DNA of 64,000 nt, from NCBI GenBank assembly GCA_023666705.1, contig JAMPBO010000014.1:1-64000 (forward strand), read 5' to 3'. The notes under the pieces were generated by a model that searched no databases, was not told the DNA's origin, and saw only the letters and a list, made by a program, of their open reading frames with translations. Origin of the DNA: Bacteroides sp. GTDB taxonomy: Bacteria; Bacillota; Clostridia; Lachnospirales; Lachnospiraceae. This document shows, piece after piece, positions 1 through 64,000 of this stretch. Position 1 is the first letter of the stretch, and each line of letters opens with the position of its first letter. The translations under genes and the position numbers were made by a program.

Positions 1-97
1 TACAAAACGTAAAAACGAATGTAAGCAATGCCAAAAGGAAAAGACCAAAGGTCATCAAATCCTTAAAATCAAAATTGTTATTATTCTGATTTTTCAT
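1..97 (-). CDS. Putative holin-like toxin (Hol_Tox type), partial
   Basis: The minus-strand reading frame opens with ATG at 97-95 and runs off the window edge after 32 codons. A strong SD (GGGGGTGA) ends four bases upstream of the ATG. The peptide has a short polar asparagine-rich head (MKNQNNNNFDFKD) followed by a hydrophobic segment (LMTFGLFLLALLTFVFTF), the pattern of the small one-helix holin-like toxins common in Firmicutes and often grouped with type I toxin-antitoxin systems. A good promoter lies about 70 bases upstream. The 3' end and any antisense RNA are outside the window or unproven. It could equally be another small membrane peptide. Confidence 0.6.
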   Translation of the reverse strand, partial: MKNQNNNNFDFKDLMTFGLFLLALLTFVFTFC

Positions 98-163
98 AGC
101 ATCACCCCCATTCTGTAAAAAATGAGAGGTCAGCCACCCTGTAACACGATTGTTCCCATAGAC

Positions 164-192
164 ATCATAACATGCTAACAGTTCCTTTACAA
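164..192 (-). promoter_or_regulatory. Promoter for the holin-like toxin gene
   Basis: Read on the minus strand, TTGTAA (192-187) and TATGAT (169-164) are separated by exactly 17 bases, a good SigA-type arrangement. This predicts a leader of about 60 bases before the ATG at 97. Confidence 0.5.
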
Positions 193-479
193 CCATTTTT
201 AACGATTTGCGTTAAGAAGTTTGCGTTTATAGGATTTACATTTCTTTGTAAAAATTATCTAGAAATAATAATTATATATTGAATACAATATACCTGCATT
301 AAGCTATCTGTTAAAAATATAAGTATGGAAATTATGGAAGCACTGTGTTATTATAAGTGTTGGTTTGTGTGTAATGCCACAAAGTGCCAAAAAAATTGGT
401 GTAATAAATGGTGTAAATCAAAAACAAGAAACAAAAATCCTATAAAATAAAGCAAAATCCAAAGGAGATATAAAATAAA
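193..479. other. Intergenic region upstream of ychF, no clear element
   Basis: An A+T-rich stretch between the divergent toxin gene and ychF. Apart from the ychF SD (AAAGGAG, 461-467, 12 bases before the ATG) I see no convincing promoter pair, hairpin or small gene. Several weak -10-like A+T hexamers occur without a matching -35. Confidence 0.4.
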
Positions 480-1577
480 ATGAAACTAGGGATATGTGGG
501 CTCCCGAATGTGGGAAAAAGTACATTATTTAATTCACTTACAAAGGCAGGTGCAGAATCTGCAAATTATCCGTTCTGCACCATAGACCCTAATGTGGGAG
601 TTGTTCCCGTACCTGATAAAAGGCTTGATGTCCTTACCAAGCTGTACAACTCAGCAAAGACTACCCCTGCCGTTATCGAATTTGTGGATATCGCAGGTCT
701 TGTAAAGGGAGCATCAAAGGGCGAAGGTTTAGGCAACCAGTTCCTTTCCAATATAAGGGAGACGGATGCAATCGTTCATGTGGTAAGATGCTTTGAGGAC
801 TCAAACGTAATCCACGTTGACGGAAGTGTTGATCCTATCCGGGATATTGAGACAATCAATCTTGAGCTTATATTTGCTGATCTTGAGGTATTAGACAGAA
901 GAATTGCCAAAACCACAAGAGGGGCAAATAACAATAAGACGCTTGCAAAGGAGCTTGCACTACAAAAAAATGTGAAGGCTCATCTTGAGGAGGGCAAGCT
1001 TGCCATTTCATATGAAACGGATGATGAGGACGAGATAAAATGGCTCAAGGAATATAATCTGCTTACGGGAAAGCCTGTTATATTTGCGGCAAATGTTTCC
1101 GAGGAGGATATCGCGGACGATGGTGCCTCCAATGCGTATGTTCAGAAAGTAAAGGAATATGCAGGAAAATTCGGTAGTGAGGTATTTGCAGTCTGTGCCC
1201 AGATTGAACAGGAAATATCAGAGCTTGACGATGATGAGAAAATGATGTTTTTGGAGGAGCTTGGCGTTTCCGAATCAGGCTTGGACAAGCTGATAAAGGC
1301 AAGCTACTCACTTCTCGGACTGATTAGTTATCTGACGTCAGGCGAGGATGAGACAAGGGCTTGGACAATTACGAAGGGAACAAAAGCACCTCAGGCAGCA
1401 GGAAAAATTCACACGGATTTTGAAAGAGGCTTTATAAAGGCGGAGGTTGTTGCCTTTGATGATCTTATGGAAGCAGGTACCATGCTTACGGCAAAGGAAA
1501 AGGGACTTGTGAGACAGGAAGGCAAGGAATATGTCGTAAAGGATGGCGATGTAATTCTTTTCAAATTTAATGTTTGA
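480..1577 (+). CDS. ychF: YchF/OLA1-type ribosome-associated ATPase
   Basis: A 365-residue OBG-family P-loop protein, the normal family length. The N-terminal G1 motif GLPNVGKST starts at residue 7, and the G3-like motif DIAGLV follows. The specificity motif is ANVSEE, with the NxxE signature in place of NKxD that makes YchF proteins prefer ATP to GTP. A coiled-coil insert lies mid-protein and a TGS domain at the C-terminus (ending KDGDVILFKFNV). In the cell it binds ribosomes and is linked to stress and translation quality control. The start is supported by the SD AAAGGAG. The gene is followed after 14 bases by a short inverted-repeat element and then lgt, so co-transcription with lgt is possible but unproven. 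Confidence 0.95.
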   Translation: MKLGICGLPNVGKSTLFNSLTKAGAESANYPFCTIDPNVGVVPVPDKRLDVLTKLYNSAKTTPAVIEFVDIAGLVKGASKGEGLGNQFLSNIRETDAIVHVVRCFEDSNVIHVDGSVDPIRDIETINLELIFADLEVLDRRIAKTTRGANNNKTLAKELALQKNVKAHLEEGKLAISYETDDEDEIKWLKEYNLLTGKPVIFAANVSEEDIADDGASNAYVQKVKEYAGKFGSEVFAVCAQIEQEISELDDDEKMMFLEELGVSESGLDKLIKASYSLLGLISYLTSGEDETRAWTITKGTKAPQAAGKIHTDFERGFIKAEVVAFDDLMEAGTMLTAKEKGLVRQEGKEYVVKDGDVILFKFNV

Positions 1578-1591
1578 TATGATAGAAATGG

Positions 1592-1654
1592 GCAAAACAT
1601 ACTACTATCAAAATTTAGTTGTACAACAGGCATCTTCAAAAGTAGCAGTTTGCT
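1592..1654. repeat. Short deletion form of the inverted-repeat element
   Basis: A 63-base sequence bounded by GCAAAAC (1592) and GTTTGC (1648-1653). It contains the junction TTAGTTGTACAAC, which looks like the outer arms of the longer elements at 35370 and 62184 joined directly, with the central hairpin and inner arms missing. The right flank (ACAAC...TTCAAAAG...GTTTGC) closely resembles the other copies. It sits between ychF and lgt and ends 39 bases before the lgt start, like the longer copies relative to their downstream genes. Confidence 0.55.
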
Positions 1655-1693
1655 CATTGGTTGTTAGATACATTATAGCAGAGAGGACAAATT

Positions 1694-2620
1694 ATGTATG
1701 ATATAAGATTTCCAAATCTTGGAATTATTTTGAAAAATGTAAAAGACGGTTTTTCCATTTTCGGCTTCGAAATCAAATTTTATGGAATCATCATTGCACT
1801 TGGATTTTTGTTTGCATATATATTGGTGTCCGGGGAGGCAAAGCGGACAGGTCAAAATGATGAACTGTATCTGGATTATATCCTTTGGCTTATTATACCA
1901 TCCATAATTGGTGCGAGAATTTACTATATCATATTTAGCTGGAATGATTATTTTCAGGCAGGAAAAGGCTTTAAACAGACGTTCATTGACGTGATAAACA
2001 TCAGGCAGGGCGGACTTGCCATATATGGTGGCATTATTGCGGGTGTAATTGTTACGGTTCTCTTTGCAAAAAAGAAGAAGGTAAAATTCTCCCTTATGGC
2101 GGATACAATCTGTATCGGTCTTTTGGTTGGACAGATTATGGGAAGATGGGGGAACTTCTTTAACAGGGAAGCATTCGGGGAATATACGGATTCCCTTTTT
2201 GCAATGCAGATTCCAGTGAATTATTTTAGTGCAGGTTCATCCTTGAACGGACTTGTAAATGCAGGAGTCATAACACAAAAGATGGCTGAAAATGTGGTGT
2301 CAATAGATGGAATGAGCTGGATAAGCGTTCATCCGACCTTTCTTTATGAATCACTGTGGAATTTAGTACTGCTCATATTTATTATGGTTTACCGCAGGCA
2401 CAAAAAGTTTGATGGAGAGCTGTTTCTTCTGTATCTTTGGGGATATGGACTTGGCAGGGTATGGATAGAGGGCTTAAGAACGGATTCCCTCCTTGTACCG
2501 GGATTAAATGTAAGAGTATCCCAGCTTCTCGCAGCAGTGTGTGTCTTGATGGCATCGGTAATATTAGTAAAGAAGCGTGTTGATTACGTGAAAACCATGA
2601 CCTCGGAGAGCACGGAATAA
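1694..2620 (+). CDS. lgt: Prolipoprotein diacylglyceryl transferase
   Basis: A 308-residue polytopic membrane protein that transfers diacylglycerol from phosphatidylglycerol to the lipobox cysteine of prolipoproteins, the first step of lipoprotein maturation. Visible signatures are a GGLAIYGG loop (the HGGL-type motif, here with Gln before the glycines), the Lgt signature GRWGNFFNREAFG around residues 153-165, and the C-terminal YLWGYGLGRVWIEGLR block. About seven hydrophobic segments are evident. The ATG at 1694 follows an AGAGAGGAC SD. A hairpin with a long U run follows the gene, so it probably ends the ychF-lgt unit before the mraZ operon. Confidence 0.95.
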   Translation: MYDIRFPNLGIILKNVKDGFSIFGFEIKFYGIIIALGFLFAYILVSGEAKRTGQNDELYLDYILWLIIPSIIGARIYYIIFSWNDYFQAGKGFKQTFIDVINIRQGGLAIYGGIIAGVIVTVLFAKKKKVKFSLMADTICIGLLVGQIMGRWGNFFNREAFGEYTDSLFAMQIPVNYFSAGSSLNGLVNAGVITQKMAENVVSIDGMSWISVHPTFLYESLWNLVLLIFIMVYRRHKKFDGELFLLYLWGYGLGRVWIEGLRTDSLLVPGLNVRVSQLLAAVCVLMASVILVKKRVDYVKTMTSESTE

Positions 2621-2743
2621 TGGCAGCTCACACCTTTCTTATCGCTTCTGAAAAAACAAAGTGGAGGTAGAATAACAACCCTTTTTGTACAAAATATACA
2701 AAAACAAAACATTTGTTTTGTGACATATTTAAGCTGATATAAG

Positions 2744-2781
2744 AAAAGAATTGCGATTTCCCTATTGCAATTCTTTTTTTT
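2744..2781 (+). terminator. Rho-independent terminator after lgt
   Basis: The 11-base arms 2744-2754 (AAAAGAATTGC) and 2767-2777 (GCAATTCTTTT) pair around a 12-base loop, and the T run extends to 2781. It separates lgt from the MraZ-box region. Confidence 0.7.
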
Positions 2782-2798
2782 CTGTAATAAAATGAGTG

Positions 2799-2836
2799 AA
2801 GTGGATGTGAAGTGGTAATAAAGTGTAGTATAGTGG
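2799..2836 (+). promoter_or_regulatory. MraZ box: operator of the dcw cluster
   Basis: Four direct repeats of the form (A/T)AGTG(G/T) start at 2799, 2810, 2821 and 2831, i.e. spaced 11, 11 and 10 bases. Evenly phased GTG-containing repeats upstream of mraZ are the known binding site of the MraZ ring, which autoregulates the dcw operon. The core promoter could not be resolved: TATAGT (2829) and CATAAT (2842) are possible -10 hexamers without a good -35. Confidence 0.7.
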
Positions 2837-2904
2837 AGTTACATAATACATCTACAGTATACCTCGGGAAGACGTTCTCATAGGTAGAAAGGAAAAAGCG
2901 GAAG

Positions 2905-3348
2905 ATGACAAAGGGCATGAAGGGCCAATCGAATCATAATCTGGATGCAAAGGGCAGATTAATTATACCGGCGAGACTCAGGGATGGTCTTGGCGATAAT
3001 TTTGTGCTTTGTAAGGGAATGGATCATAACATCTATGCATATCCGGACAGCGAGTGGGAAGCCTTTTCAGAAAAGTTAAATGCCCTGCCTATCTCTGACG
3101 TAAACGCCCGTAGGTTTAAAAGCTTCTTTCAGGGGTCTGCGATTGACTGTGAGGTTGACGGACAATTTAGAATCGTCATTCCACAGACACTTCGGACATG
3201 GGCGAATATAGAGAAAGAAGTCGTTTTGGTAGGAAACGGTTCCATAGCTGAAGTATGGGACAAGGATTCATGGGAGAAGTATAACGATGTTGACGAGATG
3301 GATATTAATGAGATATCCATGGATGTAAGCTCAAAATATGGAATATAG
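2905..3348 (+). CDS. mraZ: Transcriptional regulator MraZ
   Basis: A 147-residue protein with two SpoVT/AbrB-like half-domains, each with the expected core (DAKGRLIIPARLRDG near residue 14 and DGQFRIVIPQTLRTW near residue 86). MraZ forms ring oligomers that bind the repeats upstream of its own gene and tune expression of division and cell-wall genes. The start is uncertain: ATG at 2905 (used here) or ATG at 2920, which gives the more typical family N-terminus MKGQSNHNLDAKG. Neither has an ideally spaced SD. It is the first gene of the dcw run and rsmH follows after 10 bases. Confidence 0.93.
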   Translation: MTKGMKGQSNHNLDAKGRLIIPARLRDGLGDNFVLCKGMDHNIYAYPDSEWEAFSEKLNALPISDVNARRFKSFFQGSAIDCEVDGQFRIVIPQTLRTWANIEKEVVLVGNGSIAEVWDKDSWEKYNDVDEMDINEISMDVSSKYGI

Positions 3349-3358
3349 GAGATAATGA

Positions 3359-4315
3359 ATGGAGTTCAAGCACATATCGGTTCTCCTGAATGAAACAATA
3401 GAGAGCTTAAATATAAAACCAGATGGAATCTATGTGGATGGAACCTTAGGCGGTGGGGGACATTCTTTGGAAATTTGCAGGCGTCTTGGCGATAAGGGGA
3501 GATTAATCGGATTGGATCAGGATATGGACGCAATAGCCGCTGCAACAAAAAGGCTTGCTAACTACATGGACAAGGTAACAATTGTTCATCGTAATTATCA
3601 GGATATAGACTCCGTATTAAAAGGACTGTCCATTGGCGGTGTCGATGGTATAGTCCTTGACCTCGGAGTATCTTCTTATCAGCTTGATAATGTTGAGAGG
3701 GGATTTACTTACAAGGAAGATACGCCGCTTGATATGCGTATGGATCAAAGCATGGGCATGACTGCAAGAGATATAGTCAACGATTACCCGGAAATGGAAC
3801 TGTTCAGAGTGATACGGGATTATGGGGAGGATGGCTTCGCCAAAAATATTGCGAAGCATATTGTGAGTGCAAGACAGGACAAGCCCATAGAGACAACAGG
3901 CGAGTTAAACGAAATAATTAAGGCTGCCATTCCTGCCAGAGTAAGGCAGGGAACAGGACATCCGTCCAAGAAAACATTTCAGGCTATCAGGATTGAACTA
4001 AATCACGAGTTAGATGTTTTGGAAAATTCCATAGATAAAATGATAGAGCTCCTGAATCCGGGAGGACGACTTACGATTATAACATTTCATTCTCTTGAGG
4101 ACAGAATTGTAAAAAATATATTCAGAAGAAACATGAACCCGTGTACATGTCCGCCGGATTTTCCGGTGTGCATATGCGGTAAGGTTTCAAAAGGAACGAT
4201 TGTCACAAGAAAACCGATTGTGCCCGGGCAGGAGGAGCTTAGTGCAAACAAAAGAGCAAAGAGCTCGAAGCTCAGGGTATTTGAGAAAGTTTCGGGAAAG
4301 GAGACGACAACATGA
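3359..4315 (+). CDS. rsmH: 16S rRNA m4C1402 methyltransferase RsmH (MraW)
   Basis: A 318-residue SAM-dependent methyltransferase that methylates N4 of cytidine 1402 in the 16S rRNA P-site region. Signatures are the SAM-binding GTLGGGGHS loop, the [10 protein letters not shown] block, the [19 protein letters not shown] segment, and the [10 protein letters not shown] motif. Length is normal. The SD GGAGAT lies just before the ATG, and the stop overlaps the ftsL start by four bases (ATGA), indicating translational coupling. Its position between mraZ and ftsL is the conserved dcw order. Confidence 0.96.
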
Positions 4316-4803
4316 GTGATAGAATCAAAAGCATGTACTACATAGAGGGCAGTGCCGTAAGAAAGGTGGAAGCAGTACCAGAAAGACATAAGAGACCTGC
4401 GACTCCTGAAAAAGAGAAAAGAAGAGGCGGGATAAAGAAAAACAGACAGGGTATTCCTGCGTCACTTGACAGGGCACTTGCGTTTGATCTCAAGTATACA
4501 ATATTTGTGGTATCTGCTGTATTTATTATGATAGCAGCGTGCACGACAATGCTTTTTATGGAGTCGAGGGTAAAGGAACAGAAGGACAACATAAACAGCT
4601 TGGAGGCACAGCTTGAGACAATGCAGGCTGACAATGCCGCATATAAGGCAAGTGTGGACAGCATGTACACGCTGGATGATATATATGATGTTGCTACCAA
4701 TGAGCTTGGAATGGTATATGCGAGAAGTGGTCAGATTGTATATTACGAGGGTGCCAGTGAGGACTATGTAAAACAGTATCAGGATGTTCCTGAGGCGAAT
4801 TAA
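4312..4803 (+). CDS. ftsL: FtsL/DivIC-like septum protein
   Basis: A 163-residue bitopic protein. A basic cytoplasmic N-terminus of about 60 residues leads into one membrane helix ([21 protein letters not shown], about residues 63-83), and then an extracytoplasmic coiled coil ([17 protein letters not shown] and onward). FtsL-type proteins join DivIC/FtsB and DivIB/FtsQ to recruit and activate the septal synthase. Family members diverge strongly, so the assignment rests on topology, size and its place between rsmH and the first class B PBP. The unusually long N-terminal tail is typical of Lachnospiraceae-type FtsL proteins. Confidence 0.75.
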
Positions 4804-4844
4804 CCTTGGGAAATTTGGCGTTTCGAAAATAAGGTGGAATTGCT

Positions 4845-6947
4845 TTGGAAAAGAAAAGGAAAAAAAGAAGAAAATTTCTGTCAAGGATGAAGAAAAGACT
4901 GTTGATTGCAGTCGGAGCATTTCTTGCTGTGTTTGCTGTTCTTGTATTCAGACTTATTTATCTGAATATAAACGAGGGTGCAACGTATGAGCAAAAGGTG
5001 CTTGCACAGCAGGGGTACACCAGTACAGTGATACCATACAGACGCGGTGATATTGTCGATACAAACGGGACTGTGCTTGCCACAACCAAAAAGGTATACA
5101 ATCTCATCCTTGAACCAAAAAACATTTTGAATCCGATAAATAAAAAATCGACTGACATTACGAAAAGTGCACTTAAGGAATATTTTCAAATGTCGGATGA
5201 TGAAATAAACAAACTTCTTAAAAATGAAAACTCCTATTATGAGATAGCGAAAAAAAAACTGGAGTATGATGTTGTCAAGCCCTTTGAAGATTATAAAAAA
5301 ACGGATGAGGGAAAGCTTGTAACAGGGGTTTATTTTGAGGAGGAATATGTAAGGGTATATCCGAATCATGAACTTGCCTGCCATCTTCTTGGCTTTACGG
5401 TAAGTGGAAATGTGGGGATGTATGGAATAGAACAAAATTACAACAGCTACTTAAATGGAAGCAACGGCAGGGAATATTCTTACTTGAATGATGATTACAG
5501 TATGACAAATACGGTGGAACCGGCAGTGAACGGATACAATCTTGTCACAAGCATAGATGCAAAACTGCAGTCATTGGTCCAGGAAAATGTAGACGAATTC
5601 ATGGCAGGAGAGGAAAGTGCAAAAAATGTTTCGGTTCTTATTATGGACCCGCAAACCTGCAATGTGCTTGCACTTTACAACTCACATACCTTTGATCCGA
5701 ATGATGCCTACGATTTGGAAGCAACCAGATACCAGTTTCCTGAAATGTCGGATGAAGAGTTTAAGGAATATATGAAAAATGCGTCGGATGAGGAGACGGT
5801 GAGTGCACTGAACAAGCTTTGGAGAAATTTTGCAATCAGTGATGTTTATGAGCCGGGCTCCACGTACAAGGCGTTTACAGTCGCAGGTGCACTTGAGGAA
5901 AATGTGATAAACAGCAATGATACATTTCTCTGTGATGGAGGAGAGCAAAAGGATATCTATTATGTACAATGCTGGTATCACGCAGGACACGGAACAGAGT
6001 CCATCGCCCAGGCACTTGAAAATTCATGCAATGATGCACTGATGCAGATAGCTGCGAGGGAAGGGGCTACAAACTTTGATAAATATCAGGTGAGATTTGG
6101 ATTTGGGCAAATGACAAATCTTGACATTCCGGGAGAGCCTGACGCAGACTCCTTTGCTACGGTTATATATCACAAGGACAGATTAAATGAGGTTGAGCTT
6201 GCGACATCCTCCTTTGGACAGGGATTATGTGTATCCATGATACAGCTTGGAACAGCGTTTTGTTCGCTGATAAACGGCGGTTATTATTACGAGCCGAGTA
6301 TCGTACAAAGAATCGAAGATGAAAAAGGAAATATAATTGATAACAAGGAAAATGTTCTTGTAAGAAGAACCATATCAGAGGAAACCTCGGCGACGATGCG
6401 GGATATCCTGTTTAAGGTTATTGATCAGGGTACAGGTGAGCAGGCAAGTGTTGAGGGATATGAGGTCGGCGGAAAAAGTGGTACGGCGGAGAAGCTTCCA
6501 CGAGGTAATGGTAAATATATACTTTCCTTTATTGGCTTTGCACCGATTGACAATCCACAGGTGATGTTATATGTGGTTGTAGATGAACCGGGAGAGCAGT
6601 CTTACAGCCTTGCGGCAAAGAATTTGTTCCGCGACATAGCTGAGGATATATTTCCTTACATGAATATCTATAAGTTGAATGATAATTATAATTTAGATTT
6701 GACCACTACAACCAATGAGGTTGTTGACTCTATATATGGAAATGTTATTCCTGAAAATGATATTGCAGGCGGTGAAAATCCATACGGTGACACTGGAGAA
6801 GCTGCAGGTGAACCGTCTGAAAATGGGGAGGGAAATACGGAAGAAGGAAGCACGGAGGAGGGAAGTGCTGAAGCAGCCTCCGAAGATGACACAGAGGAAA
6901 ACACGGAAGAAAATACCGAAGAAAGTACATCAGAGCCAACAGAATAA
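4845..6947 (+). CDS. Class B penicillin-binding protein (FtsI/PbpB family)
   Basis: A 700-residue septal transpeptidase that cross-links stem peptides. A basic N-terminus and one membrane anchor (about residues 18-40) precede the dimerisation domain. The transpeptidase domain has all three active-site motifs: S339-TYK, S394-CN and K544-SGT. The last ~65 residues form an acidic Glu/Ser/Thr/Gly-rich tail and there is no PASTA domain. The start is TTG at 4845, chosen because AAGGTGG lies at 4831-4837 and the preceding in-frame sequence does not look like protein. It is followed by a second, shorter paralogue, the pbpB-spoVD arrangement known in Bacillus. Which of the two serves vegetative division cannot be told from sequence. 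Confidence 0.9.
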   Translation: MEKKRKKRRKFLSRMKKRLLIAVGAFLAVFAVLVFRLIYLNINEGATYEQKVLAQQGYTSTVIPYRRGDIVDTNGTVLATTKKVYNLILEPKNILNPINKKSTDITKSALKEYFQMSDDEINKLLKNENSYYEIAKKKLEYDVVKPFEDYKKTDEGKLVTGVYFEEEYVRVYPNHELACHLLGFTVSGNVGMYGIEQNYNSYLNGSNGREYSYLNDDYSMTNTVEPAVNGYNLVTSIDAKLQSLVQENVDEFMAGEESAKNVSVLIMDPQTCNVLALYNSHTFDPNDAYDLEATRYQFPEMSDEEFKEYMKNASDEETVSALNKLWRNFAISDVYEPGSTYKAFTVAGALEENVINSNDTFLCDGGEQKDIYYVQCWYHAGHGTESIAQALENSCNDALMQIAAREGATNFDKYQVRFGFGQMTNLDIPGEPDADSFATVIYHKDRLNEVELATSSFGQGLCVSMIQLGTAFCSLINGGYYYEPSIVQRIEDEKGNIIDNKENVLVRRTISEETSATMRDILFKVIDQGTGEQASVEGYEVGGKSGTAEKLPRGNGKYILSFIGFAPIDNPQVMLYVVVDEPGEQSYSLAAKNLFRDIAEDIFPYMNIYKLNDNYNLDLTTTTNEVVDSIYGNVIPENDIAGGENPYGDTGEAAGEPSENGEGNTEEGSTEEGSAEAASEDDTEENTEENTEESTSEPTE

Positions 6948-7021
6948 TGCGTTACATGTTATACAATCCGAACATTTTAAATACAATGAAGTAATGCTGT
7001 AAATAAAATGGAAGATGAAAA

Positions 7022-8806
7022 ATGTCGGACAACAAATCAAATCTGTTTGTTGTGCATAATATGCACAGACTAAGCTTCTTTATCGGCTTCGTTATATTGT
7101 TTTCGCTGGTAGTTGTAGCCAGATTGACCAATATAATGGTGCTGGAATCAGAAAAGTATGCGGGACTTGCAACTGCCATTCAGGAGCGGGAGCGAAGCAT
7201 TAAGGCAAGACGGGGACTGATATATGACAGAAACGGTATATGTCTCGCAAGTAATAAGCCGGTATGCTCCATATCGGTGATACACAGCCAGATAACGGAT
7301 GCAGAATCCGTGATAAAAGCATTATCCGAAAAGCTTGGCATGGATGAGGCAGAAATAAGAAAAAAGGTTGAAAAAGTATCCTCCAGAGAAAAAATAAAAA
7401 GCAACGTGGATAAGGAGCTTGCCGACGAGATTAGGGAAATGAATCTTGCAGGCGTAAAGGTGGATGATGACTATAAAAGATACTATCCGTATGAAACCCT
7501 TGCTTCCAAGGTGATAGGCTTTACAGGAGCAGATAATCAGGGAATTGTTGGAATAGAGGTATGGTACGACGAGGTGCTTGCGGGAACAAACGGAAGCATA
7601 AATACGTTGACCGATGCAAAGGGAATCGAAGTAGAAAACAAGGCGAAAAACAGGGTTGAGCCGATACCCGGCAACAATCTTGTTCTCACATTAGATGTGA
7701 ATATACAGAGCTATGCAGAATCAAAGGCGATGGAGGTGCTCCAGAAAAAATCTGCAAAAAGAGTGTGCATTATCGTTATGAATCCTCAAAATGGGGAAAT
7801 ATATGCACTGGCGGATGTACCGGAGTACAACCTGAACAAGCCTTTTGAACTGAATACGGAAAACGATGCCGAAACAGGAAGCACACAGGATAAGCTGAAT
7901 AAAATGTGGAGATGCTTTTGTATCAGTGATACCTATGAGCCGGGCTCGGCATTCAAGATTGTTACGGCAGCGGCAGCCCTTGAGGAAAATGTTGTTACCG
8001 AAAATGACAGTTTTTACTGTCCGGGCTACAGGGTGGTTGATGACCGGAGAATCAGATGTCATAAGGTATCGGGACACGGACAGGAAACCTTCAAGGAGGG
8101 AATTATGAATTCCTGCAATCCTGTCTTTATGGATGTTGGTGCAAGGCTGGGTGCAACAAATTTTTACAAGCACCTTAAGGCACTTGGGCTATTTGAGAAA
8201 ACGGGAGTGGATTTGCCGGGGGAGGCGGTCTCCATATTCCACAAGGAGGAAAATGTCAAAATGGTAGACATGGCTGTCATGTCCTTTGGACAATCGTTTC
8301 AGATCACACCCTTACAGTTAATCAGGGCGGTATCGGCAGTAATAAATGGGGGAACACTTGTAACACCTCATTTTGGACTATATATTACAGATGAAAACAA
8401 CAACATTATTGAAAAGCTCACTTATGAAGAGAAGGAAAATGCCATAAGTGAGGAAACTTCAGAAAAAATGAAATATCTTTTGGATGCCGTTGTTTCGGAG
8501 GGGACAGGCGGAAAGGCATATGTGGAAGGCTACAAGATAGGCGGCAAAACGGCGACAAGCCAAAAGCTGCCAAGAGGAAATGGAAAATACATCGCTTCCT
8601 TTGTGGGCTTTGCACCGTCGGACAATCCACAGGTATTGACACTCGTGCTGATTGATGAACCTGAAGGCGTATACTATGGCGGAACAATCGCAGCACCGGT
8701 TGCAGGTGAGGTGTTCCGGAATATATTACCGTACCTGGGCTTTGAAAAAAGCGTCGTGGAGGAGGAAAAGAAAAATACAGATGTATTTATTGATACAGTG
8801 TATTAA
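7022..8806 (+). CDS. Second class B PBP (SpoVD/FtsI family) with altered KTG motif
   Basis: A 594-residue paralogue of the preceding protein: one N-terminal membrane helix (about residues 17-38), dimerisation domain and transpeptidase domain. The nucleophile motif S309-AFK and S364-CN are intact, but the third motif reads K509-T-A-T instead of KTGT or KSGT. There is no PASTA domain, unlike Bacillus SpoVD. By position (second of two tandem PBPs, directly before mraY) it corresponds to spoVD, which acts in spore cortex synthesis. Start ATG at 7022 has GGAAGATG upstream. The KTA variant may change beta-lactam and substrate binding; I cannot say it inactivates the enzyme. Confidence 0.88.
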   Translation: MSDNKSNLFVVHNMHRLSFFIGFVILFSLVVVARLTNIMVLESEKYAGLATAIQERERSIKARRGLIYDRNGICLASNKPVCSISVIHSQITDAESVIKALSEKLGMDEAEIRKKVEKVSSREKIKSNVDKELADEIREMNLAGVKVDDDYKRYYPYETLASKVIGFTGADNQGIVGIEVWYDEVLAGTNGSINTLTDAKGIEVENKAKNRVEPIPGNNLVLTLDVNIQSYAESKAMEVLQKKSAKRVCIIVMNPQNGEIYALADVPEYNLNKPFELNTENDAETGSTQDKLNKMWRCFCISDTYEPGSAFKIVTAAAALEENVVTENDSFYCPGYRVVDDRRIRCHKVSGHGQETFKEGIMNSCNPVFMDVGARLGATNFYKHLKALGLFEKTGVDLPGEAVSIFHKEENVKMVDMAVMSFGQSFQITPLQLIRAVSAVINGGTLVTPHFGLYITDENNNIIEKLTYEEKENAISEETSEKMKYLLDAVVSEGTGGKAYVEGYKIGGKTATSQKLPRGNGKYIASFVGFAPSDNPQVLTLVLIDEPEGVYYGGTIAAPVAGEVFRNILPYLGFEKSVVEEEKKNTDVFIDTVY

Positions 8807-8840
8807 ATATAAACCGCAGCATCAGACTGAATTTGGAATG

Positions 8841-8851
8841 GGCTGATGTTC
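8841..8851 (+). promoter_or_regulatory. GGCTGATGTTC leader motif upstream of mraY
   Basis: One of five copies of an 11-base sequence found only just upstream of genes in this window. Here it ends 21 bases before the chosen mraY ATG and is followed by the GGGAG SD. It overlaps a minimal start-stop (ATG-GGC-TGA at 8838-8846). Function unknown. Confidence 0.4.
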
Positions 8852-8872
8852 GAGGGAGAGGGAGCAGAAGTT

Positions 8873-9832
8873 ATGAACAAAAATGATGTTATATTACCGA
8901 TACTGATTTCCTTTGGAATCAGTGTTGTATTAAGTCCTATCGTAATTCCTTTTTTAAAGAAGCTGAAATTTGGACAGTTTGTTAGGGATGACGGACCGGA
9001 ATCCCATTTGAAAAAATCGGGAACGCCGACTATGGGAGGACTTATCATCTTAGTCAGCATAGTGGTAACATCATTATTTTACTTAAAAGATTATCCGAGA
9101 ATCATACCTGTTCTTTTTGCCACACTTGGCTTTGGAATTATCGGTTTTCTGGATGATTACATCAAGGTTGTAATGAAGCGTTCCATGGGACTTCGGGCAT
9201 GGCAGAAAATGCTTGGGCAGTTGGTTATTACAGGCGTGTTTGCTTATTATATCCATGCACACACGGACCTTGGAACTGATATTATGATACCATTTATGAA
9301 TAAAAGCATTGACATCGGATGGTTATACTTTCCATTGATGTTTTTCGTAATGCTTGGTACTGTAAATGGAGCAAACTTTACGGACGGACTGGATGGACTT
9401 GCTTCATCCGTCACTGTGTTGATTGCAACATTTTTTACCATTGTCGCAGTTGCATATAAGTCGGGAATCGAACCGATTACATGTGCAACGGTGGGAAGCC
9501 TTTTGGGATTTCTGGTATACAATGTATATCCTGCAAGGGTGTTTATGGGAGATACAGGCTCATTGGCATTGGGCGGCTTTGTGGCGTCCACGGCTTATGT
9601 CCTTAAAATGCCGCTTATTATTCTGATTGTGGCATTTATATATTTTGCTGAAGTGTTGTCTGTTATTATACAGGTCACTTATTTTAAGAAGACAGGTAAG
9701 AGGGTGTTCAAGATGGCACCGATTCACCATCACTTTGAACTGTGTGGATGGCCGGAGACAAAGGTAGTGGCAATATTCTCCATAATTACTGCGGTTCTTT
9801 GCTTAATTGGTATGCTTGCCGTAAATGTTTAG
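8873..9832 (+). CDS. mraY: Phospho-N-acetylmuramoyl-pentapeptide transferase
   Basis: MraY makes lipid I by moving phospho-MurNAc-pentapeptide from UDP to undecaprenyl phosphate on the inner membrane face. The protein shows about ten membrane segments and the family motifs FLDDYIKV, NFTDGLDGLA, GDTGSLALGG and the C-terminal PIHHHFEL. I use ATG at 8873 (319 residues, MNKNDVILPILIS) because GAGGGAGAGGGAG lies just upstream. The in-frame ATG at 8846 would add a nine-residue stretch encoded by the SD region itself. The stop overlaps the leader motif of murD, its neighbour. Confidence 0.95.
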   Translation: MNKNDVILPILISFGISVVLSPIVIPFLKKLKFGQFVRDDGPESHLKKSGTPTMGGLIILVSIVVTSLFYLKDYPRIIPVLFATLGFGIIGFLDDYIKVVMKRSMGLRAWQKMLGQLVITGVFAYYIHAHTDLGTDIMIPFMNKSIDIGWLYFPLMFFVMLGTVNGANFTDGLDGLASSVTVLIATFFTIVAVAYKSGIEPITCATVGSLLGFLVYNVYPARVFMGDTGSLALGGFVASTAYVLKMPLIILIVAFIYFAEVLSVIIQVTYFKKTGKRVFKMAPIHHHFELCGWPETKVVAIFSIITAVLCLIGMLAVNV

Positions 9833-9842
9833 GCTGATGTTC
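9832..9842 (+). promoter_or_regulatory. GGCTGATGTTC leader motif upstream of murD
   Basis: A copy of the recurring 11-base motif that begins on the last base of the mraY stop codon and ends 17 bases before the murD ATG, with AAAGGGAGG between. Because it lies inside an operon junction, it more likely acts at the RNA level than as a promoter. Confidence 0.4.
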
Positions 9843-9859
9843 AAAGGGAGGATAAGGAT

Positions 9860-11218
9860 ATGTTTGATAAAAAGGTTTTAGTTGCAGGAGCAGGGAAAAG
9901 CGGAATCAGTGCTGCAAAGCTTTTACTGCGGAACAATGCAAGGGTAATCTTGTTTGATGAAAATAAAGAACTTGATGTAGAAGATGTAAGGAAAAAAATA
10001 ACGGATGGCAAGGAAAATGAAAGACTGGAAATTGTTGTGGGTAAGCTTCGGGAGGACACAATAAAGCAGTGTGAAATTATGGTGATAAGTCCGGGAATTC
10101 CTACGGATGCCGACTTTGCAATCAAGGTGAAGCAGGCAGGCGTTTTGGTCTGGAGTGAGATAGAACTGGCATATTTCTTTGAAAAGGGAAGTGTGGCAGC
10201 CATAACGGGAACCAACGGAAAGACAACAACCACGACTTTGGTGGGTGAAATCATAAAGGCTTACAATGAAAAAACATTTGTGGTTGGCAATATCGGCACA
10301 CCGTATACAAGCCTTGCCGACAGCACAAACGGGGATTCGGTTACGGTGGCAGAGATTAGCAGCTTCCAGCTTGAGACAATACATAAATTTAAACCGCGTG
10401 TGAGTGCAATCTTGAATATTACGCCTGACCATTTAAACAGGCATTATACTTTTGAAAATTATGCAGGCTGTAAGCTGGATATAACAAAAAACCAGACGGG
10501 GGAGGATTATGCGGTTCTTAACTATGATGATGCGGAGACAATGAAGCTTGCAGATAAGATTACTGCAAAGCATGTATTGTTCAGTCGGACGACCCGGTTA
10601 AAAGAGGGCGTTTATGTTGAGGACGGAACAATCGTAATTTGTGATGCAGACGGCAAAAAGGAAATTCTTCCACTAAAGGATATTAAGCTTTTGGGAAACC
10701 ACAATATTGAAAATGTACTTGCTGCCGTGGGCATTTCCTATTACATGGGAGTTCCCGCAGATATCATCAGAAAGGTATGTACTGAATTTCAGGGAGTTGT
10801 GCATAGAATTGAATATGTGGCAACGGTTGGGGGCGTTGCATATTACAACGACTCCAAGGGTACGAATCCTGATGCGGCAATCAAGGCAGTTCAGGCAATG
10901 ACAACAGATACCCTGCTGATTGGAGGGGGCTACGATAAACATTCTGCATATGATGAATGGATTGAGAGCTTTGACGGCAAAATCAAATATCTGGTGCTGA
11001 TAGGTGAAACTGCGAAAGATATAGAAGCCTGTGCAAACAAGCATGGCTTTCATAATACAATCATTTTAGACAGCTTGGAGGATGCGGTGAAATTCTGCCA
11101 TGAACATGCTGTTACGGGGGATGCGGTTTTGCTTTCTCCTGCGTGTGCAAGCTGGGGGATGTTCGATAATTACGAGCAGCGTGGAGATATGTTCAAAAGC
11201 TATGTGCACAATCTTTAA
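9860..11218 (+). CDS. murD: UDP-MurNAc-L-alanine:D-glutamate ligase
   Basis: A 452-residue cytoplasmic Mur ligase that adds D-Glu to UDP-MurNAc-L-Ala. Visible are the N-terminal nucleotide-like fold (VLVAGAGKSGISAAKLL), the ATP loop GTNGKTTTTTLVGE near residues 118-131, the central ITPDHLNRH block, and the C-terminal NDSKGTNPDAAIKAV and SPACASWGMFDNYEQRG motifs diagnostic of MurD. Length is normal. The gene is tightly packed between mraY and the SEDS gene. Confidence 0.97.
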   Translation: MFDKKVLVAGAGKSGISAAKLLLRNNARVILFDENKELDVEDVRKKITDGKENERLEIVVGKLREDTIKQCEIMVISPGIPTDADFAIKVKQAGVLVWSEIELAYFFEKGSVAAITGTNGKTTTTTLVGEIIKAYNEKTFVVGNIGTPYTSLADSTNGDSVTVAEISSFQLETIHKFKPRVSAILNITPDHLNRHYTFENYAGCKLDITKNQTGEDYAVLNYDDAETMKLADKITAKHVLFSRTTRLKEGVYVEDGTIVICDADGKKEILPLKDIKLLGNHNIENVLAAVGISYYMGVPADIIRKVCTEFQGVVHRIEYVATVGGVAYYNDSKGTNPDAAIKAVQAMTTDTLLIGGGYDKHSAYDEWIESFDGKIKYLVLIGETAKDIEACANKHGFHNTIILDSLEDAVKFCHEHAVTGDAVLLSPACASWGMFDNYEQRGDMFKSYVHNL

Positions 11219-11232
11219 GGAGTGATTAATAG

Positions 11233-12381
11233 GTGGATAGAGTTGAGGCGGCAAACGCATCACAAAAAAATAGAAGAACGCTGAATAACAGCTTTTGGGT
11301 AAAGGGCGGATATTTTGATTATCAGATTTTATTTATTATCCTGGTCATTGTATTGTTCGGCGTCATGATGGTGTACAGCTCAAGCTCTTACAGGGCTGCC
11401 TTGAACGGACTTGACAGTGCGTATTTTGCAAAAAGGCAGGCTGGGTTTGCAGTACTTGGAATTGTGGCTATGATAATCACCTCCAAGATAAATTACAGGT
11501 ACTACCGGAATTTTTCCGTGCTTCTGATGTATGTATCAATCGCACTTTCAGCGTTGGTATTTATTATCGGTACGGCAAGTCATGGCGCTACAAGATGGCT
11601 GCCCTTAGGCTCGATACATTTTCAGCCGTCAGAGATTGCAAAGCCTGCAATCATAATCTATATGGCACATGCATGTGTAACGCGGTCATCATTGCTTAAC
11701 AGCATAACAGGAATTATAAAGCTTATATTTTTGCCTGCTGTCTGTGTTGTGTTGATTGGAAAGGAAAACTTAAGTACTGCAATTGTGTGCTTTGCCATCA
11801 TAGTTGTCATTATGTTTGTGGCAAGTCCTAAATTTTTGAATTTGCTTATACTCGGACTTGTGGGAGTTGCCGTTGCAGTCGCAGCCATTATGCTGGTCGG
11901 ATACCGGGGTGACAGAATTGACGCATGGCTTCACCCGGAAACGAGCGAAAATGGATTTCAGACCATGCAGTCACTCTACGCAATCGGTTCCGGTGGATTA
12001 TTTGGCAGGGGCTTAGGTGAGAGCATACAAAAACTGGGATTTTTACCAGAGTCCCACAATGATATGATTTTCTCGGTTATATGTGAGGAACTTGGACTCT
12101 TTGGTGCAATCGGCGTTATCATATTGTTTGTAATACTGCTGCTACGATGCAGGTATGTGGCGAATCATGCACCGGACAGCTTCGGCGGTCTGCTTTGTAC
12201 CGGGGTCATTACCCACATCGCAGTGCAGTTTATTATAAATATTGGTGTTGTTACAAATACAATACCGAACACGGGTGTTACGCTTCCGTTTATAAGCTAC
12301 GGAGGTACTTCGCTGGTATTCCTGCTTTTGGAAATAGGAATTGTACTGGGAGTGTCAAGGCAGATGAGACCCGAAGCATAA
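11233..12381 (+). CDS. ftsW: SEDS peptidoglycan polymerase, FtsW/SpoVE type
   Basis: A 382-residue polytopic membrane protein with about ten hydrophobic helices. SEDS proteins polymerise glycan strands from lipid II in partnership with a class B PBP; two candidate partners lie upstream. Family signatures are WLPLGSIHFQPSEIAK, the GRGLGESIQKLGFLPESHNDMIFS loop and the C-terminal GVTLPFISYGGTSL. The start is GTG at 11233, with AAGGAG overlapping the murD stop region. In Bacillus spoVE is followed by murG and murB; here both are absent and ftsQ follows directly. FtsW and SpoVE cannot be distinguished by sequence. Confidence 0.93.
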   Translation: MDRVEAANASQKNRRTLNNSFWVKGGYFDYQILFIILVIVLFGVMMVYSSSSYRAALNGLDSAYFAKRQAGFAVLGIVAMIITSKINYRYYRNFSVLLMYVSIALSALVFIIGTASHGATRWLPLGSIHFQPSEIAKPAIIIYMAHACVTRSSLLNSITGIIKLIFLPAVCVVLIGKENLSTAIVCFAIIVVIMFVASPKFLNLLILGLVGVAVAVAAIMLVGYRGDRIDAWLHPETSENGFQTMQSLYAIGSGGLFGRGLGESIQKLGFLPESHNDMIFSVICEELGLFGAIGVIILFVILLLRCRYVANHAPDSFGGLLCTGVITHIAVQFIINIGVVTNTIPNTGVTLPFISYGGTSLVFLLLEIGIVLGVSRQMRPEA

Positions 12382-12403
12382 AATATTCAAAGGAAAATAA
12401 TTT

Positions 12404-13102
12404 ATGAAAAAAAGAATTGTCCTAATTATAATATTAGCCATGCTGCTGATTGGCGGAATTTACATAAGCACTTTCAGGCTGACGGACATACAGGTGTCAG
12501 GCTGTCAGGTCGTGGACGAAAAGACAATCATGGAGGCAGTTGAAAATACGGGGTATTCAGGAAATACGATCATGCTTTATATAGGAAATAAGCTGAAGCC
12601 GATTGAAAATATTCCTTTTGTGGCAAAGGTTGAAATAGAGTTTGTTTCAAAAAACAAGGTTTCCGTAACGGTGTATGAAAAATCCATCGCCGGCTGCACG
12701 GAATATATGGATTCCTATGTGTTTTTTGATAAGGATGGCATAATACTCGAGTCTTCACATGAAATGATAAAAGGCGTTCCGTGTATCAGGGGACTTGAGT
12801 TTGAAAGCTGGGAGAAAGGACAAAAGCTCCCCATAAAAGAGGATAAAAAGTTTCAATATATTCTCACAATCACACAGCTTGTTGAAAAATATGGGCTGGA
12901 TATTGACAGCATAAAGTTTACGGCTGAGGAAGAAATAATTTTAATGCATGGTGGTCTCACCATAGAATTAAGAGAGGGGGAGTACCTGGCGGAACAGCTT
13001 ATGAATTTAGGAAACATGCTGAAAAGTCTTGACGCCGATGCGGGCATACTTCACATGAAGGTCATTAACGGCGTTGTAACAGCAAGCTATAGCAGGAAAT
13101 AA
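12404..13102 (+). CDS. ftsQ: FtsQ/DivIB-like division protein
   Basis: A 232-residue bitopic protein: a short basic head, one membrane helix (VLIIILAMLLIGGIYIS, about residues 6-22), then a POTRA-like beta domain (FRLTDIQVSGCQVVDEKTI onward) and a second domain ending in a short basic tail. It bridges FtsL/DivIC and the septal synthase. Sequence conservation in this family is low, so the name rests on topology, the POTRA pattern and position between the SEDS gene and ftsZ. It ends about 120 bases before ftsZ, where a new promoter seems to start. Confidence 0.85.
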   Translation: MKKRIVLIIILAMLLIGGIYISTFRLTDIQVSGCQVVDEKTIMEAVENTGYSGNTIMLYIGNKLKPIENIPFVAKVEIEFVSKNKVSVTVYEKSIAGCTEYMDSYVFFDKDGIILESSHEMIKGVPCIRGLEFESWEKGQKLPIKEDKKFQYILTITQLVEKYGLDIDSIKFTAEEEIILMHGGLTIELREGEYLAEQLMNLGNMLKSLDADAGILHMKVINGVVTASYSRK

Positions 13103-13123
13103 TAAGAAATAGTAAAATATCTA

Positions 13124-13152
13124 TTGATTATTTCGCTAAAAAATTATATTAT
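13124..13152 (+). promoter_or_regulatory. Candidate promoter for ftsZ
   Basis: TTGATT (13124-13129) and TATTAT (13147-13152) are 17 bases apart in the A+T-rich ftsQ-ftsZ gap, about 75 bases before the ftsZ start. This would let ftsZ be transcribed apart from the upstream dcw genes. Confidence 0.45.
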
Positions 13153-13226
13153 TAATAATAATGCAAAAATGTAGCTAATTAACCAATTTATTTTTAATAT
13201 GAAGTACAATAAAGGAGGAAGATACC

Positions 13227-14432
13227 TTGCTTGAAATAAAATCAAACGATGAAAAAACCCCTGCAAGAATACTTGTGATTGGAGTAGGTGGAGCCGGAAA
13301 CAATGCAGTAAACAGAATGATTGATGAAAACGTGGAGGGTGTTGAGCTTATAGCAATCAATACCGATAAGCAGATATTGTCACAAAGCCGTGCAACAACA
13401 AAGATTCAGATAGGAGAAAAGCTTACGAAGGGTCTTGGAGCCGGAGCAAAGCCGGAGATTGGTGCAAGTGCGGTTGAGGAAAATAGAGAAGAGATAACCG
13501 ACATTATGAAGGATGCCAACATGGTATTTGTAACATGTGGTATGGGTGGCGGTACCGGAACAGGTGCAGCCCCTGTCGTTGCTGAGATTGCAAGAAACCT
13601 TGGTATTCTTACCGTTGGTGTTGTAACAAGACCATTCTCTTTTGAGGGAAAGCCAAGAATGAACAATGCAGTTAATGGTATTGCAAAGCTTAAGGAAAAC
13701 GTAGATACACTTATCGTTATACCGAACGACAAGCTTTTGCAGATTTGTGATAAGCGTACCAGCATACCTGAGGCACTCAAAAAGGCGGATGAGGTTCTTC
13801 AACAGGGTGTACAGGGTGTTACGGACCTAATTAACAAGCCGGGACTGATTAACCTTGACTTTGCAGATATTCAGACAGTTATGCGTGATAAGGGTGTTGC
13901 ACATATCGGTATTGGACGTGCCAGTGGAGACAACAAGGCAGTGGATGCCATCAAGTCAGCCATGGAGAGCCCATTGCTTGAGACAACAGTTTCAGGTGCA
14001 ACGGACATTATAGTAAACTTCTCAGGTAACATCGGAATTGTTGAGGCATATGATGCAATTACATACCTTACCGAGGTTGCAGGCGACAGTGCCAACATTA
14101 TATTTGGTACGGTTGACAACGATGTTATGGGTGAGGATGTATGTATTACAATTATTGCAACCGGAATTGAAGGGAATGCAAACAGGGCTGCAGCATCTGC
14201 ATCGGTTTCTGTACCGACAGGAGGCACAACGGCTGCAAGACCGGCTGTTACACCGCTTAAGACGCCTACATATTCAGGACAGCCTTTAGCAGGAACGGGA
14301 GGAAAGCAGACATACACAACTCCAAAGACGACGGTTCCGGATCTTACAAGTCCGATAAAACCGACTACGGTTAAGCCACAAACCGGCTCTGCCAGTGGAA
14401 TTAAAATACCTGATTTCCTGAAAAGGGGATAA
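13227..14432 (+). CDS. ftsZ: Cell division GTPase FtsZ
   Basis: A 401-residue tubulin homologue that forms the Z ring. The N-terminal [13 protein letters not shown], the tubulin signature [12 protein letters not shown] near residues 107-118, and the T7-loop region NLDFADI are all present. A variable linker rich in Thr/Pro leads to the conserved C-terminal peptide [10 protein letters not shown], which binds FtsA/SepF/EzrA-type partners. The start is TTG at 13227, six bases after a very strong SD (AAAGGAGGAAG); no in-frame ATG precedes the conserved core. A hairpin follows the stop, closing the cluster. Confidence 0.97.
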
Positions 14433-14442
14433 TCAGAGTGAA

Positions 14443-14485
14443 CAAAATGGGACTATTGTGGTATCAATAGCCCCATTTTGCGTTG
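14443..14485 (+). terminator. Hairpin terminator after ftsZ
   Basis: Sixteen-base arms (14443-14458 and 14465-14480, CAAAATGGG... and ...CCCATTTTG, one mismatch) enclose a six-base loop. The downstream U tract is short (CGTTGTAATAA), so efficiency may be partial. Confidence 0.55.
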
Positions 14486-14516
14486 TAATAAATTATAAAT
14501 CGGGAGAATAGTTTTT

Positions 14517-17111
14517 ATGGGCATGGATAACACGGGAGATAAGACAGTCTATTTTGATCCGGCGATGCTTGCAGAAATGGAACGGTCTGCGGGCAAGAAA
14601 AATACTATCGTTATCGTGGATAACAATGGTATCAATGAGATTGATTTAAGTGGATATCAGGATGCTGTTTACTCATTTGGAAGGTCAAATGATAATAGCA
14701 TTGTAATAAATTCGGAAATTGTATCGTCCCACCACGGTGAGATTTGCATTTCGGGCGGCTTGTTTTATTTCAGGGATAACAACAGCTCGAACGGTACATA
14801 TATTGCGGGAGGACAGCAGTTTTTCCAGGCTGTGCCGGGGCAGTATTACGGCGGCGACGGACGGGATATGGTAATCCGTCTTGGAACAACACAGGAAATG
14901 GCAGGCTGCCGTTCCGTTCTCATGCTCTATGACAGCAACGCGACGGACGGAAAATGGAAGACATACAATTTGCATGAGGGCGACAACAGTATAGGCAGGG
15001 ACATGTCCTGCGACATTAAGATTAAAAATGTGGCGGTTTCACGCATCCATGCAGGAATCAGATGTGCAGGCACCGAGGCATATTTATTCGACAACAAATC
15101 AACAAACGGTGTATACTTAAACGGAGTTAAGATTGATAAGCCCGTAAAATTGTCAGATAAAGATATTTTTACAATATTAAATACCACATTTATATGTTCG
15201 GGTAACCAGATTTTTTATAAGGTTAATACAGAGGGTATCAATCTTGAAATCAGGAAGCTCAACAAGGAGGTTCCTGAAAAAAACGGTAAAAAAACAATAC
15301 TCAACAAGGTTGATTGCAGTATCGGTGCCAATGAATTTGTGGCGATAATAGGTGGTTCGGGAGCAGGAAAAACCACGCTTATGACAGCCATGAGCGGCTT
15401 TGACACGGACATCACAGGTGATGTTTACTGCAACGGAATCAACCTCAGGGAAAATTTCCAGACCCTAAAAAATGTTATTGGCTTTGTGCCTCAGCAGGAT
15501 ATCATATATGAGAACATAACGCTTAAAAAGATGCTTTATTATACGGCAAAGCTTAAGATGCCTGAGGATACGTCAAAGCAGGAAATTGAAGAACGGATAC
15601 ACGATGTTTTGGGCATGGTTGAGCTTTTGGAACATCAGGATACATATATCAGACGCCTTTCGGGCGGACAAAAAAAGCGTGCCAGTATAGCAGTGGAGTT
15701 ACTTGCCAATCCGGGACTTTTCTTTTTGGACGAGCCAACGTCGGGACTTGACCCTGGAACAGAACAGCATTTGATGCACACCTTGAGCAGATTGTCCAAG
15801 GAACAGGAAAAAACCATAATCATGGTAACCCATACGACAAATAACCTGCATCTTTGCGATAAGGTTATTATTATGGGCTATGGCGGAAGGCTCTGCTACT
15901 GCGGAAGACCTGACGGAATTAAGGATTTCTTCCAAACGGACGATATTGTTCAGGTATATGATATGATTACCGCTGATACAAAGGCATGGGAGAACCGTTT
16001 TAAGTCATCAGGTATCAATAAGCTTGGAAATGACACTGGACAAAGCTCAGGTAAGGAAATTAAAACCAAAAAGGTAAGCAATATCAACCAGTTGTCGGTT
16101 TTGATACGGAGATATGTCACATTGATTAAAAACGATATGGAACGGTTGCTGATGATATTTATTCAGCCTGTTTTAATCGGACTTCTCATGGCACTGGTTG
16201 CAGAAAATGGAATTTATGATAAAATGTTTGAGACACGGTCCATATTGTTTGCACTTATGAGTGCGGGAATATGGATGGGTCTGTTTAACACGATTCAGGA
16301 AATATACAAGGAACGGGTCATATTAAAGAGAGAATATATGGCAAACTTAAAGCTGCCGCTTTATATGCTGTCAAAGTATATTGTGCAGGCACTGATTGCA
16401 GCGATTCAGGCATGTATTCTCGTGGCAACCTTTGTAGTGATAAAGGGAGCACCAGACTGTGATGGGGTGATAATTGGAAATGCCGCCCTTGAAATGACAG
16501 CAACCATTTTTGTTACCATATACGTGTCGGCTGGCTTTGGGCTTCTCATATCCGCCATATCGAAAAATGGGGACCGTGCCATGTCAATCGCACCGTTTAT
16601 ACTGATTATTCAGCTTTTGTTTTCAGGTATATTGTTTTCGTTAAACGGAGCAACGGATAAGATTTCGTATCTTACCTTCAGTAGATGGTCCATGGAAGCA
16701 CTTGGAAGCACCAACGATTTAAACGGACTTGTTCCCGTTGGAAAAGAGGATGCTGACAAGGCAAAGGAAGAGGCGGAAGAAAAGCAGGAGGAGCTTGTAA
16801 ATGACTGCAATGAAATGATTGCGGACATGCAGGCGGAATATGACGAAACAATAAATGACCTACAGAATATGGTAGAAACGTATTCAGCGGTGGCAGGTGA
16901 CCCACAAAAGTTTGATGAATTCGTATCAGAAAAGGCAGAGGTTGAACTTCCTGAGGATGAGGAAGAAGCCGCCAAAGACGAGGATGATAAAATGTTTGTG
17001 AGAACGAAACGGCATGTTCTGTCGTGCTGGGGCATACTGTTTGGCGTGACATTTATTTTTGCAGGTGCAAGTATTGCCGTTCTTACAAGGTTGAAGGATG
17101 AACAAAGATAG
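14517..17111 (+). CDS. FHA-domain ABC-2 type transporter (half-size, ABCG-like)
   Basis: An 864-residue fusion. Two FHA domains (about residues 50-115 with FGRSNDNSIVIN and NNSSNGTYI; about 150-225 with IGRDMSCDIKI and KSTNGVYLNG) precede an ABC ATPase: Walker A GGSGAGKTT (about 279), signature LSGGQKKR (about 381), Walker B LFFLDEPTSGLD (about 401). An ABC-2 permease domain follows from about residue 560. An acidic predicted coiled coil (about 742-835) sits between the last two membrane helices. FHA domains bind phosphothreonine, so the Ser/Thr kinase encoded at 45739 is a plausible regulator. Substrate unknown. SD GGGAG precedes the ATG. Confidence 0.88.
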   Translation: MGMDNTGDKTVYFDPAMLAEMERSAGKKNTIVIVDNNGINEIDLSGYQDAVYSFGRSNDNSIVINSEIVSSHHGEICISGGLFYFRDNNSSNGTYIAGGQQFFQAVPGQYYGGDGRDMVIRLGTTQEMAGCRSVLMLYDSNATDGKWKTYNLHEGDNSIGRDMSCDIKIKNVAVSRIHAGIRCAGTEAYLFDNKSTNGVYLNGVKIDKPVKLSDKDIFTILNTTFICSGNQIFYKVNTEGINLEIRKLNKEVPEKNGKKTILNKVDCSIGANEFVAIIGGSGAGKTTLMTAMSGFDTDITGDVYCNGINLRENFQTLKNVIGFVPQQDIIYENITLKKMLYYTAKLKMPEDTSKQEIEERIHDVLGMVELLEHQDTYIRRLSGGQKKRASIAVELLANPGLFFLDEPTSGLDPGTEQHLMHTLSRLSKEQEKTIIMVTHTTNNLHLCDKVIIMGYGGRLCYCGRPDGIKDFFQTDDIVQVYDMITADTKAWENRFKSSGINKLGNDTGQSSGKEIKTKKVSNINQLSVLIRRYVTLIKNDMERLLMIFIQPVLIGLLMALVAENGIYDKMFETRSILFALMSAGIWMGLFNTIQEIYKERVILKREYMANLKLPLYMLSKYIVQALIAAIQACILVATFVVIKGAPDCDGVIIGNAALEMTATIFVTIYVSAGFGLLISAISKNGDRAMSIAPFILIIQLLFSGILFSLNGATDKISYLTFSRWSMEALGSTNDLNGLVPVGKEDADKAKEEAEEKQEELVNDCNEMIADMQAEYDETINDLQNMVETYSAVAGDPQKFDEFVSEKAEVELPEDEEEAAKDEDDKMFVRTKRHVLSCWGILFGVTFIFAGASIAVLTRLKDEQR

Positions 17112-17122
17112 GAGAGAGTAAA

Positions 17123-18181
17123 ATGTCTGTTGAAGGAATTGGAAATGTTGATGAAATAAAACTCAAATCAATCAATGGTAAAGACCTGGTGGAAAAAAAG
17201 GTGAAGTCTGAAAAATCCCAGTTCGACAGTCTGCTTCAAAGTGAGTCAGACAAGCTGTCACAGGCAAGGGGCACGACTTATAACTTGAAGGATATCTTTG
17301 CTGAGGCCGCCCAAAAATACGGACTTAGGCAGGATTTGCTTGAGGCAATCGGTTACCATGAGTCCAGATTTCAGGCAGGGGTAACCTCAAGTGCAGGTGC
17401 CATGGGAATTATGCAGCTTATGCCGGGAACGGCACGTGCCATGGGCGTAAATGATGCCTATGACCCATATGAAAATATTATGGGTGCAGCAAAGCTTTTA
17501 AAACAGCTTTCCGATTTATATAACGGAGACTTGAAGCTTACGCTTGCGGCTTACAGTGCGGGGACGGGAAATGTGGCAAAGTACGGAGGAGTTCCTCCGT
17601 TTGCGGAAACGCAAAATTATGTTGCGGATATATTTCAAATGCTGGAATCAGGAAAAAGTTATCTGGACGCAGCGAGTGCACAGGGTATCGCAGCAAACAC
17701 AGATGATACAGCTTCAACCGCTGTAAAAACTGACAGTGGAGTAAAGCCTGCCGTAACAGAAACAGGTGATGACAGCAGTAACGCAAGTGCGGTGAACAAC
17801 AGCAGTACAAAGACGGATGGGACAGGAAAGACTAGTACCGCTGCAAAGACAGTGCAGAGTAATGAAAATAAAAGTACATCCGTAAATGGGTCAACGGAGC
17901 TTGATAAATATTTTTCCTATACGGAATATGATTTGTTGATGCAATATTTTTCACAGATGTTGAAAATAATAGCAAGCATAGGTGACACGGATGCTTTTTC
18001 GGATGATACCGATGACACGGATGACTCTCTTGCAGATTTGTATAAGCTTAGCATGCAGCAGAGACTTGGAACCATATACACAGACGGGCAGAGCATTTCA
18101 ACAACAACCTCACAGCTGCATACGACAACCATGTCTGACGTAGCAGCCAAATATATGGCGGTATCAAATATGCTAAAGTAG
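17123..18181 (+). CDS. Soluble lytic transglycosylase-like protein (SLT domain)
   Basis: A 352-residue protein with an SLT/goose-lysozyme-like domain at about residues 55-175. E80 in GYHESRFQ is the expected catalytic acid, followed by SSAGAMGIMQLMPGTA and LAAYSAGTGNV, the standard motifs. Such enzymes cleave glycan strands to leave 1,6-anhydro-MurNAc ends. No signal peptide or membrane helix is visible at the N-terminus, which is charged and polar, so export is unexplained. A Ser/Thr/Asn-rich linker (about 190-260) leads to a poorly conserved C-terminal region. The gene starts 11 bases after the FHA-ABC gene, suggesting a shared transcript. Confidence 0.85.
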   Translation: MSVEGIGNVDEIKLKSINGKDLVEKKVKSEKSQFDSLLQSESDKLSQARGTTYNLKDIFAEAAQKYGLRQDLLEAIGYHESRFQAGVTSSAGAMGIMQLMPGTARAMGVNDAYDPYENIMGAAKLLKQLSDLYNGDLKLTLAAYSAGTGNVAKYGGVPPFAETQNYVADIFQMLESGKSYLDAASAQGIAANTDDTASTAVKTDSGVKPAVTETGDDSSNASAVNNSSTKTDGTGKTSTAAKTVQSNENKSTSVNGSTELDKYFSYTEYDLLMQYFSQMLKIIASIGDTDAFSDDTDDTDDSLADLYKLSMQQRLGTIYTDGQSISTTTSQLHTTTMSDVAAKYMAVSNMLK

Positions 18182-18190
18182 CCTGAAACG

Positions 18191-18201
18191 GGCTGATGCC
18201 C
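18191..18201 (+). promoter_or_regulatory. GGCTGATG-type leader motif upstream of nnrD/E
   Basis: GGCTGATGCCC, a variant of the recurring motif (9 of 11 bases equal to the others). It ends 20 bases before the nnrD/E ATG, with AGGAGG between. Confidence 0.35.
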
Positions 18202-18221
18202 AAGGCGTGTAGGAGGATAGT

Positions 18222-19724
18222 ATGAGGTACATCGCTAACAGTGAAGAAATGGCAGATATAGACAAATACACCATAGAGGAAATTGGAATACCACAGATGG
18301 TTCTCATGGAGAGGGCAGCGATGGGTGTGTTTGGCTTTGTCAGAAACCGCTTTCAAAATGATATCAGAACCCTCATTGTGGTTGAGGGTGGAAACAACGG
18401 TGCTGATGGACTTGCACTTGCAAGAATTATGTCAGAAAGAGGTTACGATACGGATGTTTACTATGTAAATGATATAAGCAAGGTATCAGAAGGTTTCAGG
18501 CAGCAGTATGCAATTGCAAAAAAGCTGGGAATAAAATTTATAGACGAAATTGTGAATTATGGCTATGATTTGATTGTGGATGCCATGTTTGGCGTGGGGC
18601 TTTCCCGTGCTGTTATGGGAAAGCATGCAGAGACAATCAATCTTATAAATGAGATAAAGGCATATAAGCTTGCAGTTGACATTTCATCGGGTATTGATGC
18701 GTCAACAGGCTTTGTGCTTGGCACTGCATTTCATGCGGACACAACCGTTACTTTTGGGCTTTCCAAGCTTGGACATATGATGGGAATTGGCAATGAATAC
18801 AGCGGTCAGGTTGAGGTTGCCGATATCGGCTTTCCGCAAAAGGCGGTTGAATTTATATGTCCGAAGCTCTACACCTACGATAATACGGATATAGACAGAC
18901 TGTTACCATTCAGAAAGTCGGATTCCCACAAGGGAAGCTATGGAAAAATCGGAGTTGTCGGCGGCTGTAAAAATATGGCGGGAGCTGCACTGTTTGCTGC
19001 TGAGTCGGCATACAGAATGGGCTGTGGTCTGGTTCGGATTTGTACCCCTTGTGATAACAGGGAAATCATGCAGACGAAGCTTCCGGAGGCGATGCTTACG
19101 ACCTATGAGACGAGTGATAGAGGCTCCGTGAAAGAAGCACTTAAGACGATGACGGCTTGGTGTGATGTGATTGCACTGGGACCTGGTCTTGGCAAAGGTG
19201 AGGAGGCATATTTTATCGTTGAGCGGATACTCAAGGATTTTGATAAAACAATTGTTGCAGATGCGGATGCCTTAAATATTTTATCGGAAAATGAGGCTTG
19301 GCTTGGCAATACAAAAGCCAAAATTATCATTACACCGCACCTGATGGAAATGTCGCGGCTGACGGGACATAAAACAAGTGAAATTAAGGGAAATAAATTT
19401 GAGGTGGCAAGACAGTTTGCAGGGAAGCATAATATAGTTGTAGTGCTTAAGGATGCACGAACCATAGTATCGAATGGGGAGGAACAGGCATATATTAATA
19501 GTACGGGAAATAATGGCATGGCAACAGGAGGCTCAGGGGATGTTCTTACAGGTATCATTGCGGGACTGGTAGGTCAGGGAATGAATACGTTTGAGGCTGC
19601 CAAGCTTGGCGTTTATATGCATGGGCTTGCCGGTCAGGAAGCATCCATATCCATGGGAAGATACAGCGTTATTGCAGGAGACATCGTGAGAAGCATAACA
19701 AAGGTTTTGGAAAATATGGATTAG
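18222..19724 (+). CDS. nnrD: Bifunctional NAD(P)H-hydrate epimerase/dehydratase
   Basis: A 500-residue fusion that repairs damaged NAD(P)H. The N-terminal YjeF_N epimerase domain (about 1-215; VEGGNNGADGLALAR, DAMFGVGLSR) interconverts R- and S-NAD(P)HX. The C-terminal ribokinase-like dehydratase (about 220-500) uses ADP to restore NAD(P)H from the S form; GCKNMAGAALFAAESAYRMG, ALGPGLGKGEE and NGMATGGSGDVLTGIIAG are diagnostic. The fused form is standard in bacteria. SD AGGAGG precedes the ATG. alr follows after 10 bases, a neighbour pairing frequent in Clostridia. Confidence 0.95.
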   Translation: MRYIANSEEMADIDKYTIEEIGIPQMVLMERAAMGVFGFVRNRFQNDIRTLIVVEGGNNGADGLALARIMSERGYDTDVYYVNDISKVSEGFRQQYAIAKKLGIKFIDEIVNYGYDLIVDAMFGVGLSRAVMGKHAETINLINEIKAYKLAVDISSGIDASTGFVLGTAFHADTTVTFGLSKLGHMMGIGNEYSGQVEVADIGFPQKAVEFICPKLYTYDNTDIDRLLPFRKSDSHKGSYGKIGVVGGCKNMAGAALFAAESAYRMGCGLVRICTPCDNREIMQTKLPEAMLTTYETSDRGSVKEALKTMTAWCDVIALGPGLGKGEEAYFIVERILKDFDKTIVADADALNILSENEAWLGNTKAKIIITPHLMEMSRLTGHKTSEIKGNKFEVARQFAGKHNIVVVLKDARTIVSNGEEQAYINSTGNNGMATGGSGDVLTGIIAGLVGQGMNTFEAAKLGVYMHGLAGQEASISMGRYSVIAGDIVRSITKVLENMD

Positions 19725-19734
19725 GAGATACAAA

Positions 19735-20886
19735 ATGTATAATAGGATATATGCTGAGATAAATGTAGATAATATCCGTCATAACATCGTAACCGTAAAG
19801 GCACTGAATAAGCCTGATATCAAGGTATTGTCCGTTATTAAGGCGGATGCATACGGACATGGTGCCGTGGAGCTGGCGGGAAGGCTAGGCGACCTGTCGG
19901 ACTGGTTTGGTGTTGCGACGGTGGACGAGGCAGTGGAGCTCCGGAAAGCGGGGATTGACCACCCGATACTCGTGATAGGATATACGGCAGACGATGATTA
20001 TGACAGGATCATAGAGTATAACATCACCCAGACTGTGTACAGTGTAAGTGATGCAAAGCTTTTGGCACAGGCTGCCAGGGCAAAGGGGCAGACTGCCCGG
20101 GTACATATTAAGGTTGATACGGGAATGACACGGATAGGTTTTCAGGTCACGGAGGAGGATGCGGATGCCGCAGCGGCAATCGCAGGGCTTGATGGAATGT
20201 ACGTGGAAGGAATATTTACGCATTATGCAAAGGCGGATGAGAAGGATAAGACCTATGCGGCAGGTCAGAAAAAGGAGTTTCTAAGGTTTCTTGACATGCT
20301 TGCGAGGCGGGGCGTAAATCCTGAAATAAAGCATATAGATAACAGTGCAGGTGCGATGGAGCTTTGTGATAATGAGTTCGATATGATAAGGCTTGGCATT
20401 GCCATGTATGGACTTTATCCCTCAGAGGAGGTTGACAAATCGGTTTACATAAAACCTGCGATGATGCTCAAGGCCCATGTGGCACACATAAAAACTGTAC
20501 CAAAAGGCAGGGGGATAAGCTATGGCTGGACATATGTGACCGACAGACCTACAAGGATAGCAACCATTACCGCAGGTTATGCGGACGGGTATCCGAGGGC
20601 AATGTCAAATATAGGACGTGTCATTATAAATGGAAGGTATGCACCTGTTATAGGCAGGGTATGTATGGACCAGTTTATGGTGGATGTCACGGATATTGAC
20701 GATGTAAAAGTAAAGGATGAGGTTATACTGATAGGAAGTCAGGGAAAGGCATGTGTGCCGGTGGAGGAGGTAGCCGAACCTGCGGCAAGCTTTAATTATG
20801 AGCTTGTATGTAATATCGCAAGGAGAGTACCGAGGGTTTATGTACAATCAGGTGTTGAAGACAAATGCGTAAACTATCTTGTCTAA
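19735..20886 (+). CDS. alr: Alanine racemase
   Basis: A 383-residue PLP enzyme converting L-Ala to D-Ala for peptidoglycan. The PLP lysine lies in SVIKADAYGHGA near residue 39. The second catalytic residue, tyrosine, is in the C-terminal beta domain motif GISYGWTY near residue 262. HIDNSAGAMEL and RVCMDQFMVDVTD are further family blocks. Length is normal. The linkage alr then mazF is the same as in Bacillus, except that the antitoxin gene usually between them is missing. Confidence 0.96.
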   Translation: MYNRIYAEINVDNIRHNIVTVKALNKPDIKVLSVIKADAYGHGAVELAGRLGDLSDWFGVATVDEAVELRKAGIDHPILVIGYTADDDYDRIIEYNITQTVYSVSDAKLLAQAARAKGQTARVHIKVDTGMTRIGFQVTEEDADAAAAIAGLDGMYVEGIFTHYAKADEKDKTYAAGQKKEFLRFLDMLARRGVNPEIKHIDNSAGAMELCDNEFDMIRLGIAMYGLYPSEEVDKSVYIKPAMMLKAHVAHIKTVPKGRGISYGWTYVTDRPTRIATITAGYADGYPRAMSNIGRVIINGRYAPVIGRVCMDQFMVDVTDIDDVKVKDEVILIGSQGKACVPVEEVAEPAASFNYELVCNIARRVPRVYVQSGVEDKCVNYLV

Positions 20887-20896
20887 ATAGGACACT

Positions 20897-20924
20897 TTGT
20901 TCCTTTATCGTATGTATATACAAT
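20897..20924 (+). promoter_or_regulatory. Candidate promoter for mazF-corC
   Basis: TTGTTC (20897-20902) and TACAAT (20919-20924) are 16 bases apart in the alr-mazF gap. The -35 is weak. Confidence 0.35.
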
Positions 20925-20979
20925 CTGATTAGTGGAAATACTTTGAATAGTTAGAAATAACATTGGGAGTGTGAAATAT

Positions 20980-21321
20980 TTGATAATCAGACGAGGCGAT
21001 ATATATTATGCGGATTTAAGACCCGTAATCGGGTCAGAGCAGGGCGGAATACGTCCGGTACTTATTATACAAAATGAAGCGGGAAATAAACATAGCTCTA
21101 CAGTTATTATAGCAGCAATTACATCACAATTACACAAGGCAAAGCTTCCAACGCATGTGGAACTTGATTCAAGGTATTGCGATATAGCCAAGGATTCTGT
21201 TATACTGTTAGAGCAGCTAAGAACAATTGACAAGCAAAGACTGAAGGAAAAGGTATGTCATTTGGAACCGCAAATTATCAAAAGAGTAAATGAGGCACTT
21301 AAGGTAAGCCTTGAATTATAA
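20980..21321 (+). CDS. mazF: MazF/NdoA-type endoribonuclease (PemK family)
   Basis: A PemK-like toxin RNase of 113 residues, cutting mRNA at short sequence-specific sites. Family motifs: [44 protein letters not shown], and [18 protein letters not shown] use the TTG at 20980 because the protein then begins [13 protein letters not shown] as in relatives and GGGAGTG lies 10 bases upstream; GTG at 20971 would sit on the SD itself. No MazE-like antitoxin gene fits the 84 bases between alr and this gene. A CorC-like gene follows after 15 bases. The antitoxin may be unlinked, or the protein may act as a housekeeping RNase. Confidence 0.9.
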
Positions 21322-21336
21322 TAAAGGAGAAGAAAT

Positions 21337-22179
21337 ATGTCCCAAAGTGGTCCCGGAAGCTTAAAGAAATTATTTACAAAAAAGGTAAATGAGGAAAAGG
21401 TTGAGGAAGAAATTCTTTCCATGATTGAGGAAGGCTATGAACAGGGCGTTATAGAAGACAGCGAGGTAGAAATGATATCCAACATCTTTGAATTTGGTGA
21501 CAAGGACGCCAAGGATATTATGACAAGCCGTCAGAAAATCATGGCAATGGAAAATACCATTACGGTTGATGAAGCACTAAAATATGCACTGGAGAATTCA
21601 TTTTCCAGATATCCCGTATATGAGGAGGACATAGACAACGTTGTCGGTGTCATACATTTAAAGGATTTAATTGCAGCGTATCTTGAAAACCGTGATGCAC
21701 AGGTAACGACGGTAATGGATGCTCCGATATTTATTCATCCCACATTTAACATATCAAAGCTGCTTCAGAAGATGCAGACGGAAAAGATACATATGGCAAT
21801 TGTTGTTGATGAATATGGGCAGACGGAAGGCTTGGTTGCGATGGAGGATATTATTGAGGAGATAGTCGGTAATATACTCGATGAGCACGATGACGAGGAA
21901 GAGCCGCATATCCGTCAGCTTAAGGATGGCAGGATGATTGTTCAGGGAACGGCTTCCCTGGATGAGCTTGCGGACATTATGGAGATAGAATTTCCGGATG
22001 AGGATATCGAAACCTTAAACGGATTTTTGCTCTATAAGCTGGGACGGCTTCCTGTGGAGCACGAAAAAACAGAAATTATTTATGAAGGATATAAATTTAC
22101 ACCTTTAAAAATATGTGATAAAATGATTACTCTTACTAAAATTGAGAAATCACAGGAAGAAAAAGAGGATAAGGAGTAG
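21337..22179 (+). CDS. CBS-domain CorC/HlyC-family protein
   Basis: A 280-residue soluble protein: two CBS motifs (about 65-180; [20 protein letters not shown] and the [22 protein letters not shown] block) and a C-terminal CorC_HlyC domain (about 190-270). It resembles E. coli CorC in lacking the DUF21 membrane domain that larger members carry. CorC-type proteins are linked to magnesium and cobalt efflux or resistance, probably through nucleotide-sensing CBS domains; despite old names they are not haemolysins. SD AAAGGAG lies 8 bases before the ATG. It is likely co-transcribed with mazF and yebC, which begins 5 bases after its stop. Confidence 0.85.
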
Positions 22180-22184
22180 GGAAA

Positions 22185-22913
22185 ATGTCAGGACATTCAA
22201 AATTTGCAAACATCAAGCATAAGAAGGAAAAAAATGATGCGGCGAAAGGAAAAATTTTTACAATCATAGGCAGAGAGCTGGCGGTAGCCGTTAAGGAGGG
22301 AGGACCTGACCCTGCAAACAACAGCAAGCTTCGCGATGTGATAGCAAAGGCAAAGGCAAACAATATGCCAAATGATACGATAGACAGAGGCATCAAGAAG
22401 GCAGCAGGCGATGCAGGCTCCGTAAATTATGTTTCCATTACATATGAAGGATACGGACCAAGCGGAACGGCAATTATCGTAAATGCACTTACGGATAACA
22501 AAAACAGGACTGCATCAAATGTGAGAAATGCATTTACAAAGGGCGGCGGCAATGTAGGAACAACAGGCTGCGTGTCATATATGTTCGATGAGAAGGGGCA
22601 GATTATCATAGATAAGCAGGAATGTGACATGGACCCTGACGAGCTTATGATGCTTGCCTTGGATGCAGGTGCGGAGGACTTTGCAGACGAGGAGGACAGC
22701 TATGAGATTATTACGGCACCTGCTGATTTTACGGCTGTAAGAGAGGTACTCGAAAAAGAAGGCATAGCCATGGCAGAGGCAGAGGTGACAATGATACCAC
22801 AAAACTATGTTGCTCTTACGAGTGAAGAAGATATTAAAAAAATGACGAGAATACTTGATATGCTTGATGAGGATGACGATGTTCAAAGTGTATATCATAA
22901 TTGGGATGAATAA
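22185..22913 (+). CDS. yebC: YebC/PmpR family protein (TACO1-like)
   Basis: A 242-residue protein of normal length beginning with the hallmark [49 protein letters not shown] and [16 protein letters not shown] are further conserved blocks. YebC proteins were annotated as transcription factors; more recent work supports a role in translation of difficult, for example proline-rich, stretches. The gene begins immediately after the CorC-like gene and is followed after two bases by an uncharacterised membrane protein gene. Confidence 0.95.
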
Positions 22914-22915
22914 GT

Positions 22916-23845
22916 ATGGGATTAATAATATGTTTTTTTATCGTGTATAATTTAATATTAAAAAACAATCCACGGGCATATAAGTCGGTCCAGGATAAGT
23001 TTGGCAAGCTGGTTACTGCAATTGTTGTTATCAGCATCCTAACCTCCATCGGTGTTCCGCAGTTTTTCTTTACATCTTTGCTGCTTGTTGTACCGCTTAT
23101 CGCTGTGTTTGGCGTATTCGGACTTCCGTTTTACCTGATTTATACTTTGTTAAAGGGACTTGGAATTATCAGTGACAAAAGTAAGGGACTTCAAAATGAA
23201 GCGGACAGGCGGCGGTATGAATATGAAATGAATGAAGCTCAGGGTAGAAAAAGGAAAAAGGGCAAGGGCTTTTCGCTTACGGGACTTACAAGGTCATATC
23301 CAAAGCGGTGTAAGATTGTGAATAAGTTCAGTAAAAAATACAATTTGAATCTTACCGATCAGGAAATTGAACGTATCGTTGATGCGTCCTACATGTCCTT
23401 TTCATGGGAGCGGGAAGTATACGATATGTCTCTGGAGTATGATGTAATATCCCAGTGGTATAACCGTGATACAGGCTGGCTTCGGGCATATTTCAGGGTG
23501 TTTCCGATACAGTCGGTTTCATCGGATTTTGACAGACAAAGAGCAATCTGTCTGGATGTATTCAGGCAGGTGTTCAGTGATTTAAATCCAAGCAGCTTTT
23601 ACACCATTGATGAGTGCGTGGATGCCATAAATGACAAATACCTTACGGCATTTGATGAGACAACATTTATGATAGCCTACCGGTTTTTGGAGGCAAACAA
23701 GATACATATAGATTTACCGTCACAGCAGGTAATCAAGGGCGGCTCCGAATTGGAACGCCTGATGAGTAAATATGATGATTCTACAGATGCGTTTACAGGG
23801 CAGGAAAGTAATCCGGTGTCAGGGCAGACAAGGCTTGGAATATAA
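22916..23845 (+). CDS. Uncharacterised membrane protein
   Basis: A 309-residue protein I do not recognise. The first ~90 residues hold two or three hydrophobic helices (MGLIICFFIVYNLIL; LVTAIVVISILTSIG; FFFTSLLLVVPLIAVFGVFGL). A basic linker (GRKRKKGKG) leads into a soluble cytoplasmic-looking domain of about 180 residues rich in aromatic and acidic residues (MSFSWEREVYDMSLEYDV, YNRDTGWLRAYFRVFPIQS). No catalytic motif is evident. It starts two bases after yebC, so it is probably the last gene of the mazF-yebC unit, before a bidirectional terminator. Confidence 0.75.
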   Translation: MGLIICFFIVYNLILKNNPRAYKSVQDKFGKLVTAIVVISILTSIGVPQFFFTSLLLVVPLIAVFGVFGLPFYLIYTLLKGLGIISDKSKGLQNEADRRRYEYEMNEAQGRKRKKGKGFSLTGLTRSYPKRCKIVNKFSKKYNLNLTDQEIERIVDASYMSFSWEREVYDMSLEYDVISQWYNRDTGWLRAYFRVFPIQSVSSDFDRQRAICLDVFRQVFSDLNPSSFYTIDECVDAINDKYLTAFDETTFMIAYRFLEANKIHIDLPSQQVIKGGSELERLMSKYDDSTDAFTGQESNPVSGQTRLGI

Positions 23846-23897
23846 AAAACTGCTTAATGACATTACAAATTGATTCTTAATTCATACAATATTAACA

Positions 23898-23957
23898 AAA
23901 ACCGTTTGAAGACGCCGGCACTTAGGTTGTCGACGTATTCAAACGGTTTTTTTATTG
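23898..23957. terminator. Bidirectional terminator between convergent genes
   Basis: Thirteen-base arms 23898-23910 (AAAACCGTTTGAA) and 23938-23950 (TTCAAACGGTTTT) enclose a 27-base loop. A T run follows on the + strand and an A run precedes the left arm, so the hairpin can stop both the + strand gene ending at 23845 and the minus-strand protease gene ending at 24003. Confidence 0.75.
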
Positions 23958-23993
23958 TACAACGGACGATTTTCAAAAGACAGAGCTTTGCAA
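23951..23993. repeat. Half copy of the inverted-repeat element
   Basis: The sequence from the T run through TTGTACAACGGA and AAAAG to GCTTTGC matches the right arm of the elements at 35370 and 62184 (for example TTGTACAACGGA, then AAAAG, then TTTGC at equal spacing). The left half is replaced by, or has decayed into, the convergent terminator hairpin. Confidence 0.45.
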
Positions 23994-24002
23994 GTTCTGT
24001 TT

Positions 24003-26372
24003 TTATTGCAGTCTTACGAGGTTTGAACAGTGGCGGTTTCCCTGTATATCCTCAAATATGAACATTCCATAATATGGAATACCATCAATCATATCCCCTG
24101 AAACAGTTGAAAATCCATCTGATACAGGCTGGGTATTGTAATGAAGTACAAGGTCGTTCCAGTCAGCCTCATTCAGGGTTGTTAAATCTTCCTCAGATGT
24201 AAATTCGTGGGAGAGGGAGCCAAATGCAATATTCTTGTAATCATTTGGATTTATTTCATATCGCTCAGGAAATAAATTTGTTGTATCCCCTGATGCAATA
24301 TTTGCAATTGGATATGTACCAAGCAGCTTTCCGCCTGGGTTTTCGTCGGATACATCCATCACAAAATATGCGTACATTGCATCTTCTTCCTGAATATCCT
24401 CATTGAAAAGAATACTGGAAAGCAAATATCTTGTGTAGGTATCTGTTTTTTCCTGAATGGTGTACATTACCTCATATTGCTCCGACGTTGCATTATTTTG
24501 CATGTAAATAATTTTCCCGTCAAAGTTCGCAGTTGCAGCTCCGTCGGAATTGATTGACACATCATTTCCCATTGCAACAAACATATAATTGGATGGATTA
24601 TCCGTGTCGGTTCTTGATATGACAAAGTAGGCATTCTCACAGCATGCCTGCTGCTCGGGCGTAAGTGTTAAGGAAAAGGTCATGTCACTGTTTGCCTGAG
24701 GCACCATGGATGCTATATCCCATTCGGCGGAAATTGTGTCTGTTCCCGTGAGCAGCTGTGAAAATGAGGTTATGTAAGCAGTGTAGTTCGGTGCAAATCC
24801 AAAGCTCATATAGGTTGGAATGAAAATGCTTGTGTACTCCTTGGAATTATAAGGATGATAAATGGATACACCATTCGCATTTAATTCATTGCTCTTACTG
24901 TAAACGACAAGCTCATCAATTGCATACGTTAAGGCAATTGCCTCGTCAGGATGAAGTGTTTTCAGCTTCAGGGACAAATCCTTCAAGTCAATTATGTCAT
25001 ATGAGTATCCGCCTGTATATTCCGAAGCAATTTCCTTTGATGTGGCACGTATGTGTGAATAGATTCCATAGCTGTCTGCATCAAACTTTGCGTTGACTTT
25101 ATCGTATAGGTTGTCCAGTGCCTCCTCGACTGCATCCACCTTGCTTAAATCCATAACGGACAGTGTGACATTTGAGTAGGAGAACGGAACACTGTTAAAG
25201 GTTGCCTCACAATAATCAATATAGGTGTCAACGATGATTTCTCCAATTTCGGCACCGTCTGATAGGTCCTGTATATCGTCGATAAAGCTGTAATCCCATC
25301 CCCATCCGGGTTCTGATTCCTGTGATGCAATCATATAGTTGGCATACTTTGCAAGGGTATCGGCTGTTTCGATTCCTGCCATGAGACATGCGTCAAAGCC
25401 AATCCATTCAAGCTTATTATCAGCGGAAAATGGACTGTCGGAAAATGCCTCGTCAAGCTCGTCCAAGGTAAGACAGTCACCTGATATTTCATCATAGCCG
25501 TATCCGAGCAATGCTCCGCCACCATGATTCCATAATATAAGTGCAAATTGGTCGGCAGGATAATTTTCATAGCCGAATTGCAGGAAATTGGATAATGTAT
25601 CAGCATCACCCATATTTTTTTGCTCCATACTTTGAAGCTCGACAAGGTCGCCGTCCGACACGATATGGATGGAGTTGTTGTCATCAGATATCCTGCTGTT
25701 GTGCCAATCACTGCAGCCGCCTGTGTATATGAGGAGATTGATTTTGTCGTCGTCAAAATCAGACGATAGTATTTCCTCGAAATCACTGCTTGCGGCATTA
25801 TATTCGCTCTCAAGATCAGAACCGACAACATACATCATAATTGTTTTATTGCCGGAAGCGTGTACAGGAGTTTGTACTTCGGTTGAAGGTCCGTCCGTTT
25901 TTTCTTCTGTTGTCTGAACGATGGAAGGCTCGTCTGTTGTCGTCTTATCCTTCGTGTAGTCGGTATATGTATTTGCCTTTATGATGCAGATGGTTACAAT
26001 AATTGCAACAATAACTGCAACCCCAATGCCTATAAAAAGGGGTGCTTTATTTTTCGCCTTTTTTGCATTATATTTCATTGCTGGCTGCTGTTGATATGGC
26101 TGCCCTGAATGATATTGCATATATGGTTGGACATGCTGCTGAGGCATCTGATTCATTTGTGGTTGAACGTGCTGCTGAGGCATCTGGTTCATTTGCGGTT
26201 GGATGTGTTGCTGGGGCATCTGGTTCATTTGCGGTTGGACGTGCTGCTGGGGCATCTGGTTCATTTGCGGTTGAATATTTTGTGGTGGCGTTGGTGAGAC
26301 AGGTGCATGCCATCCGCATATAGGGCAGATACCGTCAGGACCAAGCTCATGACCGCAATCATCACAATACAT
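24003..26372 (-). CDS. Clostripain-family (C11) cysteine protease with zinc ribbon and membrane anchor
   Basis: Predicted 789 residues from the ATG at 26372, chosen for AAAGGAGA eight bases upstream; the frame stays open further upstream but that part does not look coding. Order: zinc ribbon (MYCDDCGHELGPDGICPICG), four-copy Gln/Met/Pro repeat of 12 residues, basic stop-transfer region and one membrane helix (LFIGIGVAVIVAIIVTICII), then a large domain predicted outside the cell. The C11 catalytic dyad is visible: His in ILWNHGGGALLGYGYDE and Cys in WIGFDACLMAGIE. A C-terminal region of about 250 residues follows. Clostripains cleave after Arg/Lys. The target is unknown. The gene converges on the preceding operon and diverges from the antiporter. 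Confidence 0.87.
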   Translation of the reverse strand: MYCDDCGHELGPDGICPICGWHAPVSPTPPQNIQPQMNQMPQQHVQPQMNQMPQQHIQPQMNQMPQQHVQPQMNQMPQQHVQPYMQYHSGQPYQQQPAMKYNAKKAKNKAPLFIGIGVAVIVAIIVTICIIKANTYTDYTKDKTTTDEPSIVQTTEEKTDGPSTEVQTPVHASGNKTIMMYVVGSDLESEYNAASSDFEEILSSDFDDDKINLLIYTGGCSDWHNSRISDDNNSIHIVSDGDLVELQSMEQKNMGDADTLSNFLQFGYENYPADQFALILWNHGGGALLGYGYDEISGDCLTLDELDEAFSDSPFSADNKLEWIGFDACLMAGIETADTLAKYANYMIASQESEPGWGWDYSFIDDIQDLSDGAEIGEIIVDTYIDYCEATFNSVPFSYSNVTLSVMDLSKVDAVEEALDNLYDKVNAKFDADSYGIYSHIRATSKEIASEYTGGYSYDIIDLKDLSLKLKTLHPDEAIALTYAIDELVVYSKSNELNANGVSIYHPYNSKEYTSIFIPTYMSFGFAPNYTAYITSFSQLLTGTDTISAEWDIASMVPQANSDMTFSLTLTPEQQACCENAYFVISRTDTDNPSNYMFVAMGNDVSINSDGAATANFDGKIIYMQNNATSEQYEVMYTIQEKTDTYTRYLLSSILFNEDIQEEDAMYAYFVMDVSDENPGGKLLGTYPIANIASGDTTNLFPERYEINPNDYKNIAFGSLSHEFTSEEDLTTLNEADWNDLVLHYNTQPVSDGFSTVSGDMIDGIPYYGMFIFEDIQGNRHCSNLVRLQ
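26129..26272. repeat. Four tandem 36-base repeats inside the C11 protease gene
   Basis: Copies start at 26129, 26165, 26201 and 26237 and differ by a few bases each. They encode, on the minus strand, a 12-residue unit of the type MPQQHVQPQMNQ. In-frame length changes by slippage are likely between strains. Confidence 0.9.
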
Positions 26373-26476
26373 ATTGGTGTCTCCTTTCATTTTGCCCAGA
26401 CAGTAAAAATTGTCTGAGGTAATGGGTTGTCTCCTGTAGGGAATTTGCTGGTTGCAGCCAGCATAATCATAGTTCA

Positions 26477-26485
26477 TTATATCAT
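26477..26485 (-). promoter_or_regulatory. Extended -10 promoter for the C11 protease gene
   Basis: On the minus strand TGATATAAT (26485-26477) is a perfect extended -10 element; the -35 region is weak. It lies about 105 bases before the ATG. The leader between holds two small hairpins (CAGACA/TGTCTG at 26397-26416 and CTGG/CCAG near 26450-26460). Confidence 0.5.
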
Positions 26486-26573
26486 AAGAAATAAGAAAAA
26501 TATACATGTAGTGTATTAGAAAAAATTGCAAATAAGAAATGGTTGCAAAAAATGTATCCGATTTAGGAAATGA

Positions 26574-26602
26574 TTGACAATTTTTAGTTTTCTTGTTAAA
26601 GT
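26574..26602 (+). promoter_or_regulatory. Promoter for the fluoride-riboswitch transcript
   Basis: A consensus TTGACA (26574-26579) and TAAAGT (26597-26602) are spaced by 17 bases, placing the transcript start close to the 5' edge of the riboswitch. Confidence 0.6.
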
Positions 26603-26606
26603 ATAG

Positions 26607-26670
26607 CAAGGGAATGAAGTTCTCCCTTGGGAAACCAAAACCGCTTTTATTAAGCTGATGACTTCTGTGA
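26607..26670 (+). promoter_or_regulatory. Fluoride riboswitch (crcB motif)
   Basis: The sequence follows the fluoride aptamer layout. P2 is AAGGGA/TCTCCCTT. ATGAAGTTC and GATGACTTC supply the P1 pairing (GAAGT/ACTTC). An AAACC-containing junction leads into P3, CGCTT/AAGC, followed by the hallmark GCTGATGACTTCT. The P1 3' strand is shared with a downstream terminator hairpin, as expected for an ON switch in which fluoride stabilises the aptamer and prevents termination. It precedes an antiporter gene of a type known to be fluoride-riboswitch controlled. Recognised by eye; a covariance-model search would settle it. Confidence 0.8.
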
Positions 26671-26705
26671 TTATAGTAATCGCAGGAGACATTGGCTTTT
26701 TCTTT
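26660..26705 (+). terminator. Riboswitch-controlled terminator
   Basis: CTTCTGTGATTA (from 26662) pairs, with G-U wobbles, with TAATCGCAGGAG (to 26688) around a three-base loop. A T-rich stretch follows at 26696-26707. The left arm includes the aptamer P1 3' strand, so the two folds exclude each other. Confidence 0.6.
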
Positions 26706-26721
26706 TTAAGGAGGATTATTT

Positions 26722-27921
26722 ATGTTGACATCACTTGCACTCATTTTTCTTGTAGGTCTTGCTATGGCATCTATCTGCCAAAAACTGAAGCTTCCACGCA
26801 TTATCGGTATGCTGGTTACGGGAGTCATTTTAGGACCATATGCCCTTAACCTTTTGGATACTTCAGTTTTGGGTATATCTGCTGATTTGCGGCAGATGGC
26901 TTTGGTGATTATTTTAATTAAAGCAGGCTTGTCATTAAATATCAGTGATTTGAAGAAAGTGGGACGTCCAGCGATATTGATGTCGTTTGTACCCGCAGTT
27001 TTTGAGATATTGGCATTTGTTCTGCTTGCACCGTTTGTACTTGGAATACCATTGCTTGATGCCGCTATTATGGGTGCAGTTCTCGGTGCAGTCTCCCCTG
27101 CGGTTGTTGTTCCAAGAATGGTCCAGCTTATGGAAACAAAATATGGAACGAAAAAAGGGATTCCACAGCTTATTTTGGCTGGAGCGTCCCTGGATGATGT
27201 TTTTGTTATTGTACTATTTTCTACTTTTGTCGGAATGGCACAGGGAAATTCGGTAAACATGGCAGCGTTTGCCAACATTCCAATTTCAATTATCTTAGGG
27301 ATTTTTATCGGGGCAGTTGTGGGTCTTTTATTGTCTGCTTTTTTTGAAGCCCAATATGCACATGAGCATCATATTCGAAACAGCATGAAGGTTATTATTG
27401 TCCTTGGCACAGCTTTTTTGTTAATTGCACTGGAAGAATGGGCAAAGAATGTCATCCCTGTTTCAGGTCTTCTTGCAGTTATGGGTATGGCTTGTATGCT
27501 GCAGATAAAAAGTGCTGCATCGGTTTCCAGGCGTCTTTCTGAAAAATTTGGAAAGCTATGGATTGCTGCAGAGGTAATTTTGTTTGTGCTTGTGGGAGCG
27601 GCTGTGGATATCCGTTACACCTTGGAGGCAGGACTTGGAGCTGTTCTTATGATTTTTATTTCGCTTATATTCCGGTCTACCGGTGTTTTGTTATGTCTGA
27701 TAGGAACAAAGCTTAATTTAAAGGAAAAGGTATTTTGTGTCATAGCGTATCTGCCGAAGGCTACGGTTCAGGCTGCCATCGGTTCTGTTCCATTATCTTT
27801 AGGCTTGCCATGCGGTAATATTGTTTTGTCGGTAGCGGTATTATCAATCATTATTACTGCTCCGTTAGGTGCATTTGGTATTGACATGTCATATCAACAT
27901 TTATTGGAGAAAGAAACATAA
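26722..27921 (+). CDS. Cation/proton antiporter (CPA superfamily), fluoride-regulated
   Basis: A 399-residue inner-membrane protein with about 11-12 helices. Signatures of the CPA fold are the early RIIGMLVTGVILGP segment, the SPAVVVPRM unwound helix, and paired acidic residues in ASLDDVFVIV that match the ion-binding site of CPA2 exchangers. Genes of this type are known members of the fluoride regulon in Firmicutes, alongside crcB/fluC and CLC-F, which are not seen in this window. Inference: it helps expel fluoride or restore ion balance under fluoride stress. AAGGAGG (26707-26713) is the SD, just after the terminator tail. Confidence 0.87.
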   Translation: MLTSLALIFLVGLAMASICQKLKLPRIIGMLVTGVILGPYALNLLDTSVLGISADLRQMALVIILIKAGLSLNISDLKKVGRPAILMSFVPAVFEILAFVLLAPFVLGIPLLDAAIMGAVLGAVSPAVVVPRMVQLMETKYGTKKGIPQLILAGASLDDVFVIVLFSTFVGMAQGNSVNMAAFANIPISIILGIFIGAVVGLLLSAFFEAQYAHEHHIRNSMKVIIVLGTAFLLIALEEWAKNVIPVSGLLAVMGMACMLQIKSAASVSRRLSEKFGKLWIAAEVILFVLVGAAVDIRYTLEAGLGAVLMIFISLIFRSTGVLLCLIGTKLNLKEKVFCVIAYLPKATVQAAIGSVPLSLGLPCGNIVLSVAVLSIIITAPLGAFGIDMSYQHLLEKET

Positions 27922-27948
27922 AAATACCAAAAATAAAGTAGACTTAAG

Positions 27949-27977
27949 TTGTTATTTGCCGATATGCGTGTTACAAT
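27949..27977 (+). promoter_or_regulatory. Promoter for dtd
   Basis: TTGTTA (27949-27954) and TACAAT (27972-27977) are 17 bases apart, about 60 bases before dtd. An inverted repeat ATTTGCCG/CGGCAAAT (27954 and about 28010) flanks the predicted transcript start and could be an operator or a long-loop hairpin. Confidence 0.5.
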
Positions 27978-28039
27978 AATTCAAGTTATTTTATAACCAA
28001 AACAGGAGCGGCAAATCCGTTTTAATAAAGGAGAAGAAA

Positions 28040-28486
28040 ATGAAACTTGTTATTCAAAGAGTAAAGCAGGCAGAGGTTAAGGTAGATGGCAGCCAAATCG
28101 GACATATTGGACAGGGACTTTTAGTGCTTCTTGGTGTGGGCAAAGGGGATACAAGGGATATGGTTGATAAATATGTGGACAAGCTGATAAAGCTTAGAAT
28201 ATTTGCCGATGAAGACGGAAAAACTAATCTGAGTGTTGCGGATATTCAGGGAGAAATTATGGTTGTTTCACAGTTTACCCTTTACGCTGACTGCAAAAAG
28301 GGAAACAGACCAAGCTTTGTGTATGCGGCGGAGCCTGCACTTGCAGAAGAACTATACGAATATTTTAAAGATAAGGTTAAGGAACGGTACGGCAGTGTGG
28401 CATGTGGGGAGTTTGGTGCAGGTATGGAGGTAAGCTTACAAAATGACGGTCCATTTACAATTGTGTGGGACAGCAGGGACTGGTAG
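28040..28486 (+). CDS. dtd: D-aminoacyl-tRNA deacylase
   Basis: A 148-residue protein of normal family length that hydrolyses D-amino acids (and glycine mischarged on tRNA-Ala) from tRNA. The two catalytic blocks are present: [19 protein letters not shown] and the C-terminal [11 protein letters not shown], where the Gly-Pro dipeptide gives chiral selectivity. SD AAAGGAG is seven bases before the ATG. The moxR-like gene follows after nine bases. In many Firmicutes dtd is next to relA; relA is not here. Confidence 0.95.
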
Positions 28487-28495
28487 GAGGTACAT

Positions 28496-29455
28496 ATGAA
28501 TCATGCGTCTATCAATATCAAACAAATATCAGACAAAATAATAGAGAATGTTTCGAAGGTCATAGTGGGAAAGGATGAGGTCATAAGACTGATACTTGCA
28601 GGCATACTTTCGGATGGACATGTTCTCATTGAGGATAATCCGGGCACGGGAAAGACCATGCTTGCAAAGGCGGTTGCAAAAAGTATCGACTGTGACTTTA
28701 AGCGTGTCCAGTTTACCCCTGACCTTATGCCGTCAGATATAACGGGGCTTAATGTGTTCAATCCGAAGCAGGCATCCTTTGAGCTTGTAAAGGGACCTGT
28801 TTTTACGAATATTTTGCTGGCTGATGAAATAAACAGGGCAACACCGAGAACCCAGTCGGGTCTGCTTGAGGCAATGGAGGAAAAGCAGGTAACCATTGAC
28901 GGCAGGACAATGCCCCTTGACAATCCGTTTATGGTAATTGCAACGGAAAACCCGCTAGAGACCACGGGAACATATCCGCTTCCGGAAGCATCCCTTGACA
29001 GGTTTATCATGAAGCTTTCCATGGGAGTGACCGAAAAAGAGGAGGAGCTTCGCATTATAGACAGATATATCGAAGAAAATCCGTTTGAAAAAATTGAAGC
29101 GGTGTGCACGATTGATGAGCTTAGGGAAATGAAGAATGCAGTGAGAAAAATATTTGTACATGCGTGTATCAGGGAATATATTGTTGATATCATCATGGAA
29201 GCAAGGACAACGGATAAGCTGTCAGGGAAAGTCAGCACAAGAGGAACGCTTGCACTTGTCAGATGTGCACAAGCCTACAGTGCGATTATGGGAAAACAAT
29301 ATGTGGACCCTGATACGGTAAAAAGGGTGGCACCATATGTTTTAAGTCACAGGGCAGTTTCCTTAGGCGGGTATGGCATGTCATCAAAAACTGGTGACGG
29401 TTTGAAAAAGCTGATAGATGAAATTGATGTGCCTGTTGAAAATTGGGAGATATAA
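28496..29455 (+). CDS. MoxR-family AAA ATPase
   Basis: A 319-residue AAA+ protein: Walker A DNPGTGKTMLAKA near residues 44-56, Walker B ILLADEINRATPRTQSGLLEAMEE, then sensor 1 and the small C-terminal domain. MoxR proteins act as chaperone-like ATPases, nearly always encoded with a DUF58 protein. That is the case here: the next gene starts on the base after this stop. SD AGGAGG lies just upstream. The client is unknown. Confidence 0.93.
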   Translation: MNHASINIKQISDKIIENVSKVIVGKDEVIRLILAGILSDGHVLIEDNPGTGKTMLAKAVAKSIDCDFKRVQFTPDLMPSDITGLNVFNPKQASFELVKGPVFTNILLADEINRATPRTQSGLLEAMEEKQVTIDGRTMPLDNPFMVIATENPLETTGTYPLPEASLDRFIMKLSMGVTEKEEELRIIDRYIEENPFEKIEAVCTIDELREMKNAVRKIFVHACIREYIVDIIMEARTTDKLSGKVSTRGTLALVRCAQAYSAIMGKQYVDPDTVKRVAPYVLSHRAVSLGGYGMSSKTGDGLKKLIDEIDVPVENWEI

Positions 29456-30577
29456 ATGCAGATAATCATTGCCCTTACAATTGCAATCATAATATATTCC
29501 CTGCAAAATCGGCTTTACCGGAAAACATGGGACAAGGGACTTAAGATAAATGCTGATTTTGATGCGGCATATATGGAGGTAGGAGAGCGTGCAGCACTTA
29601 CGCTTGTGGTCAATAATGCAAAGAAGCTCCCACTGCCGGTTTTGCATGTAAAATTTTCCGCACCCAGATATTTTATATTTGACGATACCGACAATTCGTC
29701 CGTTACGGATTTGTATTACAGAAATGATGCGTTTTCCGTTATGGGTGGTCAAAAAATTACAAGAACACTTGGCTTTTCGGCAGCGAAAAGAGGTTACTAT
29801 GAAATATCAGGCATAAACATTATTGCAAAAAATTTTTTTATGACGCAGACATATGCAAAAACCCTGCATACAGGAACATCAATTTATGTATTTCCGAGAA
29901 AGCATAAGGATGTTCCCTTTGTCAATATGGCAAATGAAATTTTAGGCGACCTTGAGGTGAGACACCGTCTGATTGAGGACCCATACACATTTCGGGGGAT
30001 CAGGGAATATGGTCCGCGGGATGGAATGAACCGGATTAACTGGAATGCATCAGCGAAAACAGGGAAGCTGATGGTAAATTTATATAACCAGACATCAGAG
30101 CAAAAGCTGAAGCTTCTTTTAAATCTTGATACCAACATCATGATTAAATCTGACTATATCAGAGAGCTTTGCATTGAGATTACAAGCAGTCTTGCGTATG
30201 AAATGACCGGAAAAGGCATGTCGGTTATGGTTGCATCAAACGGCGAGGACGGAAACGGAGTACCCATGGGGAAAATAGAATTTGGTGCGTCACAAAATCA
30301 TATGATTACAATTGATAAATATCTTGCAGGGATTCATGGGCAGGGGGATGCCTCTGCGTTCTTAAAAATTTTAGATGGGGAATTTGAAGGTGATGACGGA
30401 CATACGGCTTACATTATCATTTCGGCTTATTGTAAAGCTGACCTTCTTGACAGGCTGGATTACATGCACAAAAAGGGCATTTCTGTTTATATGGTTGTGC
30501 CTTATTATGACCAATATGGACTTGGTGTTAGCCGTCCTTACTTATATGCAAGGGAGGTAGTATTAAATGATACATAA
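29456..30577 (+). CDS. DUF58-domain protein (MoxR partner)
   Basis: A 373-residue protein with one short N-terminal hydrophobic segment (IIIALTIAIIIYSLQ), a beta-rich region, and the DUF58 core with its signature REYGPRDGMNRINWNASAKTGKLMV near residues 182-206, followed by a von Willebrand A-like fold. DUF58 proteins pair with MoxR ATPases; the function of the pair is not established in most bacteria. The stop overlaps the next gene by 11 bases, indicating coupled translation of the trio. Confidence 0.9.
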   Translation: MQIIIALTIAIIIYSLQNRLYRKTWDKGLKINADFDAAYMEVGERAALTLVVNNAKKLPLPVLHVKFSAPRYFIFDDTDNSSVTDLYYRNDAFSVMGGQKITRTLGFSAAKRGYYEISGINIIAKNFFMTQTYAKTLHTGTSIYVFPRKHKDVPFVNMANEILGDLEVRHRLIEDPYTFRGIREYGPRDGMNRINWNASAKTGKLMVNLYNQTSEQKLKLLLNLDTNIMIKSDYIRELCIEITSSLAYEMTGKGMSVMVASNGEDGNGVPMGKIEFGASQNHMITIDKYLAGIHGQGDASAFLKILDGEFEGDDGHTAYIIISAYCKADLLDRLDYMHKKGISVYMVVPYYDQYGLGVSRPYLYAREVVLNDT

Positions 30578-31793
30578 TATATACAGGCTCAGGAAGGTAC
30601 TGAATTTTGTATATCAATGTTTATTTGCCTGTCTGTTTATGCTGTTTTTTTGTGTAATTATGCTTCATGTGCCTGTGAAGTCTGCTTATTTTGTGGAAAT
30701 AGTCCTAATCTATTTTATTTCATATATCGTGAGGGATTTGGCACCTAATTTGCTGCTGGCACTTAGTTTTCATGTAATACCGTTCGTTGGTATATATTTT
30801 TATGGCATGACCTTTTCGGTCTTTGTCGTCATGGCAATGATAGGATTTCGCCTGTTTATGGACACATGGATGTATATGAGGATGGGAAGGGTATTAAAAC
30901 CTGTTGACGATATGCCATGGCCTGTGTTTTTGATGTCGTTTATCTTTTTTTTATTTGGATATTATGTGAAAAATGACATGCTGAAAAGTGCGGCATATCA
31001 TATACCGCTTATATGTGTTGCAATCTATCTGCTGAATGTATATTTGGACGGGCTGATTCAATATGTGAATTCCACGAAAAATGTATCGGGGCTTCCGATG
31101 AAAAATATAGTCAGGACAAATTCCCTGTTTGTCGGTGTGGTGATAGCCGTATTGCTGGTTGCTGCCGTGTTGGGAAATTCCATTGATTTTACGGCTGTTT
31201 TGACCGCAATAAAAAATGTTGTGGTCACCGTTGTAAAAGTAATTTTTTCAGGCATTGCATTCATTATAAATCTGATTATGAAATTGTTCAGTGCGGAAAC
31301 GGCAGTAGGTACAGGCGACACGTATACGGCAGTAAATAAGCCACGTGAAAATAATTTTGCCGCAGGAGAAAGTATACTTGTTTTGTTGCAATATGCCCTT
31401 TTGGCAGTTTTGATATATGTCGCTGTAAAAATTATAATTAAAATTGTAAAGGCATTGCTTGTAAAGCAGCAGGGAATGCTTGATATCGTTGAGGAGGCAG
31501 AGGTTGAAAAAAATTTAGTAACGGAAGCAGCCGGAATAAAACGAATATGGAACACACTGTTTTCACCGGAGGAAAAGCTGAGGAAAATGTATAAAAAATA
31601 TATACTTGGTTACAGCTATGATATAAGGCTTAAAAATAGCAGCACCTGCGGGGAAATACAGCAGGAGGTTATGGAAAAAACAAATGAGGATGTATCGGAT
31701 GTTACAAAGCTTTACTCGGATGTGCGGTACGGCGGAAAAAATGTCAGCAGGGAGGACTTAAAAAGAATAAAACAGTTAACGCAAAAAAGATAA
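30567..31793 (+). CDS. Membrane protein with C-terminal DUF4129-like region
   Basis: A 408-residue protein. About seven or eight hydrophobic helices occupy residues 15-290, including a run near 180-250 (LFVGVVIAVLLVAAVLG; VVVTVVKVIFSGIAFIINLIMK). The cytosolic C-terminus (from about 325; SPEEKLRKMYKKYIL, DVTKLYSDVRYGGKNV) resembles DUF4129, a domain often found at the end of transglutaminase-like proteins in MoxR operons. Here no transglutaminase core is visible, so the third partner is a reduced version. The gene overlaps the DUF58 gene. The domain call is by eye and moderately sure. Confidence 0.7.
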   Translation: MIHNIYRLRKVLNFVYQCLFACLFMLFFCVIMLHVPVKSAYFVEIVLIYFISYIVRDLAPNLLLALSFHVIPFVGIYFYGMTFSVFVVMAMIGFRLFMDTWMYMRMGRVLKPVDDMPWPVFLMSFIFFLFGYYVKNDMLKSAAYHIPLICVAIYLLNVYLDGLIQYVNSTKNVSGLPMKNIVRTNSLFVGVVIAVLLVAAVLGNSIDFTAVLTAIKNVVVTVVKVIFSGIAFIINLIMKLFSAETAVGTGDTYTAVNKPRENNFAAGESILVLLQYALLAVLIYVAVKIIIKIVKALLVKQQGMLDIVEEAEVEKNLVTEAAGIKRIWNTLFSPEEKLRKMYKKYILGYSYDIRLKNSSTCGEIQQEVMEKTNEDVSDVTKLYSDVRYGGKNVSREDLKRIKQLTQKR

Positions 31794-31867
31794 GAGGTTA
31801 AGTGATTGAATATTTTATAATATTATGATAAACTGAATTTCAGCTAATGTCATCAGTGAAATGAATG

Positions 31868-31878
31868 GGCTGATGTTC
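31868..31878 (+). promoter_or_regulatory. GGCTGATGTTC leader motif upstream of glgA
   Basis: A copy of the recurring motif, ending 19 bases before the glgA ATG with GAGGGAGG between. As upstream of mraY, it is preceded by AT, giving an ATG-GGC-TGA start-stop at 31865-31873. Confidence 0.4.
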
Positions 31879-31897
31879 GAAAGAGGGAGGAAGACAT

Positions 31898-33334
31898 ATG
31901 AAGAAGATAGCTTATATTGCGTCGGAGTGTGTGCCATTTATAAAGACAGGCGGACTTGCAGATGTTGTTGGAACATTACCTAGAATATTTGATAAGAAGG
32001 AATATGATGTAAGGGTTATAATCCCTAATTATACATGTCTGCCTGCAAAGTATAAGGATAAAATGAGATATCTTACTCATTTTCATATGGATATCGGTTG
32101 GAAGCAACAGTATGTCGGTGTCATGTATCTCGAATACGAGGGCGTTCCGGTTTACTTTATTGACAACGAATATTTCTTTAATGGATTTAATATATACGGG
32201 GATGTAAAATGGGATATTGAGAAGTTCTGCTATTTTTGTAAGGCGGCACTTTCCATACTACCAAGCATAGGCTTCCAGCCTGACATTGTACACTGTCACG
32301 ACTGGCAGGCAGGACTTGTTCCTGTTTATCTTAAGACAGTATTTGCAGGCAGTCCTTTTTACAGTAACATGAAGTCTGTTATGACAATACACAATCTTCA
32401 ATTTCAGGGAAGATGGGACATAAAAACAATAAAAGAATATTCAGGTCTTCCTGATTATGTGTTTTCACCGGATAAGCTTGAAATTTACAAGGATGCCAGC
32501 ATGCTGAAAGGCGGACTTGTATACGCAGACAAGATTACAACAGTGTCAAACACATATGCAGGTGAGATACAGACCTCCCAGTATGGTGAGGGATTGGAAG
32601 GACTGTTAAGTGCAAGAAACCAGTCGCTTTGGGGTATTGTAAATGGTATTGATTACAACGATTATAACCCTGCAACGGACAGCAAAATATACAAGAATTA
32701 CACATTAAAAAATTACAAGAAAAATAAGTCTGACAATAAGGTTCAGCTTCAGAAGCAGCTTGGACTTCCTGAGGACAGGAATGCATACATGATAGGTATT
32801 ATCTCAAGGCTGACCGACCAGAAAGGTTTGGATTTGGTAGACCGCATTATGAATGACATATGCACAGATGGTACACAGTTTGTTGTTCTTGGAACTGGTG
32901 ACAGACGTTATGAGGATATGTTCCGTTACTATCAGGGCATTCATCCTGCAAAAGTTTCGGCAAACATATATTATTCCGATGACCTGTCCCACAAGATGTA
33001 TGCCGCCTGTGATGCCATGCTTGTTCCATCAAGATTTGAGCCATGTGGACTGACACAGCTTATGGCACTCAGATATGGTACACTTCCTATCGTGCGGGAG
33101 ACAGGAGGACTTAAGGATACGGTTCAGCCGTACAATGAGTTCGATGGTTCGGGAACAGGCTTCTCATTCGCCAATTACAGTGCGTTTGAATTATTGTCAA
33201 CAATCAATTACTCAAAGAGAATTTTCTTTGACTACAAGGATGCATGGCAGGAAATGCAGGCGAGGGCAATGCAGCAAAATTATAGCTGGAGCAATTCGGC
33301 GGAAATATATCAGAGACTTTACGAGCAATTATAA
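31898..33334 (+). CDS. glgA: Glycogen synthase (ADP-glucose type)
   Basis: A 478-residue GT5 glycosyltransferase that extends alpha-1,4-glucan from ADP-glucose. The N-terminal K16-TGGLADV motif binds the nucleotide sugar; HCHDWQAGLVPVYLK, the C-terminal GIISRLTDQKGLDLV, and SRFEPCGLTQLMALRYGTLPIVRETGGLKDTV (donor-site Glu and phosphate-binding loop) are all present. Length is normal. It stands alone, without glgB, glgC or glgP nearby, and ends in a terminator. Confidence 0.96.
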   Translation: MKKIAYIASECVPFIKTGGLADVVGTLPRIFDKKEYDVRVIIPNYTCLPAKYKDKMRYLTHFHMDIGWKQQYVGVMYLEYEGVPVYFIDNEYFFNGFNIYGDVKWDIEKFCYFCKAALSILPSIGFQPDIVHCHDWQAGLVPVYLKTVFAGSPFYSNMKSVMTIHNLQFQGRWDIKTIKEYSGLPDYVFSPDKLEIYKDASMLKGGLVYADKITTVSNTYAGEIQTSQYGEGLEGLLSARNQSLWGIVNGIDYNDYNPATDSKIYKNYTLKNYKKNKSDNKVQLQKQLGLPEDRNAYMIGIISRLTDQKGLDLVDRIMNDICTDGTQFVVLGTGDRRYEDMFRYYQGIHPAKVSANIYYSDDLSHKMYAACDAMLVPSRFEPCGLTQLMALRYGTLPIVRETGGLKDTVQPYNEFDGSGTGFSFANYSAFELLSTINYSKRIFFDYKDAWQEMQARAMQQNYSWSNSAEIYQRLYEQL

Positions 33335-33344
33335 TTATATCATA

Positions 33345-33385
33345 GGGGCTGCCGCACGGAATGACCGGGGCAGTCCCTTTTCTTT
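33345..33385 (+). terminator. Rho-independent terminator after glgA
   Basis: GGGGCTGCC (33345-33353) pairs with GGCAGTCCC (33369-33377) with one G-U pair, followed directly by TTTTCTTT. Confidence 0.75.
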
Positions 33386-33493
33386 ACTATAGGCAGGATT
33401 AAAAATTCTGCTAGGGGATGAAAGGATATTGTGTATGTCAGCAAAAACAAATTTGAAATAAACTGACATTCGGGTAGGAAACGGAGAAATAAT

Positions 33494-35284
33494 ATGGCGT
33501 TAGACGGAGTTGTGATATCAGGAATTGTACATGAAATGAACAGTAAAATTCTTGGTGGGAAAATATATAAAATATATCAGCCTGAGGTGGATGAGATATG
33601 CATTGTCATAAAAAACAGGCTTGAAAATGAAGCGGTAACAGAAAGGCTTGTGTTATCGGCAGATGCAAGTCTGCCTCTGATTTATCTGACAAAGAGTGCC
33701 AAGGAAAACCCAGCGTCGGCACCTAATTTTTGTATGCTGTTAAGAAAGCATATCGGAAATGGAAGAATATCAAAAATTGAACAGCCCATGAGAGAGCGTA
33801 TCGTGGAAATAACCATAGAGCATTTAGATGAGCTTGGGGATTTGTGCTCAAAAAAGCTTATCATTGAGATTATGGGAAAGCACAGCAACATTATCTTTAC
33901 GGACGCAGAAGGAACCATTATTGACAGCATCAAGCATATTTCCCACCAGATAAGCTCTGTGAGAGAGGTACTTCCGGGAAGAAAATACGAGTATCCGCCG
34001 TCGCAAAATAAGAAAAATCCACTGGATGTTGACGTTAATTATTTTATCAACCATATACTGAGGGAACCGTGCAGTGCTGCGAAGGCAATTTACACATCCG
34101 TCACAGGCATATCACCTGTACTTGCAAATGAAATCTGTTACCGTGCAGGCATTGACGGCAGCAGTGCCACGGCAGCACTTTCCCTCTCAGACGGGGAAGC
34201 ATTATATAAAAGCTATGAAGCATTTAAGGCTGACCTTGCGGGGGAACAGTATTACCCGTGTATTGCATATGAGGGGTATATGCCAAAGGAATTTTCTGTT
34301 GTAAAGCTTACAATGTATGGAGCTGTTTCGGAGAAGGAAATGCCGGCGGCGGACAGAAACGGACTGAAAGCCTTTCGGCAGGTATCACCTGCAATTGAAG
34401 AATATTACAGCAAGAAAAGTGTTGCAACAAGAATGAAGCAGCGTTCCATTGACTTAAGAAAAATTGTCTCAAATGCAATTGAGAGAACGGCAAAAAAATA
34501 TGACCTGCAGCTCGCACAGCTTAAGGATACGGAAAAGAGGGATAAGTATAAGGTTTACGGAGAGCTGATAACCGCATATGGGTATGGTGCGAAGCAGGGA
34601 GATACGGAGCTTGTATGTGAAAATTATTATACAGGGGAGGAGATAACTATTCCGCTTGACCCGGAGCTTACCGCAATGGAATGTGGAAAAAAATATTTTG
34701 CAAAATACAATAAGCAAAAGCGTACGTACGAGGCACTTACCGAGCTTATCAAAACCTCTAAGAGCGAGCTGGAATACCTGAAGTCCGTGGAACGGTTTCT
34801 TGAAATTGCCACATCGGAGGCGGATATTAAGGAAATAAAAAAGGAGCTTGTGGAAAACGGATATATAAAAGGGAAGGTACAAAAGGGAAAGGGTGTAAAG
34901 GAAACGAAAAGTAAGCCGCTGCATTATATTTCATCCGACGGCTTTCACATGTATGTGGGAAAGAATAATCTGCAGAATGAGGAGCTTACCTTTAAGCTTG
35001 CAGTGGGCAATGATATGTGGTTTCATGCCAAAAATATGCCGGGCTCCCATGTTATCGTAAAGTTAAATGGAGCAGCGGAGCTGCCTGACAGAACCTACGA
35101 GGAGGCGGCAAGGCTTGCGGCATATTACTCCAGTGGAAATAAAGCCCCAAAGGTAGAAATTGATTATACCGAAAAGAAAAACCTGAAAAAACCGCCAAAA
35201 TCAATGCCGGGCTTTGTCATATACCACACCAATTATTCCATGACCATAGAACCGGATATCCATGGCATACAGGAGCTGGACTGA
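33494..35284 (+). CDS. rqcH: RqcH/NFACT ribosome quality-control factor
   Basis: A 596-residue NFACT protein, formerly annotated as fibronectin-binding protein. The NFACT-N domain starts MALDGVVISGIVHEM; a helix-hairpin-helix/coiled-coil middle (about 290-440) follows, and the NFACT-R domain carries SSDGFHMYVGKNNLQNEEL and WFHAKNMPGSHVIVK. RqcH binds stalled 50S subunits and directs C-terminal alanine tailing of incomplete proteins. It is transcribed alone, after the glgA terminator. It is followed at 85 bases by a full copy of the inverted-repeat element. Confidence 0.94.
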   Translation: MALDGVVISGIVHEMNSKILGGKIYKIYQPEVDEICIVIKNRLENEAVTERLVLSADASLPLIYLTKSAKENPASAPNFCMLLRKHIGNGRISKIEQPMRERIVEITIEHLDELGDLCSKKLIIEIMGKHSNIIFTDAEGTIIDSIKHISHQISSVREVLPGRKYEYPPSQNKKNPLDVDVNYFINHILREPCSAAKAIYTSVTGISPVLANEICYRAGIDGSSATAALSLSDGEALYKSYEAFKADLAGEQYYPCIAYEGYMPKEFSVVKLTMYGAVSEKEMPAADRNGLKAFRQVSPAIEEYYSKKSVATRMKQRSIDLRKIVSNAIERTAKKYDLQLAQLKDTEKRDKYKVYGELITAYGYGAKQGDTELVCENYYTGEEITIPLDPELTAMECGKKYFAKYNKQKRTYEALTELIKTSKSELEYLKSVERFLEIATSEADIKEIKKELVENGYIKGKVQKGKGVKETKSKPLHYISSDGFHMYVGKNNLQNEELTFKLAVGNDMWFHAKNMPGSHVIVKLNGAAELPDRTYEEAARLAAYYSSGNKAPKVEIDYTEKKNLKKPPKSMPGFVIYHTNYSMTIEPDIHGIQELD

Positions 35285-35369
35285 TTACGAAGCTGTAAAA
35301 CCGCTTGCATTTAATGAAGCGATGTATTATAATTTTAAGGTATGCGTGAATGAATACATTTTTAGAGAT

Positions 35370-35563
35370 AGCAAACCGCACCATTTTTAAAACCTAGTTG
35401 TATAATATGGACAATATCACGAGCAAGGCATTGGGGAGCCGTCGGTACTTAGCGAGGTTTTTTTTCGAGCTTAGTACCGTTACGAGCGACACATAGCGAG
35501 AGCGTGCCTTGCGGTGATTTGTCTATATTATACAACGGATAATTACGAAAAGAACGTTTTGCA
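35370..35563. repeat. Inverted-repeat intergenic element, full copy A
   Basis: About 194 bases between AGCAAACC (35370) and GTTTTGCA (35563). Imperfect 60-base terminal arms (TTGTATAATATGGACAA at left; the complement of TTGTCTATATTATACAA at right) enclose an inner hairpin CGGTACTTAGC/GCTTAGTACCG and a second small stem. Copy B at 62184 has the same plan. Its stem GCAAGACA/TGTCTTG changes to GCAAGGCA/TGCCTTG here, a compensated pair. No coding capacity. It lies between rqcH and yicC, ending 28 bases before the yicC start. It could be a MITE-like relic or a structured RNA. Confidence 0.75.
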
Positions 35564-35590
35564 TATGGCTATATTTAACAGGTGATAAAA

Positions 35591-36469
35591 TTGATTAAAA
35601 GTATGACAGGCTTCGGAAGAGGCGAAGTTCTTAACGAAGACAGAAAAATAGTGGTAGAGATAAAGGCAGTCAATCACAGGTATTGTGATATGAATATAAA
35701 GCTGCCAAGAAAATTAAATTATTTTGAAAATGCCGTCAGGGGCTTTCTCAAGGATTATATCCAAAGAGGAAAGGTAGATGTTTACATAACATATGAGGAT
35801 TATTCCAAATCGAATGTAAATGTAAAGTACAATCGGGATGTTGCGGAAAAATATGTGAACTACTTAAGGCAGATGGCAGAGGAGTTCGGAATCGGGCAGG
35901 ATATGAGTGTATCTGTTGTGGGAAGATTTCCTGAGGTATTTGCACTTGAGGAGGAGCCTGCAGATCAGGAGCGTGTGTGGGAGTACCTAAAGGAAGTGCT
36001 TACGGAGGCAACCGATATGTTTGTTGATGCAAGAATATCGGAGGGGGAGAACCTGAAAGAGGACCTTGTTAGTAAGTTAGATGAAATGCTTGAAATGGTA
36101 ACTGTCATTGAAGAAAAATCGCCAGAGCTGATTGCAGAGTACAAAGCAAAGCTGATTGAAAAGATAGATGAGCTTTCGGTAAACACACAGATAGACGAGC
36201 AAAGAATTGCAACAGAGGTTACTATTTATGCTGACAAGATATGCGTGGATGAGGAAATTGTCAGATTGAAAAGCCATATCAGCACGGCGAAGGACATACT
36301 GATATCGGGTGGAGCCGTGGGAAGAAAGCTTGATTTTATTGCACAGGAAATGAACAGGGAGGCAAATACAATTTTGAGCAAATCAAATTCCCTTAAAATA
36401 TCTGATATAGGAATAGACCTTAAGACAAATATTGAAAAAGTAAGAGAGCAAATACAAAATATAGAATAG
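35591..36469 (+). CDS. yicC: YicC/YloC family endoribonuclease-like protein
   Basis: About 292 residues, starting at TTG 35591 (MIKSMTGFGRGEV), the family's usual N-terminus, with AGGTGAT at 35580-35586 as SD; the in-frame GTG at 35582 would fall inside that SD. The N-terminal half (EIKAVNHRYCDMNIKLPR) and the C-terminal GRKLDFIAQEMNREANTILSKS block are diagnostic. E. coli YicC acts on RNA, with reported effects on small-RNA stability. The yicC-gmk-rpoZ order is conserved in Firmicutes, but remA, usually between yicC and gmk, is absent. Confidence 0.92.
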   Translation: MIKSMTGFGRGEVLNEDRKIVVEIKAVNHRYCDMNIKLPRKLNYFENAVRGFLKDYIQRGKVDVYITYEDYSKSNVNVKYNRDVAEKYVNYLRQMAEEFGIGQDMSVSVVGRFPEVFALEEEPADQERVWEYLKEVLTEATDMFVDARISEGENLKEDLVSKLDEMLEMVTVIEEKSPELIAEYKAKLIEKIDELSVNTQIDEQRIATEVTIYADKICVDEEIVRLKSHISTAKDILISGGAVGRKLDFIAQEMNREANTILSKSNSLKISDIGIDLKTNIEKVREQIQNIE

Positions 36470-36479
36470 GTGGTGTAAT

Positions 36480-37094
36480 ATGAAGAAGGGCTTCTTAATT
36501 GTAATTTCGGGATTTTCCGGTGCAGGCAAAGGAACTGTCGTGAAAAAGCTTGTGGAAAAATACGGATACAGTTTATCCATATCCGCCACAACCAGGCAGC
36601 CGAGGGAAGGTGAGGTTGATGGCAGGGAGTATTACTTTAAGACTGAGGCAGAATTTCAGAACCTTATCGATTACAATGGCTTTATAGAATGGGCACAGTA
36701 TGTGGATAATTATTATGGCACCCCTAGAAAATTTGTAGAAAAGGAAATGGCGGATGGAAGGGATGTTATACTCGAGATAGAGGTTCAGGGAGCCATGAAT
36801 GTCAAGCAGCAATATCCCGATGCACTTCTCATATTTGTGACCGCCCCAAATGCACAGAGCCTGAAGGAAAGGCTTGCAGGCAGAGGAACAGAGAGTGCTG
36901 ATGCGATTACAAAGAGACTAAGGAGAGCGGCAGAGGAAGCCGACGACATGAAGGAGTACGATTACATAGTCATTAACGACGACCTTTCAGATTGCGTTGA
37001 TACTGTAAATTCTATTATTGTAAGTAATAAATGTCTCAGGGAAAATAATTTGGGACTTATGGAAGATATTAAACAAGAGCTTAAGGCTCTTTAA
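36480..37094 (+). CDS. gmk: Guanylate kinase
   Basis: A 204-residue enzyme phosphorylating GMP to GDP with ATP. The P-loop SGFSGAGKGT (residues 10-19), the GMP-binding segment TRQPREGEVDGREYYF, and VILEIEVQGAMNVK are present. Length is normal. SD AGGTGG lies just upstream, 10 bases after yicC, and rpoZ follows after 16 bases. Confidence 0.97.
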   Translation: MKKGFLIVISGFSGAGKGTVVKKLVEKYGYSLSISATTRQPREGEVDGREYYFKTEAEFQNLIDYNGFIEWAQYVDNYYGTPRKFVEKEMADGRDVILEIEVQGAMNVKQQYPDALLIFVTAPNAQSLKERLAGRGTESADAITKRLRRAAEEADDMKEYDYIVINDDLSDCVDTVNSIIVSNKCLRENNLGLMEDIKQELKAL

Positions 37095-37110
37095 GGAAGG
37101 AGAAAAATAA

Positions 37111-37344
37111 ATGTTACATCCATCATACACCGACTTAATGGAAGTAGTAAATAGCGAGGTGGAGCCGGGAGAACAGCCGGTTGTACAGAGCAGATATTCA
37201 ATCGTTATGGCTACATCAAAGAGAGCCAGACAGATTATTGCAGGCAAGGAGCCATTGGTTGAAGGAGACGAAAAGAAGCCGTTATCGATAGCGGTTGAGG
37301 AGCTTTACAGCGGAAAGGTTAAAATTGTTGGTGATGAGGATTAA
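37111..37344 (+). CDS. rpoZ: RNA polymerase omega subunit
   Basis: A 77-residue protein that helps assemble the beta-prime subunit. The omega signature is clear: LHPSYTDLM at the start, SRYSIVMATSKRARQI in the middle, and PLSIAVEELYSGKVKI at the end. SD AAGGAGAAAA precedes the ATG. A strong hairpin follows before murE. Confidence 0.93.
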   Translation: MLHPSYTDLMEVVNSEVEPGEQPVVQSRYSIVMATSKRARQIIAGKEPLVEGDEKKPLSIAVEELYSGKVKIVGDED

Positions 37345-37382
37345 GCTACATTGCCAATATTCCGCAGCATAAGGATTTATAT

Positions 37383-37446
37383 CAGGCTGTCCACCAGGTG
37401 AAAGAATAACATGAAATATCCGGTGCCGACAGCCTGTTATGTTTTC
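37383..37446 (+). terminator. Hairpin between rpoZ and murE
   Basis: CAGGCTGTC plus CACC (37383-37395) can pair with GGTG (37422-37425) and GACAGCCTG (37428-37436), followed by TTATGTTTTCG. The U tract is weak, so it is either a partial terminator or an RNA processing structure. Confidence 0.5.
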
Positions 37447-37459
37447 GTAAAAAACAAAT

Positions 37460-37470
37460 GGCTGATGTTC
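37460..37470 (+). promoter_or_regulatory. GGCTGATGTTC leader motif upstream of murE
   Basis: A copy of the recurring motif, ending 19 bases before the murE ATG, with TTGGAGG between. Here the preceding bases create a 12-codon frame (ATG at 37458, stop TGA at 37491) that overlaps the murE start codon as ATGA. It has no SD of its own. Confidence 0.4.
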
Positions 37471-37489
37471 AAGAAATTGGAGGTTATAT

Positions 37490-38986
37490 ATGAAATTATC
37501 AGAACTGTTACATGGTTTTGAATATGAGATTTTATGCGGAAGTCCTGACACGGAGGTTTTTGATATCAAAAATGATTCAAGACTTGTAGGAGAGGGAGAT
37601 TTATTTTTCTGTATAGCGGGTGCAGTGTCCGACGGGCACAAATATGCAGAGGATGTAATCAAAAAGGGTGCATCGGTGCTTATCGTTGAAAAGGAAATTG
37701 ACGCTGCAGGAGCAGTTATTGTCAGGGTTGAAAATTCCAGAAAAGCCATGGGTATGATAAGCTCAAGATTTTATGGCGAGCCGTCCAAAAAGCTTACTGT
37801 AATCGGAATCACGGGAACAAAAGGAAAAACAACGACAACATACATGATAAAGGAAATGCTTGAGGCGGCAGGAAAGAAAACGGGATTAATCGGGACAATA
37901 GAAATCATTGACGGAAAGAATCATATCCATGCCAAAAATACAACGCCTGAATCACTGGAATTACATAAAAAGCTTAAGGATATGGTGGAGAACGGACTGT
38001 CCTGCGTGGTTATGGAGGTATCCTCCCAAGGACTTATGTTAGACAGGGTTTCCGGTGTGGATTTTGACTATGCAATCTATACCAATCTTTCCAAAGACCA
38101 CATAGGACCAAATGAGCACAGCAGCTTTGAGGAGTACCGGATGTGGAAGTCAAAGCTGTTTGCCATGTGCCGTGTAGGGATAATCAATGTGGATGACAGC
38201 CATGCAGATTACATGATTAATGAGGCAGACTGTGAAATCGTCACATACGGCATGAATCATCAGGCGGATTACAAGGCAAATTCCTTTGGACTGTATAGTG
38301 GGGATGGCGTGCTGGGCATTGGCTACGATTTGAGTGGAAGGCTGGAGGGACACATAGAGGTTGACCTTCCAGGCGAATTTTCCGTGCATAATTCCCTTGC
38401 CGCTGTTGCCATAGCAGATTTGCTTGGTGTACCATTTGACAATATCAGGGATATTTTAAAGAAAATTAAGGTCAGGGGCAGAGTGGAAATGATTCCCATA
38501 TCAGATGCATTTACCATCATGATTGACTATGCCCACAATGCAATGGCACTCGAAAGCCTGCTTTGTGCACTGAAAAGCTATGAGCCGGCACGGATTGTAA
38601 CAGTATTTGGCTGTGGAGGAGACAGGGCAAGAGACCGGAGATTTGAGATGGGTGAGGTTTCGGGCAAACTGTCTGACTTCACAATTATTACAAGCGATAA
38701 TCCAAGATTTGAGGAGCCTTTGGATATTATAAAGGACATTAAAACGGGAATTGAAAAGACAGATGGGGCATACATAGAGATACCTGACAGGAAAGAAGCC
38801 ATGCGGTATGCAATAATGAATGCAAAAAAAGGTGATGTTATTGTGTTTGCTGGAAAAGGACATGAGGACTATCAGGAGATAAAGGGTGTGAAGCACCATA
38901 TGGATGAGAGAGATTTAATCAGAGAGATTTTGGAGGAAGAAGATGTCACAAAAATATGCGGATATAATAATCGATATTTCGCATGA
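37490..38986 (+). CDS. murE: UDP-MurNAc-tripeptide synthetase, meso-DAP type
   Basis: A 498-residue Mur ligase adding the third stem-peptide residue. The ATP loop GITGTKGKTTTTYMIKEML (about 104-122), the central TNLSKDHIGPNEHSS block and the C-terminal SDNPRFEEP are present. The DNPR sequence is the meso-diaminopimelate signature, so the wall is predicted to be DAP type. The gene sits outside the dcw run, in the place where coaBC often lies between rpoZ and priA. Its last 44 bases overlap priA in another frame. Confidence 0.95.
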   Translation: MKLSELLHGFEYEILCGSPDTEVFDIKNDSRLVGEGDLFFCIAGAVSDGHKYAEDVIKKGASVLIVEKEIDAAGAVIVRVENSRKAMGMISSRFYGEPSKKLTVIGITGTKGKTTTTYMIKEMLEAAGKKTGLIGTIEIIDGKNHIHAKNTTPESLELHKKLKDMVENGLSCVVMEVSSQGLMLDRVSGVDFDYAIYTNLSKDHIGPNEHSSFEEYRMWKSKLFAMCRVGIINVDDSHADYMINEADCEIVTYGMNHQADYKANSFGLYSGDGVLGIGYDLSGRLEGHIEVDLPGEFSVHNSLAAVAIADLLGVPFDNIRDILKKIKVRGRVEMIPISDAFTIMIDYAHNAMALESLLCALKSYEPARIVTVFGCGGDRARDRRFEMGEVSGKLSDFTIITSDNPRFEEPLDIIKDIKTGIEKTDGAYIEIPDRKEAMRYAIMNAKKGDVIVFAGKGHEDYQEIKGVKHHMDERDLIREILEEEDVTKICGYNNRYFA

Positions 38987-40979
38987 AGCAATTGACCGGG
39001 CATTTCAATATAGGATTCCAAAAGAGCTTGAACCTGGCATATCCGTCGGGGTCTTAGTTACGGTGCCCTTTGGAAAGGGTGACAAAATAAGAACAGGGTA
39101 TGTGACAGGCATATCCGAAGAACCGGAATTTGACGTAAAGCGGATGAAAGACATACAGGGAATCGCAGGTGGAAGTCTCCCCATAGAGGGTAAGCTGATA
39201 AAGCTTGCCGCATGGATGAGGGAAAAATACGGCTCCACAATGATAAACTGCCTCATGACGGTGATGCCTGTAAAGGAACAGGTGAGAAAGCATACGCCGA
39301 GGATTGCGGAGGAGGAATACCAAGTTTCCACTCCTGTGGTGACAAGGCTGAATCTGTCACAGCAGAGCCTGGCAGATGATTTTTCAAATGATATTGACAT
39401 GGAAAAAAAGGAAACCTATCTTTTACATGGAGTTACGGGAAGCGGCAAAACCGAGGTTTATATCGAGTGCATAAAAAAGGTGGTAAGCAAAGGGAAACAG
39501 GCGGTGGTTTTAGTTCCTGAAATTGCACTCACCTATCAAAATGTAGCCAGATTTAAGCAGCATTTTAAGGACCGTGTTGCAGTAATTAATTCAAAGCAGA
39601 GCAAGGGAGAAAAATACAGGGAATTCATGCGGGCACAGGCACATGAGGTTGATGTGGTAATCGGACCGAGGTCGGCACTGTTTTCTCCGTGTGCCAATCT
39701 TGGGCTTATCGTGATTGACGAGGAGCACGACAGTGCATATAAAAGTGACATGACACCGAAATATCATGCAAGGGATGTAGCCATAAAGAGGGCAGAGATT
39801 GAGGGGGCATCCGTAATACTCGGCTCTGCGACGCCGTCCGTGGAAAGCTACATGGCAGCTAAGCTTGGAAGGTACAAGCTATGGAAGCTTGACAAACGTG
39901 CGAATGAAAAACAGCTTGCAAGTGTAAGCATTGTTGACTTAAGACAGGAGCTGCGAATGGGAAACAGGGGAATACTCAGTGATGCTCTTAAGTCTGCAAT
40001 AGACGAAAGACTGAAAAAGAAAGAGCAGATAATGCTTTTTATAAACAGAAGGGGCTACAACAGCTTTATATCCTGCAGGGAATGTGGTGAGGCTGTCAAA
40101 TGTCCCAAATGCGACGTTTCCCTTTCGTATCATAAAGATGGAGGCTCCCCTGCAGGAAATACTTCAGGAATGATGGTCTGCCATTACTGCGGATATTCCA
40201 CGAAAAAGCCTGACATGTGCCCATCGTGTTCTTCTAAGCTGATTGGTGGGTTTGGAACAGGAACGGAAAAGGTGGAGGCGGAGATAAAGCGTATTTTCCC
40301 GGATGCCAAAACCTTAAGAATGGATAAGGATACAACAAAGAAAAAAACCTCACAAAAAAATATTCTTGAGACCTTTCATAACAGGGAGGCAGACATATTG
40401 ATTGGTACCCAGATGATAGTAAAGGGACACGATTTTGGAAATGTTACCCTTGTGGGAATCATAATTGCAGATACGTCGTTATTTGCGAATGATTACAGGG
40501 CAGGTGAGAGAACCTTTGATTTGCTTACGCAGGCAGCAGGACGTGCAGGGCGGGGCAGTGAGGCAGGACAGGTCATTATACAGACATATCAGCCTGACCA
40601 TTATGCAATTACTGCAGCAGCAAAGCAGGACTATGAGGCATTTTTTGATTTGGAGATGGCATATAGAAGGATGCTTTCCTATCCGCCTATCTGTAATATG
40701 ATGGTAATTTTGATGGTGGGCGGGGATTATGACAGGACAGGCAGCGAGGCGGACCGGCTTGGAGCCATGCTGAAAGAAAAAGCAGAAAGCAGAAAAACGG
40801 TAAGGGTCATAGGACCGTCTGATGCAACAATCGGAAAAATTAACTCCATGTTCCGAAAGGTGATATACGTAAAATCAAATGAACCCGAGGAAATTTTCAA
40901 GCTGCGTGAGATTGCAGAGGGGTATGAAAGTGATGCCGTGAGCATCATGGTTGATATCAACCCAATGAATATGTATTAA
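38943..40979 (+). CDS. priA: Primosomal replication restart helicase PriA
   Basis: A 678-residue superfamily 2 helicase that reloads the replisome at stalled forks. The N-terminal DNA-binding domain begins KYADIIIDISHEAIDRAFQYRIP. Then follow Walker A GVTGSGKTEVYIE (about 162), the DEEHD box (about 259), and a zinc region with paired cysteines (CRECGEAVKCPKCD; CHYCGYSTKKPDMCPSC) inside the helicase core. IGTQMIVKGHDF and QAAGRAGRG are motifs V and VI. Slightly shorter than the E. coli enzyme. The start ATG overlaps murE by 44 bases and has GGAGGAAG before it. Confidence 0.95.
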   Translation: MSQKYADIIIDISHEAIDRAFQYRIPKELEPGISVGVLVTVPFGKGDKIRTGYVTGISEEPEFDVKRMKDIQGIAGGSLPIEGKLIKLAAWMREKYGSTMINCLMTVMPVKEQVRKHTPRIAEEEYQVSTPVVTRLNLSQQSLADDFSNDIDMEKKETYLLHGVTGSGKTEVYIECIKKVVSKGKQAVVLVPEIALTYQNVARFKQHFKDRVAVINSKQSKGEKYREFMRAQAHEVDVVIGPRSALFSPCANLGLIVIDEEHDSAYKSDMTPKYHARDVAIKRAEIEGASVILGSATPSVESYMAAKLGRYKLWKLDKRANEKQLASVSIVDLRQELRMGNRGILSDALKSAIDERLKKKEQIMLFINRRGYNSFISCRECGEAVKCPKCDVSLSYHKDGGSPAGNTSGMMVCHYCGYSTKKPDMCPSCSSKLIGGFGTGTEKVEAEIKRIFPDAKTLRMDKDTTKKKTSQKNILETFHNREADILIGTQMIVKGHDFGNVTLVGIIIADTSLFANDYRAGERTFDLLTQAAGRAGRGSEAGQVIIQTYQPDHYAITAAAKQDYEAFFDLEMAYRRMLSYPPICNMMVILMVGGDYDRTGSEADRLGAMLKEKAESRKTVRVIGPSDATIGKINSMFRKVIYVKSNEPEEIFKLREIAEGYESDAVSIMVDINPMNMY

Positions 40980-41079
40980 AGAACAGATTTATAAATATAG
41001 AAAATAAGAAAATGTATCAGCCTGTTTGATAAAGATGGAAAAGAATGGACTGATAATCAGGGAAATGGAGGAATTTAAA

Positions 41080-41553
41080 ATGGCACTTAGAAAAGTGAGA
41101 GTGGACGGAGACGATATATTAAGAAAAGTGTGCAAGCCTGTTGAAAAAATGACACCAAGACTTAGAACCCTTGTGGAAGACATGTTTGATACCATGTATG
41201 ATACAAATGGTGTGGGACTTGCAGCACCACAGGTAGGAATACTGAAACGGATTGTGGTGATTGATATTGATGATGGAGACGCATATTGCCTCATAAATCC
41301 TGAGATTATTTTTGCGGAAGGAGAGCAGGAGGGAAGCGAGGGATGTCTTTCCCTTCCGGGGCTTGTGGGAACGGTAAAACGACCAAATCATGTTATATGT
41401 AAGGCACTGGATATTGATATGAATGAGATAACAGTTGAGGGAGAGGGTCTGCTTGCAAGGGCAATCTGTCACGAGCTTGACCATCTTGACGGCATACTAT
41501 ACAAGGATAAGGTATTGGATGGGCTGCATAGCGTAGATGCGGAAAATAATTAG
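41080..41553 (+). CDS. def: Peptide deformylase
   Basis: A 157-residue metalloenzyme removing formyl from nascent Met. The three motifs are GVGLAAPQVG, EGCLSLPG and HELDHLDG, the last giving two metal-binding histidines and the catalytic glutamate. ATG at 41080 is chosen for GGAGG eight bases upstream and the normal start MALRKVRVDGDDILRK; an upstream in-frame TTG at 41026 lacks support. It pairs functionally with fmt, the next gene. Confidence 0.96.
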   Translation: MALRKVRVDGDDILRKVCKPVEKMTPRLRTLVEDMFDTMYDTNGVGLAAPQVGILKRIVVIDIDDGDAYCLINPEIIFAEGEQEGSEGCLSLPGLVGTVKRPNHVICKALDIDMNEITVEGEGLLARAICHELDHLDGILYKDKVLDGLHSVDAENN

Positions 41554-41630
41554 ACAATTGCAGAATATTTTACTTTAGAAATGAAGTTTAGCAATTGACT
41601 GACGGAAAATTATAATTAAGGAGATTATGC

Positions 41631-42578
41631 ATGAGAGTAGTATATATGGGAACACCTGAATTTGCGGTTTATGCCCTTCAGGCAATCATAGAAAACGGGC
41701 ACGATGTCATTGCCGTTGTCACGCAGCCTGACAAGGCAAAGGGAAGAAGCAAGGCACTTCTTCCAACACCGGTAAAGGCAGTTGCAGTGGAGCACAATAT
41801 ACCTGTATACCAGCCTGAAAAGGTGAGAGATGAAGCTATGGTAAACATACTAAAGGAACTGGCACCTGAAGTAATTGTCGTTGCTGCCTACGGACAAATT
41901 TTACCTGAAAGCATATTGAATATACCTGCCTATGGCTGTATCAACATCCATGCGTCACTGCTTCCAAAGTACAGGGGTGCGGCACCCATAGAATGGGCAA
42001 TCATAAATGGGGAAAAGGTGACGGGTGTTACGACCATGTATATGGAAAAGGGGCTCGATACGGGAGATATGATAGAAAAGACCGAGGTGGAAATAGAACC
42101 CTGCGATACGGGAAAAACTCTCCATGACAAGCTGGCTGTGGCAGGTGCAGAGCTGATACTTTCAACCCTTACTGCCCTTTATGGAAAAACGGCAACAAGA
42201 ACAAAGCAAAATGATGAGGAAAGCTGTTATGCCTCCATGTTAAGCAAGGAGCTTGGCAATATAGATTTCACAAGGTCAGCGGAGGAAATTGAGAGACAAA
42301 TCAGAGGTCTTTTTCCGTGGCCATGTGCATATACCAAAATAATGGATAAGACTGTAAAGCTTTTGGAGGCACAGGTTGTAAAGCAGGATGTGTCAGACTT
42401 TCAGGCAGGTGAAATTGTGAATGTAACCAAGAAAAGCTTTCAGATTGCCTGTGGCAGCGATGCACTTCTGATAAAAAGGCTCCAGCCTGAGGGCAAAAAG
42501 GAAATGGATGCGGCGGCTTACCTGAATGGAAACAAGCTGGAAGCAGGAATGATAGTGTCATCAGGAGTTAATTTATGA
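41631..42578 (+). CDS. fmt: Methionyl-tRNA formyltransferase
   Basis: A 315-residue enzyme that formylates Met-tRNAi using 10-formyl-THF. The Rossmann-like N-terminal domain (VYMGTPEFAVYAL) and the catalytic loop NIHASLLPKYRGAAPIEWAIING (Asn-His) are followed by GLDTGDMI; the C-terminal OB-like domain ends the protein. SD AAGGAG precedes the ATG. The stop overlaps the rsmB start (ATGA). Confidence 0.97.
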   Translation: MRVVYMGTPEFAVYALQAIIENGHDVIAVVTQPDKAKGRSKALLPTPVKAVAVEHNIPVYQPEKVRDEAMVNILKELAPEVIVVAAYGQILPESILNIPAYGCINIHASLLPKYRGAAPIEWAIINGEKVTGVTTMYMEKGLDTGDMIEKTEVEIEPCDTGKTLHDKLAVAGAELILSTLTALYGKTATRTKQNDEESCYASMLSKELGNIDFTRSAEEIERQIRGLFPWPCAYTKIMDKTVKLLEAQVVKQDVSDFQAGEIVNVTKKSFQIACGSDALLIKRLQPEGKKEMDAAAYLNGNKLEAGMIVSSGVNL

Positions 42579-43900
42579 TAAATGCAAGAGATATCGTACT
42601 GTCCATATTGGTTGATATAGAAAACAACGATACATTTTCCAATATTGCCATTACAAAGGCACTAAGGCAAATCCAGTTTGAGAACAAGCAGGAACGGGCA
42701 TTTATTACAAGGCTTGCAGAAGGTGTCACAGAATCAAAAATAAAGCTGGATTATATTATTAACGGATTTTCAAAAACACCAACGGAAAAATGCAAGCCCC
42801 TGATACGTTCCTTACTTCGAATGGGAGCATATCAGATACTTTACATGGACAGCGTTCCGGACAGTGCCGTCTGCAACGAGGCGGTTAAGCTTGCAAAAAA
42901 ACACAATTTTGCAGGGCTTTCGGGATTTGTAAATGGTGTGCTCAGGGCGATTGCAAGAAATAAAGATGATATAAAATTACCCAAGGAGGCTGACACCGTA
43001 AACTATTTGTCAGTTAATTATTCCGTGCCTGTATGGCTTTGCGAAAAGGTGTTACAGGATTATCCGGACAAGGGAAGGAAAATCATTGAGGCGTCCTTTC
43101 AGGAGCGTAAAACATCCATCAGGGTAAATGAGCTTAAGATAAAACGGGATGCATTAAGGACTTATATTTATGACAAGGCAGGGGAGTCTGAACCGGAAAA
43201 GCTTTCGGTTATAGATGGATATTATGACGATAAGGCACTTCTTATTTCAGGGTACGATTTTATCAGGAAGCTGCCGGGATACAGGGAAGGATATTTTACA
43301 GTTCAGGATGAAAGCTCCATGTGTGCCGTGAGGGCGGCAGGAATCAGGCAGGGCGATATCGTTATTGATGTGTGTGCGGCACCGGGTGGAAAGGCAACTG
43401 GTGCGGCAGAATTTCTTATGGGAGACGGAACGGTATATGCAAGGGATATATCGGAGGAAAAGCTGGAACTGATTGAGGAAAATGTAAGCCGGCTTGGAAT
43501 AAAAAACGTTGCGATAAGCAAGTGGGATGCCTGTATTTTTGACGAGGCACTTGTCAATAAGGCAGACGTTGTAATTGCAGATTTGCCATGTTCAGGGCTT
43601 GGAATTATGGGAAGAAAAAATGACATTAAATATAGAATAAATGCAGATCAGATTGAGGAGCTTATTAAACTGCAAAGAACAATACTTGGGATAGTGTGCA
43701 GGTATGTGAAAGCAGGCGGTATTCTTCTTTACAGCACCTGCACCATAAATCCAGAAGAAAATTCGGACAATGTAAAATGGTTTTTGAAAAGTCACAAGGA
43801 ATTTCGCCTTGTGGAGGAACGACAGTTTTTACAGGGGATAGACAAATGTGACGGCTTTTATTATGCCAGGCTGATATCAGACGTTTGTGAAAAAAATTGA
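42575..43900 (+). CDS. rsmB: 16S rRNA m5C967 methyltransferase
   Basis: A 441-residue protein: N-terminal NusB-like RNA-binding domain (about 1-140; NKQERAFITRLAEGVTE), then a SAM-dependent m5C methyltransferase (about 230-440). VCAAPGGKATGAAEFL binds SAM, DLPCSGLGIMGRKNDIKYR supplies one of the two catalytic cysteines, and YSTCTINPEEN the other. It starts within the fmt stop codon, so translation is coupled. Confidence 0.95.
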   Translation: MINARDIVLSILVDIENNDTFSNIAITKALRQIQFENKQERAFITRLAEGVTESKIKLDYIINGFSKTPTEKCKPLIRSLLRMGAYQILYMDSVPDSAVCNEAVKLAKKHNFAGLSGFVNGVLRAIARNKDDIKLPKEADTVNYLSVNYSVPVWLCEKVLQDYPDKGRKIIEASFQERKTSIRVNELKIKRDALRTYIYDKAGESEPEKLSVIDGYYDDKALLISGYDFIRKLPGYREGYFTVQDESSMCAVRAAGIRQGDIVIDVCAAPGGKATGAAEFLMGDGTVYARDISEEKLELIEENVSRLGIKNVAISKWDACIFDEALVNKADVVIADLPCSGLGIMGRKNDIKYRINADQIEELIKLQRTILGIVCRYVKAGGILLYSTCTINPEENSDNVKWFLKSHKEFRLVEERQFLQGIDKCDGFYYARLISDVCEKN

Positions 43901-43907
43901 TATGCAG

Positions 43908-43924
43908 CGTCAGATTGTCTGACG
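43908..43924 (+). promoter_or_regulatory. Small hairpin abutting the rlmN Shine-Dalgarno
   Basis: CGTCAG (43908-43913), a five-base loop and CTGACG (43919-43924). The last base is the first G of the GGAGG SD at 43924-43928, so the stem could limit or position ribosome access to rlmN. Confidence 0.35.
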
Positions 43925-43933
43925 GAGGAAATT

Positions 43934-44989
43934 ATGGACATAAAATCAATGTATTTTGATGAACTGAATGAGTGGGTAAAGAAAAGCGGTCAGCCAGAGT
44001 TTCGTGCAAAGCAGCTTTTTGAGTGGATGCACAAAAAATATGCTGCATCCCCAAATGAAATGACAAATATTCCAAAGGCACTGATTGCAGCAATGGAGGA
44101 TGATTTTGTCTGCCTTAAGGAAAAAATGCATCAGATCTCCAAAGCAGACGGCACAATAAAGTTTCTGTACCGCTTACGGGATGACCAAATGATTGAGACG
44201 GTATTTATGAGACATGATTATGGAAACTCCATCTGTATATCCTCACAGGCAGGCTGCAGGATGGGATGTAAATTCTGTGCATCCACAATCGGCGGGCTGA
44301 TTAGAAACCTGACTGCATCCGAGATGCTGGAGCAGGTCTATGCATCCATGCGGGCAACAGGAGAAAAAATATCAAACATCGTTGTGATGGGAACGGGGGA
44401 ACCGCTGGATAACTATGACAATCTTATAAGGTTTATACGCCTGATATCGGATGAGAGAGGTTACAACATCAGTCAACGCAGCATAACCGTTTCAAGCTGC
44501 GGAATCGCACCGATGATAAAAAAGCTGGCAGACGAACAGCTTACCATAACATTTGCACTTTCACTGCATGCACCGACGGACGAAGAACGGAAAAAGCTTA
44601 TGCCCATAGCGGCAAAATATAATCTTGAGGAGCTTATGGACGCATGCAGGTATTATTTTGACAAAACAGGAAGAAGACTTACCTTTGAATATAGTCTGGT
44701 TAAGGAAGAAAATGACAGTGTGGCACAGGCTGAAAAATTGGCAAAGCTGCTCAAGGGAATGAATTGTCATGTTAATTTAATTCCCGTAAATCCCATTTCT
44801 GAGAGAAATTATTGCAGAAGTGACAAGAATTCTGTCGAAAAATTTAAATTAGCACTTGAAAAAAAATCAATTAATGTTACTATAAGAAAGAGTGTGGGTA
44901 GCGATATAGACGCTGCCTGTGGACAATTAAGAAATAAGTACATAAAAAATAATCAGGAGGAAGCTGATGAAATCATGCGGAAAAACTGA
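43934..44989 (+). CDS. rlmN: Dual-specificity 23S rRNA/tRNA (adenine-C2) methyltransferase RlmN
   Basis: A 351-residue radical-SAM enzyme that methylates C2 of A2503 in 23S rRNA and A37 in some tRNAs. The [4Fe-4S] motif is CRMGCKFC near residue 115; VVMGTGEPLDNYDN, SLHAPTDEERKKLMPI and the C-terminal VTIRKSVGSDIDAACGQLRNK, which holds the methyl-carrying cysteine, are present. Its end overlaps stp by 23 bases. Confidence 0.96.
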   Translation: MDIKSMYFDELNEWVKKSGQPEFRAKQLFEWMHKKYAASPNEMTNIPKALIAAMEDDFVCLKEKMHQISKADGTIKFLYRLRDDQMIETVFMRHDYGNSICISSQAGCRMGCKFCASTIGGLIRNLTASEMLEQVYASMRATGEKISNIVVMGTGEPLDNYDNLIRFIRLISDERGYNISQRSITVSSCGIAPMIKKLADEQLTITFALSLHAPTDEERKKLMPIAAKYNLEELMDACRYYFDKTGRRLTFEYSLVKEENDSVAQAEKLAKLLKGMNCHVNLIPVNPISERNYCRSDKNSVEKFKLALEKKSINVTIRKSVGSDIDAACGQLRNKYIKNNQEEADEIMRKN

Positions 44990-45686
44990 TACAGGCAATA
45001 AGAGAAGCAACAATCAGGACAGTATATTTTATAGTGATAAACCAATAGGAATGATGCCGAACCTATACATTGTGGCTGACGGAATGGGAGGACACAGGGC
45101 AGGTGACAAGGCATCCCGTATGGCAATAGACATTACCGTTGACTTTATAAAGGATTCCACGCTGGAAAATCCCATTGCGATTTTGAAGCGGGCAATCGTG
45201 TTTGCCAATAATGAAATATTCAAGGCAGCAGGAAATGATCCTGATTTGCAGGGAATGGGCACTACAATGGTGGCAGCGATTGCATTGGATGGAAAGCTGT
45301 ATGTAGCAAATATTGGTGACAGCAGGCTCTATGCCATAAACAGTGAAATCAAACAAATTACAATGGATCATTCGCTTGTGGAGGAGCTGATCAGAAACGG
45401 TGAGCTTGAGAGAAAGAAGGGAAGAAACCATCCCGAAAGAAATATCATTACAAAGGCGATGGGCTCCAAGGAGGAAATTGTTCCGGATTTCTTTGAGGTT
45501 GATATCCACAAGGGAGAACGGTTTTTACTGTGCTCGGACGGATTATCCAATATGGTTGAGGACGATGAGATACGTGATATCGTAGTGGAGCATGATGATT
45601 TAAAGGAAATGACCCAGGCGTTAATTGACAGGGCAAATTACTATGGCGGCTCAGATAACATATCTGTAGTTGTGGTAGAGGAGTAA
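44967..45686 (+). CDS. stp: PP2C-type Ser/Thr protein phosphatase (Stp/PrpC)
   Basis: A 239-residue metal-dependent phosphatase that reverses PrkC phosphorylation. Metal-binding aspartates occur in NNQDS, VADGMGGH, CSDGLSNMV and GGSDNISVVVVE. ATG at 44967 is preceded by AGGAGGAAG, all inside the rlmN coding end. It is paired with the kinase gene 52 bases downstream, the standard stp-prkC arrangement. Confidence 0.94.
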   Translation: MKSCGKTDTGNKRSNNQDSIFYSDKPIGMMPNLYIVADGMGGHRAGDKASRMAIDITVDFIKDSTLENPIAILKRAIVFANNEIFKAAGNDPDLQGMGTTMVAAIALDGKLYVANIGDSRLYAINSEIKQITMDHSLVEELIRNGELERKKGRNHPERNIITKAMGSKEEIVPDFFEVDIHKGERFLLCSDGLSNMVEDDEIRDIVVEHDDLKEMTQALIDRANYYGGSDNISVVVVEE

Positions 45687-45738
45687 TAAATTAGATGTCT
45701 CAAGTGGTGGAGAGACATAGCAGAAAGGTGTAGAATTT

Positions 45739-47976
45739 ATGTTAAGACCAGGAATGATGTTGTGTGACAGATATGAGATACTGGACGTTGTAGGTGCAGG
45801 CGGTATGTCTATCGTGTACAAGGCAAGGTGCCACAGATTGAACAGAAATGTTGCAATCAAGGTACTGAAACCAGAGTTCAGCAACGACAAGAATTTTGTC
45901 ACTAAATTCAAAATAGAGGCACAGGCTTCAGCAGGATTATCACATCCGAATATCGTAAATGTATATGATGTGTACGATGACGATGGACTTTATTTCATCG
46001 TGATGGAGCTTGTGGATGGAATTACATTAAAGGAGTATATTGAGCAAAATGGAAGACTGTCCATGGACAGGGCCATTGATATATCCATGCAGATTGCGTC
46101 AGGTCTTGAGGCAGCCCATGAAAGTCATGTCATACACAGGGATATTAAGCCTCAAAATATTATTGTGTCCAAAAATGGCAACATTAAGGTTACGGATTTT
46201 GGTATCGCAAAGGCGGCATCACCAAACACCCTTACATCAGGTGCTATTGGAAGTGTGCATTACATTTCCCCTGAGCAGGCAAGAGGCGGATACAGTGATG
46301 AGAGGAGTGACATTTATTCCCTGGGTATCACCATGTATGAAATGGTTACGGGCAGGGTGCCTTTTGATGGGGACAATAATGTTACAATCGCACTGATGCA
46401 CATTCAAAATGAAATGATACCGCCAAGACAGTATTATCCTGACATATATTCAAGCTTTGAAAAGGTTATCCTCAAGGCGACCCAGAAAAAGCCGGAGAGA
46501 AGATATCTGACTGCAAGTGCATTAATTGCAGATTTAAAGAGAGTACAAAATAATCCAAATATCGATATCGTGGTTGCACCTACGGCAGTGACAAACAGCC
46601 CAACGCAGGAGTGGACGAAGGAGGATGTTCAGGCAATCCGTGACGGCAGTGCATACAAGAACGAAAATGCCGATGCATTTCAGGAAGAGATACGTATGCC
46701 GGGCACTGCAGATGGTCAGGTGAGTAAGATTAACGGAATATCACCGATACCACCGATTAATAACCAGAGGCTGACCCAGCTTCTTGAGGAGGATGACTGG
46801 GAGGACGAATATGAGGAGGAATACGAAACACCTGCACCTGTAAAGAAAGGCAATCTGAAAAAGGTACAGGATTATGATGAGGACGACGAGGCAGAATACG
46901 ATGAGAGCGGGGATATTGATCCGAAGCTTCGTAAGGCTGTCATTGCGGCAGGAATTGCAACAGCCGTTATTATAGCAATTGTAATTATGCTGGTGCTTGG
47001 AAACTTCCTTGGCTGGTTTAAGTTTGGCAAGAAGGATAAAAAGACAACTGATGACACGGGCACCGAGAAGGTGGAGGAGCTTATCATGTTAGATGTGTTA
47101 GGCTATTCAGAGGATGCAGCCGTTAAGCTTCTTGAGCGGGAAGGCTTTACAAATGTAAAGGTTGAAAAGGAAGAAAATCAGGAGGTTCAGGAGGGCTATG
47201 TGTTCTACCAGAGCGTTGAAAAGGATAAGGTTGTAGCGGCGGACGACGAAATTATTATCAAGGTAAGTGCAGGTGCGGAGGAAGTTGATGTTCCGGATGT
47301 AAAGGGATATACAGACGAGCAGGCAATGACCGTTTTGACGGAGGCAGGCTTTAAGGTTTCCCATGCCTATGCTTATGATGATGAGGTGGAGGAAGACAAG
47401 GTCATTTCCCAAAGCCCTGAGGCACATGAAAAGGCTGCTGCTGGCTCAACCGTAACGATAACGGTAAGCAACGGCTCCGAGGTTAAGGAGGTTGAGGTCC
47501 CAAATCTGCTTGGTAAAAATGAGTCGGAGGCAATCAATGCAATCACAGAAAAGAAGCTGACACCGGGAACGGTAAAGCATGGGTACAGTGATACGGTTGC
47601 AGAGGGACTTGTCATGTCACAGGATGTTGAGAGTGGTTCGACAGTGCAGGAGGGAGCGACGGTTGGCTTTACAATCAGTGATGGTCCTGAACCGAAGGAG
47701 ACAACATACACGGCAAAGGTATCAGGCTCCGTAACATGCAATGATGAAGCACTTGACGGTCAGGCAATTACAATCAGGCTTTTGTTCAATGGTTCTAATG
47801 CAGGCGAGAAGACAATTACTGTCGTATCAGGAACTACTTATGACGTAAGTGCATCTGTTCCGGGTCAGGCATCAAGGGACGGCAGTGCTGATATACAGTG
47901 TATAGACGGTTCAGGTAATGACGTGACAACATCCTTTACAAAGAGTGTTGCAAGCGTCAACTACGAGGAAGAATAA
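45739..47976 (+). CDS. prkC: PASTA-domain Ser/Thr kinase (PrkC/Stk1)
   Basis: A 745-residue membrane kinase. The cytosolic kinase domain (about 10-275) has the glycine loop GAGGMSIVYKA, catalytic HRDIKPQN and DFG. An acidic juxtamembrane linker (about 340-395) follows, then one helix (about 399-421) and three extracellular PASTA domains (about 445-645) that sense muropeptides or lipid II. A further beta-rich domain of about 85 residues (from about 655) ends the protein, an addition not found in Bacillus PrkC. Likely substrates include FHA proteins such as the ABC protein at 14517 (inference). Confidence 0.95.
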   Translation: MLRPGMMLCDRYEILDVVGAGGMSIVYKARCHRLNRNVAIKVLKPEFSNDKNFVTKFKIEAQASAGLSHPNIVNVYDVYDDDGLYFIVMELVDGITLKEYIEQNGRLSMDRAIDISMQIASGLEAAHESHVIHRDIKPQNIIVSKNGNIKVTDFGIAKAASPNTLTSGAIGSVHYISPEQARGGYSDERSDIYSLGITMYEMVTGRVPFDGDNNVTIALMHIQNEMIPPRQYYPDIYSSFEKVILKATQKKPERRYLTASALIADLKRVQNNPNIDIVVAPTAVTNSPTQEWTKEDVQAIRDGSAYKNENADAFQEEIRMPGTADGQVSKINGISPIPPINNQRLTQLLEEDDWEDEYEEEYETPAPVKKGNLKKVQDYDEDDEAEYDESGDIDPKLRKAVIAAGIATAVIIAIVIMLVLGNFLGWFKFGKKDKKTTDDTGTEKVEELIMLDVLGYSEDAAVKLLEREGFTNVKVEKEENQEVQEGYVFYQSVEKDKVVAADDEIIIKVSAGAEEVDVPDVKGYTDEQAMTVLTEAGFKVSHAYAYDDEVEEDKVISQSPEAHEKAAAGSTVTITVSNGSEVKEVEVPNLLGKNESEAINAITEKKLTPGTVKHGYSDTVAEGLVMSQDVESGSTVQEGATVGFTISDGPEPKETTYTAKVSGSVTCNDEALDGQAITIRLLFNGSNAGEKTITVVSGTTYDVSASVPGQASRDGSADIQCIDGSGNDVTTSFTKSVASVNYEEE

Positions 47977-47982
47977 AGCTTT

Positions 47983-48873
47983 ATGCAGGGAAAGATTATG
48001 AAGGGTGTAGGTGGATTTTACTATGTCCACCTGCACAATGACATAGACAATGATGTAGTGTATGAGTGTAAGGCAAGAGGTGTCTTCCGGAATCAGAATA
48101 TAAAACCGTCCGTTGGGGATAATGTTGAAATTGATATTGTGGATAAGGAAACATTTACCGGTAATATAACCGCCGTATGCGAGAGGTCTAATGTGCTGAT
48201 AAGACCAGCAGTGACCAACGTGGATCAGGCGGTAATTATTTTTGCCCTGACACAGCCAAAGCCAAATTTCAACCTGTTGGACAGATTTCTTATTATGATG
48301 TCAAATCAGGATGTCGATACAGTCATATGTCTGAATAAAGCAGATATTTCACGGGATGATATGGGAACGCTTGCGGCACGTGCTTACGAGGCGGCGGGTT
48401 ATCAGGTTATCATAAGCTCCGTTTATGAAAAACGGGGGTTAGACGAGCTGTGGGAAGTGATACATGGCAAGACGACTGTGCTTGCAGGACCTTCGGGAGT
48501 AGGAAAATCTTCCATACTAAACCAGCTTAAGCCTGACGCAGGGGCTGCCACAGGGAAGATAAGTGACAAAATAAAAAGAGGAAAGCACACAACGAGACAT
48601 TCCGAGCTTATGTGTGTTGATGCATGCACCTATATCATGGATACGCCGGGATTTAGCTCACTGTATGTGGAGAATATGGCGGCGGAGGATTTGAAAAATT
48701 ATTATAAGGAGTTTGATGATTATAGTACCGGTTGCAGGTTTAACGGATGCCTTCATATTCATGAGCCGGAATGTGGTGTGAAGTCTGCACTGCAGGAAGG
48801 AACTTTGAGCAGACTTCGATATGAGAATTATGTAAACTTGTACAATGAGATAAAGGATAGGAGGAAATGGTAG
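47983..48873 (+). CDS. rsgA: Ribosome small-subunit-dependent GTPase RsgA
   Basis: A 296-residue circularly permuted GTPase that assists late 30S maturation. An N-terminal OB fold is followed by the G motifs in permuted order: LNKAD (G4), then GPSGVGKSS (G1) and DTPGF (G3). The C-terminal zinc site is CRFNGCLHIHEPECGV. Length normal. It starts six bases after prkC, with a GAGGAAG SD inside the prkC end. Confidence 0.96.
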   Translation: MQGKIMKGVGGFYYVHLHNDIDNDVVYECKARGVFRNQNIKPSVGDNVEIDIVDKETFTGNITAVCERSNVLIRPAVTNVDQAVIIFALTQPKPNFNLLDRFLIMMSNQDVDTVICLNKADISRDDMGTLAARAYEAAGYQVIISSVYEKRGLDELWEVIHGKTTVLAGPSGVGKSSILNQLKPDAGAATGKISDKIKRGKHTTRHSELMCVDACTYIMDTPGFSSLYVENMAAEDLKNYYKEFDDYSTGCRFNGCLHIHEPECGVKSALQEGTLSRLRYENYVNLYNEIKDRRKW

Positions 48874-48874
48874 T

Positions 48875-49528
48875 ATGAATATACTTTCACCTTCATTGCT
48901 GTCAGCAGATTTTAACCATGCTGCTGATGATATAAAGACAGTTACGGATGCAGGTGCCAAATGGCTGCATCTTGATGTTATGGATGGTAGCTTTGTGCCC
49001 AACATTTCATTCGGGGCACCAATTATTAAATGCTTCCGGGAAGCTACAGATGCTTTTTTTGATGTCCATCTTATGATAGACGAGCCTATACGGTATATCG
49101 ATGATTTTGTATCGGCGGGCGGAGAAATGATAACAATTCATTATGAGGCGTGTACCGATGCAAAAACAACACTGGAGATTATACGGAGCAAGGGAGCAAA
49201 GTGCGGTATTGCAATTAAGCCGAAGACGCCCGTTTCAGAGATAGAGGAGTTGATTGCAGATGTTGATATGGTGCTTGTTATGAGTGTGGAGCCGGGCTTT
49301 GGCGGACAGAAGCTGATACCTGAAACATTAGAAAAGCTAAAGCAGGTTAAAATGCTTGCAGACAAAAAAAATCCTGATTTGCTGATTCAGGTGGATGGCG
49401 GCATTAATCAGGACAATATCAGAAAGGCTGTCGCATCGGGTGCCAATGTTCTTGTGGCAGGCTCCGCTATATTTAGCGGGGATAAGGCGGAAAATGTGAA
49501 ATTATTTCATGAACTGATTAACAGTTGA
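48875..49528 (+). CDS. rpe: Ribulose-phosphate 3-epimerase
   Basis: A 217-residue TIM-barrel enzyme of the pentose phosphate pathway interconverting ribulose-5-P and xylulose-5-P. HLDVMDGSFVPNISFG, MIDEPIRYIDDF and VMSVEPGFGGQKLIP carry metal-binding and catalytic residues. SD AGGAGG precedes the ATG one base after the rsgA stop. The TGA stop overlaps the next start as TGATG. Confidence 0.96.
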   Translation: MNILSPSLLSADFNHAADDIKTVTDAGAKWLHLDVMDGSFVPNISFGAPIIKCFREATDAFFDVHLMIDEPIRYIDDFVSAGGEMITIHYEACTDAKTTLEIIRSKGAKCGIAIKPKTPVSEIEELIADVDMVLVMSVEPGFGGQKLIPETLEKLKQVKMLADKKNPDLLIQVDGGINQDNIRKAVASGANVLVAGSAIFSGDKAENVKLFHELINS

Positions 49529-50190
49529 TGTTTGACGACAGGGTATTTTATATGAATGTTTTAATTGTTGCAGGCGGCAGGGTGTGTATGGCACTTTTAA
49601 AAGATATGGTAAGTAAAAAAAGCTATTATATCATCGGTGTGGATGGCGGACTGGACCGGCTGCTGGAAGCAGGTATTACGGCGGACGCTGCCGTGGGAGA
49701 CTTTGATTCAGCGTCCGGGTTGGCAAGAAAAAAATATATTGGAAAGGCAGGGACAACCCTGTTAAATCCGGAAAAGGATTTTACGGATATGCATGTGGCG
49801 GTGATGATGGCATTAAAGCTTACGCCGGAGCAGATTACAATACTTGGAGGCACGGGAAGCAGAATTGACCATATGCTGGCAAATATTGGACTGCTTGCAC
49901 TTTGTAGAAAGCAGGGTGTTGATGCAGAGATGATTGATGAGACGAACAAAATCAAAATTGTGGACAAATGCTGTACCTTCCGTAAGCAGGAGCAATTTGG
50001 AAAATATGTGTCATTTATTCCTTTTGCAGACCCCGTAAAGGGTGTGTGTTTAAAAGGCTTTAAATATGGGTTAGATCATGTCACTGTTGGAAAAATGGAA
50101 TCCATCGGTGTGAGCAATGAAATCAGAGAGGAGGAAGGCTCTATTTCTATGGAGGATGGATATATGATAGCGATAGAGTCAAAGGATTAA
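49528..50190 (+). CDS. thiN: Thiamine diphosphokinase
   Basis: About 220 residues; pyrophosphorylates thiamine. Family blocks are GVDGGLDRLLEAGI, the VGDFDS motif, EKDFTDMHVA and GGTGSRIDHMLANI. The start is ambiguous: ATG at 49528 overlaps the rpe stop (TGATG), while ATG at 49552 gives MNVLIVAGGRV, closer to relatives, with a weak CAGGG SD. Completing the rsgA-rpe-thiN order is typical of Firmicutes. Confidence 0.92.
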   Translation: MFDDRVFYMNVLIVAGGRVCMALLKDMVSKKSYYIIGVDGGLDRLLEAGITADAAVGDFDSASGLARKKYIGKAGTTLLNPEKDFTDMHVAVMMALKLTPEQITILGGTGSRIDHMLANIGLLALCRKQGVDAEMIDETNKIKIVDKCCTFRKQEQFGKYVSFIPFADPVKGVCLKGFKYGLDHVTVGKMESIGVSNEIREEEGSISMEDGYMIAIESKD

Positions 50191-50191
50191 C

Positions 50192-51766
50192 ATGACAAAA
50201 TGGGTTTTAGCTGCATTTGCCTGTTACATGCTGGGCATGATTATAATAGGTGTAGCAAACGCAAAGAAAAACAAAAATGCAGATGATTATTTTCTCGGAG
50301 GAAGAAATCTGGGAGGCTGGGTAGCGGCACTTTCCGCACAGGCATCGGATATGAGTGGATGGCTGCTTATGGGACTTCCGGGTGCGATATATGCATTTGG
50401 TGCCAATCAGGCATGGATTGCGATTGGACTGTTTATCGGTACGGTGCTGAACTGGCTGTTTATTTCAGGTCCGCTCAGGAGATATACGATTAAGGCAGGA
50501 AATGCCATGACAATCCCTGAATATTTGAGCAATAGATTCAGGGATAACAAGAACATTTTAAAGGCGGTATCCTCTATTGTTCTCGTTGTATTTTTCCTTG
50601 TGTATACAGCGTCGGCATTTGCCGCAGGCGGCAAGCTGTTTGCCTCAGTAACCAAGATGGATTATCATCAGGCACTGACACTTGGAACAGTGGTTATACT
50701 GATTTATACATTTCTCGGCGGATTTATTGCCGTGTGTACAACCGATTTTATTCAGGGAACCATGATGCTTTTAGGTATTATCGTTGTTCCGATTGTTGCG
50801 GTTATGGTTATGGGAAGCGGATATATTATTCCAAATCTGATTGATAGCGGACTTAACACAAGTGCAAGGGAATTTCTTAACATCTTCTATGAAAATGGAG
50901 AGCCGATTACGGCAACAAGCGTTTTGTCCCAGCTTGCATGGGGGCTTGGATACTGTGGTATGCCGCATATCCTTGTAAGATTTATGGCAGTCAGGGACGA
51001 GAAGGAGCTTGGAAAGTCAAGAAAGGTTGCAATCGTGTGGGTACTTCTTTCCCTTGCCATTGCATGCATTATCGGAGTAATCGGAAGAGCATACCTTTAT
51101 CCTACCGTGCTTTCCACAGCAGGCGGCGAAAATGAAAATGTATACATTGAAATGATTAAAAAGCTTTTTATGGATGATATTTCACTTCCGTTTATCGGAG
51201 GCATCCTGCTTTGTGGAATTCTCGCTGCTATTATGTCAACCGCAGACTCCCAGCTTTTGGTTGCGTCCTCATCGGTTGCAAAGGATTTGTGCAAGGGAGT
51301 ATTTTTCAAGAAGCTTACGGATAAGCAGATACTTATCATAGCAAGGGTTACGATTGTTGTGGTTGCCGTTATCGCATACGCCATAGCATGGAATCCAAAT
51401 TCAAGCATTATGGGCCTTGTATCAGATGCATGGGCAGGACTTGGAAGTGCATTTGGACCGACAATCCTAATGTCGCTTTATTGGAAGCGGACAAATCTTG
51501 CAGGTGCTGCGGCAGGTATGATAAGCGGTGGAACGACTGTTATTATATGGGATTATATCAAGCTTGTGGAAGGTACTGTTATCAATGAGGTTACAGGAAA
51601 GGAAGAAATTGTAAGGCAGACACTTGCAAGCTCAACAGGTGTTTACTCATTGCTTGTTGGATTTGCGGTAAGCCTATTCTTTATTATTGTCTTTACACTG
51701 ATTACAAAGCCTGTATCAGAGGAAATCGTTGCAGAGTTTGAAGCTGTAAAAAATGGAGATATTTAG
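50192..51766 (+). CDS. putP: Sodium/proline symporter (SSS family)
   Basis: A 524-residue transporter with about 13 membrane helices. The early block DDYFLGGRNLGGWVAALSAQASDMSGWLLMGLPGA is close to PutP-type proline carriers, and STADSQLLVASSSVAKDL is the sodium-site helix region typical of the SSS family. Substrate is inferred from family similarity. The gene starts two bases after thiN and ends at a strong terminator, so it closes the long operon. Confidence 0.9.
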   Translation: MTKWVLAAFACYMLGMIIIGVANAKKNKNADDYFLGGRNLGGWVAALSAQASDMSGWLLMGLPGAIYAFGANQAWIAIGLFIGTVLNWLFISGPLRRYTIKAGNAMTIPEYLSNRFRDNKNILKAVSSIVLVVFFLVYTASAFAAGGKLFASVTKMDYHQALTLGTVVILIYTFLGGFIAVCTTDFIQGTMMLLGIIVVPIVAVMVMGSGYIIPNLIDSGLNTSAREFLNIFYENGEPITATSVLSQLAWGLGYCGMPHILVRFMAVRDEKELGKSRKVAIVWVLLSLAIACIIGVIGRAYLYPTVLSTAGGENENVYIEMIKKLFMDDISLPFIGGILLCGILAAIMSTADSQLLVASSSVAKDLCKGVFFKKLTDKQILIIARVTIVVVAVIAYAIAWNPNSSIMGLVSDAWAGLGSAFGPTILMSLYWKRTNLAGAAAGMISGGTTVIIWDYIKLVEGTVINEVTGKEEIVRQTLASSTGVYSLLVGFAVSLFFIIVFTLITKPVSEEIVAEFEAVKNGDI

Positions 51767-51773
51767 ACAAAGT

Positions 51774-51806
51774 AAAAGTGCCGGTATAGCGTAGCCGGCA
51801 CTTTTT
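51774..51806 (+). terminator. Rho-independent terminator after putP
   Basis: AAAAGTGCCGG (51774-51784) and CCGGCACTTTT (51795-51805) form a perfect 11-base stem with a 10-base loop and a T run. Confidence 0.85.
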
Positions 51807-51922
51807 AGCGTGTATAAACTTAAAGAGAGGATTTATGAAAAAACTATACTCATAGTATAAACTTAAAATATGAACAAATTATGACAAGAATAACAACATT
51901 ATGTAAAGAAGGATAAAAAAAT

Positions 51923-52378
51923 ATGTTCATAAATTTAATTGCAGTCGGCTCCGTAAAGGAAGAATATTTTAGGGAAAAGATAGCATGGTATATAAAAAAG
52001 ATTAAAACAGCAGCAACCATAAATCTGATTGAAATTCCGGATGAGCCGATACCACAAAATGCAAAGGAGCTTATCCTTCAGAAAATCAAGCAAAAAGAGG
52101 GAGAGCGTATTCTGGAAAAAATAAAAAATACGGATTATGTTGTTGCACTGTGCATCGAGGGAGATATGGCAGACGGGCAGGAAACGTTTCAGCGTATATT
52201 CAACCGTGCAGGCAGGACGGACTGCGTTACGTTTATCATTGGCGGTTCCCTTGGATTGTCAGAACAGGTGACCTCCCGTGCAGATGATAAGCTTAGCTTT
52301 TCGCCCATGACATTTCCGCATCAGCTTATGCGGGTTATGTTGTTGGAGCGTCTGTATGCGTTTACTTGTGATAGGTAA
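51923..52378 (+). CDS. rlmH: RlmH-family 23S rRNA (pseudouridine1915-N3) methyltransferase, C-terminal tail missing
   Basis: A 151-residue SPOUT-fold protein. RlmH methylates pseudouridine 1915 in helix 69 of the 70S ribosome as a dimer. The knot that binds SAM is intact: IIGGSLGLSEQV (from residue 105) and SFSPMTFPHQLMR (to about 137). The conserved end of the family (LYRAF... to YHK or YHR) is not: after L144-Y145 the sequence reads AFTCDR and stops. The last 17 bases overlap a converging RlmH-like gene that does encode that tail. I see no simple frameshift that would restore it. Whether the protein works alone is open. Confidence 0.88.
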   Translation: MFINLIAVGSVKEEYFREKIAWYIKKIKTAATINLIEIPDEPIPQNAKELILQKIKQKEGERILEKIKNTDYVVALCIEGDMADGQETFQRIFNRAGRTDCVTFIIGGSLGLSEQVTSRADDKLSFSPMTFPHQLMRVMLLERLYAFTCDR

Positions 52379-52763
52379 TATGGTTGAGGATTGTAAATGC
52401 CCTGTAAAGCTGTTCTGTCAGGCAGACGCATGTAAGCGTCTCGTCCATACAAAACCGTGAAAGGGCAAATGAGCTGTCTGCGGCTTCAAAGGAAACTGTA
52501 TTTGACAAAAAAATTTCAATTTTTGAAAAACCGCTTACACATATATTGTTGAGCTCCGAGGCAAGTCCTGGCGAGTCAATAAACGGGGCATTTGGGTTTA
52601 CGTTTATCACATATGCACCCGGCTTTGGGCAAATATCCGCAAGGCTTTTGTGGAGCAAAAGCTTCACCCTGCAAAATGGAGATATTCGTTTGATGTATTC
52701 ATTTACGGCAGACTGAAAATCCGTATCGAGACGTCTGCCTGAAAGATGTATTTGTATTTCCAT
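52362..52763 (-). CDS. RlmH-like protein with degenerate SAM knot but intact C-terminal tail
   Basis: A 133-residue minus-strand protein starting at 52763. Its N-terminus (MEIQIHLSGRR... SAVNEYIKRISPF) follows the RlmH beta1-alpha1 pattern. Its end, EQLYRAF at 117-123 and HITYHK to 133, is the canonical RlmH tail (E. coli has LYRAW... PYHRE). Between these the SAM-knot motifs are lost: where RlmH has GGSLG this protein has SNTVS, and FPHQ is absent. The stop lies inside the 3' end of the + strand rlmH. SD is weak. It is either a decaying duplicate or a partner subunit of the + strand protein. Confidence 0.75.
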   Translation of the reverse strand: MEIQIHLSGRRLDTDFQSAVNEYIKRISPFCRVKLLLHKSLADICPKPGAYVINVNPNAPFIDSPGLASELNNICVSGFSKIEIFLSNTVSFEAADSSFALSRFCMDETLTCVCLTEQLYRAFTILNHITYHK

Positions 52764-52823
52764 AAATAGTGCCTAAAAATCCTTAAATATTTTAAATTAT
52801 TGTAAATAATTGTAACACACATC

Positions 52824-52852
52824 TTCTAAAACTTCAAAAAAAATGTTATTAT
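52824..52852 (+). promoter_or_regulatory. Candidate promoter for the HAD hydrolase gene
   Basis: TTCTAA (52824-52829) and TATTAT (52847-52852) spaced 17 bases, 35 bases before the ATG. The -35 is poor. Confidence 0.35.
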
Positions 52853-52887
52853 GAAAGTTAGGGTTAAGAAGAAAAAGAGGACATGCG

Positions 52888-53706
52888 ATGACAGATATAA
52901 AAAACAGAAAATTACTTGTATTGGATATAGATGGAACACTTGTAAATTCAAAAAAGGAAATAACGCAAAGGACGCGGGACGCACTTTTGGAAATACAGGA
53001 CATGGGGCATGTGGTTGCACTCGCATCAGGAAGACCGTACCCAGGCATGGAGCAGTATGCAGGACAAATTGGGCTTGACCGCTTTGGAGGCTATGCACTT
53101 TCCTTTAACGGAGGGCTGATTATAAAGTGTGACACAAAGGAGGAGGTCTATAAAAATACCATTCCAAACAAATTTGCAAAGCCCATCTATGATTATGCGG
53201 TAACAAACGGGCTTGGCATGGTTACCTATGAGGGCGACAGCGTCATAACGGGAACGGACGTTGATGAATATATGGAATATGAGGCAAGGCTGAACTTTCT
53301 AAAGCTGAAAAAGGTTGATGATTTTGTTGAATATGTTAATTTTGATATGATAAAATGTCTCCTGACGGCACCGCCTGAAACGGCAGGAAAGCACGAGGGG
53401 GCGTTGGCGGGGCTGCTTAAGGGTGATTTGAATGTGTTCCGTTCCGAGCCTTATTTTATCGAAATAACAACAAAGGAAGTGGACAAGGCTAAGAGCCTCG
53501 CTGTACTGCTTGATATATTAGGAATTGAACAGGAAAATTCCATTTGCTGTGGTGACGGCTTTAATGATTTGACGATGGTTCAATTTGGTGGGGTGGGAGT
53601 TGCCATGGCAAATGCCCAGCAGATTATAAAGGATCATGCAGACTATATAACGGCATCCTGTGATGAGGATGGAATTGTACAGGTTATAGATAAGTTTATA
53701 AAATGA
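52888..53706 (+). CDS. Cof-type HAD-superfamily hydrolase
   Basis: A 272-residue phosphatase-like protein. Motif I LDIDGTLVNSK (residues 12-22) holds both catalytic aspartates, ALASGRP is motif II, and the C-terminal CCGDGFNDLTMVQFGGVGVAMANA supplies motifs III/IV. A C2-type cap lies between. Cof-like enzymes act on sugar phosphates, nucleotides or flavin precursors; the substrate here cannot be named. The stop overlaps the next gene by four bases (ATGA), so the two are co-expressed. Confidence 0.9.
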   Translation: MTDIKNRKLLVLDIDGTLVNSKKEITQRTRDALLEIQDMGHVVALASGRPYPGMEQYAGQIGLDRFGGYALSFNGGLIIKCDTKEEVYKNTIPNKFAKPIYDYAVTNGLGMVTYEGDSVITGTDVDEYMEYEARLNFLKLKKVDDFVEYVNFDMIKCLLTAPPETAGKHEGALAGLLKGDLNVFRSEPYFIEITTKEVDKAKSLAVLLDILGIEQENSICCGDGFNDLTMVQFGGVGVAMANAQQIIKDHADYITASCDEDGIVQVIDKFIK

Positions 53707-55277
53707 CAGAGGTTGATAAAGTGATATCGGGAAATGTACGTACAAGAGATTTAACGCACAACAGACCATATTATGTGATAAAATATACCGAACAAAATAT
53801 GGCTGATGTTGATGCAAAGGAATTTGATAATTGCAGATGGATTGCCCATAATGTATCAAGAGAGTTTCTGGACAGTGAATTTTTTCTTCTGATAAAGTCC
53901 ATCAAGGAGCTGGAGGGGCTTCACTGTGAATGGGAGGCACTGAGTGTTGATTTTACCATTGATGATGGTGAGGTAAGGATTGTGCATGCAGAACAGTTAG
54001 ATGAGATATCGGAAGTCCCCAGAGTAATGAGTGACAAGGAATTTATTGATACAAAGTCGATAGCAAAATGTATCTATCTGGACACACACCATATGCTGTC
54101 TGAGGGGGCATATTTAAATCTCCTGCGGTTGCTTGGAAACAATCCGAAGCCGCTTGAATTTTCCTTATTGAAGGAGTTTATTGATACAGGGGGCTGGAAT
54201 GATGTCATAACCTGTATGGGATATGAGGGAAATGAAAACGAGCTGTTCATACGGATAGGTAATAAACCATACACCTCACTAAACAATATGTTTCTGGGGC
54301 TTATGCCTGTGGGGCTTAAGGTCATGACAAAATATAAGCTTGAAAATTATTACGAACAGTATGTCAGGGATAACAAGAGCAGAGGGGAAACATTTGAGAA
54401 AAGTGTATTGTTTGACTCCTATGCGTCAGACACAGCAGAGCGTCTTGCGGCTTTAAAGGAATACGGCTTTACGGATGTGGATATTACGGAAATTACGGAG
54501 GCTTTAAAAAACCAGACCGTAAGCGTTGTTCAAAATTACAGCTTTATGAACCGCAAATATAATCAGGGGCTTGAAAAGATGAAACGGCTCCGGGAAAAGA
54601 TTTATGCAAGTGAGCCGTTTTCGGAGAGTAATTCCATGAAGCTGAACCGATATGTGGAGAAGCTTGTTGTGGCAATCAGAAATTATGTGGCTCCTGCACT
54701 GATGTATCAGGAACGGTGTGTTAATATTTCCAGGGGATACTATGAAATGCCTGATTCCAACGATAAGGACACAAGGGAAATGCTTTATAAGCTGAGCAGG
54801 GAAATGTGGACGAACGTAAAAAGGGCAGAGCGGTATGATGGAATATTTAATATCAGGATGAATGCACGTGCCAATCAGGATGTGTGGGATGAGCCGCTTG
54901 AAGCAAAGGAGACATCGGATAAGGTTTCCGTGAGTGAAATAAAAAAGGCATTGGAGCAGGCAAAGATAGATTTGGAGCCTGGACTTTTTGCAGAATTTTT
55001 AGTAAGCTCCGTGGAGAGTGAGAAAAAGATAATGCGGGAATTTATTGAGGATGTAAGGCTTGTAATGGGTATTGTAATCAGGCTGGGCGGACTGCTCGGG
55101 ATTGAGTACGAGGACATGTCGTATCTGGAGGTAAGGGATTTGCTTTCCTACCACAGCCGTGATTCTTATATACACATTATCCAGAGCAGGAGACATATGT
55201 ATCATGCCAATACGTATGTTGTGCTTCCAAAGCTGATATGTGATGTCGGTGATATCGATATTATTGATGAGAGATAG
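53703..55277 (+). CDS. Uncharacterised 524-residue protein, possibly related to PEP-utilising synthases
   Basis: A soluble, charged, mostly helical protein I cannot name. No membrane segments. The early region (EGLHCEWEALSVDFTIDDGEVRIVHAEQLDEI, about 78-109) is reminiscent of the C-terminal edge of the PEP synthase/PPDK ATP-binding domain, where an EW...DG...QARP pattern occurs. The long middle (about 210-330) resembles the helical linker of rifampicin phosphotransferase and PEP-synthase-like proteins. Neither the ATP-grasp loop nor a catalytic swivelling-domain histidine motif is visible. The similarity is weak and by eye only. Co-translated with the HAD hydrolase. Confidence 0.65.
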   Translation: MTEVDKVISGNVRTRDLTHNRPYYVIKYTEQNMADVDAKEFDNCRWIAHNVSREFLDSEFFLLIKSIKELEGLHCEWEALSVDFTIDDGEVRIVHAEQLDEISEVPRVMSDKEFIDTKSIAKCIYLDTHHMLSEGAYLNLLRLLGNNPKPLEFSLLKEFIDTGGWNDVITCMGYEGNENELFIRIGNKPYTSLNNMFLGLMPVGLKVMTKYKLENYYEQYVRDNKSRGETFEKSVLFDSYASDTAERLAALKEYGFTDVDITEITEALKNQTVSVVQNYSFMNRKYNQGLEKMKRLREKIYASEPFSESNSMKLNRYVEKLVVAIRNYVAPALMYQERCVNISRGYYEMPDSNDKDTREMLYKLSREMWTNVKRAERYDGIFNIRMNARANQDVWDEPLEAKETSDKVSVSEIKKALEQAKIDLEPGLFAEFLVSSVESEKKIMREFIEDVRLVMGIVIRLGGLLGIEYEDMSYLEVRDLLSYHSRDSYIHIIQSRRHMYHANTYVVLPKLICDVGDIDIIDER

Positions 55278-55282
55278 AATGC

Positions 55283-55311
55283 TTGTTTTAATTGTAACGT
55301 TGGTGTATAAT
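55283..55311 (+). promoter_or_regulatory. Promoter for the bactofilin gene
   Basis: TTGTTT (55283-55288) and a consensus TATAAT (55306-55311) are 17 bases apart, giving a leader of about 60 bases. This is the best promoter match in the window. Confidence 0.65.
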
Positions 55312-55378
55312 GCAAAATGAATGTTATTCGTGTCAGGTTTTCTAGTGAAACGCTGAACTTAGACAAAGGAGAGTGAAT

Positions 55379-57076
55379 ATGGGTTTTTTTAAGGATTTCA
55401 AGAGAGACTTTGCTCAGGCCGTGAATGAGCTTATGCCTGATAAAGATGAACTTGCAAATGAATACGACGATGAAGATATGGTAAATACCTTCGATGAAAA
55501 TGATAACATGGACATTGCTCCAGAGGATTTGATTGATGATTTCGATGAATATTCTATAGATGATAGATTAAACAGGGGCAGCTTTGCGGACAGGAAAAAG
55601 GCAAGGCAGGCTCAGGCGGAATACGAAAGCTTACGCAGGGAATACGAGAATTATGGCAAAAAAGACAGCGGAAAGCAGGAGACAATCGAGGATATTCTTA
55701 AGGATATTGAAGCTGCGGAAGCCGTAAATGAGCAGATGGAAATACCTGCTGAAATTATAGAAAGTGCTACAAAGCCTGCGGACGTTGTTGCGGATGAGCT
55801 TAAGGAGGCAGACAAGCTGGACGAGCCTGACATGCTGGAAAATACGGCTGAGGCAAAGCAGGTTGATACTGTGGATGAGGATACCATAGCACCTGAGGCA
55901 AAACAGACGCTGATAGCGGAAACAGTTGCGGAGCCTGTGGAAGAAGCAATTGAAGAACCGATACCAGAGCCTGTGGAAGCAGTGGAAGAAGCAATCGAGG
56001 AACCGATAGCGGAGGTTGTGGAAGATACAATCGAGGAACCAGAACCGGAGCCTGTGGAAGCAGTGGAAGAAGAAGTAATCGAAGAACCGGAGGAAGAAAT
56101 GGAAGAAGAACCAATCGTGGAGGAAGCGGCAATCGAGGAACCGGTACCGGAGCCGATACCTGAACCAAAGCCGACACCAAGACCAATACAACGGACGGCA
56201 CCAAAACAGGTACAACGGACGGCGTCAAGGCAGACACCAAGGCAGACGGCAGAAACGGTAAGAAAACCATCTGACAGCTTAATGGGCTTAAATATTGAGC
56301 AGGACGAATTGGCGGATATCTTGAAAACTGCAAAAACTGCGGATGAGGTAAGAGAAGCCATTCAGCGTGCAAGGGAACAGGAACGGGAGCGGACTAATGA
56401 GGCTGTTTCCAAGGTAGTGGATGAGGTTAAGGAAAAGATAAAGATACGACCAAAATCAACACTTAAGCCTGCGGTGAAAAGGGAACCACCAAAGCAGGAA
56501 AGAACGGCAATACCTGTAAGACAGGAAAAAAGAATACAAATAGTATCGGATAAAGAGGAGGACACTATGGCGGAAGTAGTACAGCAGGACACAATAATGG
56601 AAGAGAAGGAACAAAGCACAGACAATATGGTAGCGGAGGATACAACCTTTATCACTAAGGGAACCGTAGTAAAGGGCAATTTGGAGACGGACGGCTGCAT
56701 TGATATCATCGGTACCGTAGAGGGTGACATTGACTGTAAGGGCAAGCTTATCGTAGGCGGAAATATTATAGGAAACGTAAAGGCAGGAGAAATATATGCC
56801 AATGCTGCTAAGATTGAGGGCGAAATCAATACATTAGGCAGCGTCAAGATTGGTGTCGGCTCTGTTGTAGTCGGAAATGTCATAGCGGAATCTGCGGTTG
56901 TTGCAGGTGCCGTAAACGGTGACATCGATGTTCAGGGACCTGTTATCGTTGACTCAACTGCCGTTATTATGGGAAATATTAAATCACGTTCCGTACAGAT
57001 TAACAACGGAGCTGTTATTGAAGGCTTTTGTTCACAGTGTTATGCTGAGATAGACGTTAAGAGCTTTTTTGGGTAG
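55379..57076 (+). CDS. Bactofilin (polymer-forming cytoskeletal protein) with long acidic N-terminal region
   Basis: About 565 residues from ATG 55379 (AAAGGAGAG five bases upstream; the GTG at 55373 overlaps that SD). The N-terminus MGFFKDFKRDFAQAVNELMPD may be an amphipathic membrane- or partner-binding helix. Residues ~50-270 are acidic, with Glu/Pro/Val/Ala repeats (EPVEAVEEAIEEPI type), then a basic Gln/Arg/Thr segment and a charged helix. The C-terminal bactofilin domain (about 425-565; KGNLETDGCIDIIGTVEGDI, GGNIIGNVKAGEI, GNIKSRSVQINNGAVIEG) forms a right-handed beta-helix that polymerises without nucleotide. Bactofilins organise wall enzymes and shape. It precedes pyrH in place of the usual rpsB-tsf. 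Confidence 0.87.
   Translation: MGFFKDFKRDFAQAVNELMPDKDELANEYDDEDMVNTFDENDNMDIAPEDLIDDFDEYSIDDRLNRGSFADRKKARQAQAEYESLRREYENYGKKDSGKQETIEDILKDIEAAEAVNEQMEIPAEIIESATKPADVVADELKEADKLDEPDMLENTAEAKQVDTVDEDTIAPEAKQTLIAETVAEPVEEAIEEPIPEPVEAVEEAIEEPIAEVVEDTIEEPEPEPVEAVEEEVIEEPEEEMEEEPIVEEAAIEEPVPEPIPEPKPTPRPIQRTAPKQVQRTASRQTPRQTAETVRKPSDSLMGLNIEQDELADILKTAKTADEVREAIQRAREQERERTNEAVSKVVDEVKEKIKIRPKSTLKPAVKREPPKQERTAIPVRQEKRIQIVSDKEEDTMAEVVQQDTIMEEKEQSTDNMVAEDTTFITKGTVVKGNLETDGCIDIIGTVEGDIDCKGKLIVGGNIIGNVKAGEIYANAAKIEGEINTLGSVKIGVGSVVVGNVIAESAVVAGAVNGDIDVQGPVIVDSTAVIMGNIKSRSVQINNGAVIEGFCSQCYAEIDVKSFFG
56553..56569 (+). promoter_or_regulatory. Possible internal translation start in the bactofilin gene
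   Basis: AAGAGGAGG (56553-56561), five bases, then an in-frame ATG (56567-56569). Initiation here would give a 169-residue protein consisting of the bactofilin domain plus a short acidic head, the size of a free-standing bactofilin. The SD-like bases also encode Lys-Glu-Glu, so chance is possible. Confidence 0.4.
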
Positions 57077-57089
57077 GAGATAATAATAT

Positions 57090-57794
57090 ATGGACATGAA
57101 ACGCATACTTTTGAAGCTTTCGGGAGAGGCTTTGGCAGGTGATAAAAAGACCGGCTTTGACGAGACAACCGTAAAGGAGGTTGCACGTCAGGTAAAGGAA
57201 ATCGTTGACAAGGGAATACAGGTAAGTATCGTTATCGGCGGAGGAAACTTTTGGAGAGGCAGAACAAGCGATAACATGGATCGGGTAAAGGCAGATCAGA
57301 TTGGTATGCTGGCAACGGTTATGAACTGTATTTATACGGCGGACATGCTAAGGAGCTTTGGATTAAAAACCCATATTATGACACCGTTTGCATGTGGAAG
57401 TATGACAGAGCTTTTTTCAAAGGACAGGGCGATTGAATATTTGGAGGCAGGGGATGTCGTATTCTTTGCAGGAGGAACGGGACATCCGTATTTCTCAACC
57501 GATACCTCCACCGTGCTGATGGCGATAGAGGTTTGTGCGGACGTTATTTTATCTGCAAAGGCAATAGATGGCGTGTATGACAGTGACCCTAAGCTGAATC
57601 CTGATGCAAAAAAATATGACGTTATGGACATAAGCGAGATAATTGATAAAAAGCTTCAGGTGATTGATTTGGCATCGGCTGTGCTTGCGATGGAAAATAA
57701 TATGCCTATGATGCTATTCGGACTTGACGGCAAAGACAGTATAATCAAGGCGGTTACCGGAGGATTCACGGGTACGCTTATAAAGTGTGATTAA
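57090..57794 (+). CDS. pyrH: UMP kinase
   Basis: A 234-residue amino-acid-kinase-fold enzyme making UDP from UMP. KLSGEALAG (start), VIGGGNFWRGR, and FFAGGTGHPYFSTDT are diagnostic, as is the C-terminal DSIIKAVTGGFTGTLIK. SD TAGGAGA lies before the ATG. It opens the conserved pyrH-frr-uppS-cdsA run, although rpsB and tsf are not upstream. Confidence 0.97.
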   Translation: MDMKRILLKLSGEALAGDKKTGFDETTVKEVARQVKEIVDKGIQVSIVIGGGNFWRGRTSDNMDRVKADQIGMLATVMNCIYTADMLRSFGLKTHIMTPFACGSMTELFSKDRAIEYLEAGDVVFFAGGTGHPYFSTDTSTVLMAIEVCADVILSAKAIDGVYDSDPKLNPDAKKYDVMDISEIIDKKLQVIDLASAVLAMENNMPMMLFGLDGKDSIIKAVTGGFTGTLIKCD

Positions 57795-57820
57795 CACGTA
57801 TGTAAAACAGGAGGAATGTT

Positions 57821-58366
57821 ATGTTAACTCAATATGAAAGTAAAATGGAAAAAACCCTGGAAAATCTGATATCAGAATATTCAGGAATAAGAGCAGGACG
57901 TGCGAATCCACATATATTGGATAAGTTAAAGGTAGATTATTACGGTTCCCCTACCCCGATTCAGGGCGTGGCAAACGTAACCGTACCCGAGGCACGCACA
58001 CTTATGATTACACCTTGGGAGGCAAGTATGATTAAGGAGATAGAAAAGGCAATCATAAATTCCGATTTGGGTGTAAATCCAAATAACGACGGAAAAAGCG
58101 TGCTGATTAACTTCCCGGAGCTTACTGAGGAAAGAAGAAAAGATTTGGTTAAGGACATCAAGAAGAAGGGCGAGGCAGCAAAGGTTGCCGTGCGTAATGT
58201 GAGACGTGATGCCAATGATGCCCTCAAGAAAATGAATAAGGCAAGTGAGATATCGGAGGATGAGCTTAAGGCAAATGAGGACAAGGTTCAAAAGCTCACG
58301 GACAAGTATGTCGCAGAGATTGATAAGGCTGTTGAGGATAAGTCAAAGGAAATTCTCACAGTGTAG
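57821..58366 (+). CDS. frr: Ribosome recycling factor
   Basis: A 181-residue protein that, with EF-G, splits post-termination ribosomes. SGIRAGRANPHILDKLKVDYYGSPTPIQGVANVTVPE and NDGKSVLINFPELTEERRKDLVK are hallmark blocks. Normal length, SD AGGAGG. uppS translation starts within a few bases of its stop. Confidence 0.97.
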   Translation: MLTQYESKMEKTLENLISEYSGIRAGRANPHILDKLKVDYYGSPTPIQGVANVTVPEARTLMITPWEASMIKEIEKAIINSDLGVNPNNDGKSVLINFPELTEERRKDLVKDIKKKGEAAKVAVRNVRRDANDALKKMNKASEISEDELKANEDKVQKLTDKYVAEIDKAVEDKSKEILTV

Positions 58367-58375
58367 GTGATTGCA

Positions 58376-59104
58376 TTGAAAAATGAAATTGATGGGGAAT
58401 TATTAAACATACCTGAGCACGTTGCCATCATTATGGACGGGAACGGAAGATGGGCAAAGAAACGTCTTCTTCCGAGAAATATGGGGCACAAGGCAGGTGC
58501 AAAGGTTGTTGAACAAATATGCGAGGATGCACATAATCTTGGAATTAGGTACCTTACGGTTTATGCGTTTTCCACTGAAAACTGGAAACGCTCCGTGGAG
58601 GAGGTTACAGGAATTATGAACCTGCTCAGAAATTATTTAAAGGACTGTATTGAGCGTGCATCCAAAAACAATATGCGGGTTCGGATTATCGGAGATAAGA
58701 CAGCACTCGACGAGGATATTGTTGTTTCCATAAATGAGTTAGAGAAAAAGACGGCAGGGTATGATGGACTGAATTTTACAATTGCACTTAATTATGGTGG
58801 CAGGGATGAGATAAGAAGGGCAGTGACGAGGCTTGTATCGGATGGATGTAAAGGGGTTATATCGCCGAAGGATATAGACGAAAAGCTGATAAGCTCTTAC
58901 CTTGATACGTGGGATTTGCCTGATCCTGATTTGCTGATTAGGACAAGCGGGGAACTAAGATTATCCAACTACCTGATATGGCAGCTTGCATATACTGAGT
59001 TTTACTTTACTGATACACTGTGGCCGGATTTCGACATTGAGGAATTAAAGAAAGCAGTACGGTATTATAATGGTAGGGACAGAAGGTATGGCGGGGTAAA
59101 ATAA
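58376..59104 (+). CDS. uppS: Undecaprenyl diphosphate synthase
   Basis: About 242 residues from TTG 58376; AGGTGAT (58366-58372) overlapping the frr stop is its SD, and an in-frame GTG at 58367 lies on that SD. It makes the C55 lipid carrier used by MraY. IMDGNGRWAKKR (catalytic Asp), TVYAFSTENWKR, NYGGRDEI and the C-terminal RTSGELRLSNYLIWQLAYTEFYF carry the substrate sites. cdsA begins on the base after its stop. Confidence 0.96.
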   Translation: MKNEIDGELLNIPEHVAIIMDGNGRWAKKRLLPRNMGHKAGAKVVEQICEDAHNLGIRYLTVYAFSTENWKRSVEEVTGIMNLLRNYLKDCIERASKNNMRVRIIGDKTALDEDIVVSINELEKKTAGYDGLNFTIALNYGGRDEIRRAVTRLVSDGCKGVISPKDIDEKLISSYLDTWDLPDPDLLIRTSGELRLSNYLIWQLAYTEFYFTDTLWPDFDIEELKKAVRYYNGRDRRYGGVK

Positions 59105-59920
59105 ATGTTTAAGACGAGATTTATAAGCGGTGCAGTTTTGGTTGTACTTGCAGTAGGAATTTTATATGTGGGCGGTTATCTGACCGCAGCGGCAATGCTT
59201 GGGCTTTCCATTGGCGGAATCGTTGAGCTGCTTCGTGTGTACAAGCTGAACCAGTCTGCGATGGGGGCGATTGCATATATATTTACGGTTGCATACTATG
59301 CCCTTTTGTGTTTCCATAAGGGTGAATTTGTTCTACCGCTGATGGTTTTATATCTGCTTGTTATTTTGATGGTATATGTCGTAACATTTCCTAAATTTAA
59401 GGACAGTGACGTGATGGTGACATTTGTGTCGTTCTTTTATGTATCTGTTATGCTCTCCTATGTATATCAAATTAGGGAGATAAAATATGGCGGTGCTTTC
59501 GTTGTACTTATATTTATCTGTTCATGGATTAATGATACGTTTGCTTACTGTGTAGGCGTGAAGCTTGGCAAGCATAAAATGACACCGAAGCTAAGTCCGA
59601 AAAAGAGTGTTGAGGGACTGATTGGCGGATTGCTCGGCTCGGCACTGATTGGTATGTGCTATGGCATTTTCTTTAATGCAAAGGTTCGTGTGGTGCATAA
59701 CTGTCCGCTTGTATTTGCAGTGATATGCATATTTGGTGCAGGCATGGCTGTTGTAGGTGATTTAACTGCATCAGCAATAAAAAGAAATAACGATATTAAG
59801 GATTATGGAACGCTGATTCCGGGACATGGTGGTATTTTAGACCGGTTTGACAGCATGATATTTACGGCACCCGTTATATATTACGGAATTTATTATCTGA
59901 TACAGTATGTTGAGTATTAA
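59105..59920 (+). CDS. cdsA: Phosphatidate cytidylyltransferase
   Basis: A 271-residue polytopic membrane enzyme converting phosphatidate and CTP to CDP-diacylglycerol. The signature near the C-terminus (GDLTASAIKRNNDIKDYG followed by LIPGHGGILDRFDS) is clear, and about seven membrane helices precede and follow it. Operon position between uppS and dxr is conserved. Confidence 0.95.
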   Translation: MFKTRFISGAVLVVLAVGILYVGGYLTAAAMLGLSIGGIVELLRVYKLNQSAMGAIAYIFTVAYYALLCFHKGEFVLPLMVLYLLVILMVYVVTFPKFKDSDVMVTFVSFFYVSVMLSYVYQIREIKYGGAFVVLIFICSWINDTFAYCVGVKLGKHKMTPKLSPKKSVEGLIGGLLGSALIGMCYGIFFNAKVRVVHNCPLVFAVICIFGAGMAVVGDLTASAIKRNNDIKDYGTLIPGHGGILDRFDSMIFTAPVIYYGIYYLIQYVEY

Positions 59921-59938
59921 TTGATATGTGAGGCGAAC

Positions 59939-61087
59939 ATGAAAAGGATAGCAATCATAGGAGCGACAGGCTCCATTGGAACACAGACGCTTGATATAGT
60001 AAGGAACAACAAGGATCTTAAGGTGGTTGCACTTGCTGCCGGAACAAATGCATTGCTACTTGAAAAACAGGCGAGAGAATTTCAGCCTGATATAATCGGA
60101 ATTTGGAGTGAGGACAAGGCGAGGGAGTTAAGGCAAGCCTTGTCTGAATTTAATATACGGGTTGTTTCGGGCATGGAGGGGCTGATTGAAATTGCCACTA
60201 TGTCAGGTCCGGATATACTGGTTACGGCTATCGTGGGAATGATAGGTATTAGACCTACGGTAGAAGCCATCAAGGCAGGCAAGGATATTGCACTTGCAAA
60301 CAAGGAAACGCTTGTCACGGCAGGACATATCATTATGCCTCTTGCAAAGGAGCATGGCGTAAAAATTCTGCCAGTGGACAGTGAGCACTCGGCTATATTC
60401 CAGTGCATACACGGGGAATCAGACAGCAAAATAAGCCGCCTGTTAATCACTGCGTCAGGAGGACCATTCAGGGGGAAGGATAAGGCTTACCTTGAGCATG
60501 TTACGGTGGAAGACGCACTAAAGCATCCAAACTGGTCAATGGGTAAAAAAATCACCATAGATTCTGCTACACTTGTCAACAAGGGGCTTGAGGTGATTGA
60601 AGCAAGGTGGCTGTTTGACATCCTGCCTGAGCACATAGAGGTTGTGGTACAGCCGCAAAGCATCATTCATTCCATGGTTGAGTTTGAGGATGGCTCCGTA
60701 AAGGCACAGCTTGGAACGCCGGATATGAAGCTGCCAATACAATATGCACTGTTTTATCCCCAAAGACGCTATCTGGCAGGAGACAGGCTTGATTTTAGTG
60801 CTTTGTCGGAAATAATCATAGATAAGCCTGACAGGGAGACATTTAAAGGGCTTGACTTTGCATATAATGCTTTAAAGGCAGGCGGTTCCATGCCGACGGT
60901 TTTTAATGCGGCAAATGAAAGAGCGGTTGCACTGTTTTTAGAGGGAAGAATAAAATTTTTGGATATATACAATATAATTGATGCATGTATGAAGGAGCAT
61001 AAGGTGATAGAACATCCATCCCTTTCCGACATATTTAAAACAGAAAAAAATGTGTATGAATTTATAAATCAGATGGTAAGGAGATAA
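59939..61087 (+). CDS. dxr: 1-deoxy-D-xylulose 5-phosphate reductoisomerase
   Basis: About 382 residues from ATG 59939 (GAGGCGA upstream; the TTG at 59921 lacks an SD). It is the first committed enzyme of the non-mevalonate isoprenoid pathway. IIGATGSIGTQTLD binds NADPH; LPVDSEHSAIFQC, SGGPFRGKD and NWSMGKKITIDSATLVNKGLEVIEA hold metal and substrate residues. With ispG downstream it shows that this organism uses the MEP pathway, which also feeds UppS. Confidence 0.96.
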   Translation: MKRIAIIGATGSIGTQTLDIVRNNKDLKVVALAAGTNALLLEKQAREFQPDIIGIWSEDKARELRQALSEFNIRVVSGMEGLIEIATMSGPDILVTAIVGMIGIRPTVEAIKAGKDIALANKETLVTAGHIIMPLAKEHGVKILPVDSEHSAIFQCIHGESDSKISRLLITASGGPFRGKDKAYLEHVTVEDALKHPNWSMGKKITIDSATLVNKGLEVIEARWLFDILPEHIEVVVQPQSIIHSMVEFEDGSVKAQLGTPDMKLPIQYALFYPQRRYLAGDRLDFSALSEIIIDKPDRETFKGLDFAYNALKAGGSMPTVFNAANERAVALFLEGRIKFLDIYNIIDACMKEHKVIEHPSLSDIFKTEKNVYEFINQMVRR

Positions 61088-61088
61088 T

Positions 61089-62141
61089 ATGAACATTTTA
61101 TTGATTGTTTTGGTATTTGGCGTGATTGTATTCATCCATGAGCTTGGACATTTTATTTTTGCAAAAATAAATAAAATAGCGGTCACGGAGTTTTCAATCG
61201 GTATGGGACCTGCCATTTTTTCCATTACAAAAAAAGGAACAAAGTATTCATTGAGAATACTGCCCATAGGCGGATATTGCCTTATGGTGGGGGAAGACAG
61301 TGAGAGTGACGATGAAAATGCATTCGGCAACAAGCCTGTGTGGGCAAGAATGCTTGTTGTGCTTGCAGGACCGTTTTTTAATTTTGTGCTGGCATTTATT
61401 TTCTCTATTATACTTATACATTTTACAGGCTGTGACCCTGCGGTGCTGACTGAGGTGCCAGAGGGCGGTGCTGCAGCCCTTGCAGGCGTGGAGCAGGGGG
61501 ATACCATACTTGAGTTAAATGGGAAAAAGATATACAACTACAGGGAACTGCTTTTGGCAAGACAACTTGATGACCCGAAGGCGGATGTGACGCTTCTCAT
61601 GAAAAATAAAGAAAACGGGACCTATGAGGTTGTCATTACACCTGTGGCAGATGAAAATGGTGAGTATAAGCTTGGTGTTGTGGGCGGATATATTCCGTCA
61701 GACGGAATCGCAATGGATTTTAAATATGCGGCATATGAGCTTCGGTATTGGGTTAAGGCAACAGTCACAAGCCTGAAAATGATATTTACGGGAAAGGTTA
61801 CGGGAAATGATGTTATGGGTCCTGTCGGTGTTGGCGGTCAGATGAATGACATCATCGAGGAAGTGAAGGAGGAGAGCGATTCCACCAAGGAGGCTGTCAT
61901 AAATGTGCTGCTTAACATGATTAACTGGTGCATTCTTCTTTCCGTAAATCTTGGAATTATGAATTTACTTCCGATACCTGCCCTTGACGGCGGAAGATTT
62001 TTATTCCTGATTGTGGAGGCAGTGAGAAGAAGAAAGATACCGGAGGAAAAGGAAGCAGTCGTGAATCTGGTGGGCTTTGTGCTTCTTATCGGTATTATGG
62101 TGCTTGTATTTTTCAATGACATACGGAATGTATTCTTTTAA
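61089..62141 (+). CDS. rseP: Site-2 intramembrane metalloprotease RseP
   Basis: A 350-residue membrane zinc protease. The HELGH motif lies in VFIHELGHFIFAK near residue 18, and the third ligand region is MNLLPIPALDGGRFLF near residue 300. One PDZ domain (about 115-185) lies between the membrane segments. RseP-type enzymes trim anti-sigma factors and signal peptide remnants. Start one base after dxr. A full copy of the inverted-repeat element follows 42 bases after the stop. Confidence 0.94.
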   Translation: MNILLIVLVFGVIVFIHELGHFIFAKINKIAVTEFSIGMGPAIFSITKKGTKYSLRILPIGGYCLMVGEDSESDDENAFGNKPVWARMLVVLAGPFFNFVLAFIFSIILIHFTGCDPAVLTEVPEGGAAALAGVEQGDTILELNGKKIYNYRELLLARQLDDPKADVTLLMKNKENGTYEVVITPVADENGEYKLGVVGGYIPSDGIAMDFKYAAYELRYWVKATVTSLKMIFTGKVTGNDVMGPVGVGGQMNDIIEEVKEESDSTKEAVINVLLNMINWCILLSVNLGIMNLLPIPALDGGRFLFLIVEAVRRRKIPEEKEAVVNLVGFVLLIGIMVLVFFNDIRNVFF

Positions 62142-62183
62142 AAAGAAAGGCATGTGCAACGAAGGATAAAAAAATTGGCTATA

Positions 62184-62374
62184 AGCAAAACGAACTATTT
62201 TTAAACTTAGTTGTGCAATATGGGCAATATCACAAGCAAGACATTGTGGAGCCGTCGGTACTTAGCGAGGTTTTTACGAGCTTAGTACCGTTACGTGCGA
62301 CACATAACGAAAGTGTGTCTTGTGGTGATTTGTCCATATTGTACAACGGAAGTTCATAAAAGCGGTGTTTTGCT
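62184..62374. repeat. Inverted-repeat intergenic element, full copy B
   Basis: About 191 bases. Imperfect 60-base terminal arms (62184-62243 and 62316-62374; outer ends AGCAAAAC/GTTTTGCT, inner ends AAGACA/TGTCTT) enclose the hairpin CGGTACTTAGC (62256) / GCTTAGTACCG (to 62290) and a small GACACA/TGTGTC stem. Same plan as copy A at 35370. It lies between rseP and ispG, ending 30 bases before ispG. No coding capacity. Confidence 0.75.
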
Positions 62375-62404
62375 CATCTCTAGTAATAAAAAAGAGGTAT
62401 ATGA

Positions 62405-63469
62405 ATGAAAAAAACACATAGGGAAACGACAAGGACGGTGGCTATCGGTTCCGTTAAAATAGGCGGCGGAAATGAGATTGCCATTCAGTCAATGACAAAT
62501 ACGGACACGGCAGATACCGCTGCAACCGTAAAGCAGATACTGGATTTGGAGGCGGCAGGGTGTCAGATTGTACGCTCCACTGCAAACACGATGGAGGCTG
62601 CCTGTGCCTTTGAAAAAATAAAAGAAAACATTCATATCCCAATTGTGGCAGATATTCATTTTGATTACAGGCTTGCAATTGCCGCCATTGAGCATGGAGC
62701 GGACAAAATAAGAATTAATCCGGGAAATATAGGCGGTGAGGAAAACCTTAAAAAGGTGGTAAGCGTTGCAAAAGCCCATAATGTTCCGATACGGGTAGGC
62801 GTCAACTCAGGCTCTTTGGAAAAAAAACTTGTGGAAAAATATGGCGGCGTTACTGCAGAGGGGATTGTGGAGAGTGCCCTTGACAAGGTGGCTATGATAG
62901 AAAAATGCGGATATGACAATCTTGTAATCAGCATTAAGTCCTCAGATGTCATGATGTGTGTACATGCCCATGAGTTGATTGCCCAAAGGACGGGATATCC
63001 GCTGCATGTGGGTATCACGGAGGCAGGTACATTATACAGGGGAAATATAAAGTCGGCAGTTGGTCTCGGACTTATTTTAGGACAGGGAATCGGAGATACC
63101 ATACGGGTATCCCTGACAAGTGACCCTGTGGATGAAATTATTTCGGCAAAGACCATTCTTAAGACGTTAAAGCTAAAAAATGATGGTATAGAGCTTGTTT
63201 CCTGTCCAACCTGCGGAAGAACAAAAATAGACATAATCGGACTTGCAAATCAGGTGGAAAAGCTTGTTTCGGAATATGATTATTTAAATATTAAGGTGGC
63301 AGTTATGGGCTGTGCGGTAAACGGACCGGGCGAGGCAAAGGAGGCAGAGCTTGGAATCGCAGGCGGAGAAGGTGAGGGTCTGCTGTTCAAACATGGGGAA
63401 ATTGTTAAAAAGCTGCCGCAGGACGAATTGCTTGCGGCATTGAAATACGAATTGGATAATTGGGGTTGA
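62405..63469 (+). CDS. ispG: 4-hydroxy-3-methylbut-2-en-1-yl diphosphate synthase
   Basis: A 354-residue [4Fe-4S] enzyme, penultimate step of the MEP pathway. The TIM-barrel part includes IQSMTNTDTADTAAT and VADIHFDYRLA. The cluster cysteines lie in SCPTCGRTKIDI and MGCAVNGPGEAKEAELGIAGG. Length is that of the bacterial two-domain form. SD AAAGAGGTAT precedes the ATG. polC follows after five bases, the conserved rseP-ispG-polC order. Confidence 0.97.
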   Translation: MKKTHRETTRTVAIGSVKIGGGNEIAIQSMTNTDTADTAATVKQILDLEAAGCQIVRSTANTMEAACAFEKIKENIHIPIVADIHFDYRLAIAAIEHGADKIRINPGNIGGEENLKKVVSVAKAHNVPIRVGVNSGSLEKKLVEKYGGVTAEGIVESALDKVAMIEKCGYDNLVISIKSSDVMMCVHAHELIAQRTGYPLHVGITEAGTLYRGNIKSAVGLGLILGQGIGDTIRVSLTSDPVDEIISAKTILKTLKLKNDGIELVSCPTCGRTKIDIIGLANQVEKLVSEYDYLNIKVAVMGCAVNGPGEAKEAELGIAGGEGEGLLFKHGEIVKKLPQDELLAALKYELDNWG

Positions 63470-63474
63470 GCGTT

Positions 63475-64000
63475 ATGGAACGAAAGCTGTTCAAGGATGT
63501 GTTTCCAGATTTAAAGCTGGATGATAAAATTAAAGATTTAATCGGTCAGACTGAAGTAGAGAAGATAACCATATTCAAATCAAAGAGAAAAATGGTTATC
63601 TCTTTCATTAGCCGGAATTTGATTGCCAAGAAGCTGATATACAGGGCAGAGGCAGCCATTTCCGAGTTTATTTTCGGAGATATGGAAAGCTGTGTGATAC
63701 ATGACCGCTATGAGCTGTCAAAGCAGTATAATCTTACGCAGCTTACCAACATATACAAGGACAGCTTTCTGGAGGAAATAAAACAGGCAAGCTATGTAGA
63801 TTTCAGACTGTTAAATAAGGCGGAGTGGTACTATAACGAAAACATTCTCACGCTTGCACTTGAGGACAGCAATTTATCCAGAAGCCATTCCACATATATT
63901 AAGGAATACTTGGAGACTACATATAAAAAAAGATTTAATATGGATGTTACGGTTGGCTTTGACTATACGGAGGAGCAGAAGGTAAGCCTCCGCACGGCAA
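63475..64000 (+). CDS. polC: DNA polymerase III PolC, N-terminal fragment (runs off window)
   Basis: An open frame from ATG 63475 to the window end, about 175 codons without a stop. The start MERKLFKDVFPDLKLD and later NKAEWYYNENILTLALED fit the N-terminal PolC_N and domain-I region of Gram-positive PolC replicative polymerases, which run to about 1400-1500 residues. None of the exonuclease or polymerase motifs fall inside the window. The name rests on this N-terminal similarity and on the position after rseP-ispG, which is the usual polC site. Confidence 0.85.
   Translation, partial: MERKLFKDVFPDLKLDDKIKDLIGQTEVEKITIFKSKRKMVISFISRNLIAKKLIYRAEAAISEFIFGDMESCVIHDRYELSKQYNLTQLTNIYKDSFLEEIKQASYVDFRLLNKAEWYYNENILTLALEDSNLSRSHSTYIKEYLETTYKKRFNMDVTVGFDYTEEQKVSLRTA

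Follow-up and report, generated by a model that had tools for sequence, protein, structure and literature searches.

The window, i.e. the whole stretch of 64,000 nucleotides that was analysed, carries two open reading frames that meet tail to tail and that both resemble RlmH, a methyltransferase known as the product of a single gene. The locus thereby raises the question whether the two genes together encode one enzyme, whether each of them has acquired a job of its own, or whether one of them is in decay.

Two RlmH-like proteins with different parts missing

The plus-strand gene encodes a protein, here called RlmH-A (A), that contains the motifs TFIIGGSLGL and MTFPHQLMRVMLLE and ends in RLYAFTCDR: its SAM pocket is intact and its catalytic tail is gone. 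The minus-strand gene encodes a protein with the RlmH fold, RlmH-B (B), that ends in TEQLYRAFTILNHITYHK and contains neither GGSLG nor FPHQ: here the tail is present and the SAM pocket is gone (Table 1). An earlier sequence-only reading of the window had described the plus-strand protein as keeping the SAM motifs and ending in AFTCDR without a tail, the minus-strand protein as keeping the tail without GGSLG and FPHQ, and the 3' ends as overlapping by 17 bases, and all of this was borne out in the two open reading frames. Because of the tail-to-tail overlap the last codons of A lie antisense to the codons for Y-H-K in B.

Table 1. Positions of the two genes and their active-site elements in the window, and of serine recombinase genes next to rlmH in other genomes
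Feature	Position	Strand	Remarks
RlmH-A, SAM-site subunit, tail lost	51923..52378	+	151 aa
A: glycine-rich SAM bight IIGGSLGL	52235..52258	+	G103 and G107 (E. coli numbering) in 64/64 A
A: MTFPHQ, bight 3, E. coli T126-H129	52307..52324	+	T126 and H129 in 64/64 A, versus 5/65 and 1/65 B
Tail-to-tail overlap of A and B, 17 bases	52362..52378	.	last codons of A antisense to YHK of B
RlmH-B, tail-donor subunit, SAM pocket lost	52362..52763	-	133 aa
B: catalytic tail Y-H-K, E. coli Y152-H153-R154	52365..52373	-	65/65 B (Y152, H153, K/R154); the tail partly defined B
B: E-Q-L-Y-R, E. coli E138 to R142	52401..52415	-	E138 in 64/65 and R142 in 65/65 B; R142 in 14/64 A
B: K-R pair, E. coli R25-R26	52686..52691	-	K/R25 and R26 in 65/65 B; R26 in 14/64 A
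Large serine recombinase gene, G384	L301 4142..6247
Large serine recombinase gene, G535	L291 14755..16869
Large serine recombinase gene, G688	L297 3079..5220

Both proteins scored above the curated cut-off of 27 bits for PF02590 (A 138.8 bits, B 57.3 bits), so neither resemblance to RlmH is due to chance. Both stayed below the cut-off of 172 bits of the NCBIfam RlmH equivalog NF000985 (A 163.3 bits, B 48.5 bits, best model), and automatic annotation may therefore miss or misname them. The SPOUT knot fold of RlmH was present in the predicted monomer folds, B keeping the RlmH fold, and a SAM pocket and a tail within one polypeptide were found in neither A nor B, only the pair together having both. 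At the sequence level the pair jointly has every tested RlmH feature that one of the proteins lacks, the equivalog score excepted; made of RlmH-family proteins, neither of which is a canonical RlmH, A and B together should work like RlmH. The only places reported for PF02590 in the window's genome (2.86 Mb, listed as 100% complete) were A and B, and a hidden canonical copy was rejected accordingly.

The split follows the composite active site of the E. coli enzyme

The portions of Koh et al. 2017 (PMC5430550) used here describe E. coli RlmH as a homodimer with a composite site, to which one monomer brings SAM and the other its tail. The tail residues Y152-H153-R154 are essential: the variants Y152F, H153F, R154A and E138A/Q showed no detectable activity, yet were dimeric and bound SAM, R154A being in addition poor in ribosome binding. 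K11, K42 and R43 form the share of the SAM monomer in the proposed RNA surface, and R25, R26 (the pair on the RNA side of the tail donor), R142 and R154 that of the tail monomer. The second SAM site stays empty below 500 uM SAM, which makes a heterodimer with one site per dimer plausible.

We aligned 64 A, 65 B and 92 canonical proteins, with E. coli numbering and with near-identical relatives included in the counts. Since the tail was one of the features by which rows were assigned to A, B or canonical, the counts at positions 152-154 (for A 1/64 each; for B see Table 1) are partly given by construction; the other positions played no part in the hand sorting. The pocket positions G103, G107, T126 and H129 are invariant in A and G104 is kept in 63/64, versus G103 in 19/65, G104 in 1/65 and G107 in 2/65 of the B proteins (T126 and H129 in Table 1). 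The tail-side positions 26 and 142 show the converse, being invariant in B and mostly lost from A (Table 1). The split is imperfect, as A still has E138 in 55/64 and K/R25 in 30/64. The hydrophobic dimer positions 122/125/127 are kept in 65/58/59 of the 65 B proteins; B lacks a stretch of about 20 residues and has diverged further than A. At the column of E. coli K11 most canonical and A rows have a residue other than lysine, and lysine at column 12 occurs in 61/64 A versus 7/65 B. The apportioning of residues between A and B follows the composite site published for the E. coli enzyme.

We infer, for pairing, activity and substrate alike, that A and B very probably form an obligate heterodimeric RlmH with one composite active site for pseudouridine 1915 of the 23S rRNA. 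A would bring in the knot with the SAM pocket, together with its own share of the RNA surface; B, with the RlmH fold and the dimer face and no SAM pocket, would add the E138-R142-Y152 triad, H153 and K154, and would contact the RNA through K25-R26; and the A-B dimer would hold one complete site and methylate pseudouridine 1915 in helix 69. A homodimer made from one gene is predicted not to hold, as the site would be incomplete in A-A and in B-B alike: A-A would be without tails and B-B without SAM, so each gene would need the other.

The same heterodimer might act on a changed substrate, i.e. another pseudouridine or uridine in rRNA or tRNA, and the segment around E. coli K42-R43 on the RNA side is indeed missing in 62/65 B and altered in A. 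A heterodimer with a single site, however, needs this segment from the SAM subunit only, and all 65 B proteins keep R26 and K154 on the RNA side; we consider a change of substrate improbable.

No canonical rlmH found in genomes with the pair

We classed 911 different genomes (61 + 269 + 370 + 211; a non-random sample in which 37 belong to the window's genus) by their PF02590 matches at an E-value of 0.001, or 0.01 for the part of 269 genomes. At least 57 contained A and B together, a lower bound because weak B proteins below these thresholds may be missed: 30 of the 37 in the window's genus and 27 outside it, namely 15 elsewhere in the order, 10 elsewhere in the class and 2 elsewhere in the phylum. 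The other seven genomes of the genus had a single canonical gene (5) or no match (2, which are 79% and 64% complete), and the 46 genomes from other genera of the window's family listed in the 269-genome part had one match each. A tail-bearing RlmH together with B was seen in 0 of the 61 B-bearing genomes (with the same proviso on weak B proteins). For single-match genomes the tail status was taken from the match coordinates, for about the first 150 entries of three survey lists; a recheck of 76 weaker single matches showed that 75 reach profile position 154 and that one is cut by a contig end, and in every pair of the window's genus the second match runs to position 154.

Among genomes of at least 90% completeness there were 40 with the pair, 2 with only A and 2 with only B. 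All nine genomes with one partner (A in G168, G276, G284, G292 and G688; B in G105, G134, G176 and G480) are fragmented (about 110-730 contigs), yet G688 and G105 are listed as 97% and 98% complete; when the five A-only genomes were searched more sensitively with a B profile, no B was found. The second matches of various other genomes were rejected as pairs: G163 and G452 have canonical genes broken by a frameshift (L123, L276), G129 a single gene cut by two contig ends, G062 two full-length matches of which one is read across a TAA, G186 two full-length matches and a piece at a contig end, and G802 one full copy and a second copy in two adjoining pieces; the second matches of G428, G458, G522, G558, G787, G206, G178, G316, G462 and others are short 3' pieces or weak.

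A contig scan, of which 80 of 446 confirmed loci were kept, contained 12 B genes. The genomes of 9 were examined for a partner, and the other three match the survey genomes G005, G009 and G023. All nine named genomes picked in this way by their B, four of which repeat survey genomes, hold one A, one B and no canonical gene; the named carriers include Youngiibacter fragilis, Lutispora saccharofermentans and Anaerostipes sp. MSJ-23, and members of the window's own genus are labelled Lachnospiraceae or Eubacteriales bacterium. It seems that in many bacteria of the Lachnospiraceae and related groups two genes that depend on each other have taken the place of the one-gene RlmH. The co-occurrence that the sequence-only reading had proposed to test was recovered, and the combination it had named as speaking against a heterodimer, a canonical rlmH elsewhere in the genome with B decayed in relatives, was not found, B not being decayed.

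Two observations concern the distribution of B itself. A convergent A/B pair is present on L169 (SLNR01000092.1), in a metagenome-assembled genome labelled Candidatus Sumerlaeota, i.e. another phylum, which points to transfer or to a misbinned contig; and G009 carries a second, separate B gene (G009:C48:1039-1461) beside its usual pair.

The target helix and the possibility of separate functions

A string of helix 69 was searched in 14 pair genomes: six (G006, G057, G073, G166, G526 and G408) contain it exactly, and the other eight, the window's included, gave no match with up to three mismatches, the 23S rRNA there being perhaps unassembled or different in sequence. Two canonical genomes were also tried, of which G062 matched and G027 did not.

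A and B might alternatively have taken up separate new jobs, with B for instance a regulator or an RNA-binding protein and pseudouridine 1915 left unmethylated. PF02590 matches are absent from many genomes (46/295, 39/393 and 35/219, the last two samples being of at least 90% and at least 95% completeness), so the modification may be dispensable, which in the first two samples speaks for such a reading. Against it, the catalytic triad of B makes sense only beside a SAM site, A keeps the SAM pocket, the two proteins co-occur and jointly exclude canonical RlmH, and helix 69 is exact wherever it was found in the pair genomes. We hold separate jobs to be quite improbable.

Gene arrangement and selection

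Of the 30 pairs in the window's genus, 29 have both genes on the same contig; every one of these is convergent, the 3' ends ranging from an overlap of 29 bases to a distance of 109. Outside the genus, 10 further pairs and that of G913 are convergent; A and B occur in tandem, A first, in G398, G463, G526, G571, G629 and G743; and some pairs lie apart, by up to 2.3 Mb on one contig (G057). Linkage is therefore not what keeps A and B together, and the conserved convergence that the sequence-only reading had proposed to look for holds for all linked pairs of the genus and for some of the pairs elsewhere.

Within the genus, 19 comparisons (NG86, last six aligned codons dropped, dS ≥ 0.6 in all but the six closest pairs) gave dN/dS values of 0.046-0.192 for A, from 18 usable comparisons, and of 0.059-0.272 for B, from 17. 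Purifying selection acts on both genes, and neither looks decayed; with the 29 convergent pairs this led us to reject a pseudogene or an assembly artefact. The distances of A and B within the genus correlate (Mantel r 0.72, 0/2000 permutations), which is not specific evidence, since the two are inherited together.

That B is a decaying duplicate on its way to a pseudogene, and A an RlmH able to do without the tail by itself, is highly improbable: the greater divergence of B and its missing stretch, the E138 retained in most A proteins, and G688, whose assembly has a tail-cut A but lacks B, would agree with it, but it is contradicted by the selection on B, by its presence in 61 surveyed genomes, by the invariance in all 65 B proteins of R142 and R26, which were not used to recognise B, and by the inactivity of the E. 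coli tail mutants in the cited part of PMC5430550. The proposal of the sequence-only reading, a SAM-binding and a tail-donating subunit, is in this light strongly supported, by the exclusion of canonical RlmH, by selection on both genes and by the residue partition, from which the heterodimer is inferred.

Origin of the pair

A tree of 52 B with 49 canonical proteins placed B on one side of a branch with an SH-aLRT of 99; the tree came from a quick search with 13 near-duplicate B rows left out, and shared losses and long branches may have helped the grouping. B appears to be a single old lineage that occurs in many families. In a tree of the A and canonical proteins, built from the columns before E138 only, the tail state needs 11 changes, of which at least 4 are forced by well-supported branches; examples are the positions of G535 inside family f42, G431 inside f44 and G621 with f98, to which G408 with f43 can be added at weaker support. 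By this tree the A-type loss of the tail is recurrent in separate lineages. The presence of B follows tail loss in 3.9 of the 4 well-supported contrasts on average and never the opposite, although with 4 contrasts significance is out of reach (sign test p 0.125). A recurrent tail loss and a B of one lineage are at odds with one local event of duplication and inversion in the window's lineage. The origin that the sequence-only reading had suggested, by duplication, inversion and reciprocal loss, consequently found no support, pairs being also tandem or unlinked.

Some 3' junctions suggest how the tail may have been lost. In G535 (Lutispora), G408 and G688, A is nearly canonical and lacks the final Y-H-K: the junction has a stop, the last three codons are gone, and the first two dozen bases past the stop are nearly the same in the three genomes. 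The corresponding junction in G384, a genus-mate of G535, restores Y-H-R. Directly downstream of rlmH in G384, G535 and G688 lies a large serine recombinase gene (Table 1; the domains PF00239 and PF07508 were tested in G535 alone), accompanied by type I restriction genes in G535 and G688; no recombinase reading frame was seen downstream of A in G408. B lies about 14 kb downstream in both G535 and G408, and between these two genomes B is 92% and A 57% identical, their ratio of 0.135 being the most extreme among all pairs of 60 genomes (next 0.605). The B of G408 sits between IS605-type TnpB genes (L292 636-1259 and 2950-3573, the second alone tested against Pfam). G688, with its truncating junction and no B, counts against a strict rule.

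We tentatively suggest that B may be an old, horizontally transferred tail donor: some of the insertions that serine recombinases make at the 3' end of rlmH would remove the tail, B would supply it in trans, and the homodimer would repeatedly have become an obligate heterodimer, kept by vertical descent thereafter, as in the window's genus. This possible scenario finds its support in the truncating junction shared by G408 and G535 and in the identity of their B relative to that of their A.

Searches of the plasmid and phage collections (16 and 21 records) showed no B among the 10 matches listed in each, all of which span the length of canonical RlmH at less than 60% identity, and a scan of viral contigs gave 43 pattern matches and no confirmed relative. 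Short stretches resembling the 3' end of rlmH were observed beside a full rlmH at G458:C10:7347-7448, G428:C208:1-87, G522:C17:19826-19906, G558:C8:15348-15449 and G787:C1:2792850-2792945; these are possibly the far junctions of inserted elements.

Significance and comparison with known systems

If the heterodimer is real, the composite-site model of RlmH has been put to a decisive test by nature: the two halves of the active site now sit on separate genes, and selection has preserved in each gene the residues that belong to its half under the structural model. A dimer with a single active site could also decide whether one SAM site is enough for RlmH or two are required. The pair would further offer several apparently independent transitions of different age from homodimer to obligate heterodimer, in some of which an insertion at the gene's 3' end can be seen as the likely mutational cause, and it would affect annotation, both subunits falling below the RlmH equivalog cut-offs. 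The sequence-only reading knew of no described two-gene RlmH; likewise, we found neither a two-gene nor a heterodimeric RlmH in the open-licence literature, and PMC9508554 makes no mention of a heterodimer.

The closest relatives are the single-gene, homodimeric RlmH/YbeA/OrfX proteins of E. coli, B. subtilis and S. aureus, which share with A and B the fold, the PF02590 domain and the site built from a pocket and the tail of the partner, as set out in the cited part of PMC5430550; here, in contrast, the halves of the site are on two genes, each without the other half, and neither protein reaches the equivalog cut-offs.

TRM6 is a paralogue that does not bind the cofactor, and neither TRM6-TRM61 nor AdoMetDC-prozyme is a SPOUT enzyme. 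The TRM6-TRM61 tRNA m1A58 methyltransferase (PMC5007650) and the trypanosome AdoMetDC-prozyme pair, in which the prozyme is a catalytically dead paralogue (PMC6221367), are likewise two-subunit enzymes, both of them eukaryotic; the loss in A and B differs from these in being reciprocal, each partner lacking what the other supplies.

A further parallel is the yeast SPOUT pair Ygr283c/Ymr310c, for which the relevant section of PMC1829167 considers a heterodimer with one paralogue as a suspected inactive subunit, a likeness to A and B; these proteins belong, however, to another SPOUT family, COG2106, the pairing is put forward there as speculation, and that section describes no reciprocal loss within a composite site. 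With respect to the junctions, SCC elements insert at the 3' end of rlmH (excerpts of PMC10061031), the target directly downstream of which the recombinase genes lie in G384, G535 and G688; unlike in the SCC-type elements as described in those excerpts, the junction in G535, G408 and G688 carries a stop by which the tail is cut off.
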